DNA of 64,000 bases from Loxodes magnus. Lineage: Eukaryota; Ciliophora; Karyorelictea; Loxodida; Loxodidae. The stretch covers positions 372,001-436,000 of the forward strand of contig CAMPDV010000228.1 of the NCBI GenBank assembly GCA_946699065.1, given 5' to 3'. The stretch's first letter is position 1. Each line of letters opens with the position of its first letter. The notes beneath the pieces are model-generated. The model saw nothing but the letters and a program-made list of their open reading frames with translations. It had not been told where the DNA came from and did not search any database. Below are positions 1 to 64,000 of the stretch, in pieces. The position numbers and the translations under genes are program-made.

Positions 1-3000
1 CAGATGAAGGATCTTTTATATTCGCTTAAAATGGTATATTTTAATTAGACAACATATCAATTCATGAAAATTAGACATCTAAAACAGGAATTATTAATCT
101 TTGGAATTCAAATGGTGAATGCTAAATTACAAAATCATCTATATATAAAAATAAAGGGAAAGCTTCTATTTATGTGTACTAGAGTCTCTTAAGCATTAGC
201 CAAATATCATTTGCCAGCAATTCTGCAGATGACTTAACACCTGGAATTTTCATTCATAAATCTAAAGTTTATATAAGTGATTCTATTTTTAATGATCATG
301 AATCAAAGAAAGGAGGGTTTATATATAGTGAATATTAATCTAAAGTATAAATTTTAAATTATAAGTTTCGAAATGAAAAAGGAAAGAAAGGAGGAGCTTT
401 ATACGTGTTTCAATCAGAAGCTGTAATAAGTAATGCCAGTTTCAGTAATATAATAGTAAATTTAAATGATGGTACTATTTATGCTTAGTAATCCAACTTA
501 AGTATCTAAAATTCTATTTTTAACAATATAATATCTTAATAATAAGGAGGCTCAGTTGTTTTTATGATATAGTCAAATATGACAATGGAATAATGTACTT
601 TGACTAACTATTATAGTACAGCAATAGCTATTTAATAAAATAGTGCATTAACTTTAACTCTTACAACATTTAGAAATGGACAAAGCAAAAATTTTCCTGG
701 TTCAGGTGTTTATTCATAAAACTCATAATTGGATATGTTTAACTGTACTTGTGATAATCAAATATCCTAAATAGGTTCTTGCTTTGCAATAGTAAATAAT
801 GAAGTATTTTATAAATATTTAATCTAATATAATCATTTTGAGAATGTTACAGCTTTATAATAAGGAGGTGTAGGATACTGCTATAATGCTAATATCACCT
901 TTTTATATAATAACTTTGTAAGCAATAAAATTGAAAGAGGAGAGTAATCTACTCTAAAAGGAGGAGCTTTAAGATTGATATGTGATAATAAATAAATTTG
1001 TGACTATAGAATAGAAAGGAATTTCTTTATTAATAACTCTATTTAAAGTACCAATAGTGAAGGAGGAGCTATTTCATTTTAAGGAACTATACCTACTTTC
1101 ATTCCTGATATAGAAAGTTAAGAAATTTGCCTCTATTTCAAAAATAATTAAGCTTTCTATGGAAATAATTTTGCTTCATTTGCATATACTCTTAGTAATA
1201 CTAATACGATAGATGCATTAGATCATTGTGCAAACACCAAAATATAAAGATAACTAGTTTCATAGTTACCTGGTTTTCCTATAACTGAGCATTTATTTTA
1301 TATAATAGATATTTAAGGTTAGCTAGTTAGAACTGATAAATCCTCTTAAGCATCTATTTATTCCAATAACAGTGATTCAGAGCTATCAGGAAAAACTAGA
1401 GTATAAGCTGAACTTGGTGTGTTTGATTTTTAGAATATAATAATAAAGGCAGAACCAAAAACTAATATTAACTTATATATAGAAACCAATGCCATTGATA
1501 TTGATGCTTTACCTTTTAACTTAAAGTTTATCAATAAACTTAATATGGAAGTATACATTTAGAAATGCTTATAAGGATAAATACTTATAGAGGGTAATTC
1601 ATGCTATAATTGTCTTTACGGATAATATTCCTTTAACTAAAGCGATCTGAAATGCAAAGAGTGTATTGCTGGTTCGACATGTTATGGAAGTGATTTGATT
1701 GGGCCTAAAAAAGGATTTTGAAGAAAAAGTTTTGAAACAGATAATATTCATGAATGTCCTAATAGCAAAGCATGTAAAGGAACTACTGTAAATGATAGTT
1801 TTGTGGATATTTATTTATAAACCACTGATTAGTAAAATAGAGAAGATCTCAAGAAAGGAATTAATTGAAAAGGAGAATGTACTGAAGGTTATAAAGGTGT
1901 TATGTGTGACATTTGCGAGAAAGATTGAACAAAAAATGATATAAATGAGTGCCAAAAATGTTTAAGTAAAAGATGATCTATCATACTTGGTACTTTTACT
2001 ATAACAATATTCATCATTTTCGTTATATACTTAGTTGTTCAAACTCTTAAATCAGCAGAAAAGTAAGAGTCTTACTATGGGGTCCATTTAAAAGTACTAA
2101 CTAACTATTTCTAATTTTCTTCTTTAATTTAGAAGTTTTAGTTCAATTGATCAAATGTTCTTAAAAGCTACTTTGAAGCAAATTAAAGAATAACGGCATA
2201 GACTTCTAATATATTGAAAATAGATTGTTTATTTTAAGAAGGAGAAGAGTTTTATTATAGCAAAGTATTGAGCATTTTGATGTTACCTTTAATAATTTTA
2301 GTAATATCCCTTGTATTAGTGAGTGTATACTCTTGCATAAAATATAAAAAGTTTAATAATTCTATCTTTATAACTATAATGAGTGTTTCCTACTTCCAAA
2401 TTTGTACTAATTTAACCTCTACTATTTTTAGTGTTTTTAGTTGCTATAAGATAGAAGATGACTATTACGTTCTAAACTCTTATACTGATATATAATGTTG
2501 AAAGGGAAGGCATATAAAGTTTATCTTAATATTTGGTTTACCTTCACTACTTCTGTATGCGTTTTTTGTTCCTTTTAACGTTTTTATTTACTTATATAGG
2601 AAGAGAAAAATAATAAAATCCTACTAAATAAAGTCTTAGTTTGGGTTTCTAACAATAGGGTACAAAGAGAATTTCTACTACTGAGAAATATTCAAAATTT
2701 ACTAGAAATTTTAAATTTCCTTTATTTTTATTTTTCTATAGAAGAATACTATAATTTTCTAGTTCTGATGCTTAATTCTTGTACTGCTGGTGTTTATTTA
2801 TCTGTAGAGGTAAAATAATGCTTATATAAAAGAAGAGCTTAATAAACTAGAAGCTATTTACTTATATGTATCAGCATTTACACTATATATAGGTATCTAT
2901 TTTGATTCTGGATAAAGATACTTAATTATTGATATCGCTTCTTTTATACTACTAGTTGCTGCTAATGTATACTTCATTCTTGTCTGGATATACTACTTTA

Positions 3001-3893
3001 TACTTCTCTTTGGAAGTCAATACTATAGAAAATATCTCAAAACATGCTTTTGCTTTATTTGCTTTTAATAAAAGTTAGATTTAATGGAAACTATTAATTA
3101 ATGGGAAAAGTAAGAAGGAAATTATCTTAGAGACTAATAGAGTAAATGAAGGATATGCTAAAATAAGATTTCCTCAATATTAAGAAGAAAAAGGATAAAG
3201 ATCTTCAATGATAAAGAAGAAGTTTAATTTTATAACCTAAACTAAGAAAATAAGCATACCAAAAAACTAACCCTTCATTTTAAGTAGAAAGAAGATATAA
3301 CTATCTTAAAATAAATGGACTTATCATATTTAATCAGCATTGGCTTATATGAACTCTATAACTAAAACTCTAGAAAATTCATATTAACGCAAACAGAATA
3401 TTGAAATTAAAGAATTAAGTGATTCTTATAAATATGAAGCTAAATTTAAAATAATCCAAGTAATACTATTACTAATTAAAATAGTCATCAAGAAGAAATT
3501 AAAACCTAAAACTATTCAAATCAGACATAATAATCCTATTAATCAAATAATAGTTCATTTGGTTAATAAATATAGTCTTAGATTTAGTTAGAATCAAAAT
3601 TATATAGTCATGAAAAATTCAAAAAGGCAAGGAAAATAAATCAAAAATAAGTAAGTTTAAGTAACTGTAAATTTAATAAAGTTTTTATAAAAAAGACAGC
3701 TGATTTAAAGACAATTGTGGAGATTCTTGAAGAAACTTAATAGTAAAATGAAGTGTAGAATTCTTAGCAAGCTGATTTAACATTAGAATAATCTTAATGC
3801 GAAATCTAAGTTTAAGATGAAAAGAAATGCGAAGAAAGAATAGCTAGTAATAAAAGTATAGATGTAGCAGAGTAGTGAAAGAAATTTTGTTGA
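1..3893 (+). CDS. Multi-pass surface receptor-like protein with beta-helix-type ectodomain (5' partial)
   Basis: One uninterrupted frame (codons start at position 3) of about 1,296 residues is open to the left edge, so the start lies outside. The first ~520 residues form Gly-Gly-rich repeats (GGFIYS, GGALYV, GGALRL, GGAISF), typical of parallel beta-helix (pectin-lyase-like) ectodomains. Next comes a Cys-rich segment (CLYGQYSF, CKECIAG, GFWRKS, GYKGVMCDIC), the GCC2/GCC3-EGF type found in large ciliate surface proteins. Several hydrophobic segments follow (about 1978-2040, 2275-2345, 2515-2600, 2700-2815, 2870-3060), then a Gln/Lys/Asn-rich cytoplasmic tail. GFWRKS, GINWKGEC and FYYWEI need TGA as Trp. 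Two TGA codons sit at the end (3876 and 3891); I took the last. Probably a plasma-membrane protein; its ligand is unknown. A related 5' fragment lies at 58800. Confidence 0.82.
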
Positions 3894-3964
3894 ATAACAT
3901 ACTCTTATTAAAATAATTTAATAATCTTAATTTTTTATCTTATAAATAAAATAATAAATAAATT

Positions 3965-4280
3965 TGATTATAGAGCGTGTAGCACTCTCGTTGGCGCGCA
4001 GCTCTTTAAAAAATGTTTCATACCGACAAGAATGTTTGCTACTGATAAAATTATTGATACTGATAAACCTTGTTCAATACCGTATAAATATTCAATACTG
4101 ATATAATTTTAGAATACTCGTAATCTTTAATACTTGCTGGAGGTCCAAGGACATGGCAGGATTGTGTCTCATTGCATCACCAAAGCAGAGGATGACATGT
4201 GTCAATTATGGGTACTTAACTTCCCCAACCTCTAATGAAGATGACCTTGTTGTTCACCTTCGAACAACTATGGCGGTTTT
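3965..4280 (-). mobile_element. SINE-like element with LINE-type 3' tail
   Basis: Read on the minus strand, the element ends in the hairpin AGAGCTGCGCG...CACGCTCT followed by CTATAAT and an AT-rich run. This is the same terminal block as the SINE-A copies and the LINE fragment ending near 61775. The body (about 4020-4275) is unlike SINE-A and much less AT-rich than its surroundings, with a palindromic GTTCGAAGGTGAAC near the 5' side. It is therefore a different SINE family sharing only the 3' tail. Element limits are approximate and no target-site duplication was resolved. Confidence 0.65.
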
Positions 4281-4318
4281 TAAAAAAAAATTTAATAAAT
4301 TAATAAAAAAGTTAAAGT

Positions 4319-5590
4319 ATGTCTAAAAAAAGAGATTCATAGTATGAAAAAAAATGAAATATTTAATTTTCTAATATTATAAGCAAATAAGAACATTTCT
4401 AGTTATAATTTATAAAGCACATAGAATCTCTAAATAGAAAGAATGATAAATAGGATAAGAATAGACTATAATAGAATATATGTTCTAAATTTAGGCTATT
4501 TATTAGAGAAATTTTTTATTAATGAAAAGCTGATAAAAAACACAGAATATAAAAAATTAAATATAAGAGTAAAAAAATAGTAAGAAAAAGTGTAATAAAA
4601 GTTAGAAATAAATTAAAAGGTAAATAAAGTATAAAAAATGATTTAAATTAAAGAAAGCAAAATAAATAAAACTTTATTGATTGAAAATAATAATTAAGAG
4701 TAGAATAAGAAATGAACCATTTATATATTCGCAAATTTAGCAATTTTTAAATCGTTTATACAATGAAAACATTTAAAAAAGAAAGAACTTAAGAATTTAT
4801 AGTTCAAAGAAAAGAAAAAGTGAATTGAAAGTAAGTTAAAAGGTTTAAATAGAAATTTGATAAAAGATAACGTAATACTTTGAAAATTTAAAAAGGAAAA
4901 AATTTATAAATTAAATAAAAAAATGTAAAAAGGCGATAAAGTTTTATCTTATTATTTTCATTATACAGAATATTTAGGAAGGATATAAATATTTCAATAT
5001 GTAAATTTAGCAAGATTAAAGAATGACATTTAAAGTATAAAAAGAAATAAAAAGTTGAATTAAAGATAAAGTTGTAAAATATTTCAGTTTCATAAAGATA
5101 ATTCAAAGTTAAATGTTAGTAGATGTTCTATTATTTAAAAAGAAAAAATGTTAAATATTTACAGTTTAAATTATCGTAGATATTCAAGAAAAGGAATAAG
5201 AAAGCTATACAAAAGCAAATTATGGAATTATAGTGGTAAGTAATTTCAAACATAAGAAAAGAGAGTTTAGAAATTAGCGTATAATATTAAAATTAAATAT
5301 GTAAGGAGTAATAAACAATATTATAAATAAAAAGTTTATAAAAATTTATTTGCTCAGCGTTTAACAAAATTTAAGAAGATAAAAAACTCCAGAACATTTT
5401 AATATATGAAAAAATTAATGATTAGAAAGAAGGTTATATGAGCTTAGAGAAAATCCTCTTTTCAATCCTTGTACATTTTTATGAGAAATATTAGATATTT
5501 TAAAATTTGAATATAAAGTATAATAAAGAATTGATTGATTAGCTTTTTTAATATTAGCTTTCTTAGAGTGAAATAATAATAAAGTTAAAA
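4319..5590 (+). other. Possible AT-rich coding region, unknown protein
   Basis: Under the reassigned code this stretch reads through on the plus strand as a Lys/Asn/Ile-rich protein of about 420 residues. One frame holds long mixed-composition segments (for example YNRIYVLNLGYLLEKFF and HYTEYLGRIQIFQYVNLARL) that look less random than translated AT-rich spacer. No family was recognised. No TGA ends this frame before the tRNA-like sequence at 5730; there is only a run of TAA codons near 5575. Another frame beginning with ATG at 4319 (MSKKRDSQYEKKW) is also open, so the frame is not settled. Confidence 0.3.
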
Positions 5591-5729
5591 TAGTAATAGT
5601 AAATACTTTAAAAGCATTTAATATTTAGTAAGTATGATCAATTAATAATCTTAATTATGTAGATTATAGTCGTTTAATACCATACTATTATATTAATATT
5701 CTCATTTTTATTCCTTTATAATCAAAAGT

Positions 5730-5794
5730 GCGCTATCCGGGACTCGGGTCAACTGCTTGGAAGGCAGTTATCCTAACCACTAGACTAATAGCGC
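5730..5794 (-). tRNA. tRNA-Gly(UCC)-like sequence with shortened T arm
   Basis: On the minus strand a perfect 7-bp acceptor stem (GCGCTAT/ATAGCGC), a D arm with TAGTGGTTAGGAT, and an anticodon arm ACTGC-CTTCCAA-GCAGT with anticodon TCC match eukaryotic tRNA-Gly closely. The T arm is reduced to CCCGAGTCCCGG: the usual T loop with the internal B-box promoter (GGTTCGANNCC) is missing, about 6-7 nt. The molecule is 65 nt instead of about 72. It is probably a pseudogene, because polymerase III would lack its B box; a functional tRNA with a minimal T arm is less likely. Confidence 0.7.
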
Positions 5795-6146
5795 CTTAAT
5801 AAATAATAAATCAAAAGGTTTTAAACCAAATTTAAGGAGAAATAATAAGGAAATTTAAAGTATAGATAATTACCAGTTTATAATGAACATGCTTATATGC
5901 ATAATAATAGCAAAAAGAAGTAATTAATAAATCATTTAATCAAATATTTGTTTAAACTGATCCTTTAATTATATAATCAAAAATTATTTCTTTGTTTCTA
6001 GCAAATTAACTGATTTGTAAATTTCTAATACTTAAAGCATTTTTGATATTAAAGTAATCTTAGTTAAGTATGAATAAATAAGTAATATAAGACTTTGTAA
6101 TAAAATTTTAAGCTAAAATGTTTTAGTTTTTAACTCTTCTTCTTCT

Positions 6147-7904
6147 TCACTTCTCTTATAATAATGATGTAGGTTAATGATTTATATCTGCATGTTGATT
6201 TCACTTTAATAATATATGCTCTAACTAACTTATAAAAATATCTATGTTTGGCCTTATATTCTCGTCGAAAGCTAAACATCTGTAGAATAGATCAACTAAT
6301 AAAGGTTCTTGTTATATTTCGCTTGAAAACCTAGGTATCATTTTATCGATATAAATTATTTACTTTAACTAAGAATCTAGAACTGGATAAAGAAGTTCTT
6401 CGTTGAATATTTCTACTCCTATACAACCTAAAAATCAGATATCACTTTTTTTGCTCACTTTTTTCTCAAATTATACAGGAGCCATTCATTGATGTTCACC
6501 TTTCTATTCTATTGTTCTTAATCAGTCATGTTTATTAAATAATCCAAGAGTTAGTATTTTAGGAGAATCTTAATCATCTAACAGAATATTAAGAGATTTG
6601 ATTTCTTTATGAATTAAGTTTCTAGCGTGAATAGCCTTCAAACCTTCTGCTATTTAACTTAGTAAGTTCAGTTTCTTATAATATCTAGAATGACAGTTTT
6701 TGAATAGTTACTTTGTCTAAATAATTTAGAATAAACTTCCTTTATTCTAAAAATCAGTTAAAAGAGCGAGTTCTTAAGTATCGATAGCAAATCCTATAAG
6801 TTTTTAAACTCTTAAGCTATTTATTAGCAGTAGTTCTTTACATTCATATCAGAACTAATCTATTATTTTATCGTTCTATTAGTTAAATACTTTAAATCCA
6901 TACATGAATCCTTAGATACATAATAGATAAGTAGTTCCGAAATAATCACAAGCCAATTTTTGCAATTCCCCTAAAAAATTCATTGTTAGAAACCAAATCT
7001 CTATATTTCCATATTCTTACTTCACAACTACTATCTATTTGCCATAGGAACTTCCTTATTTCTTCTTCTGTTATTTTATTATTTACTTAGTTTACTTCAC
7101 TTTTAATTTTTGTTTAGGGAATTTCTAATTCAGGATTTAGTTGTTTTGCTTTACTGAAGCATTCTAGTGCTTCTTATTCCTTGTTTAAAGCTTAAAGACA
7201 AAGTCCTTTATCATAGAAAGCTTTTGAGTACTTAGGATCTAGTTAGATAACTTAGTTGAAGCATTAGATAGCTTCAAAATGATTTCCTAATTTAAAAAGA
7301 GAAAAACCTTTGAGTTTGAAATGATCTGGTAGAGTGGGATTAAGTTTGATGGCTTAATTAAGACTTTCAATGGCTTCATTGTATTTTTCTAGCTTAATAA
7401 ATATCGCTCCTTTATTAAAGTGAGCATCTACTAATCTAGGATCTAGCTTCGTAGCTACATTTAAACTCTATATCGCCTCGGCGTTCTTTCCTAATTATCC
7501 CAGCAAAGTTCCTTTGTTATAGTGAGCTGCCACTAAATTAGCATCTAATTAGAGAGCTATATCATAGTTATATGGCGTCGTTACATTTTCCTATTTGTTT
7601 TAGTAATGATCCTTTGTTCAAATAAGCAGATACCATTTTAGATTAGTTTGATAGCTACATTGTAGCTCTATATCGCTTCATCGTATTTTTCTAGCATCTT
7701 CAGGGCAACTCCTTTATTACAATGAGCAACCGCATCATTAGAATTTAAATTAAGAGCTAAATCATAACTCTAGATTGCTTCATCGTATTTCCCTAGTGTT
7801 TTCAATGCAACTCCTTTATAAGTATGAGCAGCAGCATATTTGGGATCTAGCATGATAACTATATTAAATTACTCGATAGCCTTATGATAATTAGCTTCCT
7901 TCAT
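6147..7904 (-). pseudogene. TPR protein with C-terminal kinase-like domain, frame-disrupted
   Basis: The minus strand encodes at least seven tetratricopeptide repeats (KYDEAIQSYDLAL, AHCNKGVALKMLEKYDEAI, ALNKEQEALECF), then a protein-kinase-like domain. Kinase landmarks can be aligned but are degraded: IHKEIKSLNIL stands where IHRDLKPxNIL is expected, LTLGLF replaces the DFG segment, and QWMAP and KSDIW match the activation-segment and helix-F motifs with TGA as Trp. Three shifts relative to a single frame are needed (near 7640, 7585 and 6960), so the copy is probably broken; sequencing error cannot be excluded. The ATG at 7904 is the first in frame, but the TPR sequence YNRIGLKF continues upstream, so the start may be further out. 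The stop is TGA at 6149-6147. If expressed it would be a TPR scaffold with a catalytically dead kinase fold. Confidence 0.68.
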
Positions 7905-7949
7905 AAATTTTAATCCTATTCTGTTATATTAAGTAGCTTGAGATATTTA

Positions 7950-8630
7950 TATAATGATAACTAATAATAAATATTAATTTAAGTTTAGTAGTTGCTAATA
8001 TAATGCTTATATTAGTTTTTTATTCTAAGTAATTAATACCTTTATTCTACTTTTTATTTATTTACTTTACTCTTTAGCTTCTTTATTTGTACTTATAGAC
8101 CTTTAATAGTTTTTATTAATGTATTATTGCTTTTAATGTATAATTAGTATTATTTATAATAGAAGTAATAAAGAGTTTACTGTTGCTAGTAGATAGTTAC
8201 TAATAATCAAATATTTGCTTATTTATACAATTATAACTATTAGCTATTTAGTATATTTATGTAACTATTTTATTGTTTCTTTAATTATTATTTATTTATT
8301 TATTCTTTTTTACCATTTACCCTGCTTTTTAAGTTAGTTCCTTTAATTTTTGACTAATATTAATAATTTTATAGTTATAACTTTAGTTTACTTATCAATC
8401 AAATATTTTTCCTATTTATTTGTTTTTAAGAGACTTTAGTAATTTCATTTATTATAAAAGTAGCCTTCCTTATAAACTTTTTGACTTTAATAATGCTTCA
8501 TTATTCTCTTTCCTGCTAATATACAATAAAATATAGTAGCTTATTATTTAATATAGATATTTCATCTGATAAACCAAACTTAAATTACTTAATCTTTAAA
8601 TTACTATCTACTAAGTAACTATCCTATTGA
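7950..8630. other. AT-rich spacer
   Basis: Mostly T-rich plus strand with short TTTATT-type repeats. I see no RNA gene, no recognisable protein motif and no match to the repeat families described elsewhere in this window. Confidence 0.4.
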
Positions 8631-8639
8631 AACCTTTTA

Positions 8640-9700
8640 AATCAAAGACTAAGTAGGTAATATTAATTTATTTACTTAGCTTAAAAAAATGAAAAGTAAT
8701 TAGCTTTACTTAATACTGGAATAGCTTAATTATAATGATGGCAATTATAGGCTATAACTAAATTAAGGCTTATAATAGGAAATATTTATAATAATTAACT
8801 AAAACTAAATAATTTTATTACTATACAGCTAGTATTGCTTAGTCATCTATTTATATCCCTATAAGGATATCTTTTAATGATTTACATAATTTATAGATAT
8901 TAATGATGTTTATTTGACTAATTAATTTAGCATAATACTTCTGAATAAGTTAGGAAATATTCTAAAGTTTTACCATATAAATAATTATAAATATACCTAA
9001 GTATTTATATGATAATCAATTCTGTAATAATCATCTATTTAAATTCACTAAGTTTACTTTATGATTTTCTACTTCTTTAACTTTCAATGATGCTATTCAG
9101 ATTGTTTTAATATTGTAAGTATTATTGATTATAAAACTGAAACTATCATTCAAATTTATTTTAATTTTTAGAAAAGTTGTATTGTAAAAGGCTTTTTGAA
9201 ACTGAGTTTATCTATTTAATCAGATGTTAGAATACATACAATTAACTTGTCATTTTGTAAATTCTTTCTTCAATTAAGCGGAAAAATTACAGATCAGGCG
9301 ATTCTCACCTAGCTTCTCTTAATTAAGTATATTAATATTACTCTACAAGCATTTTAGTTACCTATCTTTTTTATATAATTTCAGAACAGATCTGCTTTTA
9401 CATTTCCTATCTTTCTTACTATGATATAAAAGAATCCATTTAAGGTTCCAAATAGTATCATTCTTAGGTTTTTAATTTACTGTTACTAATATCTTAAGAT
9501 GTGAAACAACTACTTGTACTAATCATGCTAGCTGAACTTCAATTTTAAGATTATTTTACCTAAATATTTTAAGCTAGCATATAATTTATCTATCTGCTCA
9601 ATTGAGTAATTCCAACATAGGACTAAGGATGCTAAATGTGATATTTCAAGTGAGATGATTGAAGTAGAGCCAATGATGTTAGAGACGACTTTATTATTTC
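8640..9700 (-). mobile_element. Possible LINE reverse-transcriptase remnant
   Basis: Read on the minus strand, about 350 codons are open with mixed composition, including KNDTIWNLKW, NQEKLGENRLICNF and, most telling, SYKYLGIFI. The last resembles the YLG motif just after the palm of non-LTR reverse transcriptases, and about 40 residues later SLKDILIG follows. The catalytic YADD box was not found, and neither end was identified. I infer an old, eroded LINE ORF2 fragment; an unrelated Ile/Lys/Asn-rich host gene remains possible. Confidence 0.35.
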
Positions 9701-10115
9701 TCCTGAGAGATAAAAGATAAAATGAGACGAAAAATGATTAATTAATTCCACATACATAAAGAATGCTATAAGGTGCTGTAATGTTAAGAAGATTACATTT
9801 ATTAGGATTTAATTAGTTAACTGTTCTTATAAATCTCCTTTCTTTAGACTAATAAGAACTTAAATTATTAATAAAAGCTTTTTCAATTAAGTAATTAAAA
9901 ACATAGGAACTTATTATGATTTAGTTAGCTAAGATATAAATATTTTATTTGACTATATGCAGGGAAATGATAAATTATAGAAAGAAAATAGTAAAATAAG
10001 TATTCTAAAGTAAGTTACTTAAAAGTATATTATATGATATCTAGTTTAAAGTATCTTATTAATAATCTAGAGCTTAAATATTAACACTATCACTAAATTT
10101 TATTATATTAATAAA

Positions 10116-10930
10116 ATGGCTTCTAAGAAATAACAGAACTTTTAAATAATTACAATGAGTGAAAGTGAGAAATATTATTGATATGACGAACATTAACCAC
10201 TTTTAAATCCAAAATTAAAAAACTTCCGACGCACACTCAAATAGAAAATATTATCTAAGTCATTAAAAGAGTTTATGTTCAACAATAGATACCTCACTGA
10301 TAAAGTAGAAAAATTAGAAAAACTAATAACGTCTTTATTGGAGAAACAATATTAATCAGTATAAGATATAGAAAAAAAACTGGAAAAAAGAATTCTTTAA
10401 TAATAAATTCAGGTAACGCTATTTTCGTTTTAAAAGAATTAATCAGATCCTATTGAAATAGAAAATGAAGCCTCAAATTAAAATAAATAGTAAACATTAA
10501 TTTAAAATAAGTAGTAAATTTAAATTAAATAAGTGTTACAGGAATAATAGCTTAAAAGAAGAATAAAATGTTACGTGTGAAATAAATAACACCAATGAAA
10601 ATACTGTCACTAACTAAGCGAAATTTAAAGAAGGAATAAATAAGATATTTTTAAAAAACTATTTAGGATATATCCAACATAAAGCGGGAAAATTTAAAGA
10701 AAAAAATTCTTTAATTCAAATCTTAATCCTTGGATAAATAATTAGGAACGCTACGTGCAAGATCAAAACTATTCCGAATATTAAAGGATGGTGTACTAAT
10801 GAAGTGCTATACCGCCTAAGTAAGCCTAGTAGGAATTCATGAAAAACTAATGGAGAAAACTGATAGAATAGGTCAGATGGCTGACTACTAAGACTTTAAC
10901 GAAGCTTTTTAACTTTTAACTTTATAATTC
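10116..10930 (+). mobile_element. ORF1-like zinc-knuckle retroelement, copy A
   Basis: ATG at 10116 (MASKKQQNFQ) opens a frame through a Lys/Glu/Gln-rich coiled coil (VEKLEKLITSLLEKQ) to a zinc-knuckle remnant CYVWNKQHQWKYC. The second Cys of C-x2-C-x4-H-x4-C is a TGA codon (read Trp). The family C-terminal motif follows as YPTQSGKIQRKKFFN, then a Trp/Gln-rich tail. No TGA terminates the frame before about 10930. The knuckle is therefore probably non-functional unless TGA is read as Cys. Nucleic-acid binding is inferred from the CCHC class. Confidence 0.72.
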
Positions 10931-12545
10931 TTTCAGTAAAATTTTTAACATTTGAATATAAAATATAATAAAAATATATATTTTATTAATTATAAATATT
11001 TTAAAATTATTAAAATAGCTTAAAATTTTACCTTAGATATAATTTTTAATTTCAAACTATAATAGCAAATATCCTTGTTTAATATCAAAAATAAAAATTT
11101 TACTTTCATATTAATTTATTTTTCAAGCCTAAGTATTTAAATTTATAATTATAACTATTTTGATCGAACTAATTAATCATAAATACAATAAATTTATATC
11201 TAAAAACTTTTACTATTAATAAAATTTTATTTCATATTCCAGTTTAATTTTAACTACTTTTTACTATGAAGAGATATTTCTTATACTTATTTAAAATAAA
11301 ATAATTTATTAGTGTTAATAACCAATTTTATATTATTTATGTTGCATTGTAGATAAATCAAAATTTTTTATTTTCAAAGATACAATTATTTTAATATTTG
11401 ATTGTTTCAAATAATTTACTATGATATAATAAAAGAAATTAAAATGATAACTAGAGTTAAGATATAATTAATTCACTCTTATAAAATATAATTTTAATTA
11501 GTTAAAGAAGTTAAAAATGTATTTACTTTTAATTAATTAATAAATCTAATAAACTTCTATCTAATTTTGTGCTTTAATAACTGAAAATATATTATATTAA
11601 TATTAATTTTAGTAATTTTAAATAAGTGAATTGAATATATTAATAATTAGCTAAATAAGTATTTAGTTTAGCATTTAATAATATATTTAATTCACTTATT
11701 TAAAATTATATTCTAAACTTTAAATTACTTAAATGCTAATAATCAAAAGCTTTTATAAACTATAACTTATTAATATAATAATTCAAATGCAAGTGAAGAT
11801 ACTATGCTAACGCTGCTTATATCCATTTAACTTAACAAGGATAGTAAAAAAATAACTTAGTAATAATAAATAATTAGCTAATAGTTAAAACTTAAAGACT
11901 TTGATTTTTAATATAGAAACAGAATAAATTAAAGAAGTTAAAATAAATGTCTAAATTCTAAAATTTAGTATAATTATTAATTTCCTTTTGAAATTGCAGT
12001 TTAGAAATTAGTAGCAGATAAAAGAGAAGAAAATATATAATCATTTAGAGGAGAAAATTAAAAAAAAAGTTATAAATGATATATAAAAGTATAATTTAAA
12101 GAATGTTAAATGGAGCTAGTATTATTTCAATCTTCTTGAAGTTCTTTGTTTTCCGTTAGTGTTATTAGAATTTATTATTATGGTAGGAGGAATGGGAAAT
12201 TGAATTAAAATAGAATATTCCAGAAAAATTTATAAAAGTAAGATTGAATAATGATAATAAATATAATTTAAGCTTATTATTATAATTTATCAGGTTTTAT
12301 AACTCGAAATAGATTTGCTTATTCTTTTATTCTAGAATTATCAAACCTTTAGTGTTGAGAATAGATGTAGAAAGCTAAAAATAAAAGACTATAAAAATAG
12401 TATAAGAGAGAAAGCTAAATATTTAAGTATTTTTATGATTAAAAAGTATTTTAAAATAGCAATTTAGATATAATAAATAGATAACAAATGTTAATTACTT
12501 ATTAATATTTTGAATGAATTATTATAAGCAAACTTTTAGTAGCTG
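10931..12545. other. AT-rich region with a palindrome, no gene recognised
   Basis: Very AT-rich DNA of mixed short A and T runs. Apart from the imperfect palindrome at 11622-11708 I find no family motif, RNA gene or copy of the dispersed repeats. Frames are open under the reassigned code, but that carries little weight here. Confidence 0.4.
11622..11708. repeat. Imperfect palindrome, about 42-bp arms
   Basis: TAATTTTAAATAAGTGAATT on the left is matched by its reverse complement on the right (AATTCACTTATTTAAAATTA). Pairing continues inward through AATATATTA and GCTAA with a few mismatches. Such a fold-back could be a small MITE-like remnant or a hairpin-forming element. No coding content was seen. 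Confidence 0.7.
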
Positions 12546-12549
12546 AATT

Positions 12550-13150
12550 ACTTTTGTCTATGCTAAGCTCTTCTTTAATCAATAAATTTAGTTTTAAGTT
12601 GTTCATACATTTAGTAGTCGATGAATACTTCTAAAGCTTCTCTAAATAAATTCGTAGTCTCGAAGTAAATTTTTTATTTTATTTAAATTTTTTTCAATTT
12701 CCAAATTATCTGATTGAGGTTAATTTTTTATTGATATCTTAAATTCTTCTTTAATTTTTTATGGATTTGATGCTATGATTTTACTATTAATACAAATTTG
12801 GAGGTTAAATTTCTTCTTAAAATTAAACTTACTTTCTAAGCCTTGATTTTCCTTTTTTTATCTTACAAAGTTTGCCGAAGATTTTATTTTTCCGCCTTCG
12901 GGATATATTTTTCTGTATTCATTTTCTCAATTAAGTAATAAAACATGAATAATGTTTTACTCATAAAGTTTCTCAAGCTTTTTTAGTTTGTTATGAAATT
13001 CGGTATTTCTCAATCCTTAAGAGGAGTAGATTTATCTTTTCGAATTTTTGATTCTTGTTAGTTAACTGAGACTTAAGATTAATCAATTAGGTTAGAGTTT
13101 AAGGTTTAAATTTCAGGGTTTTTTTCAATTTTTTTATGCATAGCATTCAT
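12550..13150 (-). mobile_element. ORF1-like element fragment, copy B
   Basis: On the minus strand the frame YRKIYPEGGKIKSS carries the conserved C-terminal motif of the zinc-knuckle family ([FY]-x-P-x-G-G-x-[IL]-Y-K). It is flanked by Lys/Glu/Leu-rich sequence (HNKLKKLEKLYEQ upstream; IEKNLNKIKNLLRDYEF downstream). I could not find a complete CCHC knuckle in this copy, so it is either truncated or shifted in frame. The ends are approximate. Confidence 0.45.
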
Positions 13151-13917
13151 AAAGTACTTATATTTTATTAAAAAATAATTTTAGCAGTAAAATGTTTATA
13201 TAAAAATAAATATTAAAATATAGCAACTAGAAATATATAAAAAATAGAAATAAAATAAATAATTATTAATAGCATATTGATTATAATATGTATCATTTAT
13301 TAATAAAAAGCTTTTATTATATATTTTAATTACTATTCTTTTTAAAGTTTTATTTTAAATACAATAAGCAAAAATGTAGACTAAATTTAATTATAATGTT
13401 TTTTTTAGATTATTTAATTTTTTTTATGTTAATGGTACAATATTAGCATGAGATTAATTATTAGAAAAAATAAAAAATAAATAAAGATAATTAAAAATAA
13501 TAGCAATATTTTCAATTATTAATTAGATTTTTAGAATAAGAATATTTAAAATGATTAAATAAATAAATTTTAGGTACTTTAGTTATTGTTTTTATTATGT
13601 TTATGAATTATCAATTTTTAATTTATTTTTATAAAGTGGCTGATTTATTTCCTTCTTTTATATTTTAGTATCTGAAAATTTTTTTTGTTTGATTTTATTT
13701 TGAAACGGATATTATTTTTTTCTATTTCAATGATCTTTTTGAATTTTTGAATTTTTAAATGAAAATATTTTATCTCTAAACAAAACAGAATTAGAATATA
13801 AATTAAGATATTAATTACAACTTAAACTCCTAAGAATATCCTTAAAAGCAGACTAAGTAAGTTTAAATTAAGATTATAACATCCTACTATTTTTAATAAT
13901 TATAATGATATACTAAA

Positions 13918-14704
13918 TCAAAGCGTTCGTATCTCCGGGGGATTTTAAACCCCTTCAATACATACTTCCAGAGTTTATTCCTTGAGGTTTAAAATAAAAG
14001 TTCGGGACTCCCAGTATTTTTGGAGTTTTGGCCCTCCCTTGAAAAAGCCTCCTTCTGATATTCTTCCATCCTTGTCTATATAAATTCTTGACAGTTCTCT
14101 CCAAATCTTTTCACTGTTTCCTCTCCGCTTATCCAAATATATCCTACATCTCTTGTTTGTGTGGAATCTTGATTTGCACACGTAGCACAACTTGACGATT
14201 CTTCTGGGGGAGATCTCTATGGGTTTTGTGTATTTTAGTTCAATTTTATTTTCAGCTAAGGTTTAATGTTAAATCTTTTTTTCAACAAAAGTTACACTTC
14301 GATTTCCTGTTTCATTAATCTTTCTTCATTGTTTTAACTTTTCTATAATAATTTCTGGTTTTCTTTCTTTAATATTTAAACTTCTTCTTATAGGTTACGG
14401 ATAGATTTCATAAGTTATTCTATTATTAACTATTCATCCTTTTTTTATTTTTACATTATCTTTTAGTTACCACTTTTCATGTATTTGCTTGATCGTGGCT
14501 TTGGGAGTAAAAAATCTCGCTTGCTTTAGTCAGTTTCTGCTGATTTAATTTCTTATTCAATTTAAGATTATCTTTATGTTTCAAATTTTGGGGGTTAAAG
14601 AGCCTAAGAAAATTATTATTTTATTAAAGAAGAATTAGAAGTCTCTGGTTTTCTTTCCTTTTTCTATGGAGCTGGAAAAAACCCTTCTTGAGACCTTGTG
14701 CCAT
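13918..14704 (-). mobile_element. ORF1-like zinc-knuckle retroelement, copy C
   Basis: The minus-strand ATG at 14704 starts MAQGLKKGFFQL, matching the GFKKGF start of the copies at 52465 and 54554. A perfect knuckle CYVCKSRFHTNKRC (C-x2-C-x4-H-x4-C) lies near 14180-14140. It is followed by the family C-terminal motif in the form IYIDKDGRISEGGFFK, and TGA at 13920-13918 ends the frame. The span is 787 nt, so at least one frameshift separates the N-terminal coiled coil from the knuckle. A second Cys pair (CNFC) just upstream may be the trace of another knuckle. Confidence 0.78.
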
Positions 14705-14949
14705 TTTATTTGAAAAATGGATTTGAAGGCAAATGTAAATGAATTATGAATGATATTTTGATATTAATTGAATTATATTGGAGTAAAATATTGATAGTAA
14801 TATATTATAGTATTTACTATTATATTCTGTTTGAATAATGGTAATAAATAGCGTATTTAGTATATTATTTTATTGCTTTTAGTTACTAATAAAGACTAAT
14901 TTAGATAATTTAAAGGAAAAATTAAAATATTATACATTTTATTAATAAT

Positions 14950-17010
14950 TTATAATATATTTACTAAGTTATCAGCTTATAGCTTTAAACTTTATTTTAA
15001 CTTTTGTAAATTTTCCTTATTAGCTAGTATTTCTTCAATACTATCATTATAGATAAATGGATTTATAGAATTAATTATTATAGTTAATTGATTAGTTATA
15101 GAATGCAAGTCACTTTTCTTTACTCAAAAGTATTTTCTCAATAGCTTATAAAGTAAGAGTTAATCAAATAGGCTAATATAGCTAAAATATTTTCTTAAGT
15201 TTAAAGAAATTATTCATGTTGTTACCTTTTAATTAGATATTAAATAGTAAGATAATTACAGTTTAATGGTGAAAACATATCTGTTTGCTATTCAAATTAC
15301 CTTTATTTATTTAGTCCATTAAAATGTTTAATTTTTCAATCCATTATCTCCTTTTTGTTATCTTATGTTAGTATACAATATTTTCTTTATCTCATTAAAT
15401 TTATTTTTGATACTTTTTTAATTCATTTCTTAAACGTTTTCTTTCTTCTTTTTAAGTATTAGCAGCATATCCACAAGTTAATTTAACTTCATTTTAATTC
15501 TTATTTTTGCTATATCATTATCTAGCTTAACCAGCTTCAAAGAATATGTAGCTAATTGTGAAGCTTTTCCAATATTTTTCCAATTTTCAGTTTTTAGTAA
15601 TATAACCTTCTTACTTATGATATATATCTGCTATTTTAACAATTAATAGATATCATCTAGTATTCTTTCCTAAACAATTCTTATGCTAATTATGCTATTA
15701 GTCCCTTAAAAAATAGTCAATTTTAAACTTTCTTTTGTAGTAATCTAGGTTGGATCTTATGCTTAATTATTGCATTATAGTTTTAATTAATTTTAATAGC
15801 TACTATCCTACTGGATTTAGTTTATTTGGTAGAAATTATGTATATGTGCATTAAATCTCATACTATACTTATAAACTTAAATTGCTTTAATTAGGCTTTC
15901 ATAGAAACGGATTCATTATTCCTCAAGTGTTGTAGGCGCATATACATTAAGTAAGATTCATACAAATTAGAAACCTTCCAGTATTTCATTTTATTCCATT
16001 TACTTCATACTCTTTAACTCTCATATCAATTGTTCTTTAATATATAAAGCCACTCCTTTACTAAGTCTAGTTCCTGCGCATTATTCCTTTATTTAAAGCA
16101 TATCTTTAATTGAATCTATAAACACTTCTTGAGTTACCATAATATTTCTTTTTCATAGCATTCATTTACATAACTCTTCTTTGTTCGACTTTATTCCTCT
16201 TATATTATCAGTTCTTATGTTTAATTAATTTAAAATATTCAAATTTTCTTGATCTTCATTGTTTGATTCTTTCTATTTAGTATCATCAATTTAACTTAGT
16301 CTTTTTCAAAACCAAATTACTCTAATGTTTGTATTTATGTTCAGATTTTATGAATGCTGTCTTTTCTGATACTATTTCTTGTTTATTATTAAAAGTAATT
16401 GCATCAGTTATGGAAGTTAGTTACTTATTAAAGCTTATTTTTTCAAAAGGTTCTGAAAATTCCTTTTTTCTCTCATGGTGTTAAACTTTGGCTTTTCCAT
16501 ATATCTAAGTAGCAGAAATCATTTTATCTCAGCATTTATTCAGTTAAATAATTTTTTATATATCTTCAATTGTTGCCTATCTCGCATATAATTATTTAAG
16601 CAATTTTATACTTTAGGATCCAAATTTTTGCATGTTTCTCTTCTTTGTAATTTCTTTAGTTTTTCTATTTTTATTTATATATCTTTTATTTTAGTGTGTT
16701 ATTTCTTGTTACATATTCTACCACTTTTTTTATCTTTCAATATAACTGATTATTAGCTTCATTTATTTTTATCTTCTATATTACTTAGTACTGTGTCTAA
16801 TTTTTTGACAGTTTACACATCATCATATTGCTAATTGATTTAACTTTACACGGTAATTTTTTTCTTCCAGTCAAGTAGGAATATTTTCTGGATAAGGGGT
16901 TTCTGATAATTCTAGGTATATATATTTCTACCATCAAGTCTATTATTCCTTTTATTGTAAGCAAAACTGTTTTTTATATTTCCGAAGGCTTTTAGCTATT
17001 ATTGTTTGAG
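14950..17010 (-). mobile_element. LINE fragment: ORF1 with knuckle plus AP endonuclease of ORF2
   Basis: On the minus strand, about 17010-16250 encodes an ORF1-like protein with a degraded knuckle CVNCQKIRHSTKQY (last Cys to Tyr). Overlapping its end in another frame is an apurinic/apyrimidinic-type endonuclease (about 16245-15700): NIRTDNIRGIKSNKEEL, MVTQEVFIDSIKDM, RLSKGVALYIKEQL and ILLNVYAPTTLEEQW match the usual order of LINE endonuclease blocks (N-x-x-G, QE, G-VA, NVYAP). The rest of ORF2 down to about 14950 is Lys/Gln-rich with no clear reverse-transcriptase motif, so the element is probably 3'-truncated. The endonuclease would nick target DNA for target-primed reverse transcription. 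It links the zinc-knuckle ORF1 type to an autonomous LINE. Confidence 0.72.
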
Positions 17011-17156
17011 CTAAGCAGTTATCTAAACCAAAAGAGTTTTTTATTAGTTCTTCGTATTTTTTGCCTTTTTCTCCATCCTCAAGACTTGATTTGGATGTTG
17101 CTGAGTAGTTCTTACTGGTTTATCATATTAATCTCGAAAATTTATTATATAAAAAA

Positions 17157-17807
17157 ATGGTCCCGAAAAAGTAATCATCGCCTATCTAGCCAAGAAAAGC
17201 TCAAAATTATTACTTAATTGATCTGGAATTTCTCTTAAGTGAGAACCAAAAGTTATAATATTCGTTTCAAGAGCTACAGAGAAATATAATAGTCCTGTAG
17301 GCAAGCATCACTGGAATTAACATCAATAGCAATGAGATCAAATAGCAACTTAACCTAATTCCTTCGACTGAACAAATTAATTAGAGAATTTAATGACCGA
17401 AGCAAAACTAGAGTTTTTCCGATAATATAATCAACAAATTAGTGAAAAATGGATTTCTTAGATCATGTAAAATCAAGGAAAAGATCCGATGGACATGGAA
17501 GCGGGAGTACCTCAGTAATTTATTATCAGGAAAAGAAAAATGCTGATACTGTAAAAAAATGGGACACAAGATAAGAAACTGTTGGTAGTTATTAAAAAAA
17601 TAAAAATATAAAAGCCAAAAATAATGGAAAAATTTAAACAAGTTGTGATGCACGCAAAATGGCAGAATATTCAGAAAAAATGCTTTCAAATCACTTAGAA
17701 TGCTCCCTAAATTCAAGCGGCTGTAAGTAATTTCAACAGAAGTTGGTTAGGATTCGACACAGAAGAGATACTGAGAAAGAAAAGATTCAATTTGTCAAGA
17801 GACATGA
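17157..17807 (+). CDS. Intact ORF1-like zinc-knuckle protein (216 aa), copy D
   Basis: ATG at 17157 (MVPKKQSSPIQPRKAQ) and TGA at 17805 bound a single clean frame of 216 codons. The N-terminal half is a Leu/Gln/Asn-rich coiled-coil-like segment; the knuckle CWYCKKMGHKIRNC is a perfect C-x2-C-x4-H-x4-C, with TGA coding the Trp. The C-terminal motif is relaxed here (CTQNGRIFRKNAF). By analogy with LINE ORF1/gag proteins it should bind RNA as a multimer. It directly adjoins the 5' side of the opposite-strand LINE fragment. Confidence 0.75.
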
Positions 17808-18079
17808 TAACGTAGATCGGAACAAATTTAAAGTAAAAGGTGAATTTTATTAAACTTAATAAAAAATTTGATTTTTAACAAAACTAATAATGTTGAAGTC
17901 AAGATAATCTATTATATTATCTTATCTTATGATTGAGCTTTTATCGAGAGTATAGGTGTTATAATGGCTTGGCTTTATTATTGATTATGTAAGGAACATT
18001 TTTAAATATATAGATTTTAGTTTAAATGATTAAAGGAAATAATGTATTTAAGGGCTTAAGATGTAGACTTGGTGATAGT

Positions 18080-18956
18080 AGTGATGACTAAATTAGTATT
18101 TAGATATAGGTATAGCTTAATTATTATAATAATAATAATAATATACTTAAAGTTAGTAGAGTTTTGCATTCTCTGGAATTGCAACCAGTTCCTGCGGACA
18201 GCTTTTTTAACGTGGGTGTGATCCACGACCTTTTTATTAAGTGGAAGGTTACCACTGTAACCGTTCAAGTGGTCTTGCAAAAAGCTTTTATTTGTAGATC
18301 CCTGTTGGAGTTATTCATAGTTTATTGAGTTGTCTCCATGTTCTTTTCTGCTCTTATTCGTTTATTTTCTTTCACTATCAACAGTTTTTTAAAATATGTT
18401 GATTTGATTTGCAACATCAACAAAGTTTGTATTATTGTCTTTATTTCGTTCTTTTTTATGATAATTTATTTTCTATATTTTCTAATCTTTTAATGAAACT
18501 TGTAGCAATCATTTCTTTTTCTGGATTCAATTCTGTTTTTAATTCTATTGGTATTTTTTCTATTTCCATTTTTGTGTCGTATTTAAAATTTTATTATGAT
18601 TAAGTTCAGAGTTATTCTTCCGTTATTAATTTGCTACAAATAAGTTATCTTCTAAGTATTAGTAATTCGTTGTTCTAATCTTCTATATTACTCATTAGTT
18701 CCCGTATTTTTTCGCCTAAGTTGTAAGTTGTTTCTTCATAATTTGAGATTACTTTTTACATTTGGTCTAATTAAATTTAAAGTTTTTGATTAGTTTCGTT
18801 TTTAGGTTAACTTATCTCTATTTATCCTACCATAACTTTACCTTCTGAAGAAGAGCTTGACTCCTCCTATTGTTATTATTTTTTCTAAATTTCTTTTGCC
18901 GCTTTTCTCTTTAGGTTTCTAAGTTAATTTTTTGAGAGTCGAAGAGATTAATCCAT
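18080..18956 (-). mobile_element. ORF1-like zinc-knuckle retroelement, copy E
   Basis: The minus-strand ATG at 18956 (MDQSLRLSKNQLRN) opens one continuous frame: a Ser/Glu patch (EESSSSSEGKVMVG), a coiled coil (QMQKVISNYEETTYNLGEKI), a perfect knuckle CWCCKSNQHILKNC, then WITPTGIYKQKL, the family C-terminal motif. The tail (RLQWQPST, CPQELVAIPENAK) is homologous to that of copy K at 31971. The element ends in (TTA)n near 18120-18145. No TGA closes the frame close to the tail, so termination is unclear. A different overlapping frame beginning at 18280 is a shadow. Confidence 0.8.
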
Positions 18957-18969
18957 TTTATTATAATTA

Positions 18970-19325
18970 TTAGATTTATTTATTAGCTTAATTATTATTT
19001 GATTAAAGTTTTGATTTGATTAGATAAATAATAGAGTAATCTAAGTAGTACTTGCATAATTTGAATATAAGGATGTATTTAAATATAGTTTTTTTGACTA
19101 TGTTGAATATAAGATGTTATAAACTGTTTGTTTGCATCTGAATAATGATAATATTTGAATAATAGATTTTTAAATATTCTTAGATAAAATTTGATTCTTT
19201 ATTATTTCAGACGCTTTAAATATTTTAATAAGTAGTAACATATTTACCATAGATCTTTAAACTACTTATTTACATATGAGATTATATTTATTATAAATAC
19301 TATTAATAATATAGATATTATTATT
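18970..19325. other. AT-rich spacer upstream of copy E
   Basis: Short AT-rich stretch between the start of copy E and the 3' end of the RING-kelch gene. I see no RNA gene or repeat family member. Confidence 0.4.
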
Positions 19326-19332
19326 ATGCTTA

Positions 19333-20727
19333 TCAGTTATGACTTTTAATACTTCTATAACTCAACCCTTCTAAATCAATCCTCATTATTGAAATTCTTG
19401 GCTCTTCTACAGCAAAAACATATCCATAGTTATTTCTTATTTTCATCTCCGTTAAAGCTGTAACATCTTTAAAAATTTAACTTTATTGTCATTATTCTTT
19501 GTTTCTTTTATATATTCTTCTTGAAAATTCTTTCGTAGAATAATTTTTTACACCTCCAAATATGACAAGAGGCTCTAAACAAACTATAGGATAAGCAACA
19601 GCTTCAGGAAGAATCAAATTTTACTTACTCCATCTATCATTCTATATGCTATACTCTCATATATCTTTTAAAGTCTATCCTTTCTAATTTGCACCTCCAA
19701 AAAAATAAATATTTTATTCTTCTTTATCTACTACTAAAGTTTAATCCGCTATTTTAAATGAAAATTAAGAGCAGTTTTATCATTTATTTTAGTTTCCTAT
19801 CTTTAACTTTACTATTGATTATAAAGCTTGATAATTATTAGTAAATCCTCCAACCACATAAAGATATTTTTAAGCAGCTGCTATTCCAAAGCCACTTCTT
19901 CCCTCATTTAGATCACTAAGTTTTATACTATTACCTTCATTATCAAATTATCAAGTTTCTTTTATTCCTTTCTTTTATCTTTCATTATATCCTCCAATTA
20001 AATATAACTTATTTTAATATTCTATACTTTTATTGCCATCAGGAATTATAATTTAAACTTAGACTTATCGTAATTACTCTGTTTAAATATTAAATAAACT
20101 TAATTTTTAAATTCTTCAGTTAAAAAAGTGAATATAGTTAGATTATATAAAGTGCTAATTTAGTTTATCTTAATTAGTCTAAATCTTATTTGGTTACTTA
20201 GTATTGTATTATAGTTTTTATCTTATTAGATTGTAAGTTAATTTAGAGTTTAGTATTGTAGCTGGTTATGAGTTATATTAGAGTATAGTTGGTTTTAGTG
20301 ATTAGTAGAATTAGATAATATTTGAGTGTTATTTTTGGTAGATAAATGTTGGTTAATGATTGATGATGATATTAGTTAGTGGTATTATGAGAGTATTACT
20401 AATGTTTGATTATTTGGTTGTAATGGTTTTAGATTTTTCCATAATTTACCTCCTTATCTCTTTTAATTTCTATCTATCATCTTAAATCTTTTATATGTAT
20501 TATTAGTTTTAAAATATCACTCTTATTAAATCACTTTCTTAAGGTAAATCATCAAATCTAAAATGGAATCCTTTTTAACAAATAGGACATTACATTATGC
20601 CTTATAATCAGTACTGAGTATTCAAACACAAACCACAGTAAATATGTCCACAAGGTAAGACAGTTGGAAGAGCATTAGTTAAGTTGTAATCTTCTAAGCA
20701 GATTAAGCATTTTGGTAACGCTTGCAT
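19333..20727 (-). CDS. RING-finger/kelch-repeat protein (464 aa)
   Basis: A complete frame runs from ATG (20727) to TGA (19335-19333), 465 codons including the stop. Residues ~7-52 form a C3HC4 RING (CLICLED, LPCGHIYCGLC, CPICQKGF), the class that recruits E2 ubiquitin-conjugating enzymes. A short helical stretch (RQKLKEIRRQIMEK) and a low-complexity linker follow. From about residue 210 kelch blades appear (LYLIGGYNE, GRSGFGIAA, LYVVGGFTNNY, IYFFGGANQKG, PLVIFGGVKNY) with Trp encoded by TGA at the conserved blade position (IKETWQF, LKDIWEY). The likely role is an E3 ligase using the propeller as substrate receptor. The linker (about 20180-20435) is almost free of G on the coding strand. No introns are needed. 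Confidence 0.9.
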
Positions 20728-20934
20728 TTTTATTATTATTTAGACTACAAAAGCTATAAAAGCTAATTTATAACAGATACCATCAAAAATACAGTCAATT
20801 ATATCATTACATTATTACTTTATTTAGTATCTAATTAGATATTTTGGTATAAGTATAAAATAAATAAATGTATATAAGTAAATTAGATGATTAATACAAG
20901 CAACATATATAACATAAAATAATTTATTAAAGTG

Positions 20935-21728
20935 ACTTCATCTTTATTTGGTTTACCACTAATTAGTTTATGAGTTTTAAGATGTAAATGAATCGTTCAG
21001 GTCTTCTTCAGAGCTTGCTTCTTCTATTGCATATCGTGTTGTACAGATTAACCTTTTTTGATCTTAGGAATTTTTCTTCAATCTCAATTAGGTCCCAACA
21101 TCTTCCTCATCCTTCTTTTTTGAGTATTTACTATATCCAATAGTAATTAATCTCCACCGTATAATTTTTTCTTGTAAAGTTTTCCTTCTGGAGAACAGTA
21201 TAATTTTGTCATATTATTTCATAACTTTCAATTATTAGATTCTTGCTTCTTCTGAAAATACCAGCATCTTCTAAAGATGTGTCCAACCTTTTAGCAATAA
21301 AAACATCTTGATTTACAATATTTCGAGTTATGTCCTATTTTTAAGCATTTTTAGCATTTTTGGAATTTTAAAAAATTGACAATTTTTTTCCGATCCGAAA
21401 AAAAATTTAAATTTTGTTCTTCTATTACCATAGGATCATTATTAAGATTAGAATTGTATGGTTTATTAATTTCTACTATTTTTTGCTCCATTTTTCCAGT
21501 TTTTAATTACCTTGCAACATCAAGCTTTAGTGCTTATTTCCGTTTTTAACCATTAATTTTCATTTTATAATTATTGCACAGTAAAAGTTAGAGAATCTAA
21601 TCGTTAAATCAAGTCTAGAAGTGATTGAAGCATTTTTTGTTTTTCGCTTCTAGAGAGTATATTTCGATTAGAGAGTTTGATTGCTCGATTTCCTGTTAGT
21701 TTTAGGTCGATTATTTCTTAGGAGCCAT
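20935..21728 (-). mobile_element. ORF1-like retroelement with two zinc knuckles, copy F
   Basis: The minus-strand ATG at 21728 (MAPKKQSTQNQQ) leads in one frame to two consecutive perfect CCHC knuckles, CQKCLKIGHNSKYC and CFYCQKVGHIFRRC, separated by three residues. This tandem layout is typical of gag/ORF1 nucleocapsid domains. The C-terminal motif appears as YCSPEGKLYKKKLYGG. No TGA was found before the region upstream of the RING-kelch gene near 20940; the end is approximate. It is the only copy where I see both knuckles intact and so may be closest to the ancestral ORF1. Confidence 0.8.
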
Positions 21729-21804
21729 TTGATTTATATAATATTTTGAATTAAAATAAAGTAAATTTAAGGTTTACTAATAATTTTATATAGTTGTATT
21801 TTAC

Positions 21805-22240
21805 TTAATTTAAATATATAATATTATAATTATGCTTAATAGTTTTTAGGCACTTAGATAAATAAATTAAATATAATTTGTAATAAAAGAAAAGTAATAA
21901 AAGAGAAATATATAATATGAGATAAGAATTAATAAAATAATTATATAAATATATAAATATACAGATATAAAATATATATGCTTTTAGTAAATACAAGTAT
22001 TAGTAATATATTTATAAATAATTATAAAATAATATCATCTACAGCTAAAAAAATTAAACAATAAACTGCAGAAATATTTTAGTTAATTAAAAGAGTTAAA
22101 AAAAGAAAGTAAAATTATTATTATATTTAAATTTTGTCAAGTTAGATTCAATTTTTAAACTAAGGGTAAAAATACATTTTTAAAGACCCTTTCTGTCTAA
22201 ATTAATTTATAAAAAGTTGAAATATAAAAGGCAACAATAT
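21805..22240. other. AT-rich spacer
   Basis: AT-rich sequence between two minus-strand retroelement copies. Nothing was recognised except the (TAA)n/(TTA)n tail of copy G near 22237-22262. Confidence 0.45.
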
Positions 22241-23019
22241 TTTAAATAATAATAATAATAATCTAAATGTATAAATGTTTGCCATTATCGTGGGTTTTCA
22301 ACCACTTTCCGGCAGCCGTTTTGATCTCGTGGACGGATACCACCCCAACTCCTCTCCATCTCTCTCCAAGCAATGCTAACAAGTAGCTTCTCTCCTCATA
22401 CTCCTAATTTTATATAAATTTCCATTAGAATTGCAAAAAATTTGATTTAGTCTTCGTTATTCTTAGCGTTCTCTTAATTTTTTCTAGTAAATTGCTTTTT
22501 ATTACTTTCGGTGCTCCAGATTTCAGTAGGCTCTCTGTTTTGCCTGATAAACTTTACACTACTTATAGAGATGCCATACGCTTCCACACGAAAAACACTT
22601 TTTCCAAATAGGTATAGTCTCTTATGGAGCAGATTTTAGCTCTTTTTTAGTCATGTTGTCTAAACGTTTATTAACTTCACCAAGTTATCTAGTATAGTCC
22701 TATTACAAATTTCAAAATGCTTAAAGTTCCCGCTCTACCGAAATAGATCGTGATTCTGACATTTCCATCTGATTTTCTAATAATTTCTTCAGAGCGGAGT
22801 TTTCTTGCTTAAGTTTTAGAACTTCTTGCTATAAGTTGGCAAAAGCAATCTCAAGCTAAGATGATTTAATATTTTCCTTTTTAAAAGTTTTTTAAGGAAG
22901 CACTTTTTCTGCTGATTGATTTTATAGCTATCATTTAATAATCTTAGGTGGCGTTTTTTAGGTCTCTTCTAAAGTGCTTATATTTATTAATCAAGAAATC
23001 CTTTTCTCAAGTTTGACAT
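22237..23019 (-). mobile_element. ORF1-like zinc-knuckle retroelement, copy G
   Basis: The minus-strand ATG at 23019 (MSNLRKGFLDQQ) resembles other family starts. After a frame change in the N-terminal third, a coiled coil (ANLQQEVLKLKQENSALKKL) is followed by the perfect knuckle CFSCGSVWHLYKQC. Further downstream comes a basic Trp/Arg-rich tail. The 3' end is a (TTA)n microsatellite near 22237-22262, as in copies E and K. The N-terminal frame change makes this copy probably non-functional. Confidence 0.75.
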
Positions 23020-23039
23020 CTTTTTTTATGCAACAATAT

Positions 23040-23580
23040 TTTATTAATTTAAAAATAAAACAAATAAAAAGAAACCATTAATTAAAATAAATAAGATAAT
23101 TATAAATTTTTATTTATGTTATTTTTAAATATAACATAAATAAAAAATATATAGATTAATATAAAATTCATTAAATTAAACTAAAATTTCTTAATCAGTT
23201 AGATATTTATAAGATTTTAGTTGGCCATTTGTATAATTTCTTTTTAGAATTTTCTAATATGATATATATTACATGAAATGGAACAATGGCTAATAAAAAT
23301 TTTAAATAAAATTGAAATTGATATGCAATAAAATTAATAAAAAATATTTTTTAGATATTTATTAAGTTAAATAGATATAAAATTAATAAAATTTAATTTT
23401 GATATAATAATAATAAACTATAAAAGTTTCAATATTTGAAATATTGAGACATAAGTGCATAATTATTGGTAAATAAGCATGCAAATTATGTTAAATTTAA
23501 AACTTTCTGCATTTTCAATCACGGCTCTCTTTCACTCTCATCTTGATAAGGATTCGATTAGTTCATTAAATCTATTTATT
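23040..23580. other. AT-rich spacer
   Basis: Very AT-rich DNA with short direct and inverted AT repeats. No gene, RNA or dispersed repeat recognised. Confidence 0.4.
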
Positions 23581-23584
23581 TTAT

Positions 23585-23925
23585 TATATTAAAAAAATAA
23601 ATAGGGAGGGGCAATCCTCCAACTGAAACTGACTTAAACTCTGGTACCAGGAAGTACTCCATATGTGAAGAACCAGACAAGAGAAGAGAAGAAAAGAAAA
23701 GACAAGATCGAAGAGACATCAAGTAGCCTTAATGATGAAAGATGCCAGATAATAAGGTCTCTTAGGGTAGCATTTTGACCGTATTCCTATAGAAGTCAAA
23801 TTCACAAGGGAATGGCTAGCACTGTGGAAGACTTTAGCAAGAATTTTTTTTAGCTTTAAAAATCTTTATTAAATACCCGCGCACCATTGACGGTCTATAA
23901 TCTCATTTATTTATATTCTATTATC
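23585..23925 (+). mobile_element. SINE-like element, family C
   Basis: This block is much less AT-rich than its flanks. Its central purine-rich stretch (from AGACAAGAGAAGAGAAG to GATGCCAGATAATAAGG) recurs on the minus strand at 58670-58780. The 3' side ends in GGTCTATAAT followed by ATTTATTTAT, resembling the CTATAAT tail of the SINE-A copies and the LINE near 61775, with a short GC-rich stem before it. I infer another SINE family using the same LINE tail. The 5' limit is approximate. Confidence 0.55.
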
Positions 23926-24840
23926 CTTAAATCTACATAAAGTGATTTAGTTTAATCCTCAGCTACAGAAATTCTCGCAGTCTTTGGAAAAATTAGTTTT
24001 AATGGTCTTACTGGATTCTAGTTCGGTGATAGAGTGACTTTGAGTGAGGTAAAATATCAATTTTATTTCTTAGAGCTATCTTTAAACTCAGTTTTAGAGT
24101 AGATCTCTTTAAATTAAATAGACTAAAAGTAATTAATTAGTATTAAGTTCAAGAAATGTAAAATCTTGAAATTTAAGCTAATTTAAGTAGGAAGTATAGA
24201 GGATTATAAAGTTGAGATATTTAAAGATATTATCTGACCTCCAAATGCAACAGATACTCACTCTCAAAGGTAAAACGAATTACCAATTCATTATTATAGC
24301 AATACAGATAGTAGCTATATAAGCTGAGTAGATAGATATTACAAGGGAAGAGAATTTGCTTTCCACATAATAAATATCAGAAATTATATTTTATCATTTT
24401 ACAAAATCAAACAAACATATATTTATACAGGCGCAAGTGTATTTAACTATGATTATGTTATGAGCTAATGATCACAAAAGAAGGATTAGTATGGACTTAT
24501 CCGTTTAAAATCTGCAAGTAGCATATTCACTATTCAACTAATGGAGTTTTATGTAGACCAAAGATTTATTGTACCTTTCACTTCTGGAGGAAATACAGCT
24601 CCTGATTTATCTGACTCTTAGCGATTTCCTTTCTTTTAAGTATTCCTAGCTCTTATTATATCTCGTTCTTATTCTAAATATGTAGTATAATTCTTCTTTT
24701 CTGTTTTTATTATATCACAAGTAATTGAGTGGTCCCACTACATATACATCAAATAATGTCTTTCTATTTTTCAATGTTATTCTTTTTCTATTTATTTTAA
24801 AAATTTAGAGTTTTTATATATTTAATATTTATTTTTATTA
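23926..24840 (+). CDS. Unidentified protein fragment, possibly secreted or surface-associated
   Basis: A plus-strand frame is open with convincing mixed composition for about 240 residues: ATEILAVFGKISFNGLTGF, GSIEDYKVEIFKDIIWPP, NTDSSYISWVDRYYKGREF, FIVPFTSGGNTAPDLSDS. TGA reads as Trp in several places. Upstream codes for a hydrophobic LIYLYSIIL stretch, but no ATG was found because the SINE-C repeat sits there. The 5' end is probably lost or displaced. Downstream it runs into AT-rich sequence and a SINE-B insertion. No family was recognised. Confidence 0.45.
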
Positions 24841-24850
24841 ATTAATTAAT

Positions 24851-25155
24851 TTCAACTAAAAAAGTTTTTGGACCGGAAACTCCTTTCCGATTGCTCGAGC
24901 CGACGCTCTATTTTTATGGAATAACGGGGATATCCTGTTGTGCTCCAGGCACAGCTGCTAGGGAGCTCCATCGCTATGAGCAACCAGGCTTCAAGCCCCT
25001 ACCAAGAGCGGATAATCTCAAAGACAGCGTTCCCTTCAGAAAATGACTCTGACCAGGGACTTTCTCAGTGACAGGAAAGGAACTTGTTCCTAGCCATAAA
25101 ACCAGAAAGTATTGTCACGAAGGTCATTCTCAGCTCCCATCATCTTTTCAATTAT
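24851..25155 (-). mobile_element. SINE-like element, family B (copy 1)
   Basis: About 300 bp, relatively GC-rich, nearly identical to the reverse complement of 60002-60300. On the minus strand it starts AATTGAAAAGATG, ends with a small hairpin GGAAA...TTTCC, a T-run and AGTTGAAATTAATTAA. It is flanked by a 12-bp direct repeat ATATTTATTTTT (24825-24836 and 25156-25167), consistent with a target-site duplication. No open frame is conserved between the two copies, so it is non-coding. Confidence 0.78.
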
Positions 25156-25169
25156 ATATTTATTTTTTA

Positions 25170-25640
25170 TTTAATTTGCTTTTTTAATTATTTAAGTTTT
25201 AGATAATAATAATTTTTTTTATTAATTATACTATTTATATAAACTAACATAGATTCATTAATTTTTAATTTAACAATTTTTTAATGGAACTATTTTAAGT
25301 ATTATTAATAATTTTATTTAGAAATATTAATATTTTTTAAATTATAAAATATATAAAATATGTTTTTAAGATTTATTTTAATTTCTCATAATAATAATTT
25401 ATAAGTAGTTGATTAATTTAAATAATATTTAATTTTAATACTAATATTATTATTTTATCTTCTAATTTTTTAATAAAATTATATTTTAGTTATATTTTTA
25501 TTGTTTAATATTAAAATAAAAATTAATTATTTTTAATAATATTAGCTTTATATGTATAGATAATAATAGATATAATTCATAAAATAAGATAGTAAGCTTA
25601 ATATTTTATTATTATTTCTGTTTAATTCTGGTAATTCTAC
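25170..25640. other. AT-rich spacer upstream of the RING/coiled-coil gene
   Basis: AT-rich, low complexity. It would hold the promoter of the gene starting at 25708, but I see no distinct element. Confidence 0.4.
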
Positions 25641-25707
25641 TAACTTTTGTCTAATAAGCGTTTCTAGTTTTAAGGATGAAATTTTCTAAAAATAAATAAT
25701 AAAAGAA

Positions 25708-27072
25708 ATGTCTTAGGTTGTTCAATGCCACTCTTGTAATGGAGATTTCGATGGATAGATGAAAATCCCGATGATCCTTCCATGTAAGCACAATATTTGT
25801 TTCATTTGTGCATCTGATTATTTATAGAAAAACAATTGCATCAAATGTTTCGACTAATCTTGCTAATTGATCCATAAAACACATAATTTAAATTTATAGA
25901 AAGATGAATAATTACTTAAACGTTTAGAGCAAAAGGGGACACTAAGTAGTATTACTTTATTTGAAGGTTATTAGACTAAAATCCGTTCAGCATATGCATT
26001 ACTGTTTAAGTAGCAAGGAAATTTGATTTTTTAGCTAATAAATAATCTCAACCAATATGTTTTCAAGAATAGTTCGGCTAAATAGAGAGAGTTAAATTAA
26101 TTTGCTAAATAGTTAACTTAATAGTTAGGCTATCTCAAGTATTAGTAGGTATAGATAAGTAAATAGGATCTTGCTTAATAAGACACCTAAGAAAGTAGTA
26201 TTGATCCAAGAGTGGAGTAATTGGTATAAAAGTTAGCTAAGGAAGCTTAAGAAATCTTTTAATAGATTTCCTAGATATCGGTTAATGTGTTTGAGGAGAG
26301 GGATAGAATGAGAGTTTAAATGGATACGTTAAGTCAGGTTAACGGTAGTTATCTTACTTAGATTTAGTAGTTGAGGTAGCAAGTATCGAGTATTTAATAA
26401 GAGAGAACATAAATAATAAATGAGTTGGTTTTAGCAAAGGATGCTTTGAGAGAGCTTAACTAGGCTAGTGTTGATAATGACAGAAAGATTGTGTAGATGG
26501 GATAGTAGTTATAGGATCTATAGAGGGAGAAGATGAGTGTTGAGAAATAGATTTAGGATATGTTGAATGAGAAATAGGTACTTGCGACATAATTGGAGAA
26601 GTGTTAGTATCCTTAATAATAATTATCTGAGGTTAAATAGTAGAATATGGTAAAGCCAGTTACTCCTTAAGAGGTATAAAAAGTTAAGCCATAGTAACAA
26701 AAGAAGTAGTAAGCTTCCTAATCTTAATCGACAAAGGTCACAAATAAATAAATCTAAATATCGATAGTATCTCCGAATAATAAATCTGTGAAGCTTACAG
26801 TTAAATAAGATACCTCTATCGAATAACTAAAGAAAATGATATAAGATAAAACTAGTTTATTGTGATGGTCATTGAACATCTTTAAGAATAACAATAAGTT
26901 AAAGAACAAATAGATGATATAATCTTATAATATAATGGATGGGGAAAAGCTCTAAATGGATTGGAGTGAGTTAAATTTTGAAAATAATAATATATAGATG
27001 GTAAATTATAATAATCTTATTAAAGGAGGTACGTTACATTTCTAAACTTTATCTTTAATATAGGCAAGCTGA
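25708..27072 (+). CDS. RING-finger, coiled-coil, ubiquitin-like domain protein (454 aa)
   Basis: ATG at 25708 and TGA at 27070 share one frame. The N-terminus has a RING-type pattern: CHSC, LPCKHNICFIC, CIKC. The middle ~300 residues are Gln/Glu/Leu-rich coiled coil (QIQQLRQQVSSIQQERTQI, LQREKMSVEKQIQDML), with Gln mostly written TAA or TAG. The C-terminus resembles a ubiquitin fold: ISIVSPNNKSVKLTVKQDTS, IEQLKKMIQDK, IMDGEKLQMDWSEL and KGGTLHF match successive strands and the helix of ubiquitin-like domains. It is probably a ubiquitin-pathway scaffold or E3. The coding strand is C-poor at 26281-26640. The stop TGA lies inside the first unit of the intron-like array; if that unit were spliced out the frame would continue past 27412. 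Confidence 0.85.
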
Positions 27073-27412
27073 GGATTTAATATTCTTAACATATAGCAGG
27101 TAAGTAAGCATTTAATATTATTAATACTATAGAATGTAAGTAAACATTTAATATTCTTAAAACTATAGCAAGTAAGTAAACATTTAATATTCTTAAAACT
27201 ATAGATGGTAAGTTAAACATTTAATATTCTTAACCATATAGCATGTAAGTAAGCATTTAATATGCTTAAAACTGTAGCAAGTAAGTAAGCATTTAATATT
27301 CTTAAAACTATAGCATGTAAGTAAACATTTAATATTCTTAAAACTATAGGCTGTAAGTAAACATTTAATATTCTTAACTACATAGTTCGTAAGCATTTAC
27401 TAATAATTTTAG
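27064..27412 (+). repeat. Array of intron-like 33-nt units separated by variable triplets
   Basis: Nine near-identical units begin GTAAGT (the first GCAAGC) and end TAG. Eight are 33 nt and one is 34. Each is followed by exactly three nucleotides that differ: CAG, AAT, CAA, ATG, CAT, CAA, CAT, GCT, TTC. Units starting at 27136, 27172 and 27317 are identical to each other, yet their flanking triplets differ. A tenth, shorter GT...AG segment (27389-27412) contains TACTAAT, a branch-point-like string. The units fit minimal spliceosomal introns with single-codon exons; a 36-bp minisatellite or a 12-residue protein repeat are the alternatives. Confidence 0.85.
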
Positions 27413-27419
27413 GGAGTAA

Positions 27420-28140
27420 TTTAAAATTTGACATATGTTTTAAAGTTTGTAATAGTTATTTATTTACATTATTAGAATATGGTATTTTAGCATTAATCAT
27501 TGTTCTAGAATGTAATTGGAATTAATTAATTTAGTATGTAAGGGGTCTTTATAGGATATTTTATTTATAGATGGTAATTATTTTATGATTATTTTTAGTT
27601 GGTAACATATATTGTTATTATGATAGAATGTGAGTTAGAATGTAAAAATTAATAAGGGGGTAAGTTGAATATTAATGGAAACCAAGGTTGTAAGAATAAA
27701 TTTCATTACTGTAGTGATTGATGAATCTGATTCCTGAGTCTGAGAGTGGAATACTTATATACTTAATTTTAACTCTTATTAATTAAAATTATAAAATTAA
27801 TAATAATGATATTTATATATTTATATGTCTATATTTATGTATTTTATTATATAGAATTGTGTAGATGCTGATAAATAATACTGTAATTATTACTTTAATA
27901 AATTGAGCAGTATAGAAGTTTGGATATGTGTGATAGATACATTTTATCTTTTCTCTGCGTTTTGTTATTCTATTTCTTAATCTTATTATTTTTAATCTTG
28001 ACTGTTTGGATTTCCAATCTCTACCCTTTCATTTTATAATCATTTAATTTTAATGGTTTAAAAGATAAATTATCCGTTTTAATATCATTACCATAAATTG
28101 AGTTACAATCCAATATATTTAATAAACTTAACTTAAAAAA
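27420..28140. other. Region downstream of the intron-like array
   Basis: In the frame that would follow removal of all array units, the sequence from 27413 is open for about 100 codons to a double TGA at 27719-27724, ending in a Cys/Asn-rich stretch (ECELECKN, GCKNKFHYCSD). Whether this is coding is unknown. The remainder to 28140 is AT-rich with nothing recognised. Confidence 0.35.
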
Positions 28141-28146
28141 TAAAAA

Positions 28147-28970
28147 ATGTCGATTTCAGGAAGGAATTTCTTGCAGCTCCAAAGAAGTAGGGTCCAGGAA
28201 CCTATTAGCAATAAGTAGAGGCCAAAAGCAACAATAAACAACTCATGTTTTTAGCACCAATCTCAAAGGGAGAAACCAATGAAATATGCGAAGTCCGTCC
28301 TACGATAGGAGATATCGGATTTTAATCTTTCCGGACAAATGAGTATGGAACAGTTCATCAAAGTAGTACTAAACCTCCAAGAAGAAGTTAAGAAGCTCAG
28401 CAGGGAAAATTCTAATGAGCTCTAAGGTACGTTGGACTTAAGAATGGACAATTAGGAGAGAGAAGTCGACATCTTATGAAAATACTAACAAGAGTAGTTG
28501 CGCCAGAAAAACTCTCAGCTATAGAAAATTCTAGAATTAAGCAAACAGATAGAAAACCAGCAACAGAACCAGAAACAGGAAAGTTAAAATCAAGAAATCT
28601 CTGGAAATAAAAAAAGGAAAAGAGTAAGTTGGAATAAATTAATCTCAAATGGAAAAATAAAGCAACACCTATCAAAGACAAAAATAAAAAATAAGAATAA
28701 GGAAAAAATGGTTTTTTTGCAAAAATTAATGGCATCTATGCAAGAATTGTTTAAAATTTTGGAGCTTTAAAAAAATATTGGCTTTAGGAGAAAAAAGAGA
28801 GAGAAAAGCTCTACTGTAATTCTGAAGGAGATATATACAAGAGAAAAGGAAGTCGAGAACTACTGAGACTGATTTTAACAAGAACTGTAGGCAAAAGAAG
28901 AAAGAATTAAACCAAGCGGATTGGAAGCAGAGCTTAAAATCTTATTTTATGTAGCGAATATGAGCTGGTA
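28147..28970 (+). mobile_element. ORF1-like zinc-knuckle retroelement, copy H
   Basis: ATG at 28147 (MSISGRNFLQLQRS) starts a Gln/Arg-rich N-terminus; a change of frame then gives a strong coiled coil (VVLNLQEEVKKLSRENSNEL, LRQKNSQLQKILELSKQ). In a further frame the knuckle appears as WFFCKNQWHLCKNC, with the first Cys replaced by Trp. Frame changes and the lost Cys mark this as a dead copy. Base composition is less AT-rich than the flanks. The 3' end is not sharply defined. Confidence 0.65.
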
Positions 28971-28974
28971 TATA

Positions 28975-29515
28975 TTTTTATTAAAATTAAACAAATCTTA
29001 AGTTAAGTTAATTCAATCTATTTTAACTGTTAAAAGCGGTCTCATATTTATTAAAGCAACTTAATTGAATTAATTTTAAAATTTCTTTTAAATGCAATAC
29101 TTAAAACATATTTAGCGAAACTAACTAAATTCTATAATTAATAGTTTTTAAATAAATTATTTTTAATTGCTATAAATTTAATTAATAAACAGATCATAAA
29201 TAAAATATAGTTTTGTAGTTTTATTTAATCGAGTCTAGTTTATTTTTTATTTTTTTATCTTTCTTATTTAGTAACTTTCACCACTTTTAGAAGTTATACC
29301 ATATAATTATTATTATTTAACTATTTCTAAATTTATATGCTGATATTTTTTCTTCAGATAGTAAAATGTATAAAATATTTAATACTAGCTAAAAGCAGAA
29401 AATTATATTAAATTAATTATTTTAAACTAAGTACTAAAAGGATTAAAAAGATCGGTAAAATAATTTCTCTCAAAAAATTTGATAAATAAATATGATTAAA
29501 TATAAATATAATATA
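28975..29515. other. AT-rich spacer
   Basis: AT-rich; no gene, RNA or repeat family member recognised. Confidence 0.4.
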
Positions 29516-29523
29516 CTTAAAGT

Positions 29524-30334
29524 TCAAAAATGTTTATCTTTGACAGGATTTGCAACCTGCTTCCGATGACCACTATTTTTTTATGTGGTTGGGTTCCACA
29601 AGCTTTTTGTGTTGGAAGCTTAACCTAAAAGTTCATGCACAGAATCTTTTGACTGGAACAATTTTCTTTTATAAACTCCATTTTTAGTTATAAATAGTCT
29701 TGTGATCTCTTTTCATGTTTTTTATTCATTATTTCTTTTGAGCATTTAAAAGTTTCAACATTTTCTTAATAAGTGATTTTGAGATTAACAAAATAAGCCT
29801 TTTTTTCTTTAGGTTTTCGTTTAAGTTTTTAAATTCAAAAATCTTTCAATTTAATCAATTCTTGTTTTCATTTAAATTGCTTCAATTTTATTTCCTTCTT
29901 TAACTTGTTGTACTGCAGATTGAGAGATTATTTAGTTTTCTTATACAACTTCGACCTGCATTGCTACACTTGATGATGGAGGTTATTAAGATTAAGATCA
30001 AATTTATTATCTAGTAATTTGCTTGTTATTTACCAATATAGTCTTGAGTTAATCTATTTCATTGTTTAGTTGATCATAGTTGGCTAAAATTTCTCTAAGT
30101 TAAATCGAAAGGTTATAAATTGTTTCCTCTTGTTTCTTGATAACTGATTTAAGTTACCCTATTTGTTCTGCGTCAATTCCATAAGTTTCAGGACCAACCA
30201 TGCGCTTACCTTAATAAGGAGAGGAGGAGCTTGAGTTCTCAGTGGCCTGCTGTTTTTAATTTTAAATAAGAAGAGCTTTTTTTAGCCTTCTTTTTCTCGC
30301 CTTTACAAAGATGTTGACCGATATGAAATTCCAT
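29524..30334 (-). mobile_element. ORF1-like zinc-knuckle retroelement, copy I
   Basis: The minus-strand ATG at 30334 (MEFHIGQHLCKGEKKK) leads through a Ser-rich patch (ENSSSSPYQGKRMVG) and coiled coil (EETIYNLSIQLREILANY) to a knuckle lacking its first Cys (KGLFCQSQNHLLRKC). The C-terminal motif FITKNGVYKRKLF follows, and TGA sits at 29526-29524. The span of 811 nt implies one frameshift. The start lies only ~20 bp downstream of the 3' tail of a SINE-A copy in the same orientation. Confidence 0.72.
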
Positions 30335-30349
30335 TTTTTTTATAAATAT

Positions 30350-30765
30350 ATATTATTATAGAGCGCAGAGCACCTCGTTGGCGCGCAGCTCTTTCCGTAT
30401 TATTATTTAATATTAAAAAAATTGTTCTCAAAAGCTTGATTTCATTCTTTTCGTCCATAGAGTCACTTCAGCTTCCCAAATGGGGAATCTTCTTATTAAA
30501 AATTAGTCTTAAATCTTGAATCAAATGCTTCAGTCTTCTTGAATAAGGTCCAAATAAAAATTAGTTATTAAGTTATTAATTAGTAGGCCCGTCAGTAAAA
30601 CTTTCATATTGCTATGGAGAACCCTCAGGGTAAGTTAGGTATGTCTCAACGGAGCTTATCCATCCTTCCCCTGGTGGTATATAGTACGAGATTACTCGCA
30701 ATGCAGTATATACAGCACCAGATTACCTACTTGTTCTCCTGACGCAGCCGATATCTATTTTATAT
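30350..30765 (-). mobile_element. SINE-A copy 1
   Basis: A ~415-bp non-coding repeat on the minus strand, the most diverged of five copies. It begins near GGCTGCGTCAGGAG, includes the hairpin-forming TTGCGAGTAATCTCG, and ends with the AGAGCTGCGCGCC...GCGCTCTATAAT terminal hairpin and tail. The related copies are at 37668, 38461, 41851 and 53745. Confidence 0.82.
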
Positions 30766-30769
30766 TATA

Positions 30770-31040
30770 TCTTGAATTGTAATTCCTTCTCAAAAATAAT
30801 AAAAAAGGTAGAAAATATAGAAAAATTAAGAGTTTTAAATAGGATTAAGATATGCAATTTTATATTTAAGAGTTCAAAAGACTTAAATCTTGAAAAAAGT
30901 TTATAAGCTAGAAAATAAGCATTTACTTTAAGAGTTATTTTCTATATAACTTATCTTTTATTTTTAAATTAATCTAAAATATTAGTTAATTTAAAATTCA
31001 TTTTATCATTAATCAGCAACTTAAAGACTGAAATTAAATA
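30770..31040. other. AT-rich spacer
   Basis: AT-rich with nothing recognised. Confidence 0.4.
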
Positions 31041-31049
31041 AAGTTTTAA

Positions 31050-31672
31050 TTATTTTCTATTACGTAGCAAATTTTTCGTTTTATAAAAGAATTTTCTTTT
31101 GCTATATATTCAAGTTTTGGCTAAATAATTTTCATTCTATCATTTCTTTTTATCTTATTCTTTTTAAAATCACATTTTTTGTCGCTTCCTAACTATTTAT
31201 TAAATTTTTTATCTCTTTTTCTTTATAGTTATATTTAATGTTGTTTCTTCTTTTTCTTCTCGAAATTATTTTAGTAGTATAGATAATCTTTTTTGAAAAT
31301 AAGAATTTCTAGCATCTTTTACACAGATGCTTTCGAGAGTTAAAGTAATAGCATCTTTTTATTTCTCGCTTGATTTAAATCTTTAATTTTTTCTCTTTCT
31401 ATAATAATTGGGTCATTTCCTTATTCTGATAGTTCCTTTTAGCGCTGAAATTTTTGTTGATTCTCTTCTATTTTTTCTATCCTAATACTCAGTTGTTCTG
31501 CTTCTTTTGCCAGCTTTATGATTGAGTATTCTAGTCTTGTTAAATATTTCAGAAGGAATTAAAGTATTTTTCTTAGCTCAAGAATCTAGACTCTATTTCC
31601 TCTACTATTTAAAGCTTTTCCATCATTCTCTTATTACTTTCTTCAATTTTTTAACCTCTTCTTGAAGACCAT
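31050..31672 (-). mobile_element. ORF1-like zinc-knuckle retroelement, copy J
   Basis: The minus-strand ATG at 31672 (MVFKKRLKNWRKQQ) opens a coiled coil (AKEAEQLSIRIEKIEENQQK). In a neighbouring frame a damaged knuckle CYYFNSRKHLCKRC appears (second Cys to Phe), followed by Lys/Gln-rich sequence. The change of frame and lost Cys indicate decay. Confidence 0.6.
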
Positions 31673-31970
31673 TATACAAAGAAAAAATATACTAAGGGAG
31701 GGAAATCTTGATGAACATTACTTTTGCTCAACAAAGAAGAAATTTAAATATGATTTGAATTGAACTTGACTGAAATAAGATACCTTCAATAAAAAAGGGT
31801 TAATACAGTACTACCAGATATGTATTAAAAGAAGATTATTTTAAAGAAAACTGGAAATGGAATGTTTAGCAAAATTAATAAGCTTTGCAGTGATAAACCT
31901 GATTAAAAAGTGGAATCACTATAATTCATTATTATCATTATTATTACTGTATTATAAAAAAAATAAAAAG

Positions 31971-32849
31971 ATGGAGCAGAACATTAGATTAAATAAAAAT
32001 CAAATAAGAAATGCTCGGAAAAAGGCTGCTTAAGTACTTCGATAAAAAGCAAAACAATAAGAAGAATCAAGTTCCGACTCATAAGGTAAAATAATGATCG
32101 GAACTTTGCAAGCTGAGGAATTTAAATCAGATATTTCAGAGGAACTACGACAAAAGATCGAACAAATGTAAAAAATTATATCCCGATACGAAGAAACAAT
32201 ATATAATTAAGACTTATTAATACGGGAACTTACAACAAACATTGACGTGCAAAATAATGAAATGGAAATCCTTAAGAATCAGCTAATAGAAAACAAGGTA
32301 ATAACGGAAGAACAACTTTGAATGTAATCGCAATAAAAATCTTAACGTACATCAAAGATGGAAATTGAAAAAACTTTCACTCCATTATAAAGTGTTTAAG
32401 AACAGAAAGAAATTAGATATGATAATAATTTAATTAAAAGATTAGAAAATATTGAAAATAAGCTATTTAAAAGACATATTAGTCAAAAGAAGATTAAAAA
32501 ATAATGTTGATATTGCCAATCCAATTACCACTTATTAAGAAGATGCTGAGAATGAAAAAAATTAAATGAAAAGGTATAATAAAGAACATGAAGAGCATTG
32601 AATTTTCTATGGATAACTCCAACAGGAATATACAAATAAAAACTGCCTATGCGCTCTTTTGAAAGCAATCAGTGGTAACCATCCACATAAAAAAAATGGT
32701 CGCGGTATCCATCCGAGTCAAAAAAATGGCGGCAGGAACTGGTTGAAAGTCCAGAATATGCCAAAACATTTTTTAACATTTAGTTTACTATTATTATTAT
32801 TATTATTACTGTATTAAAAAATGGTACCAAAGAAATAGCTTTCTCTTGA
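31971..32849 (+). CDS. ORF1-like zinc-knuckle protein, copy K (about 292 codons)
   Basis: ATG at 31971 (MEQNIRLNKNQIRNARKK) opens one uninterrupted frame: a Ser/Glu patch (QEESSSDSQGKIMIG), a coiled coil (ELRQKIEQMQKIISRYEETI; NEMEILKNQLIENK), a perfect knuckle CWYCQSNYHLLRRC, then WITPTGIYKQKL and a Trp/Gln-rich tail. Trp codons are often TGA. The element proper ends in (ATT)n near 32791-32812; the first TGA in frame (32847) lies in the next element, so the natural terminator is uncertain. It is preceded by another ATT run at 31928-31950. This looks like a recent, intact ORF1-only element; protein function (RNA binding) is inferred. Confidence 0.78.
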
Positions 32850-33630
32850 CTCATTCTTAAAAAACAAGAATAATAATATAATCAATCCGAATAAGAGCCT
32901 CAGAAAGATTAATAAATATAAACTAAGGAAGCATATGCATAATCGGTGCAATAAGGAATAACTAACATATAATGGGAATTAAAATAACAAAGATAAAGGA
33001 TATAAAAACTAGAAAGCATGCTAGAAAATCTGATTGAATAATTATACTTATAATTTCCATCCATAGAAGAATCTTTAATAAAATTTAATCATAAATAGTA
33101 ATCAAAATGGTAGAAATTGACAAATAATTTAATAAAGTTTCTCAAATGTTTTAATTCCAATTTTATAAATTATAATTGCAAATAAAATAATTGTAAGAAA
33201 AGTAACAATAATAATAAGAAGTAATTTAAAAAGCATTAGATTAGTAATCAAGCATTCTAATGGAAATTTAATCTAAACTATAATAATAAGATATAAATAA
33301 GTTAAATTTCCATCGTAGAAAAATTAGTTGCTGCATGTATTGAAGAATCACTATTGAAAAAAATGTTGTAAGAAATCAGAAATTGAAAGAAATAATAAAA
33401 ATCAAATCTTAGAAGAACATTTTACTTTTGACCAACAAAGACAGGATTAATATACAGAAAGAAGTTTTATAACTCAAGAATCAACGAATAGAATAACAGA
33501 GGAGAAGAAACAAAAATGACATATAATTTAGGGAAAAGACAATAATGGTTGAATAATGCAGTCTTACGACGTCCAGTAGTTTAAGAGAGAACAGGAATAA
33601 ATAAAAGTTAACTAAGAAATTCTTCTCAAA
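32821..33630 (+). mobile_element. ORF1-like retroelement, copy L, in tandem with copy K
   Basis: It begins ATGGTACCAAAGAAA immediately after the ATT-repeat tail of copy K. In the appropriate frame it reads QQRQRIQKLESMLENLIEQL (coiled coil) and later FYFWPTKTGLIYRKKFYN, the family C-terminal motif. I could not place a full CCHC knuckle, only Cys/Asn-rich sequence near 33140-33200. Frame changes are needed, so it is probably degenerate. The end near 33630 is approximate. Confidence 0.6.
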
Positions 33631-33649
33631 GACTTTAAACTTAATTTTA

Positions 33650-34140
33650 TTTTTTATTTTTTATCCTTTTTTCTATGATAAAAATTCAATGATCGACAGG
33701 CAAACACTAATAAATTTATTTTAAATAAAACTTATGTCACATATTTTATTAATTCAGTATTGCTAACTAAGAAAAATAGCCTTATAAACTATATCCGAAA
33801 TTTTTTTACTTTTTAGCAAGATATCATGACTGTATATAAACTGGAAATATTCTGAGGTTAAATTAAATCTTTTTTTACAAATTTATTTTTAGACCAAAAT
33901 CTTAGTTAAACAATATAAATGTTATTTAATTTGAAAATATTAGAGCATTGTATATGCCATTGCAAAACTTATGATTTCAAGTTTATTTACTTTACTACTA
34001 AAATGACTAAGTTTGATGTTTTTAACATCCTTATAGATACTCATATGATGCACTAAAAAGATTGTATAAGTCCAGTGGTTGGAATATTCTACTATAACTC
34101 GAAAGTCCCGATTCTCTTTTTTTATTAACTAATAAAAATA
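33650..34140. other. AT-rich spacer
   Basis: AT-rich spacer between copy L and the tRNA-Lys gene; nothing recognised. Confidence 0.4.
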
Positions 34141-34144
34141 AAAA

Positions 34145-34217
34145 CGCCCAACGTGGGGCTCGAACCCACGACCACCAGATTAAGAGTCTGACGCTCTACC
34201 GACTGAGCTAGCCGGGC
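34145..34217 (-). tRNA. tRNA-Lys(CUU)
   Basis: The minus strand folds as a textbook 73-nt tRNA: acceptor GCCCGGC/GTTGGGC with one G-T pair, D arm with A box TAGCTCAGTCGG, anticodon loop ACTCTTAAT giving CUU (reads AAG), and T arm GTGGG-TTCGAGC-CCCAC with intact B box GGTTCGAGCCC. No intron and no encoded CCA. The T-run expected for polymerase III termination follows directly downstream on this strand. Confidence 0.97.
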
Positions 34218-34219
34218 TT

Positions 34220-35200
34220 ATTCTTTATAACTCATCTTTCTTAAATATTTACTTTTTATTTGTTTTATTCTCAATATTTTTAAATGTAGCTATTTCAAAT
34301 AATTATTATTTATTAATTTTAATTTTTAAACCAATTTTAAGATTTTCTTTTAATAGATTTTATATTTTAGCTGCTTTTAGTGTTTCTAAATATATTTTTA
34401 TTAATTTTTTCTTCCTTTTTTTATAAAAGCTTATTTTTCTTTTTTATACGTTTTTCATTTTTTTTTCATTAAGATCAAATTTATGTAATCATTTTTTATT
34501 TTGTTTGTTTTGTTTGTTTTTTTTGTTGTTTTTTTTCTTTTAAGAATTTAATTTGAAGTGTTTTTTTTACCTTTTCAATTACCAAAGTTTTAAATTTTTG
34601 TTATTATTTTTTTTTTATTTTTTTTTTAAATTTCTCAATTTTGGTTCTATATTATTTATCTTTTTATTATTATTCAAATTATATTTAAACTTTCAATATT
34701 TTAATGAACTATGTTTAATAGATATGTTCTGATATTTCTATATTTTTATATCTAAGTTTATTTTTTGATCTTATTTTTTTCAAAAAGACTTTTAGATCGC
34801 TTTTTCATAATTTTTTCTTCTTTGTTAACAATCTATCTTTTATCTTCTTTTATTATAAAAAAGACAAATTTATTTTTAAAGTTTCGACTTAGAAATGAGA
34901 TGGATTTAAAAACGATAGAATCTTTTGTTTAGTTTATTAAATAATTCTTTAAAATAGAATTTTTATGATTTACTCTTTAAGATTTAAGTTTACTTTCTTA
35001 GATTTTCTATAAGAAATCATGTTTTATTTATTACTTAGAAATTTTATTCTCCTTTTTTGAAAATTTTTTTAAGTTTCGTACTTCAACTTTTTACAAATGT
35101 ATCTAAATTTCCATTAAGATTTATTCTTTTTACTTTTGTAATTTAGTTGCTATTTATTTTACTGCTTTTATCTTTTGTTCATTATTAAGTTTATGCATTC
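34220..35200 (-). other. T-rich stretch, possible minus-strand coding
   Basis: The plus strand is strongly T-rich with long T runs. On the minus strand an ATG at 35198 opens a Lys/Gln/Asn-rich frame with a coiled-coil-like start (IKAVKQIATKLQKQKEQIL). Frame and end could not be fixed because homopolymer runs make alternative frames equally plausible. No family recognised. Confidence 0.25.
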
Positions 35201-35269
35201 CTTTTATATTGTATTAGCTATTTCGTTTTTTTTTATTTTGTATTTTGCTCCTATAAGCAATATAATCCT

Positions 35270-37640
35270 TTAAAGAAAATATTATAAATATCTTCTCATT
35301 AAACCCAAAGATTTTATTAACTACATAATACATATAGGTATATAGGAGTAATAGAGATTCCTAATGCTAGAAATCTAAATTACTGCATATTCAAAAAGAA
35401 GATTATAAATATTATCTCTTAGAATTTAGAAAAATATTTGCTTCTAAGCGCACTATATCCAAATTAAAGAGCTACTAAACTAATAAAGATTCAGTAAAAG
35501 CTTTATGTCTAGTTATTAAGATTGCTATTAAGAAATATAAGATATAAGCCTTAAGATAGGCAAACATTTTTTTAGATCATATAAAGCTAACAACTTCAAG
35601 CCTTAAATTTTTCTGGAGTTAAAATAATTTTGATAAAAGAGGCCTAAATCATTAGATAATAGTTAGAATTTGAAATAAAATTGAGAAATTAACTTGAATC
35701 TTATAGTTAAAAACAAAAAGCGCTTTCTATAATTTTAAACCGTTTTAATGAAATAGAATTAGTTCCAATTTAAGAAATAGCTAAAAATAAAAGAAGCAAA
35801 GAAAGGCAAATATCTGGGAACAAGTTAAAGATAAACAACAATTTTTTGGCTTTACGTGCATTTAGATCGCCTTTATCTTAGCATTCTTCACATTAAAAGC
35901 CTTAATTATAAATATTCTTGCTAATTTATTAACTCTTTTAATTTATAATCCTAAAAGCAAAATAGTAGTATGATTATTAAAATAGTAATGAAAAGAAGCT
36001 AATGTAAGAAGTAGGTATAATAATAATTAATAAAAGAGATTGTATAAAGAACTATAAATAAAGCCAAATGCTTAATTAAGCATAGTTAATTATATTGCTA
36101 ATATCACTTAATACTTTGAAGGTTATTAATAAATCAAATTTTAATCAAAAAGAGTTCTTATTTAATAAACAATAAAATATTCTAATTTAAAAAGAACAAA
36201 TTTGAATACTTAAAAACCTTATATAAAAAATCCTTTTTCTACTAGTACAAGCTGAGTAGCAGCATAAAAAATAAATAATAAGTAAGTAATAGCTAGTAAA
36301 ATAGAACAGCTTAGATTAATAATCATTAGGAAATTATTCAATTTAGCAAAAATTAAAATTTTTATGTTAAAAAAATTTATTTCAGCTAATGAAAAGAAAG
36401 AAAGTTTGAAAGATTTGTGAGATTAAATTAAAAGAATAAGTATACATTTACAAATGTGTTCCAAGCAAGAAAAAATACTCTCTAAAAGCAAATAGTAATT
36501 GGCGTAGATAGATCTAATATCAGTTTTTTTTGCGTAGAGTAAGAACCTTCAAGAGATGAAAGAAGAAGCTCTTAATCATTAAAGAGAAATCAGATTTAAT
36601 CAAAGAAAAAATGAAAAATCTATGAAAAAGGGTAAGAAACAATTTATTTCATTAAATGGAAATTGAAAAACAAAATTTAAGAAAAGATAATTTACGAAAG
36701 ACAAAAGAAAGGACAAGTAAGAATATATAATTAAGTCTAAATAAAATAAACTGAAATTAAGTAAAAAAATAGTCTGAAATCTTATAAATAATTGTAAATG
36801 CCTTTTCATCAGTAGACAGCATTAAAATAAGTTTGAAAGGATGAGCCTCTAGACCAAAATAGATTCTCAAGCTAAAATTTACTGATTTTAATTTAAGTTA
36901 TAAATCTTGCTAAAAGTTGAAATCATTAAGGTAATAATAGGACAGGGTTATAAAATCTTTTAATAGAACTTGATTAATTAGAATATGTAATAATATTAAA
37001 GCAACGAAAATTAAAAAACTTTCAATCCTACAAATAAAATAATTTTAATTGCAAGTATACCTTTAAAAATAACAAATCGCATCAAGTTTCCTTATTTATA
37101 ACGAGGATATCTTGATTTAAATTATTTAAAAAAGATTGTACTAAGTATATGCAAGATATAATTATAATATTTTTAGTGATTATTAATAAAGTAAATAATA
37201 ATACTACAATCTCATTCTATTATATTTTTAATTAATCTTACATAATTGAAAGTATCAATATGATAATAATCTAAATTAAATTAATGCAAGAAGAGTAATT
37301 TTTGGCTATATAATTAATATTAAATATCAAATTATCAGAATAATATAAACTAAACTCTATATAATTAACTTAATACTTTATGAATCAAGCAATTAGCATT
37401 AGAGTTTAAAATATCTTAGGCAATAATAATAATAATAAAGAGGAATAATAGTATTCTCATATATTAACTTAATAATCCTAATAAAAATCCCTAATATAAT
37501 ATTTTATTTTACTAGCAAAACTTATGGTTAAAATTAAACACATCAAGTGGGTTAAGACTTATCAAAGATTATAAAATAAAAATAAATTAATTTTAAGATA
37601 TTCAAATATAGACATATCAACAGTCGATACTTCAATTAAA
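35270..37640 (+). other. Possible long AT-rich coding region, unknown protein
   Basis: One plus-strand frame can be followed for over 700 codons, with Gln/Lys/Ile-rich coiled-coil-like stretches (IIRQQLEFEIKLRNQLESY; ILNRFNEIELVPIQEIAKNK) and a basic segment (KANSNWRRQIQYQFFLRRV). It runs into the SINE-A copy at 37668 without a TGA that is clearly terminal. No domain was recognised. The segment 35300-36900 looks most like real coding sequence; from 37000 on composition is close to random AT-rich DNA. Confidence 0.35.
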
Positions 37641-37667
37641 ATAATTTATTCATATAAATAAATAAAA

Positions 37668-38085
37668 ATTATTATAGAGTGCGTAGCACCTCATTGACGC
37701 ACAGCTCTTTCAATATTAATATTTAATATTAAAAAAATGTTCTCATGCTTCTTGTTAAATTCTAGAGGTCCGATGAGTCATGTCAGCTTTTCCAAATGGG
37801 GAATCTTCTTATTAAAAATTATTCTTAAATCTTGAGTCAAATGCTTCAGTCTTCTTGAATAAGGTCCAAATAAGAGATAGTTATTAAGTCGGTAATAAGA
37901 AGGCCCGTCAGTCAAACTTTCATACTACTAGAGAGAACCCTCGGGGTAAGTTAGGTACGTCTCAACAGAGCTTATCCACCCTTTCCCGTGGTGGCATCTA
38001 TTGTGAGATTACTGGAAATGCAGTAAACACTGCACCAGATTACCTACTAGTTTGGCTGACGCGGCCAACATCCATTTTATATATA
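37668..38085 (-). mobile_element. SINE-A copy 2 (left arm of large inverted repeat)
   Basis: A ~415-bp repeat on the minus strand, running from GGATGTTGGCCGCGTCAGCC near 38080 to the terminal hairpin and CTATAAT tail near 37672. It is almost identical to the plus-strand copy at 38461-38880, differing at only a few positions that I could see by eye. No conserved open frame. Confidence 0.9.
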
Positions 38086-38460
38086 ATAATGGCATAAAAA
38101 CTTATAATTAAAGAGATAATCTTTAAATTAATAAAAAAATAAACATAATTTGAAGTATAATTTGAAATAGGATGCTTAGATAATTAAAAGATGTAGAAAC
38201 TTGGACTACTTAACTGTTTTTAATACTTTGAAATATCTGGTAAAAAGTGGTTGGAGATTAAAGACATTAATTATACTTTAACTTGGTATTAACTCAGCAA
38301 GAAAAAAAGATATTTTAGAATTTAAAATATAAAGAGAAACGTGAATGTTCCACCAAATCTCCTAATTTAGATCTTTAGGATTAAGAAGTCTTAAACAATT
38401 AATAAAAATTATTTTAGTTGAGAAAATAGCAAAGAAAAGCAGTTGAGGGTTTTATTACAT

Positions 38461-38880
38461 ATATTATAAAATGGATGTTGGCCGCGTCAGCCAAACTAGT
38501 AGGTAATCTGGTGCAGTGTTTACTGCATTTCCAGTAATCTCACAATAGATGCCACCACGGGAAAGGGTGGATAAGCTCTGTTGAGACGTACCTAACTTAC
38601 CCCGAGGGTTCTCTCTAGTAGTATGAAAGTTTGACTGACGGGCCTTCTTATTACCGACTTAATAACTATCTCTTATTTGGACCTTATTCAAGAAGACTGA
38701 AGCATTTGACTCAAGATTTAAGAATAATTTTTAATAAGAAGATTCCCCATTTGGAAAAGCTGACATGATTCATCGGACCTCTAGAATTTAACAAGAAGCA
38801 TGAGAACATTTTTTTAATATTAAATATTAATATTGAAAGAGCTGTGCGTCAATGAGGTGCTACGCGCTCTATAATAATTT
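38461..38880 (+). mobile_element. SINE-A copy 3 (right arm of large inverted repeat)
   Basis: Plus-strand copy of the same element, 375 bp away from copy 2 and inverted relative to it. It keeps the 5' hairpin TTGGC-CGCGTCA-GCCAA and the hairpin TGCAGT...ACTGCA; the TTGCGAG/CTCGCAA stem is eroded here. It ends with the tail that abuts a TPR pseudogene at 38890. Confidence 0.9.
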
Positions 38881-38889
38881 TTATTTATT

Positions 38890-39640
38890 TATTATTTATT
38901 CAATTCAAATGTTGCTTTAAAATATTCTATAGCTACTTTATTTTTCTCTAGGAGAATTAAGCCATTTCCTTAGTTCTTATAAGCTTCTTTTTTAATCATT
39001 ATTTTTAGTATCTCTTAACTAATACCATAATTCCTACTTTCCCATTTATTGAAATGCAAAGCACTTGCAAAAGTAATATTTCTTATTAAAAATTGAGCTT
39101 TCATACAGTCATATAGTTCTCTTTGATTCTCCAAACTATTTATATTTTTCTTTTTAAAAAATAGCTTCTAAACTTTGATTTTAGTCTATGATATTTTACT
39201 GAAGCATTTATTTCACCTTGTATCTTTCTAACAACATTAGTGATTTTATCTCCACTAAATCAGGCAGCATGATACTTTTAATTTAAGGATCATACTTTTT
39301 AAAGCATTTACTTTACTCATTATAATTTGTTTAAAATCATATATACTTTCTACCTTTAGAATCCAAAGCTTTAATGATTCAAGCCTATTGTCATGTTATA
39401 GCAAATCAAAGCCCATTTATCTTTTTCTTGATGTCTTAACTAACTTTTTATATTTTGATTCTATTTTAACTTTAGAATCATGTCCTAAAGCTTCATTACA
39501 ACATTTTAATGCTTCACACAATTTTCAAATCTCCCAATAGATTTCTCTTTATCAATCTATTTCAACATGAATGATAATTTTCTTAAAACAGAGTTATTGC
39601 TTTCTATTACATCTTATAATTTCCCTAATTATTTTAAATA
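38890..39640 (-). pseudogene. TPR-repeat pseudogene fragment
   Basis: Read on the minus strand, separate frames give tetratricopeptide-like segments: EALKCCNEALGHDSKVK near 39515, KALDSKGRKYIWFQTNYNEQ near 39370, and AYKNQGNGLILLEKNKVAI near 38940. At least two frame changes are needed between them. The 3' part is cut off by the SINE-A copy at 38880. It resembles the TPR part of the gene at 6147-7904, suggesting a decayed paralogue. Confidence 0.5.
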
Positions 39641-39649
39641 TAACTTAAT

Positions 39650-40090
39650 CTTTTTAAAAGGCTTGACAATTTTAAGTGCTAGCTTTAAAAAATGCTAGGA
39701 ATGATGTTAATAAAAAATGAAAAAATATGGTTAAAAACTAATAATGAATAAATGATATATTTTAAAGATAAAAGTTAGACTTATAAATAATAACTAATAA
39801 TATAGCTTAATAAGACAAACTAACTAAATAGAATTTAATAATCATAGTTAAATGATATTAACAAGTATCTTCAATGCTATTTAAACTAAATAGCTTTATT
39901 AATATTTATAACCTAATTAACATTAATAAACATTATTATAACCAGACTAGTTTGTAATTAATCATTTTTAAGAATTAATTAAAGAGATAATTCAAAAATA
40001 GATTTTAACCTGAAGTATAATCAGAGTTAAAAATAATAAGATAGTCATAAAATTTAAAAGATTCTAATTATATAAAACTAAACAATGCTG
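39650..40090. other. AT-rich spacer
   Basis: AT-rich. An Asn-Ala-Asp-Asp codon string near 40085 could be a relic of a reverse-transcriptase active site of the LINE fragment that follows, but the context is too weak to call. Confidence 0.3.
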
Positions 40091-40099
40091 ATGATATAA

Positions 40100-41110
40100 G
40101 AAAGTAAGAGATAATTTAGTTTAGTATTTAGCTGTAAATAATTTAAAAACTACAAAGAGAGTAACTGGAGTTCTGAACAGAATTGAATCAAGCATGAGAT
40201 TAATTTCAAGCAAAGCTTTTTAAGAAGTAACTTCAACATTTAATGAATCATATTATATAGACCTGAATTTATTACCTTTTAAGCACATTATGGCTATAAA
40301 ATTCTTCAGATTTTACTATAAAATGAAATAAGAAAGTATTTATTTTCCAAGATCAATAATAGGCTCATTAATATATGGAAAAAAGGATTTCAATACTACG
40401 ATTAAGTGCAGCAATTATCAGATATTTATAATATCGAACTGCAGAATTAATAGAATAATACCAATCTTAAAACTTTTACTAAACATATAAGAGAAAAAAT
40501 ACAACAATATTTCTATAAAGTAGCTACTAAAAAATTTATGAGAATGAAAGCAGCTAAAGTATATACTGATTATTTGGTAATCTTTAACGGTTTCCACAAA
40601 TTACTTATACGAAATTAAACAAATAGTATAGACGAGAAATTATTAGTATATATAGACTTAGAACCTAAACTTATAATTTTCTTAAGGATCTTTAAGATCG
40701 TTATTATCCCATTAATAATCCATATTGTATGTGTGGAGAGTATGAGACTTTCGAGCATATCTTTAAATATGTGTACTATTCTAATATAAGGAATTGATTA
40801 TCGGAAAAGATTGAGAATTATGACTTAAGGCACCTTATACTATATGATCAAGAATATCTAAATTCATTTTCAAGGTTTAAATTGGAGTATATAGACTTAT
40901 AGATCAAAATATTTCACAAGAAGCTAATGACAAGGAGACTTGAGATTCTAGAAATGGAGAAAGCAAAAAAGGAAGAAGTTAAAGATGAATAGAAAGAACT
41001 AATTAATGAAAAATGATGAGATGTAAGCAATATTAAAAAACAATTTAAAAACATTTACTAACGTCTATAATTGAAAGAACCAATTCTTGCAATTAAAGAC
41101 GTCAAAAAAC
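40100..41110 (+). mobile_element. LINE-2 fragment: ORF2 C-terminus and 3' end
   Basis: Plus-strand frames encode the C-terminal part of a non-LTR ORF2: KFFRFYYKMKQ, QYFYKVATKKFMRMK, then the zinc-binding tail CMCGEYETFEHIF, a C-x-C-x7-H form of the C-terminal Cys/His motif. A Lys/Glu-rich end (MTRRLEILEMEKAKK) closes with a double TGA near 41016. A 42-nt perfect hairpin lies just after (41061-41102). A homologous fragment is at 59395-60610. The upstream domains are absent, as expected for a 5'-truncated insertion. At least one frameshift separates the blocks. Confidence 0.72.
41061..41102 (+). repeat. LINE-2 3'-terminal hairpin
   Basis: ACGTCT pairs with AGACGT, AATTG with CAATT, and AAGAA with TTCTT around a CCAA loop, giving a long near-perfect hairpin. 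The second copy at 60549-60590 keeps all three stems although several bases differ, using G-U pairs. This supports selection on RNA structure, as for 3' ends recognised by LINE reverse transcriptases. Confidence 0.75.
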
Positions 41111-41114
41111 TCTT

Positions 41115-41850
41115 TTATTTTATTTATTAATAGATTCAAATAGTATTCTGATATAGAATAAATATAGAAATATTTAATTCAGATTTAATTAAAAAAATCT
41201 AAATTTATTAAAAAATAACTATGCTTAGTTTTATTGAAAAATAAATTAAGCAATAAAATTAAGAAAATTATATAAAGATAAAATATAAAGCATATTTAGT
41301 AGAATTTTATAAATTACTAAGAAGATATTTAGAATGCTTATGAAGCTAATAATTATTATTACTTAAATAGTAAAATCAAAATACATTTAAAAATTATATT
41401 TGTAATTTATATATCTAACGATAATTTAAGAATTTTCTTTATTTTTTAATTAAAGTCCATAAGTAATTTAATGTGTTTCCTCAATTTTTAATTAAATAAA
41501 TTATCTTAAGATTCATCTAAAATAATTTAAATCTAGTAATTTTTGCTAATTATTTTAAATTTTTTACCTAACAAAGCAATTTTTTTTTCTCTTTACGACT
41601 TTAGCCTGAAATTAATTTTCTGATCTTTCACATATCTTATTCGTGATAAATATCTAATTAGCTTTAATTTTCTATCTAAGACGTCTTTTTAAATAAATAC
41701 AATATCTAATTTTTTATTTACCTTATAAGTATAACATTTATCTTATCTATTTCATTAAAGGCTAACTCTTTTCAAATAATCACAAAATATGCGTAAAATT
41801 TATAAAAAAGAACTTTCTTGTGATTTATCCTTTGATATTTAATTTATTAA
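41115..41850. other. AT-rich spacer
   Basis: AT-rich, no repeat or gene recognised between the LINE-2 fragment and SINE-A copy 4. Confidence 0.4.
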
Positions 41851-42270
41851 TATATATAAAATAGATGTCGGCCGCGTCAACCAAACTAGTAGGTAATCTG
41901 GTGCAGTGTATACTGCATTGCGAGTAATCTCGCAACAGATGCCATCACGGGGAAGAGTGAATAAACTCCATTGAGACATACTTAACTTACCCCGAGGATT
42001 CTCTCTAGCAGAATGAAAGTTTGACTGACGGGTCTTCTAATTACTGACTTAATAACTATCTCTTATTTGAACCTTATTCTAGAAGTCTGAAGCATTTGAC
42101 TCAAGATTTTAGAATAATTTTTAATAAGAAGATTCCTCATTTGGAGAAGCTGACATGACTCATCGGACGAAAGAATGAAATCAAGCTTTTGAGAAAACTT
42201 TTTTTAATAATATTAATATTGAAAGAACTGCGCGCTAACTAGGTGCTACGCGCTCTATAATAATTTTTAT
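41851..42270 (+). mobile_element. SINE-A copy 4
   Basis: Plus-strand copy with the TTGCGAG...CTCGCAA stem intact and the terminal hairpin/CTATAAT tail at 42220-42262. It differs from the 38461 copy at scattered sites, including a shorter, diverged segment just upstream of the tail. No conserved open frame. Confidence 0.88.
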
Positions 42271-42279
42271 TTATTTATT

Positions 42280-45200
42280 ATTTAAATATGATTTTTTATA
42301 ATAACTATATGTAAAGTATTAGGAACAAAACACTAGCACTATTCTAATTAATAGTAGAAATATTTTATTACTCTACTAATTTTTAATATTTTAATGTTCT
42401 GTATTAAGTAATTTTATTTTAAGCTTAAAAGATTTTTAATTTAATGCATTAAATAAAAATTTTGCTTAAAATTGAAAATTATGAAAAAATTATTATATAG
42501 AATTTAAAGCTTTTTCATGAAGTCTATCTTTTTAGTTAAATAAACTAACTTTTAATAATATCATGGTCGAACCATACGTTGATTTATTAATAATTGATGA
42601 CTTTTAGTGATTTTAATTAAAAGATTTAATTTTAATTATTTTAGAATTTATTAAATAAATCCTATTACAGTAAAAAGCTATTAGATAATCTTATTTATAA
42701 AGTGATTTTAAATAAAAAATAGAGAAATGCCAAAGTAGGAATAAATATTAATCTATCCTAGCATTTTTATGAAAATTAAGTTTTATAAAAGTGTTTAGTG
42801 ATCACTATCAAATATTTCTAAAATATTAATAACAATTATACTTTTCTTTGATAGCTATTTTTAATAATACATCCTTAGTATAAACTTTATTATAAAATAT
42901 GGTCTAACTTTAAGGTAAAAGTTATATAACTTTTTGAAATTATTCTGTCTCACATTTAAAGTGAGAGTCTAAAAAGGATAAGATGATTGATTATTTGAAT
43001 ATAATTAGAAAGGAAAATTAAATAATTAAGTACCCCTATTTTAGTTAAAATTCTTATATATTTATACAAAATTTAACTAATAGATTAATAGCTTTGAACT
43101 ATCTAAATAATTAAAGCATAAATCAATTAAATTCTTCTTTGATAAATTTTAATTACTATGCTTCATCAGCTAAGTATCTTCTATAATTATTCCATTCTTT
43201 TATTTTAGGAAATATTATTGAATTAGAAAGAAAATTAGTGAAGAACGCTTATATATAGAAGTGAAAAGACAATAAATGATTAAATTAAATTGTCAGATAA
43301 TCATTTTAAATAAATATTAGCCTTCTTCTCTGTCTATTTCTTCTATTATTTAAAATGAACATTTTATTTAGTTATCTTTAAATATAAATAAAATATCCTA
43401 AGACTTTAAATATTTCTAAGAACTTTCTCTAAAGAATTTAGCTATTTAAATAGATAATGAAATATCTTAAGGAACAAAAAATATTATATTTCTTTTAATT
43501 TGATAATTTACATTATTAGATTAAAAAAAAAGTTTATTTAAGTTTTGATATCTTTTGGCAGAAAATATTTAATTTAAACAATAATAATTAATAAACTTTA
43601 TAAAATAAATTTTATCTTAATTGTAAATATGCTAGCGTTTATGGACATATTTTAAAATATCTTACAAAAGATTATTCTCTTTCACTTACTTTTAAATTCA
43701 TAAATAATGAAAAAAGTTGATAAAAGCTAAAAATAAATATTTTATCTATAGTTAGATATTTATAATATATTTCTTTTAAAATTTTTTCTTAATATTTTAT
43801 TTTAGAATGAAAGAGCTTTATTATATCTTTCTTTATTTTTATTAAACTAACTATTTTGAAAATTATTAAACTCATAATTTCCATCTTTTTGTCTTTATCT
43901 AATTTTCTATCTAATAATTATTTATATGGAAAATATAATAATTAAAGCATTAAATTTTTATTAAGTTTCTTTGCTATAAATTTAGATTTATTTAAATTTA
44001 GAGGCTCTTATTAAATTTTGCTTACCTTAAAAGCAATGCATGTATTATTCTTTGAATAACCTGATTATAATTTGTTATAACTCTTAATTATTTTTTGCTA
44101 TTTTTTTCCTAGTAAAATAAAAATGTTTGCTTATTTCAGATTTTATAACTCTTCAATTTTTTATTCTTTTAAAGTACATAATTTCTTAAGAAATATTTTA
44201 TTCTTTATGCAAACATCGTTCTTTTCTCGTTTTAATTTAAAATTTACTTATTTGCAGCCTCTCATCAATAAATCCAGCAATCTTTGAGCTTGAAATTCGA
44301 ATTAAAGAACATTTATTAGGACTTTTTTTCTTATTTATACCAAATTTTTAATTCAAAATATTTTTCTTATGCTTGGCTTTTATTTTTAGTTAACAAATGG
44401 TAGTGTTGAGTCTTATGTTCTTAGAAATAAATTTCTATTCAATCCTTTGAGTTATGTAGTTACATAAAATATTTTTATTGTCCCCTTTGAATCTTCTTTA
44501 GTCAATCTAGGAAAACAAAATTATTTAAGATTTTTTAATGAGAAATCTCAAATCTTTATTATATAGTTAGTTGCTAATACAATTAAAATTAGGTATCTTC
44601 ATTTTAGAATCAATTTTTTATTTAAGAGCTTTTCCTTCTTGAATATCTGCTATCTACTTTTCTTTAATTCTAATAATTGTTGTGCTTTAATTTCTTCTAT
44701 GCAAAACTTATTTATCTATTATTCTTTAAAAAAGTAGACTTATTTCTGCGTATCATTGAAGCTAATTAATTTGAACTTAGCATACAAAAAGAACTAATAT
44801 AAATATAGATATTAAAGCTGAATTACTTGTAGACTTTCATAATTAAATAGAATTTTGTAATTTAGTTTTCTTAGTAAATAGATAATTAAGCTAAATTTAA
44901 ATAAAATGATTTATTGCTAAAAAATTAAATTACTAAAAGTACCAAAAACATTAATATTTAATAGATTTTAGAATAATTTAATCTAATAAGCTTGTATATG
45001 AATAGAGTCTTAATCAAGAGTTAAATACATCATTATTTTAAAATACTTACAAATTATATAAATTGTAATAACTTAAAAATCTAAAAAAGATACTAAAAAA
45101 TTTTATAATATTGTTGGTTATGAATTTCTAATATATATAGCTATAGGATTGTTTCTTCTTAATATTTTGAATTAATATTTTTATTCTTTAAAACAACTAT

Positions 45201-45840
45201 ATAATATGGCTAATTTCCTTCATTACTAATCTCTTCTTTTTATTTTGCATTTATAATTTTATTAAATTAATAAAATTCCTAACTTCAGAAACTCTGGATC
45301 TTAAATTATTTTTATCTCAAAGTTAAAAGACTAGTAAGATCTAACTTTATTAGAATAAAATTATATTTCTTTAATAATAATTTTCTTTCAATTTATCAAT
45401 ATCTATACATAAAGATTAGGCAATTTAATTTAAAGCTAAAATGTAGAAACAGTTTATTAATCCTTATTTCTTATTTAGATTTGCTTTTTTACTTTTTTTA
45501 AATATTTTCTTATTCTTAAATTTTAAGAGAAAACAACAAAAATTTAAATTTTAGCAAAAGCAGACAAATATATTCTTAGTTTTAGCTATATAATTATTAT
45601 TAATGCTAAGTCCTAAATCAGAATTAGGTTTATTATATTATATTTTTAAGTTTAAAAATATTAAATATTTCTCTCTATGATTCAAATCTAATCAATATTA
45701 TTAAATTTGAGTATTTAATCATTAATAGTTTAACTTTGATGATTTAAAGGATTTTGCAAATTTGAAGTAAGTAAAGCTAATAATTAATTAATAAAACTTA
45801 TTTAAACTAAGTTTTAAAAAATCTATGAAAAAAAGCTTTA
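42280..45840 (-). other. Possible long AT-rich minus-strand gene
   Basis: From about 44800 down to 42560 one minus-strand frame is open and contains segments of gene-like composition: IEEIKAQQLLELKKSRQQ, LRTQDSTLPFVNQKQK, EWNNYRRYLADEAQQLKF, ILSFLDSHFKCETEQFQK. It could be a coiled-coil protein of several hundred residues. No start, TGA stop or family could be established, and the rest of the interval (44800-45840) is unassigned AT-rich sequence. Confidence 0.35.
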
Positions 45841-45848
45841 AAAAAAAG

Positions 45849-46640
45849 ATGGAGAGTTGGAACAAAGGTTTTCTTATCTAAAAGATTACTCGTAATACTA
45901 CTGATCAATCTTTCTAAAATTAACAAACACCAACTAAGATTTAAAAGAAAAAATATTGCTAAATATCAGAAGAAAAATAACTACCTGCAAAAATTCCTAA
46001 AAAGAGGCATGCATTTAATCAACTAATGAATTTAGACAAGGAATAACTCGTGGAGATTATTTTCGACTACACTGATAAAGTCGAGAATCTCGAGCATTAT
46101 GTTATCAGTTTATAACAAGATTTATAAGATCATGTGGACAATGAGAAGCCACACACTGAATTTGTTACAAAATAGGATATTAACAACAGATATCAAGAAA
46201 TAGAATGCGATATTGTTAGACTAGATGAATAAATGGGAATAGACTTTTAAAAATATGAAAATGCCTTTTAGCAAGTTAAAGAAATTAAGCAAAGGTTAGA
46301 GAAATTAGAGAGCTAATAGCCATAAAAAAATCAAGATTCAATGATAATAGAAGAACAACCCATGACTTAAGAAAAATACTTCAAAAAAAAGTGCTACATA
46401 TGTGGCAGTCAATATCATCTTTGAAGAAGATACTAGGGAAATAAGGAAATTAGAAAAAAGATTTGAAATGAATTGACCATGTTTTATCCTTCCTCAGATG
46501 GTTAATTATGACGTAAGAAGATAACTCCAAGACCGTTCGGAAAGCTCGGAAGTGAACTTGGATGGAGACAACGGGGAGTCCGAGACCCTGTAAAAGGTAA
46601 TACAGGGGGTTATGGATCTTTTAAGGGAACACTCCATTAA
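45849..46640 (+). CDS. ORF1-like zinc-knuckle protein, copy N
   Basis: ATG at 45849 (MESWNKGFLIQKITRNTTD) opens a single clean frame of about 260 codons: an acidic/coiled-coil centre (EQLVEIIFDYTDKVENLEHY; QVKEIKQRLEKLESQQ), a knuckle CYICGSQYHLWRRY with the last Cys changed to Tyr, then MFYPSSDGQLWRKK and an Arg/Gly-rich tail (RPFGKLGSELGWRQRGVRD). The match to the GFKKGF-type start and C-terminal motif places it in the family. No TGA follows for about 500 bp; TAA codons cluster at 46630, so termination is uncertain. Confidence 0.75.
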
Positions 46641-46649
46641 CCTTAAAAT

Positions 46650-49600
46650 TTTTAATTTAATTTAATTAATGAAAAAAAGCTTTAGAAATAAAAATTTATG
46701 TCCTATAAATTAAAATCTAATTTATTTTATAAAAGAATTGCTAAAAGTTTTGTTAAATGCTTCTGTAGAAAACTTATACTTTAATTTTATCAAAAAATAA
46801 TGAAAAAAAATAAAGTTTCCTTATAATTAATAGCTATCCATAATTAAATTTCCTATCTTTTTTTATATATTTTGTATGTTTAAAATAATTAAAAATCTTA
46901 AAAAATATAATTCTAGAAAATTAGTAATTTTAGAAATATAATTAGATTTAGAATTTATATTATCTTCTTTTTAAATAAAAAATATAATAATGTATTAATT
47001 ATAAAAATATTTTATTATAGTTCTAACTTTTCTTATTTAAAAATGTATAAATAAGCAATAATTTTGTCTTAAATACATTTCTATGATCTCTTATGGAATT
47101 TTTCTAATAAATTTACCTGCAAATTTATTATCTAAGAGCTTTTGAAATCATCTAGATTGTTCTTACATTGACTACTAAATAAATTTCTGACAATTCAAAC
47201 TAAAATAACTGCTATAATTATCTTTCTTTTTTAATAAATAATAAATGAAAAATGAAATAAAATTTGCTTTAATATTAAAAAAGGAAATAGCTAATAAATT
47301 GTTAAACTTCAGTCATTTAAAATTAATTCTTAATAAAATTTTATTAAATAAACTATTGCGGTATATTATTATTCTTTATCTATTCATTTAAAATTGCTTT
47401 GTCTAAAATAATTATTTTATATGTTTTATTATCAATTTTTTAATTTTATTTAGTAATCAATTTATAAGTTATATATCTTTTTTTTTAATAGATTTATTTT
47501 TCTATCTTTTGTTTTATTTATATATTAAGTAATATAAATATAGTTCAATTATTTTTAAATATATTAATTTATTAATTTAATATAATTTTTTCTTATAAAG
47601 CATTATACTTAATCATAGTTTGTTTTCACGAAATTTTAAAGTATTCTTCAATAAATTAAATCTATTATTTTTTGCTATAATTTTAGTTTAATAGAATATT
47701 TATAAGAATTTCATCTTAAATAAATTATTTTTAGATCATTTTATTCTAAAATTTACATTATTTTTTTACTTCAAGGATATCCCTGGATTTTTTAAAATTC
47801 AAATTCCTTGGAAAGCAAACCTACTTTCCACTTCTATCTTTAAATAGTTACTAAATACTATTTTTATCTGATATTAAGAAATAAAGATACCATTAATGGA
47901 TTTGAGCAAATTACTTTACGTGAGACTCTCCAAAATTTTAATTTTCCTTCGACTCAATTTTTATGAATTTTTTTATAAATTTCTTATTAAATGATTCTTG
48001 TCAGAAATATCATTTATATTTTTATGCAAAATGCTTTATTTAATTTTTCATATTTTAGTCTTATGACTTGATAGATTTTTTAAACTTCGCTAATTGAATT
48101 TTCTCTTGTAGAATAACTAATTTTATGTAGACTTCAATTATTTAAATACTAAAACATAAATTTTAATTTAAATCTTAGCAAATAATAAAAGTCTAAATAA
48201 TGAATAATTTAAGGATAAATAGTTTATTACTTTAAATAATAAGGTAGGCTATTAAAAGAGAAACTTTATTTTGAAAATCTATTTAGATTTAGCTTTACCA
48301 TATAATTATCAAAGAACAATGCTATTACTTCTATTGCCTACTTAATTAAACTTATACTAAGATTTAAATATTTTTACAATAAAAGTGGTGTTATTTTGGT
48401 CAAAGGCAGCAAAAAAGAAATTGAAGAAGAATTTAACTTTTAAAGATAAGCGAATAATTAGAAGTTATATGGAAATAAAACTATTGCAACTTCTTTAATT
48501 TCTTAGATATCCAACAGAAATTGGCTATATCACAGAAAATTATCCAATAAATCTTAAATCTTTCAGATTTTTACTAAGAAATAATTAATTATCTAATCTA
48601 GAGATTCTTTAGTGTTAGAAAGGCTTTATTTGTAAGAAATATTAAATATGTATTTCTTTTTTTCTATTTCACTTCATATAAGTAAAGGAAATTATTATTG
48701 TAGAAATAATTAGATTCTCATAGATTATTTCTAAAATAATTAGCAAATAAATATATTTTTTAATTATATATAAGCACTTAAACTCTTGAATTATTTATTT
48801 TGCTACTCTTACAATTTAAATTATTCTTGTAGATACTTTCAATTATATATTCAGACTCTCTTTCTTTTCCTTAAGCTGGCTAAAATTTAATTCAACTTAT
48901 TTTAATTTTCTCTAATGAGAAAGAGTTATGATAAAGCAATTCAAAAGAAAAAACCTATATTGCCTAATAAATTTAATTTTTAAAAATAAATATGAAATAA
49001 TAAATTTCTAATGCTGCTACTAGATACCAAAATATCCAATCCTAGCTATCAGCAAATAAATAAAAATCAATATCTTAAAAATTATTAAAAGAATGATATA
49101 ATATAGCTTCTGCAAAGAGCTATATAAATAGGGTAAAGAAAATTATGAAAGTAATAGACATTTTATTTATTAGAAAAGAAGTTAACTTTTATTTCATTTG
49201 AAATCGTATTTGCGCAATTTTAGGGATTCTAGCGCTTAAACTGAGGGATATTTATTTTATGAAGGAAATACTAAAAAGAGGAAAATCTAAATAGGAAGAA
49301 TTAAATTTTTTAAATAGAAAGTTTTTGTAAACTTATAGAGAAATCTGAATTCTAAAAATAATAGCTAAATATGCTTTATCTACCCTTAATAATCAGCGTC
49401 AACTTTAATCTTCTTTAATTTAAAAATATTAATATCTATACATCAATAATTACTTAAAACTTTCTTTTTAGTTAATTTTATAGATGTCTAATATAAGTAA
49501 TATCTGTAGAAGTAAAGTATCTAGAATAACCATCTAAAACAAGTAACGATAATAGCTCAAACATATCTAGATATTTTTAAGATAACAGTATATTTTTATT

Positions 49601-52440
49601 AATTAATAACAATATGCAAAAAGCTTTAATCTAAATATTCTATCTTTATATTAGTTTTTCTTATTAATTATTTACCATTAATGATAACTATTTTCTTAAA
49701 ATAGTAAACACTTAAAATAAGGTAATTTAATTTTACTAAAGTTATTTGCATTTTTGTAGGTTAGATATTATTGTATATAAAATAAATAGTTTAAAAAATA
49801 GCTAAAATCAAATTTACTAAAATAATACATCCTTATATTTTTATATCCTTTAATCTATCATAGAAAAATAAGGTTTGTGAGGACTAAAATTAATTTTTTC
49901 ATCTATTTTAAAAATTAGTTTACATTAATGTTTATATTTCGCTTCAATATTTTCTTTAATTATTAAGGAAATAAATTACATATATTATAAAAAAATTATA
50001 AACATTTAACTATATTTCAATTCAGTAAAAATTCATTCTTTAAAGAATTTATCTACTATCTCAAACCCTTTTTAAGCCATAAATTCTATTTAAATCTGTT
50101 ATTAAAAATCTCTTTCTTAATTTACTTATAGATAAAATTTTTTAGCCACAAACTTCAAATAACTTTCAAAACTTATCCTTTATTTGTTTAATGTAAGAGT
50201 CAATTAAGTTTCCTGTTTCTTTAGAATAAAAATCAATAACTAAGCAAATTAATTTAAATTTTAGAGATATCTATTCATTTTCTATTTAGGAAAGAAACTT
50301 GATTCTTTAAATTGATATAATAAAAAATAATGTAAAATTAGAAAAAAAACTTAAAAATAAAATGCAATTAATGGATTTTACAATTTTATAAGTCTCTATT
50401 ATCTTTTCTTCACTAGCCTCGGTCTTACTTAATTTAATTTTTATTCGTTTGTTATTTTTCTAAAAATATTTGAAAATAAATAATATTAATAGATAGAAGT
50501 TAAGTTAGCTAAAATAAAGTTTAATGTATTTAAAAAAATCTGATATTATAATTTAGAATAAATAGATTTTTTAGATGAAGCTTTAAATACACTTTTTTTT
50601 TCAATAATGCAATTTTTTATTGCTTTAACAACCATACAAATTCAATAGTTATTTTTGATAACCATTCTTAACTTTCTAATAGTAATTTAATTGAAATAGT
50701 TTTCAAACTTGGAAAGGATAAAAATTTATGTTTTCTTGGTTATGCAAGGATAAATTTCATTTTCAAATTTCTTAGTATTAAATTTTAGGTTGTGAACTAA
50801 ATATTTCAAATAAATTACCTGCATCTTGAAAATTTAACAAGATAATTAGGAAAGGAATCAATTTTTAAAATATTTACTTTAATATTCTGAAATAAATTAA
50901 ATTTAAATTGTTTTTTCTTTGGTGAATCTTTCATTTTTTAAATTTTTATTCATAACAAAAATTTAATAATAAAAGAGGTGAATAAATATTTCTATAAAAA
51001 GATTGAATAAACCAACATAGAAAAATTAAGAAGATAGTTGCAAGAGATTTAAAACATAAAGCTGATTTATATCTAAAAAATTTAAACAATGTACAAAATT
51101 TATTTGAAGAATAATTGAAAAAATCTAAAACTCGTTTAGTCATGAAATAAAAAATTTATTATATTTATCATTAAAATTCTATCCTATAAAACAAGAAATT
51201 AATAGCGAGCTTTAATCAAAGACATAAATTTTTAAGGATAAATGTTTTCGAACAAAAAACAGACTCAAAAGACAAGTAAGAAAACAATTTACTAATTATA
51301 TCACAGCAGCTGATTATATTTCTGATATATAATCTTATCTTCTCATTTTAATCTTGAGGAATAAAACATAAAAAAGAATAAGAAAACTCTATGCTTGAAA
51401 AAAAAATATAAAGACAGGAATTTAACTTAAGTCGAATAAAAGCATTAAATAACAAATAAAAATTAACTGATTTCTAGAAAATTAAGTTGGACAATAAAGT
51501 TTCCTTTTAATTTAAATTTACTAGAAAAGATCTTACAAGAACAAAATATTTCCGAGATAAAGTAATAAATAGTAAATCTATTAATATCATTTAAAGTGAA
51601 AGAGAAAAATTTATGTAAATTTCAAATTGGAATTTATGAATACAACATTGAGGAGTAGAAATAAAAATTTTAATTTATTATATTCATAAAAGCAGTACGA
51701 AATGTATTTTACAGATTTGTACGATTTATTTAAGAGTTTTTTCATAAATTGAGCTATAATCTTAATTCAGTTCAATGAAGTAATTTATTTGCAAGAAAAT
51801 ATATTTTAATTTAGTTTTCTATCTTTAGAGCTTTTATTTATATTTACAGTTTTTTTAATTGAAATAATAATTATTTAGAGAAAAACTTTTAGATGGATTC
51901 ATAATTAAAATATGGAACTTTAAAATTTGTTTAATTTATTTTACTTATAAAATAGAAAATTTTAATAATTATAAAAATTATTAATAACTTTAAAGTTTAA
52001 TATATATAATTATGGAATTAATTTTTAAAATTACCTAAAAAAATGAATAATTAAAAAATAATTATAACTATTCAATATTAATTGCAAATTAAATAATTAA
52101 ATAATTAAATCTCGAAATTATATTTTATATCTAAATATAAATTATTTTATATTTATAAAATATATTCATTAGTAAATTATAAACTTAAAATATAAATTAT
52201 TTAAAAATCACATAATCATTTATTTTTGTAATTGGATAAGCGATATTCCTTAATAATAATAGATGATTAAGAATAAAATATTGTTTCAATAACAAATTAA
52301 TTATATTTTTTATTTTTAACCATTAAATACAATAAAAAGTGATTTATAATTAAAAGATCTAAAACAAATTATGAAGATAAAGCAGTTTTGTATATAAACA
52401 ATAAATTATATTTCGTATTTTACTATTTTTTTAGTTTTAA
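46650..52440 (+). other. Long AT-rich region with possible plus-strand coding
   Basis: Between about 47770 and 51640 plus-strand frames give stretches that look coding (ANYFTWDSPKFQFSFDSIF near 47900; NFRDSSAQTEGYLFYEGN near 49210; VNKYFYKKIEQTNIEKLRRQ near 50980). These lie in more than one frame, and near 48400-49600 two frames look equally good. If this is one gene it exceeds 1,000 residues and is broken or contains undetected introns. Nothing was recognised at 46650-47700 or 51700-52440. Confidence 0.3.
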
Positions 52441-52464
52441 TATTTCTAGTTTTTTTTTTTTTAA

Positions 52465-53454
52465 ATGATAGAAGGGTTCAAGAAAGGCTTTTATACCACC
52501 TCCTAAAAAGGGGAGAGAAAATAAGAACCCTCATCTCTAACTAACACGTCTTCTTCCTAGAAATAATCTTCTTCTCAAAACCTTCAAGAATAATAGACTC
52601 AACTAGGAACTTCCAGGCCAACCTAAAAGATGGGACAAAAGCGCCAAAAAGCTACCTCGATGACACCAACTGAAGAGGAAGGACCTAGAAAGGTGCTGGA
52701 GACGCAAGAAGCAGCAGCCGTGCGAGAGTTTGCGATGCCACAGTTCCAGGAAGAACAGGCATAAATTTTAGTCGCATTCTCTGACCTGAAGGAGGAAGTA
52801 AAGAAGCTACGATTAGAGAATAGAGCTCTAAAAAATCAAGTTACTGAGCTCAAGGAATGGAAAGAAAGCTTCTGGGAAGTCTACGATCGAGAGCAAAACA
52901 CTTTCTTGAGGGAAATGGGATTGCTGCAGCAGAGAACAACTGTGCTTGAAGAGAACAGCAAGTAGCAACAGTAGTAGGAATTCAAAGTTAAGACAATTCA
53001 AGATCCAATGGACATAGAAGGAGCTATTAATTTACCGAGGAGTCCAGACAAGAAATGAATTAGGAATAAACCAAGATGTTTTGTATGCAAACAAACTGGA
53101 CATAAATATAGACAATGCTAGAAATTGAAATTAATTAAATAATAGTACTGGAATAGAAAATAATAAGAAAAATAATAGTACTAATATTAGGATAAGATTA
53201 GACGAGAATTCTGTAACTAATTTTATCCGTCAGGAGGTCAAATCTACAAACCGTAGTGGTATTCAATCTAAGGCGACTGAAGAAAGAGTCCTGAAGGGAG
53301 CTGGTTCCAGCCAGGCTATCAAACTGGTCCTGTGAACACGAGATTGAAAGTCCTCCAAGTTCACTAAACTCCAATTTAAACTTTTTAATTTTAATATTTC
53401 TAGTTTTTATAACTTTATTTTAGATTTATTCATATCTTATTACTATTATAGTGA
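52465..53454 (+). CDS. Intact ORF1-like zinc-knuckle protein (329 aa), copy M
   Basis: ATG at 52465 and TGA at 53452 bound one uninterrupted frame. Order: GFKKGF start; a Ser/Gln/Thr-rich segment; a basic MGQKRQKATSM; a strong coiled coil (DLKEEVKKLRLENRALKNQ, VYDREQNTFLREMGLLQQ); a perfect knuckle CFVCKQTGHKYRQC; then FYPSGGQIYKPQWY and a Gly/Pro/Gln-rich tail. A TAA at 53365 matches the end of copy N and may be the true C-terminus. GC content is visibly higher than the surroundings. It is the best candidate for an active ORF1-type protein in the window; RNA binding is inferred from the knuckle. Confidence 0.82.
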
Positions 53455-53459
53455 TTCAA

Positions 53460-53740
53460 TTATCTTTCTTTATTTTTCCATATATGATAAGGCTAAATTA
53501 ATATTATTTTTTCACTGATAAATAGTAATAAAAGAAGGAAAAATGTACATAAAAAATAACCTTGATTATAACTTGATGAATATTAATTAAGATATTCTTT
53601 AATAACTTGATTATAATTTTCAAAGTAGATATTTTAGCTTATTATAAATTTATGAGGTCTTATAAGCTTCAACTTATTTTTATTTATTTCTTTATTATTT
53701 TTTTGAAATAATAGTAACTAATAATAGTGTCAATAAATAA
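53460..53740. other. AT-rich spacer
   Basis: AT-rich, nothing recognised before SINE-A copy 5. Confidence 0.4.
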
Positions 53741-53744
53741 GTTA

Positions 53745-54172
53745 TTATATATTATATAAAATGGATGTTGGCCGCGTCAGCCAAACTAGTAGGTAATCTG
53801 GTGCAGTGTATACTGCATTGCGAGTAATCTCGCAATAGATGCCACCACGGGGAAGAGTGGATAAGCTCTGTTGAGACATACCTAACTTAGCCCGAGGGTT
53901 CTCTCTAGCAGAATGAAAGTTTGACTGACGGGCCTTCTTATTACCGACTTAATAACTATCTCTTATTTGGACCTTATTCAAGAAGACTGAAGCATTTGAC
54001 TCAAGATTTTAGAATAATTTTTAATAAGAAGATTCCCCATTTGGAGAAGCTGAAATGACTCATCGGACCTCTAGAATTTTAACAAGAAACATGAGAACAT
54101 TTTCTTAATATTAAATATTAATATTGAAAGAGCTGCGCGCAAACTAGGTGCTACGCGCTCTATAATCATTTT
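53745..54172 (+). mobile_element. SINE-A copy 5
   Basis: Plus-strand, well preserved: the 5' hairpin TTGGC-CGCGTCA-GCCAA, the tandem hairpins TGCAGT...ACTGCA and TTGCGAG...CTCGCAA, and the terminal AGAGCTGCGCGC...GCGCTCT hairpin with CTATAAT tail. A good reference for the family consensus. Confidence 0.9.
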
Positions 54173-54553
54173 TATTTATTTGATTATTATAACTTTTTTT
54201 TAATTAAGAATTTATAAATGATAAAAGCTTTTATTTATTTAAGGACTACTTCAAGTGCTTATTTTAACCTTAATTGCGAAAAATAAATTAAAGTTTAGGA
54301 AAAATTAATTGTAAGATACAATTTAAAATTTGCTTCTCCTTTTAAAATAATATATTCAGATTGTTTAAGTTATTTAAATTATCTAGTTAAATTTATTTTC
54401 TTAACTTATAAACTTAATAAATTCTTAAGTTAATATTATTTATAAATATATAAATTAAATAACTGCTCCTTAAAATATTTAGCTAGTGTTTTAAGACTTT
54501 TAATTCGAAGTAAATTCTTAAATTAATAAATATTATTTAATTTATAATATAAA

Positions 54554-55541
54554 ATGGCTGGCTTCAAGAAGGGTTTTTTGATCACCTCCTCAGAACAGGA
54601 GAGAAAATCAGAAGTAAATATTCTCACCACGTCATCTTTAATTTAAAGTTCTTCTTAATAAAAATAACTAGAACTATCTAATAGATTAGAAGAACTTATA
54701 AAAAATATTAACTCCTACAAATTAAAATAAAACGGATTTCTTCCATCAAAGGGCAAGTAAGAACTGAGATAAAAATTCAGAAAGTAAAAGGCAACACAAC
54801 TTTCTTCATCCGTTGAAAACTGAAAAAAGAAACCACTCAACTGAATCAATAAAAATAATAATGAAAAAATAAAAAATAAAAGAAGAAGGTAAAGTACGAT
54901 AATTCAATATAGATCCTATTACCTTTGGTTTAGACAATACTGAAATAGAATAAATGGATTCTTAGTAGATGAAACAGCTGATATATCAACTTATTAGAAA
55001 CATAAAAAACTCGAAGAAGAATTACCAGAAGGAAGAGATGCTTATAATAAGTCAGGATTTGATAAATCATGAAGATGATGATGAAGTCCATATGGAAGAT
55101 CGAATAACTAAAGTCGGAATTAATGAGCTAATTGCAAGTTTAGAGAATGATATTTGAGTAATGCAAGAGCAAGTCGAGAAAAACTGAGTAAAATTAGATT
55201 TAAGATTCAAATTAATAGAAGAAAACCAGTAGAAGCCTTCATAAGGAACTCCAATGGAAATAGGGAAACAAGAAAAGACATTTCCTAGAGCAAGGAAAAG
55301 ATGCTACATTTGCAACAGAACTTGAAATTTATAGCGGAAATGTCCCCAATAGAAAAAAATAAGAATGAATATCTGGAGAAATGTTAACTAATAGCAATTG
55401 AAGTAGTAAGCGACGGAATTCGGATTATATAAAGGAGAGAAATCAAGAAAAAGAGAAATGCAAGGGCAGAACATGCCGGAACTGAGATTTTATACATTTA
55501 AAACTTTAATTAAGCCGGAAGGCGAACAACTATTTCAATGA
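54554..55541 (+). mobile_element. ORF1-like zinc-knuckle retroelement, copy O
   Basis: ATG at 54554 (MAGFKKGFLITSSEQERK) starts the element; after a frame change the rest reads from MDSQQMKQLIYQL near 54955 through an acidic coiled coil (NHEDDDEVHMEDRI) to a knuckle CYICNRTWNLQRKC in which the His is Asn. The C-terminal motif is degraded (FGLYKGEKSRKREM). TGA at 55539 ends the frame. The frame change and loss of His indicate a dead copy. Confidence 0.7.
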
Positions 55542-55549
55542 TAAATGAT

Positions 55550-58500
55550 TAAATATTATTTAATTTATTTGTAAGAAATTTATAATTTTTGCTATAAATT
55601 AAATAAAAATAACTATCATTAGTCAAATTTAGAGATTCAATTGCTATATTAGTCTTTTTAGCAATAAAAACAATTTTGTATTTCATAAACCAAAAAATCA
55701 TAATAATTCACTAAATTAAAAGTGCTATATTTTGTATTTTTAAATCTTTTTTAATAGGTTATTTATTAACAAAATTAAATTTATATAATTATTTTAAGTT
55801 CCTTGTAAAAATTAAATTAGCCTAAATAATCATATTTAATTTTAAATTTTAATTTATAGATATTTGTTGTTTCTTTTAACATTTGGTATTTTTCTATCCA
55901 TTTAATCACTTTTTATTTAAGAACATTTCCATGCTTGAGGAACTGGTAAAATTAAAAAAATTTAATTTAGATAATTCTTAATAAATTTTACTTGCTTTTT
56001 GATTATAAAACTTAACTTTGCTTTATCATGATGCTTTGATATAAATTTAGTATTATTCATAATAATTATAATAAATGAATTATTTCCTTCTATTATTAAT
56101 CGCTTATATACATTTTTTAATTTTTTGCTAAATTAATAATTAATCATAAATAAAAAAATCTATTAACTTATAATTATTTTTATTCCAAAATAAAAAATAC
56201 TAGTAACTTCTATCTTAATTCGTATATTATTATTTTTTTAATATTATTTTTTTAATCAATTTTCTTTGATTCCATGTATAAAGCTTAAGTTTTTTTTATT
56301 TAAACTAAAATACAATTTTTTTAATTTTAGTTTTACATTTTCACATCTACTTTCTTATTAAATAATTTTTTATTCTCAAATTCTAGAAGAATAAAAAAAT
56401 AAATTTAAGTAATTTATATATAAAATCTCTCTTTAGACTTAGTTATATAATTATTCAAATTTTACTAGGAACATAAGATTAGAATAGATTTAGTGTGGTA
56501 ATATTTTTTTAGTTTGAAGCAAATTTAAACTATCTCTCTGAGGTTAAAGTGCTAAATATTTGCTACTCATAATCTTAATTTAAATTTATTTTATTTCGTT
56601 CAAAACTTAACTTTAATATTAAGTTGTAGACAATTATCATTAAAATTAATGAATTTACCTAAAATTTAAAAGTTATTTTAAATCTTAATTTTCTTAGACT
56701 TAATAACTGATTCTTTAAAATATTTAAGAAATATTCTAAATATTTAAAAAATTTATTATCTAATTAGGAAATTAATTTTAAAAGAAATATACTAAATGTA
56801 GAAATTAAATAAATCTCATTTGTTCATAAAATATATTGATATCTTTTAATTATTATAAAATTTAGTAAAGTACGTTCATATTCTTTTACTCTTAAAGTAA
56901 ACAACTATAAAATTTAGTTTTTATAAAATACTTTTATTTTCTATGGAAATATTATGATTAATGTATTTTAAAATTTCTCATTTAATATCTTTTTCTTAGA
57001 TTTTCTTACAGATTTTATAATGACTTTAATCTGATTATAACTTAATTATGAATTATAAGCAAAGCTATTCGAATACTTTTAAATAAACTTAGAACCTTAT
57101 TTTTATTTAATAAAATTAATTTTTAAAAGGAATCAGTAAGAGCATCTTAATATTAACGATTCACTAAGAAATAAATAAAGAAAGATGACTAAAACATAAG
57201 AAACAAATAATTTAGAAATTAAAAATTTCTATTTATTATAAAATCTTATATGGATAACTATTTCTAGCATTAAAAAAATTAAATATCATTCTCATTTAAT
57301 AATCATTCTTCAAAACTTTTTTATTTATTTCATTCTTAAATTAATTTTTAATTTTAAAGGTCGATATGTACGAGAAGCAATGAATTAGAAAATTGTGATG
57401 TTTGTCTATTTTAACCTAAATTTATAATTATCCTGAAATTTCTGATTTCTAGGGTATTTAAATAAGCAAATATCATTCATACTAATTTGAAGGTTATAGC
57501 AAAACTTTAAGAATATTGACTCTAAATTATTTTATTTATTTATTAAATAACTAAAATTAATAAAAGCTATAAAATACTCTTGTAATAATGAAGAAACAAA
57601 TTTAAAGAAATAAGAAATGAATTAAATTAAGAAGAACTCAGATTATAGTCACTATTATCTTAGTAATCTATTTAATAATTTCGAAAATGCTTACAATTTA
57701 AAATACCTCTAGGAAATTAACTTAATAAAATAAATTTAAGGATAGCGCACTTGGATTATTTATTTAATCTTTCGATGTTAGGAAATGTCAATATTATCTA
57801 TATTTTTCATAAGTAATTTATCATAATTTAATATGCTCTCTTAACTTTTACTCAATCGCTCTGAGTAAAAATATGTAAAAAGCTAAGTTAAAAGAAGGTT
57901 AAATTAATAAAATTGTTTAAAAAATGTTAGTAACTTAGGATTATAACTCATTTAAATATCAATAATTGATAGTCTACTTAATTATAATAATGAATATATC
58001 GATTTATACATACAGCTTATATATTATGTTCTATTCATTAATATCAAATTTATTAAGATAAATTATGAATAGATATATTTGCTAAAAGCTTAAAATAACT
58101 AATTTTATTAATTTTTTAAAAGAATAAAGAAATTTACTTTGCTGAAAAAACAGAAAATGAGAAACTAAAGAGTGAAATTAAAATAGCAGTTGCTTGAAAA
58201 TTAAAGATATTTTAATTTCTAAAATAAATTTTATTGCCTCATTAAGAATCATATCTTTAGCTGTATTTATTACTTGTTTGCCTCCTCTCTGCATTTAATT
58301 TAATTTTTTTAAATAAGATTCCTTTAAAAAAAATCTATTTTCTCCATCATAATTTTTTCAACTATTAATCTAAATTTATCCAAAGTTTTCTCCTGGCAAA
58401 ATTTGACAAAGTCCATTTATATTATGCAGAATACTGACAGGAAGATAATAAAGAAATAAATGCTTAGAATGATTCAATGAATACTGAAAAGAACTCTTCC

Positions 58501-58660
58501 TAAAGTTCAATTATATATTGATTAAAAATGTCAGCAAGTTATTCAAATTTCATAATAAATGCGTTTAATATTTCAGTACTAAATGATAGAGACTCCCTTT
58601 CACTTTTTAAATAAAGTCTAAGTAATTTTATTAAACTTAAATAAAAATTTAGCTTGCTTA
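55550..58660 (-). other. AT-rich region, possible minus-strand coding
   Basis: Minus-strand frames include gene-like pieces: IIIIMNNTKFISKHHDKAKL and ILPVPQAWKCSQIKSDQM near 56000, and LQEEFFSVFIESFQAFISLL near 58450. They are not joined in a single convincing frame. No family recognised; much of the interval is indistinguishable from spacer. Confidence 0.25.
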
Positions 58661-58669
58661 AAAAGAGTT

Positions 58670-58780
58670 ACCCTAAGAGACCTTAGTATCTGGCATCTTT
58701 CACCATTAATGTTACTTGATGCCTCTTCTATCTTGTCTTCTCTTCTCTTGTCTGTTCTTCGCCTATAGGGTACTGAGACT
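58670..58780 (-). mobile_element. SINE-like family C, partial copy
   Basis: About 110 bp on the minus strand match the purine-rich core of the element at 23585-23925 (GAAGAACAGACAAGAGAAG ... GATGCCAGATACTAAGG). The 3' tail is absent here, so this is a fragment or a 3'-truncated copy lying just upstream of the surface-protein gene start at 58800. Confidence 0.55.
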
Positions 58781-58799
58781 ATTTACTAAGCAAGCGAAA

Positions 58800-59394
58800 A
58801 TGAAGATCACACAATATACATTCCTTAACATGATTACCTTCTTGATTGGTTGAACTATTCTACTTGCTTAAATCAATGTGAAATTTTCAGAGGAGGGTGA
58901 GAAAGAAGCTTTAAGTCAATCATTCATAAGGATATGGATGTTCATTGTAAGATTCAAGCTCAACTTTTTGTTTTATTAAAAAGATAAACCCATTATCTTT
59001 TTATAATCACAATCACTTTAAATTTTTATGAGTTTGAATTATCTAAATCTTACAAACTTAGTAATTTTTGAAAAAAAAATTCTTTAAGGGACTAATTGCA
59101 ATTAAGCAGGTTGCAATTTTATTATATCAACTTAATATTCGTTATTAGGGATATCTTCAGTGATAATAGAACATTTTTCACCTAAAGGTAGTAATTAATT
59201 TTTTATCAATTAAAGTGAAATATGATTTGAGAAATTAAAAATCTCGAATAATATAGATGATCAAAGTGGCCAAATATTCAATATATAAAATTCTGGGATT
59301 CAAATTGAAGATAGTAAATTTACTAGCGATGAGGCTTTTATTTTATTTAGCTATTAAAATAATATTTTGATGAACAATATTCTGAATAAACTAT
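58800..59394 (+). pseudogene. Surface beta-helix protein, 5' part, interrupted by a LINE
   Basis: ATG at 58800 is followed by a hydrophobic N-terminus (FLNMITFLIGWTILLA) fitting a signal peptide. One frame then continues for about 198 codons with beta-helix-like repeats (GISSVIIEHFSPKGSNQF, GQIFNIQNSGIQIEDSKF, TSDEAFILFSYQNNIL) resembling the ectodomain of the gene at the left edge. From about 59395 sequence homologous to a LINE ORF2 begins, so the gene is cut; its 3' remainder was not found in this window. Trp in WTILL uses TGA. Confidence 0.65.
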
Positions 59395-60001
59395 CGAGAT
59401 GGACAGTTAAAGAATCGAAAGAGTAACGACCTTTTATACCTAGGTCATATAATAAAATAAAACATCAGTTTTGAAAAGCAAATGGAGAATGGACTAGTAG
59501 CAGCATAAAAGATGTAAACAGTAATACCGAGAAAAATAACAATGAATAAGGGATTAACACCATATAATTCAAAAATATTGTTAAAAACTTTCCTAAGCTC
59601 AGTTTTCAGTTATGAGGCAGAAGTGATCCCATATTGCAAATAATTTCTAGGAAAATAAGTGATGGAGCAATTAGAGACAATATAGAAAATATTTCTATAA
59701 AACAGATACTCAAAAGTTTAAGAAAATGAAAAAGATAAAATTTATACTGAGCAATTTAGTAATCTTAATCAATTTCCAGTAATTACTTACACTAAGTTGA
59801 ACAAAGAATTAAGACAAGAAATTATCGTTATATTTAATTTAGAACCCAATCCTTAGCTTTCGAAAAGATCTTTAAGATCATCACTATCCTATAGATATTC
59901 CTACTGTATGTGTGGAGAGTATGATACATTCGAGCACATTTTTAAATGAATATAATATTCTAATATAAGAGATTTACTATTGTAAAAGATTAGGAATTAA
60001 T

Positions 60002-60300
60002 AATTGAAAAGATGGTGGGAGCTGAGAATGTCCTTCGTGACAACACTTTCTGGCTTTATGTCAATGAACAAGTTTCTGTCGTCAGAAAGTCCTGGTCAGG
60101 GTCATTCTCTGAAAGGAACGTTGTCTTCGAGATCATCCATTCTTGGTAGGGGCTTAAAGCCTGGCTCTCATAGCGATGGAGCTCCCTAGCTGCTGTGCCT
60201 GGAGCACAACAGGATATCCCCGTTATTCCATAAAAAGAGAGCGTCGGGTCGCGCAATCGGAAAGAGTTTCCGGTCCAAAAACTTTTTTAGTTGAAATTAA
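60002..60300 (+). mobile_element. SINE-like element, family B (copy 2)
   Basis: Nearly identical to the reverse complement of 24851-25155. It is inserted in the LINE-2 fragment and bounded by a 15-bp direct repeat, AAAGATTAGGAATTA (59985-59999) and AAAGATTGGGAATTA (60304-60318), one mismatch. Comparison with the uninterrupted LINE copy (AAAAGATTGAGAATTATGA at 40808) confirms an insertion with target-site duplication. Overlapping short standard-code frames on both strands are not conserved and are not genes. Confidence 0.85.
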
Positions 60301-60548
60301 ATTAAAGATTGGGAATTATGATTTAAGATGACTTATATTATATGATTAAGGTCTTATAAACTCCTTTCTTAAGTCTTATTTAGAATATTTAGATTAAAAA
60401 ATATTTCACAAGAAACTTATGTCAAGAAGACTAGAATTATTAGAAATGGAAAAAGCATAAAAGGATAAAATAAAAGATGAGATTAAACTAAAGTAATTTA
60501 AAATTGTTAAGATCAAGATTATAATTAAAAGTAATTAAAAATTTACTA

Positions 60549-60590
60549 ATGTCTATAATTGAAGGAAGCAATTCTTGCAGTTATAGATGT
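60549..60590 (+). repeat. LINE-2 3'-terminal hairpin, second copy
   Basis: ATGTCT pairs with AGATGT, AATTG with CAGTT and AGGAA with TTCTT. Compared with the copy at 41061, bases changed but all stems survive through G-U pairs. It is followed, as in the other copy, by a short A-rich tail and CTCTTT. Confidence 0.75.
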
Positions 60591-60636
60591 ATAAAAACTC
60601 TTTAAGTTTAAAGTTTAAATTTAGAAATAATATAGA

Positions 60637-61775
60637 GAAGATCTTTACGAGCAATCATAGATGTCCTTTTTTAAGTGCAAAGGGAGATGTTAGAATACGA
60701 ATTGCAGTTTATGAAATTTAAACATTGCCTATGACAAAAAGCGTTGAGATTAAGAGGCTAATTAATAGGAAATAAAGGAAAAACAAAAGACTCATTGTTC
60801 GATTTTTGTAAAGAAGAGAACTTTATTTTTGAACAATACTGCACAACAATAAAATTAGAATTAAAAATTAAAGACAAAAATATATTTATAGATGATGGTA
60901 ATAATAATCAAAAAGGGAAGTAAAAAACATTAATCGTGCAATTTGAGAACATAGAGTATACGTAGAAGATAGAGAAAGAATGGAGTAAATGATAACAACT
61001 CTACAGTATAGAAAAACATGATTTGATGAATATGTAGTAGGACCACCACACTACCTGAGATACAATAAAAATAGAAAAGAAGAAATATGCTACATATTTA
61101 GAATAAGAACGAGATGTAATGGGAGCCAGGATTGTTTAAAAGAAAGACACCTAGTTGCGACAAGCAAATGCCCTTTCTGTAATGATGTAAGAGAAAACGA
61201 AAGGTATATCATAGAAAAATGCTCAGAATACAAAGAAAGTAGATAAATATGTATTAGAAAGTTAAGAACAATAGGAGTAGAGAGACAAGGAATGGAACTA
61301 TTTGATATAATATAAGATACGGCCAAATTCGAGAAATTCATTAGAAGCTAAGAAGAGTAAAAGAGAGCTAAAGCTAACTTGATAATAAAAGATTATATCA
61401 AAGATATATTAGAGAACAGGAAAAAAGTATATATAGAAAAGAAAATTGAATGAAAAAAAGAAATAGGAAAAGACTGCAGAGCAGGGAAAGGATAATTTTT
61501 ATGAGTGTATAAAAGCTTGATCAAGAAGAAAAGAATTAGAAATGAAAATTAGTAAGGTATGTAAGAAAAAATAAATTAAGCTTGCAATAAAGATCTAATA
61601 AAGTGTAGATAGATAGAAGACGGAAGAACAAGAGATAATGTAGAGGAAAACGAGGAAGATATGCAACTAATAATAGAAGAATTTCTATAAACTGAAGGCT
61701 TACTTGAAGAAACAGACATATTTTGAGATATGTAAAGAGCTGCGTACAACGCGGGGCTACGTTCTCTATAATCTT
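60637..61775 (+). mobile_element. LINE-1-type fragment: ORF2 C-terminus with SINE-related 3' tail
   Basis: One plus-strand frame of about 360 codons ends at TGA 61724. It holds WFDEYVVGPPHYLRYNK, FRIRTRCNGSQ and a zinc motif CPFCNDVRENERYIIEKC, the C-terminal Cys/His-type element (C-x2-C ... C) typical of non-LTR ORF2. A highly charged tail follows. Three codons after the stop begins the terminal hairpin AGAGCTGCGTA...TACGTTCTCT with CTATAAT, the tail shared by the SINE-A copies and the element at 3965. The 5' part is missing (truncated against the LINE-2 3' end). The clean frame suggests a young insertion. Confidence 0.78.
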
Positions 61776-61779
61776 ATTT

Positions 61780-62360
61780 ATTATTTTAAAAAAATTAATT
61801 TTTAAAAGACTACATTAATTTAATTATAGATATTTCATGCTTATTATTATTTTTTTTATGAGCTAAATAAATATAATTTTAGTTTGTCCACCATTTTATT
61901 ATTTTTTTAAGTCATTTTTTTAAAAATCTTATATATATATTTTTTAATAATTTTTTCGTGGAATACTTGTTTAAATTTTTTTTAGATTAATTAATTTGTA
62001 ATTTTTTTATTAGTTATAAATTGTTCATTCTTCAAAATCACTAGTATATTATTTTTAACCATCGTACTAAAATGTTTAGTGTATAGTCATTATGATATAA
62101 TTTTTTTATATTATATAATTACATTTTTTCTAAGCTAAAAATTTGCAGAAAATTCATTTTGTTCTAGTTTGAATTTTTAATTTGTTATTTTTAGGTTTTA
62201 TTTATATATACTTGTTTAATTTTCTTTCCTTTAAAAATTTTTTAATATTTCGTTAATTTAATTTTTTTTATGTTAAATCTTTTTTTTAAATATTAAAAAT
62301 ATTTTATCAATTTTTATTTCAATATAATTAGTTTCTATATACTAAATTCTTTTTTAATTT
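61780..62360. other. T-rich spacer upstream of the RING/WD40 gene
   Basis: Strongly T-rich plus strand with no gene or repeat recognised. It presumably holds the promoter of the gene starting at 62367, but no specific element stands out. Confidence 0.4.
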
Positions 62361-62366
62361 TTATAA

Positions 62367-64000
62367 ATGGATAACAATCAATGTCCAAACTGTAAAGAGC
62401 AATTTGATTAAGACAAGCGAGTGTCTAAGCAATTACCATGTGGCTGCATTTCATGTTTAAATTGTCTTAAAACAGTTTTTTAGTTTTCAAAAAAAATCGA
62501 ATGTGCATAACACAACTAAGTTTACTACATACAGCCTGAATAATTATAAGGATATGTAGTTTAACTGCCAGTTCAGTAACAAATACCAAAAAATTAATAG
62601 TTTTATTCTGCTGAATAAGTAAAGCTTCAAGAATAATACAAATGGTTACAGGGATTTTAGATTCAAAAATAAAATTAACATAATAAGATAAAAGAAGTTG
62701 TATAAAACAGTTCATAATTCATGTATACTATTTAAGCATTATCGTCGCATTAGATACTAAAGATTTTAACTGATTAGATCTCTGGTACTAATAGTAAGAT
62801 AAAAAATTTACTATAGCGTTTGTCTAAGCTACAAGTAGCAAGTTAATTTTAATAATAGTAAATGGGTTAATTTTAATAAATGCAAGAATAAAATAGTTAA
62901 TAAGAATTTAATTTAATATAGCGTGAGATAGATGAGTTAAAAAGATGTTAAAGTTAACAAATGAATACCCAAAACTTAAGAAATATTATCTAGTAATGTA
63001 TGTTCAAGGTATTCAGTTATTTAAGTTAGAAGTCCAATGGTTAGTAATTGACTCTGAATGAGGCTTAATAATTAATTCAAAATTATTTCAGGCAAGTAAA
63101 CGCAATAAACGAATTGTGTCAAGTATCAAGCATTGAAGTATAGCCATAAGTTTAATTATAAACTTAAAATCAAGAGTAATAAATTATGAGCAAGTATGTA
63201 ATCTAGGATTTCTCAAATCTAAAATTTGAAAATTTAAATTAGTTGTTGAACCAGATAAAAGATGAGAATCTCAATATATAAACTTTGAAGCACAGTCCGT
63301 TAAATAAACTTGGATTGGTTAACTAAGCTTTAATCTTATTATAATTACCATAAATAGCTGACTAATAAATGAATGGCAAGTTGAATTAGATAATCTAGTT
63401 ATGTAAGGCATAATAAGGAGTAGCACAAATTGCTTCCAATGCCTTAACAATTTTGAACTTCATGAACTTCGCGTTCACCAATCAAAACTTTTCAAGCATC
63501 GACCTATCTAACTCTGATCTCTCGGACACCACATTCACCAATTGTAACTTCTCCAACTCTAATCTAACATAATCTAACCTCCGTAACACTAAATTCATTA
63601 ACTGTGACTTCTCCAACGCTAATCTAACCACAATATCTACGGAACACCCTCACATACTCACTGGCCACTCAGACTCAGTCACTTCAGTTGCCATCTCCTC
63701 AGACGCTAATTTAATCCTTTCTGGATCTGATGACAAAACTCTTAGACTCTACAACATAGCTGAAGGTACCTGTAAGACCATGAGTGGTCACACTAGTTGT
63801 GTATATGCTGTGGCTATATCCAGTGATTCAGAGTTCATCGTATCGGGAAGTTATGATTATACGGTGAGACTATGGGACGTCAAGACAGGTACCTGTAAGA
63901 CCATGAGTGGTCACACTAGTCATGTATGATCTGTGGCTATATCCAGTGATTCAGAGTTCATCGTATCGGGAAGTTGAGATACTACTCTTAGACTTTACAA
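62367..64000 (+). CDS. RING-like, coiled-coil, pentapeptide-repeat and WD40 protein (3' partial)
   Basis: ATG at 62367 opens a frame that stays open to the right edge (545 codons). The N-terminus has a RING-like Cys pattern (CPNCKEQF, LPCGCISCLNC) with a degenerate last pair (IECAQHN). A long Gln/Asn-rich helical region follows (NSQQEFNLIQREIDELKRC), with most Gln written TAA/TAG. Around 63460-63620 lie pentapeptide repeats (FSSIDLSNSDLSDTTFTNC, FSNSNLTQSNL). From 63650 WD40 blades begin (ILTGHSDSVTSVAISSD, GSDDKTLRLYNI). Two 41-residue blades are almost identical at the DNA level (123-bp period from 63765). TGA codes Trp in HVWSVAI and GSWDTTL. Probably a scaffold or ubiquitin-ligase-like protein with stacked repeat domains. 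Confidence 0.9.

What the first reader, a model, noticed from the sequence alone, without database searches (positions are those of the whole stretch)
27064..27412. Tandem array of intron-like units with single-codon, hypervariable 'exons'
Nine units start GTAAGT (one GCAAGC) and end TAG. Eight are 33 nt and one 34. They are separated by exactly 3 nt that vary almost freely while the units stay nearly constant: three units are identical yet flanked by AAT, CAA, ATG, CAT and GCT. Random decay of a 36-bp minisatellite should not confine change to the three bases between AG and GT. The units look like minimal spliceosomal introns flanking one-codon exons, placed at the 3' end of a RING/ubiquitin-like gene whose TGA stop falls inside the first unit, which begins in phase 0. 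Splicing would remove that stop and add Q-N-Q-M-H-Q-H-A-F before a further open stretch. No other intron is needed in the host genes here. It may be a device for generating protein-tail diversity or tandem introner-like insertions.
Basis: partly seen in the sequence, partly recalled or inferred. Interest (0 to 1): 0.88.

Follow-up and report, generated by a model that had tools for sequence, protein, structure and literature searches.

The report
Gene tails spliced codon by codon
In a ciliate that is probably Loxodes magnus, a family of RING/ubiquitin-like genes appears to write its protein tail one codon at a time, with a tiny intron between nearly every three coding letters, a gene layout I have not found described and one that RNA reads can test directly.

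Summary
The array is real and larger than reported. The window lies in a 705.73 Mb assembly, the size of the Loxodes magnus macronuclear assembly; TAA/TAG read as Gln, TGA as Trp. Twenty-three GT/GC..AG intervals (23-35 nt) run from 26966 to 27714, separated by exons of 3 nt (once 6, once 0; partly set by hand from paralogs). The nine-unit array is only the middle. Thirty-eight other loci of the gene family that I read share the layout; four more are decayed copies. Over 171 distinct junctions the spacer is 3 in 167 and 0 in 4, after inspection, while 141 indels, counted over segments, lie in the units. Spliced in the frame of the ubiquitin-like exon (phase 1, not 0), tails give a conserved LYxEWGL-like peptide with synonymous changes and, in 18 of 20 distinct last exons, a nearby in-frame TGA. 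A second RING/ubiquitin-like subfamily has about 70 introns per gene, mostly with 3-nt exons. Genome-wide the 3-nt-spacer pattern occurs 30,048 times against 327, 276 and 183 for 2, 4 and 6, though satellites may inflate it. Best explanation: ultrashort introns flanking one-codon exons. No RNA data were available; splicing is inferred from evolution, not shown.

The parts
25708..26965 (+). First long exon: RING finger, coiled coil, ubiquitin-like domain; ends after position 1 of a codon (phase 1)
   Evidence: Reads through with TGA (26863) as Trp; Pfam ubiquitin and RING matches below the curated cut-offs; paralog L040 with 75% identity over 420 codons; phase from the length 1258 nt and from 14 of 20 other loci
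26966..26997 (+). Intron 1, GTGAGT..TATAG, 32 nt
   Evidence: frame change near it in paralog L065
26998..27000 (+). One-codon-sized exon ATG
27001..27025 (+). Intron 2, 25 nt; the homologous interval has other lengths, e.g. 19 in L046, in paralogs
27026..27028 (+). Exon GAG (GAA, GAG or AAG in most paralogs printed)
27029..27096 (+). Two abutting intervals, 27029-27063 (GT..AG) and 27064-27096 (GC..AG; AG|GT in many paralogs); one 68-nt intron or a recursive site.
27097..27388 (+). Tandem section: exons CAG AAT CAA ATG CAT CAA CAT GCT TTC, each 3 nt, between eight 33/34-nt introns
27389..27714 (+). Non-repetitive section: introns of 24, 30, 27, 27, 23, 33, 25, 25, 27, 27, 25 nt separated by GGA TTT AATATG AAT TAT ATG TTG AAT GGG GTT. 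Boundaries in 27416-27511 and 27538-27570 were chosen by hand from paralogs
   Evidence: the automatic segmentation instead left intervals of 56 and 19 nt here
27715..27737 (+). Start of last exon; predicted stop TGA at 27735-27737 in phase 1
   Evidence: in-frame TGA within 12 codons in 18 of 20 distinct last exons
27738..27850 (+). Region holding the 3' UTR; poly(A) site not located. Published UTR lengths (median 41, mean 53) would put it near 27780-27790
   Evidence: main block of similarity to paralogs ends at about 27824-27853 in ten of ten loci compared, though L046 is similar again further on and L041 and L047 have a short second block

Best explanation
The 3' end of this RING/ubiquitin-like gene is a chain of ultrashort spliceosomal introns separated by exons of one codon's length (3 nt, rarely 6), all in phase 1. 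Splicing joins them into a short C-terminal tail (predicted NGAESNASTCFRIQYELYVEWGLIDESDS in the window) that ends at a TGA near the poly(A) site. The middle of the chain has grown by tandem duplication of an intron+exon unit, which adds exactly one amino acid per copy and cannot break the frame. Units are held constant by splicing needs and homogenisation, while the codon between them is nearly free in the middle and conserved at the 3' end. Shown: the anatomy, its conservation in paralogs, the 3-nt rule, the freedom of unit length, the code. Inferred: that the introns are removed from RNA, and that the tail is made.
For: (1) 39 sequences from 38 places (L047 and L080 are one place), 171 distinct junctions: the aligner gives spacer 3 in 165, 0 in 4, 1 and 2 in one each; after hand inspection 167 of 3 and 4 of 0; 141 indel events in units (24 kinds; related copies counted apart) against 3 in spacers, all of exactly 3 nt, and 3 spanning both. 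(2) Segmentation with no exon-length preference, 21 of the 39 sequences: 325 of 447 intervals are 3 nt; among the 368 of 12 nt or less the rest are 17 of 0, 4 of 6 and 22 others. (3) Lengths modulo 3 of 229 distinct units: 54, 101, 74. (4) Phase-1 tails from seven short exons plus the last exon: LYVEWGLIDESDS*, LYQEWGLIDC*, LYREWGLINK*, LYRKWGLII*, with Arg as C|GA, C|GT, C|GC and Gly-Leu from GTT or GAC (this extraction looked for 3-nt exons). Synonymous fraction 0.303 in phase 1 against 0.095 and 0.146; 0.289 against 0.098 and 0.124 without the two exons used as anchors. (5) Donor in phase 1 in 14 of 20 loci tried, the other 6 not located; in-frame TGA within 12 codons in 18 of 20 distinct last exons, against 13 and 10 in phases 0 and 2. 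(6) Of five loci fetched later, L084 fits, giving by hand LYVEWGLMNESWQRL*. (7) The other four, near-identical, have lost most junctions and most of the gene body. (8) Second subfamily: 179 of 206 intervals are 3 nt in three loci; reverse complements and shuffles of two of them give at most 2. (9) Genome counts for spacers 2, 3, 4, 6: 327, 30048, 276, 183.
Against: No RNA evidence was available. Most array units (32-34 nt) exceed the 25 nt under which 93% of L. magnus introns fall, and some are 3n, a class depleted there. In the window itself the unconstrained segmentation breaks the chain twice (56 and 19 nt); my boundaries there are by hand. Column-shuffle tests for coding are modest: phase 1 reaches 0.014 for synonymous fraction and 0.052 for BLOSUM, while phase 2 has 0.031 for BLOSUM; paralogs are related and few codons are involved. 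L061 and L074 lack the phase-1 TGA, and phase 0 has a TGA in 13 of 20 last exons. Five paralogs carry a phase-1 TGA about a dozen codons before the stop, where coding TGA is said to be depleted. Several paralogs have frame breaks in the gene body. L006 and L061 could not be read through. Enrichment is for spacer 3 but not 6. Splicing around 3-nt exons is mechanistically demanding.
Confidence: 0.84

Rival explanations
1. One large intron, or an untranscribed 3' flank, that contains a minisatellite. The gene ends near 27070, or splices 26965 to 27715 directly, and the triplets are never exons.
For: The long frame can be read to a TGA at 27070; a 36-bp tandem array is present; L. magnus genomes are rich in tandem repeats.
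Against: Does not explain 167 of 171 spacers of 3 beside 141 indels in units, 3-nt spacing in flanking units with little or no similarity to the array, the phase-1 peptide or the second subfamily.
Confidence: 0.09
2. A DNA- or RNA-binding motif TAG-N3-GTAAG, for instance an array of U1 sites or a recombination signal, that needs exact 3-nt spacing but is not spliced.
For: GTAAGT resembles a U1-pairing site (recalled); genome-wide enrichment is seen for spacer 3 and not for spacer 6.
Against: 6-nt exons stand at homologous places; coding-like synonymous pattern; chains follow the ubiquitin-like exon in one phase and usually end at an in-frame TGA.
Confidence: 0.04
3. Internal eliminated sequences removed from DNA, not introns removed from RNA.
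For: Ciliate; TA-rich ends; short units (sequence).
Against: The assembly size (705.73 Mb) matches the macronuclear assembly (706 Mb), where such segments should already be gone; the nucleus of origin was inferred, not stated by a tool.
Confidence: 0.02
4. Tandem introner-like insertions: a mobile element that brought introns into the gene.
For: Units repeat and have splice-site ends.
Against: Flanking triplets are not duplicated target sites; in the loci that I read, units stand in tandem in RING/ubiquitin-like paralogs; other introns of the chain differ in sequence.
Confidence: 0.01

Closest known systems
Ultrashort introns of Loxodes magnus (PMC11441545; passages and sections 8 and 9 read)
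   Same: Short introns in what is probably the same genome; ambiguous TGA
   Different: Reported mean 19.3, mode 17 nt; I saw no mention of chains in the parts read. Here dozens follow one another with 3-nt exons, and in the window family most array units exceed 25 nt
3-nt microexons, e.g. Drosophila homothorax (PMC7392893) and RPS24 (PMC12686416); search listing only
   Same: An exon of a single codon's length
   Different: As far as the listings show, single or few microexons; here up to 42 (L031) or 47 (L087, my count) in an unbroken run
Dual-specific splice sites in tandem repeats, human polyubiquitin UBC (PMC10809524, passages read)
   Same: Splice sites in a tandem repeat; repeat number can change without frame damage
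   Different: [quoted passage not shown] here the repeat is mostly intron and the exon is one codon
Intron gain by tandem genomic duplication (PMC4974935, listing only)
   Same: Plausible way in which the middle of the chain grew
   Different: The listed case is one potato gene; here there are arrays of up to 40 units
Introner elements (PMC9860276 and PMC7789003, passages read)
   Same: Families of similar introns
   Different: Many introners show target duplications or inverted repeats; no target duplication here, and no dispersed copy seen in the loci read

Membership tests
Spliceosomal (GT-AG) introns | GT(RAG) donor and (T/C/A)AG acceptor conserved across paralogs | tested here: met
   a minority of units have GC or AT donors
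Spliceosomal (GT-AG) introns | Interval length free of coding constraint | tested here: met
   lengths modulo 3 of 54/101/74, indels in units
Spliceosomal (GT-AG) introns | Absent from mature mRNA | not testable with these tools
Spliceosomal (GT-AG) introns | Branch point | not tested
   no independent consensus for this genome
Microexons | Exon of about 30 nt or less between two introns | tested here: met
   3-nt (rarely 6-nt) intervals
Microexons | Reading frame kept and product conserved | tested here: met
   the frame rule is strong, the coding statistics modest
Microexons | Inclusion in mRNA | not testable with these tools
   no RNA data
Introner elements | Target-site duplication flanking each copy | tested here: not met
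   flanking triplets differ
Introner elements | Solitary copies dispersed in unrelated genes | tested here: inconclusive
   30 of 30 other loci tested match the RING/ubiquitin-like protein; the 259 genome matches were not all listed
Minisatellite | Tandem array of similar units | tested here: met
Minisatellite | Variation spread over the unit | tested here: not met
Ciliate internal eliminated sequence | Absent from the macronuclear genome | tested here: inconclusive
   present in an assembly whose size matches the macronuclear one

The most novel reading that the evidence does not exclude
Loxodes has a class of genes whose C-terminal tails are assembled codon by codon: the heritable unit is an intron plus one codon, arrays of it expand and contract, every possible skip keeps the frame, and splicing (complete or stochastic) yields families of tails of different length and sequence on RING/ubiquitin-like proteins. 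It would be a gene architecture with intron density near the limit of one per codon, and a spliceosome able to define 3-nt exons serially.
Probability: 0.4. Interest if true: 0.95.

Novelty: new variant of a known kind. Interest (0 to 1): 0.9.

Why it matters
Splicing models need room for U1 and U2 complexes around an exon, and 3-nt exons are known as rare cases (recalled). Here runs of up to 42-47 one-codon exons occur, in many paralogs and in a second subfamily with different intron sequences. If RNA confirms it, it sets a limit for exon size and intron density, gives a natural system for serial or recursive splicing by a minimal spliceosome, shows how a frame-safe intron+codon repeat can lengthen a protein one residue at a time, and means that gene models of this genome may miss coding sequence, since usual aligners do not place 3-nt exons (the last point is inference).

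Tried and rejected
Chance: rejected. Plain minisatellite: rejected as a full account. RNA structure in the array: less folded than shuffles, z 1.90. Coding repeat protein read straight through: the frame changes at the 34-nt unit, and unit lengths vary in paralogs. Reading in phase 0 or 2: worse on synonymous fraction and on TGA, though phase 2 does better on the BLOSUM shuffle. AlphaFold2 of the ubiquitin-like region from one sequence: mean pLDDT 50.5, not used further. Homolog search with the first part of the long exon: none; with part of the beta-helix gene: one, used only to test TGA=Trp. Array unit in viral and prokaryote collections: none, own genome possibly left out there. Chains of three or more introns with other spacers in 152,220 bases of window and loci, both strands: none for 1, 2, 4, 5, 6, 8, 9; the 19 at 7 lie inside the same arrays, where GTAAGTAA holds a second GTAA. 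Paper searches for arrays of introns or one-codon exons: nothing like this in the listings (open-access papers only).

Odds left as they were.

Full report
What is there. The array at 27064-27412 is as described, and its variation is concentrated in the triplets: mean heterozygosity 0.70 against 0.09 in the units, although columns 26-28 of the unit also vary; in copies related by a 4-unit higher-order repeat the triplets differ at 9 of 12 sites and the units at 7 of 132 (Fisher 3.8e-8). In the flank 27386-27641 TAG-N3-GTR occurs 6 times against a shuffled mean of 0.29 (0 of 3000 shuffles reach it); in 27386-27660 there are 7 with spacer 3, one with spacer 6 and none with the other spacers from 0 to 12. 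Of seven flank units, four resemble the array units weakly (p 0.03 to 0.05) and three do not.

Code and organism. A homolog has Trp where the window has an aligned TGA (YWR/FWR), two TGA stand at what I recall as Trp positions of a WD40 repeat, and a Pfam ubiquitin match runs across the TGA at 26863. TAA and TAG are read as Gln in the long frames. The window belongs to an assembly of 705,730,643 bases, the size given for the Loxodes magnus macronuclear assembly, 706 Mb. No tool named the organism; this is inference. In L. magnus TGA is Trp or, near the poly(A) tail, stop; introns have mean 19.3 and mode 17 nt, and 93% are 25 nt or less; 3n introns are depleted; 3' UTRs have median 41 and mean 53 nt. 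The TGA in the first unit is therefore no reason to end the protein there, and in the spliced reading it lies inside an intron.

The family. A two-unit query had 259 matches in the genome, not all printed; the printed ones lie on 31 contigs. A query from the 3' part found 40 places, mostly of the same loci, with 40 of 99 candidates scored. The 30 loci tested besides the window all match the RING/ubiquitin-like protein, L031 and L044 only in the RING part. The window copy and L040 are unbroken over the long exon (75% amino-acid identity, dN/dS 0.47 over 420 codons); several others are broken into pieces in different frames. Array size runs from 3 units (L061) to 40 (L031).

The 3-nt rule. I aligned 171 distinct inter-core segments from 39 sequences (38 places; L047 and L080 are the same) to a unit with three free positions. 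The spacer was 3 in 165, 0 in 4, 1 in 1 and 2 in 1; inspecting the six exceptions, two are 3 and four are 0. Indel events numbered 141 in units (24 kinds, related copies counted apart), 3 in spacers (deletions of exactly 3), and 3 spanning (an earlier run on 31 sequences is). A segmentation with no preference for exon length, on 21 of the 39 sequences, gave 447 intervals between introns: 325 of 3 nt; 17 of 0, of which 16 fall at one place; 4 of 6; 22 others of 12 nt or less; 79 longer, many of them mis-segmented stretches. In the window it gave 21 introns with 17 intervals of 3 nt but also 56 and 19 nt; the 23 intervals use paralogs to divide these by hand. Unit lengths modulo 3 are 54/101/74 among 229 distinct units. 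6-nt exons stand at homologous places (AATATG in the window by hand; AAATTG and AATATG in L048 and L050; AAAAAG in L031 by eye), so the rule looks like frame keeping, not only a fixed spacing.

Frame. The donor that ends the ubiquitin-like exon is in phase 1 in the 14 of 20 loci where my search found it (in L040 it hit a wrong place and in five, the window among them, found nothing) and in the window by length. In that phase 18 of 20 distinct last exons have a TGA within 12 codons (L061 and L074 do not), against 13 in phase 0 and 10 in phase 2 (the earlier one search had 14 of 14, 10 and 6). Joining the last seven short exons and the last exon, 37 of 39 sequences (L006 and L061 dropped) give peptides such as LYVEWGLIDESDS*, LYQEWGLIDC*, LYREWGLINK*, LYRYWGMWK*. 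That extraction required 3-nt exons, was anchored on a GGG motif, and preferred AAT or ATT for one exon; without preference 35 of 38 sequences have a single candidate there (34 AAT, 1 ATT; L084 included), so the preference decided only L040, L047 and L080. Arg is written C|GA, C|GT or C|GC, and Gly-Leu GGT-TTG or GGA-CTG. Among 19 distinct exon strings the synonymous fraction is 0.303 in phase 1, 0.095 in phase 0 and 0.146 in phase 2; without the two anchor exons 0.289, 0.098 and 0.124. A column shuffle reaches the phase-1 value in 1.4% of cases and the phase-1 BLOSUM mean in 5.2%; for phase 2 the BLOSUM mean is reached in 3.1%. Also against this, five loci have T|GA about a dozen codons before the stop, which would be Trp or a truncation.

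Later loci. Of five loci fetched after the hypothesis was formed, L084 has 12 junctions with spacer 3 against 0 to 2 for other spacers up to 7, and its tail reads LYVEWGLMNESWQRL* (translated by hand). The other four (L081, L082, L083, L085), 98-99% identical to each other, show 2 junctions of spacer 3 and 1 of spacer 2 in the printed stretch, and a search of the long exon against them found only a piece of the ubiquitin-like domain, in L082 and L083. Junctions and gene body thus seem to have decayed together.

A second subfamily. L086 and L087 carry RING and ubiquitin-like matches and 72 and 70 introns, mostly 16-24 nt, the usual size for this genome. With L088 (2001 bases, cut inside the chain), 179 of 206 intervals are 3 nt, with a few longer ones between; reverse complements and shuffles of L086 and L087 give at most 2 intervals of 3 nt. 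Between L086 and L087, in the part before the array, I count five single-base indels; four lie in introns and one in an unassigned longer stretch, none in a triplet (by eye). L088 begins inside a similar ubiquitin-like exon (by eye; Pfam found nothing in its 61 residues in the frame I gave).

Genome-wide. GTAAGN{6,16}TAG N{k} GTAAG occurs 327, 30048, 276 and 183 times for k = 2, 3, 4, 6, with backwards-read controls of 340, 1923, 148 and 176. Only the first 100 places for k = 3 were printed, from contigs C1-C31: 60 lie in four clusters (C4, C10, C15, C27) and 40 elsewhere, close to the 32 that k = 4 has on the same contigs. At that density the long contigs would give far fewer than 30,048, so satellites elsewhere may make up much of it. 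I could not resolve this.

How it most likely works. A pre-mRNA runs past 27737; the poly(A) site was not located, but the main block of similarity to ten paralogs ends at about 27824-27853 and published UTR lengths would put it near 27780-27790. Ultrashort introns are removed by intron definition, one after another, joining one-codon exons in phase 1. Where an AG abuts a GC or GT (27063/27064) the two intervals are removed as one or recursively. Duplication of intron plus exon adds one residue and keeps the frame, so array length can drift; triplets in the middle are free, those at the 3' end conserved. Removal from RNA is inferred.

Novelty. I found no description of chains of one-codon exons (search listings; open-access papers only). 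Single 3-nt microexons, splice sites in tandem repeats and intron gain by tandem duplication are known. Papers: PMC11441545, passages and sections 8 and 9; PMC10809524, PMC9860276, PMC7789003, PMC12005148, passages; the others named, search listing only.

Noticed in passing
window 6849-8444 (-): A TPR-repeat gene with two apparent frame shifts; pseudogene or assembly errors.
   Followed up: partly
window 3-3900 (+): Beta-helix, cysteine-rich protein with several in-frame TGA, one aligned to Trp of a homolog.
   Followed up: partly
window 52375-53058, 45711-46424, 28148-28480: Coiled-coil-like ORFs, two with a CCHC-like motif, looking like retroelement gag proteins (label from memory, read by eye).
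   Followed up: no
window 37777-38770: Both strands give the same translations at their ends, so an inverted repeat with arms of about 300 bp (by eye).
   Followed up: no
window 61542-64000 (+): A RING-like stretch (by eye), pentapeptide repeats and WD40 in one frame; the last WD40 units form a 123-bp tandem repeat, 89% matches.
   Followed up: no
L032, L034: Three-unit higher-order repeats (CAA or AAA, GAA, TAT) multiplied up to five times, suggesting recent growth by blocks of three codons.
   Followed up: partly
L004-L010, L014, L015, L046: Closely similar copies about 29 to 87 kb apart on the same contigs, suggesting large segmental duplications; L046 also shares sequence with the window from about 27879 on.
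   Followed up: no
G000 genome: The 30,048 places of the 3-nt-spacer pattern far exceed what the printed clusters predict; an unseen satellite with this spacing may exist.
   Followed up: no
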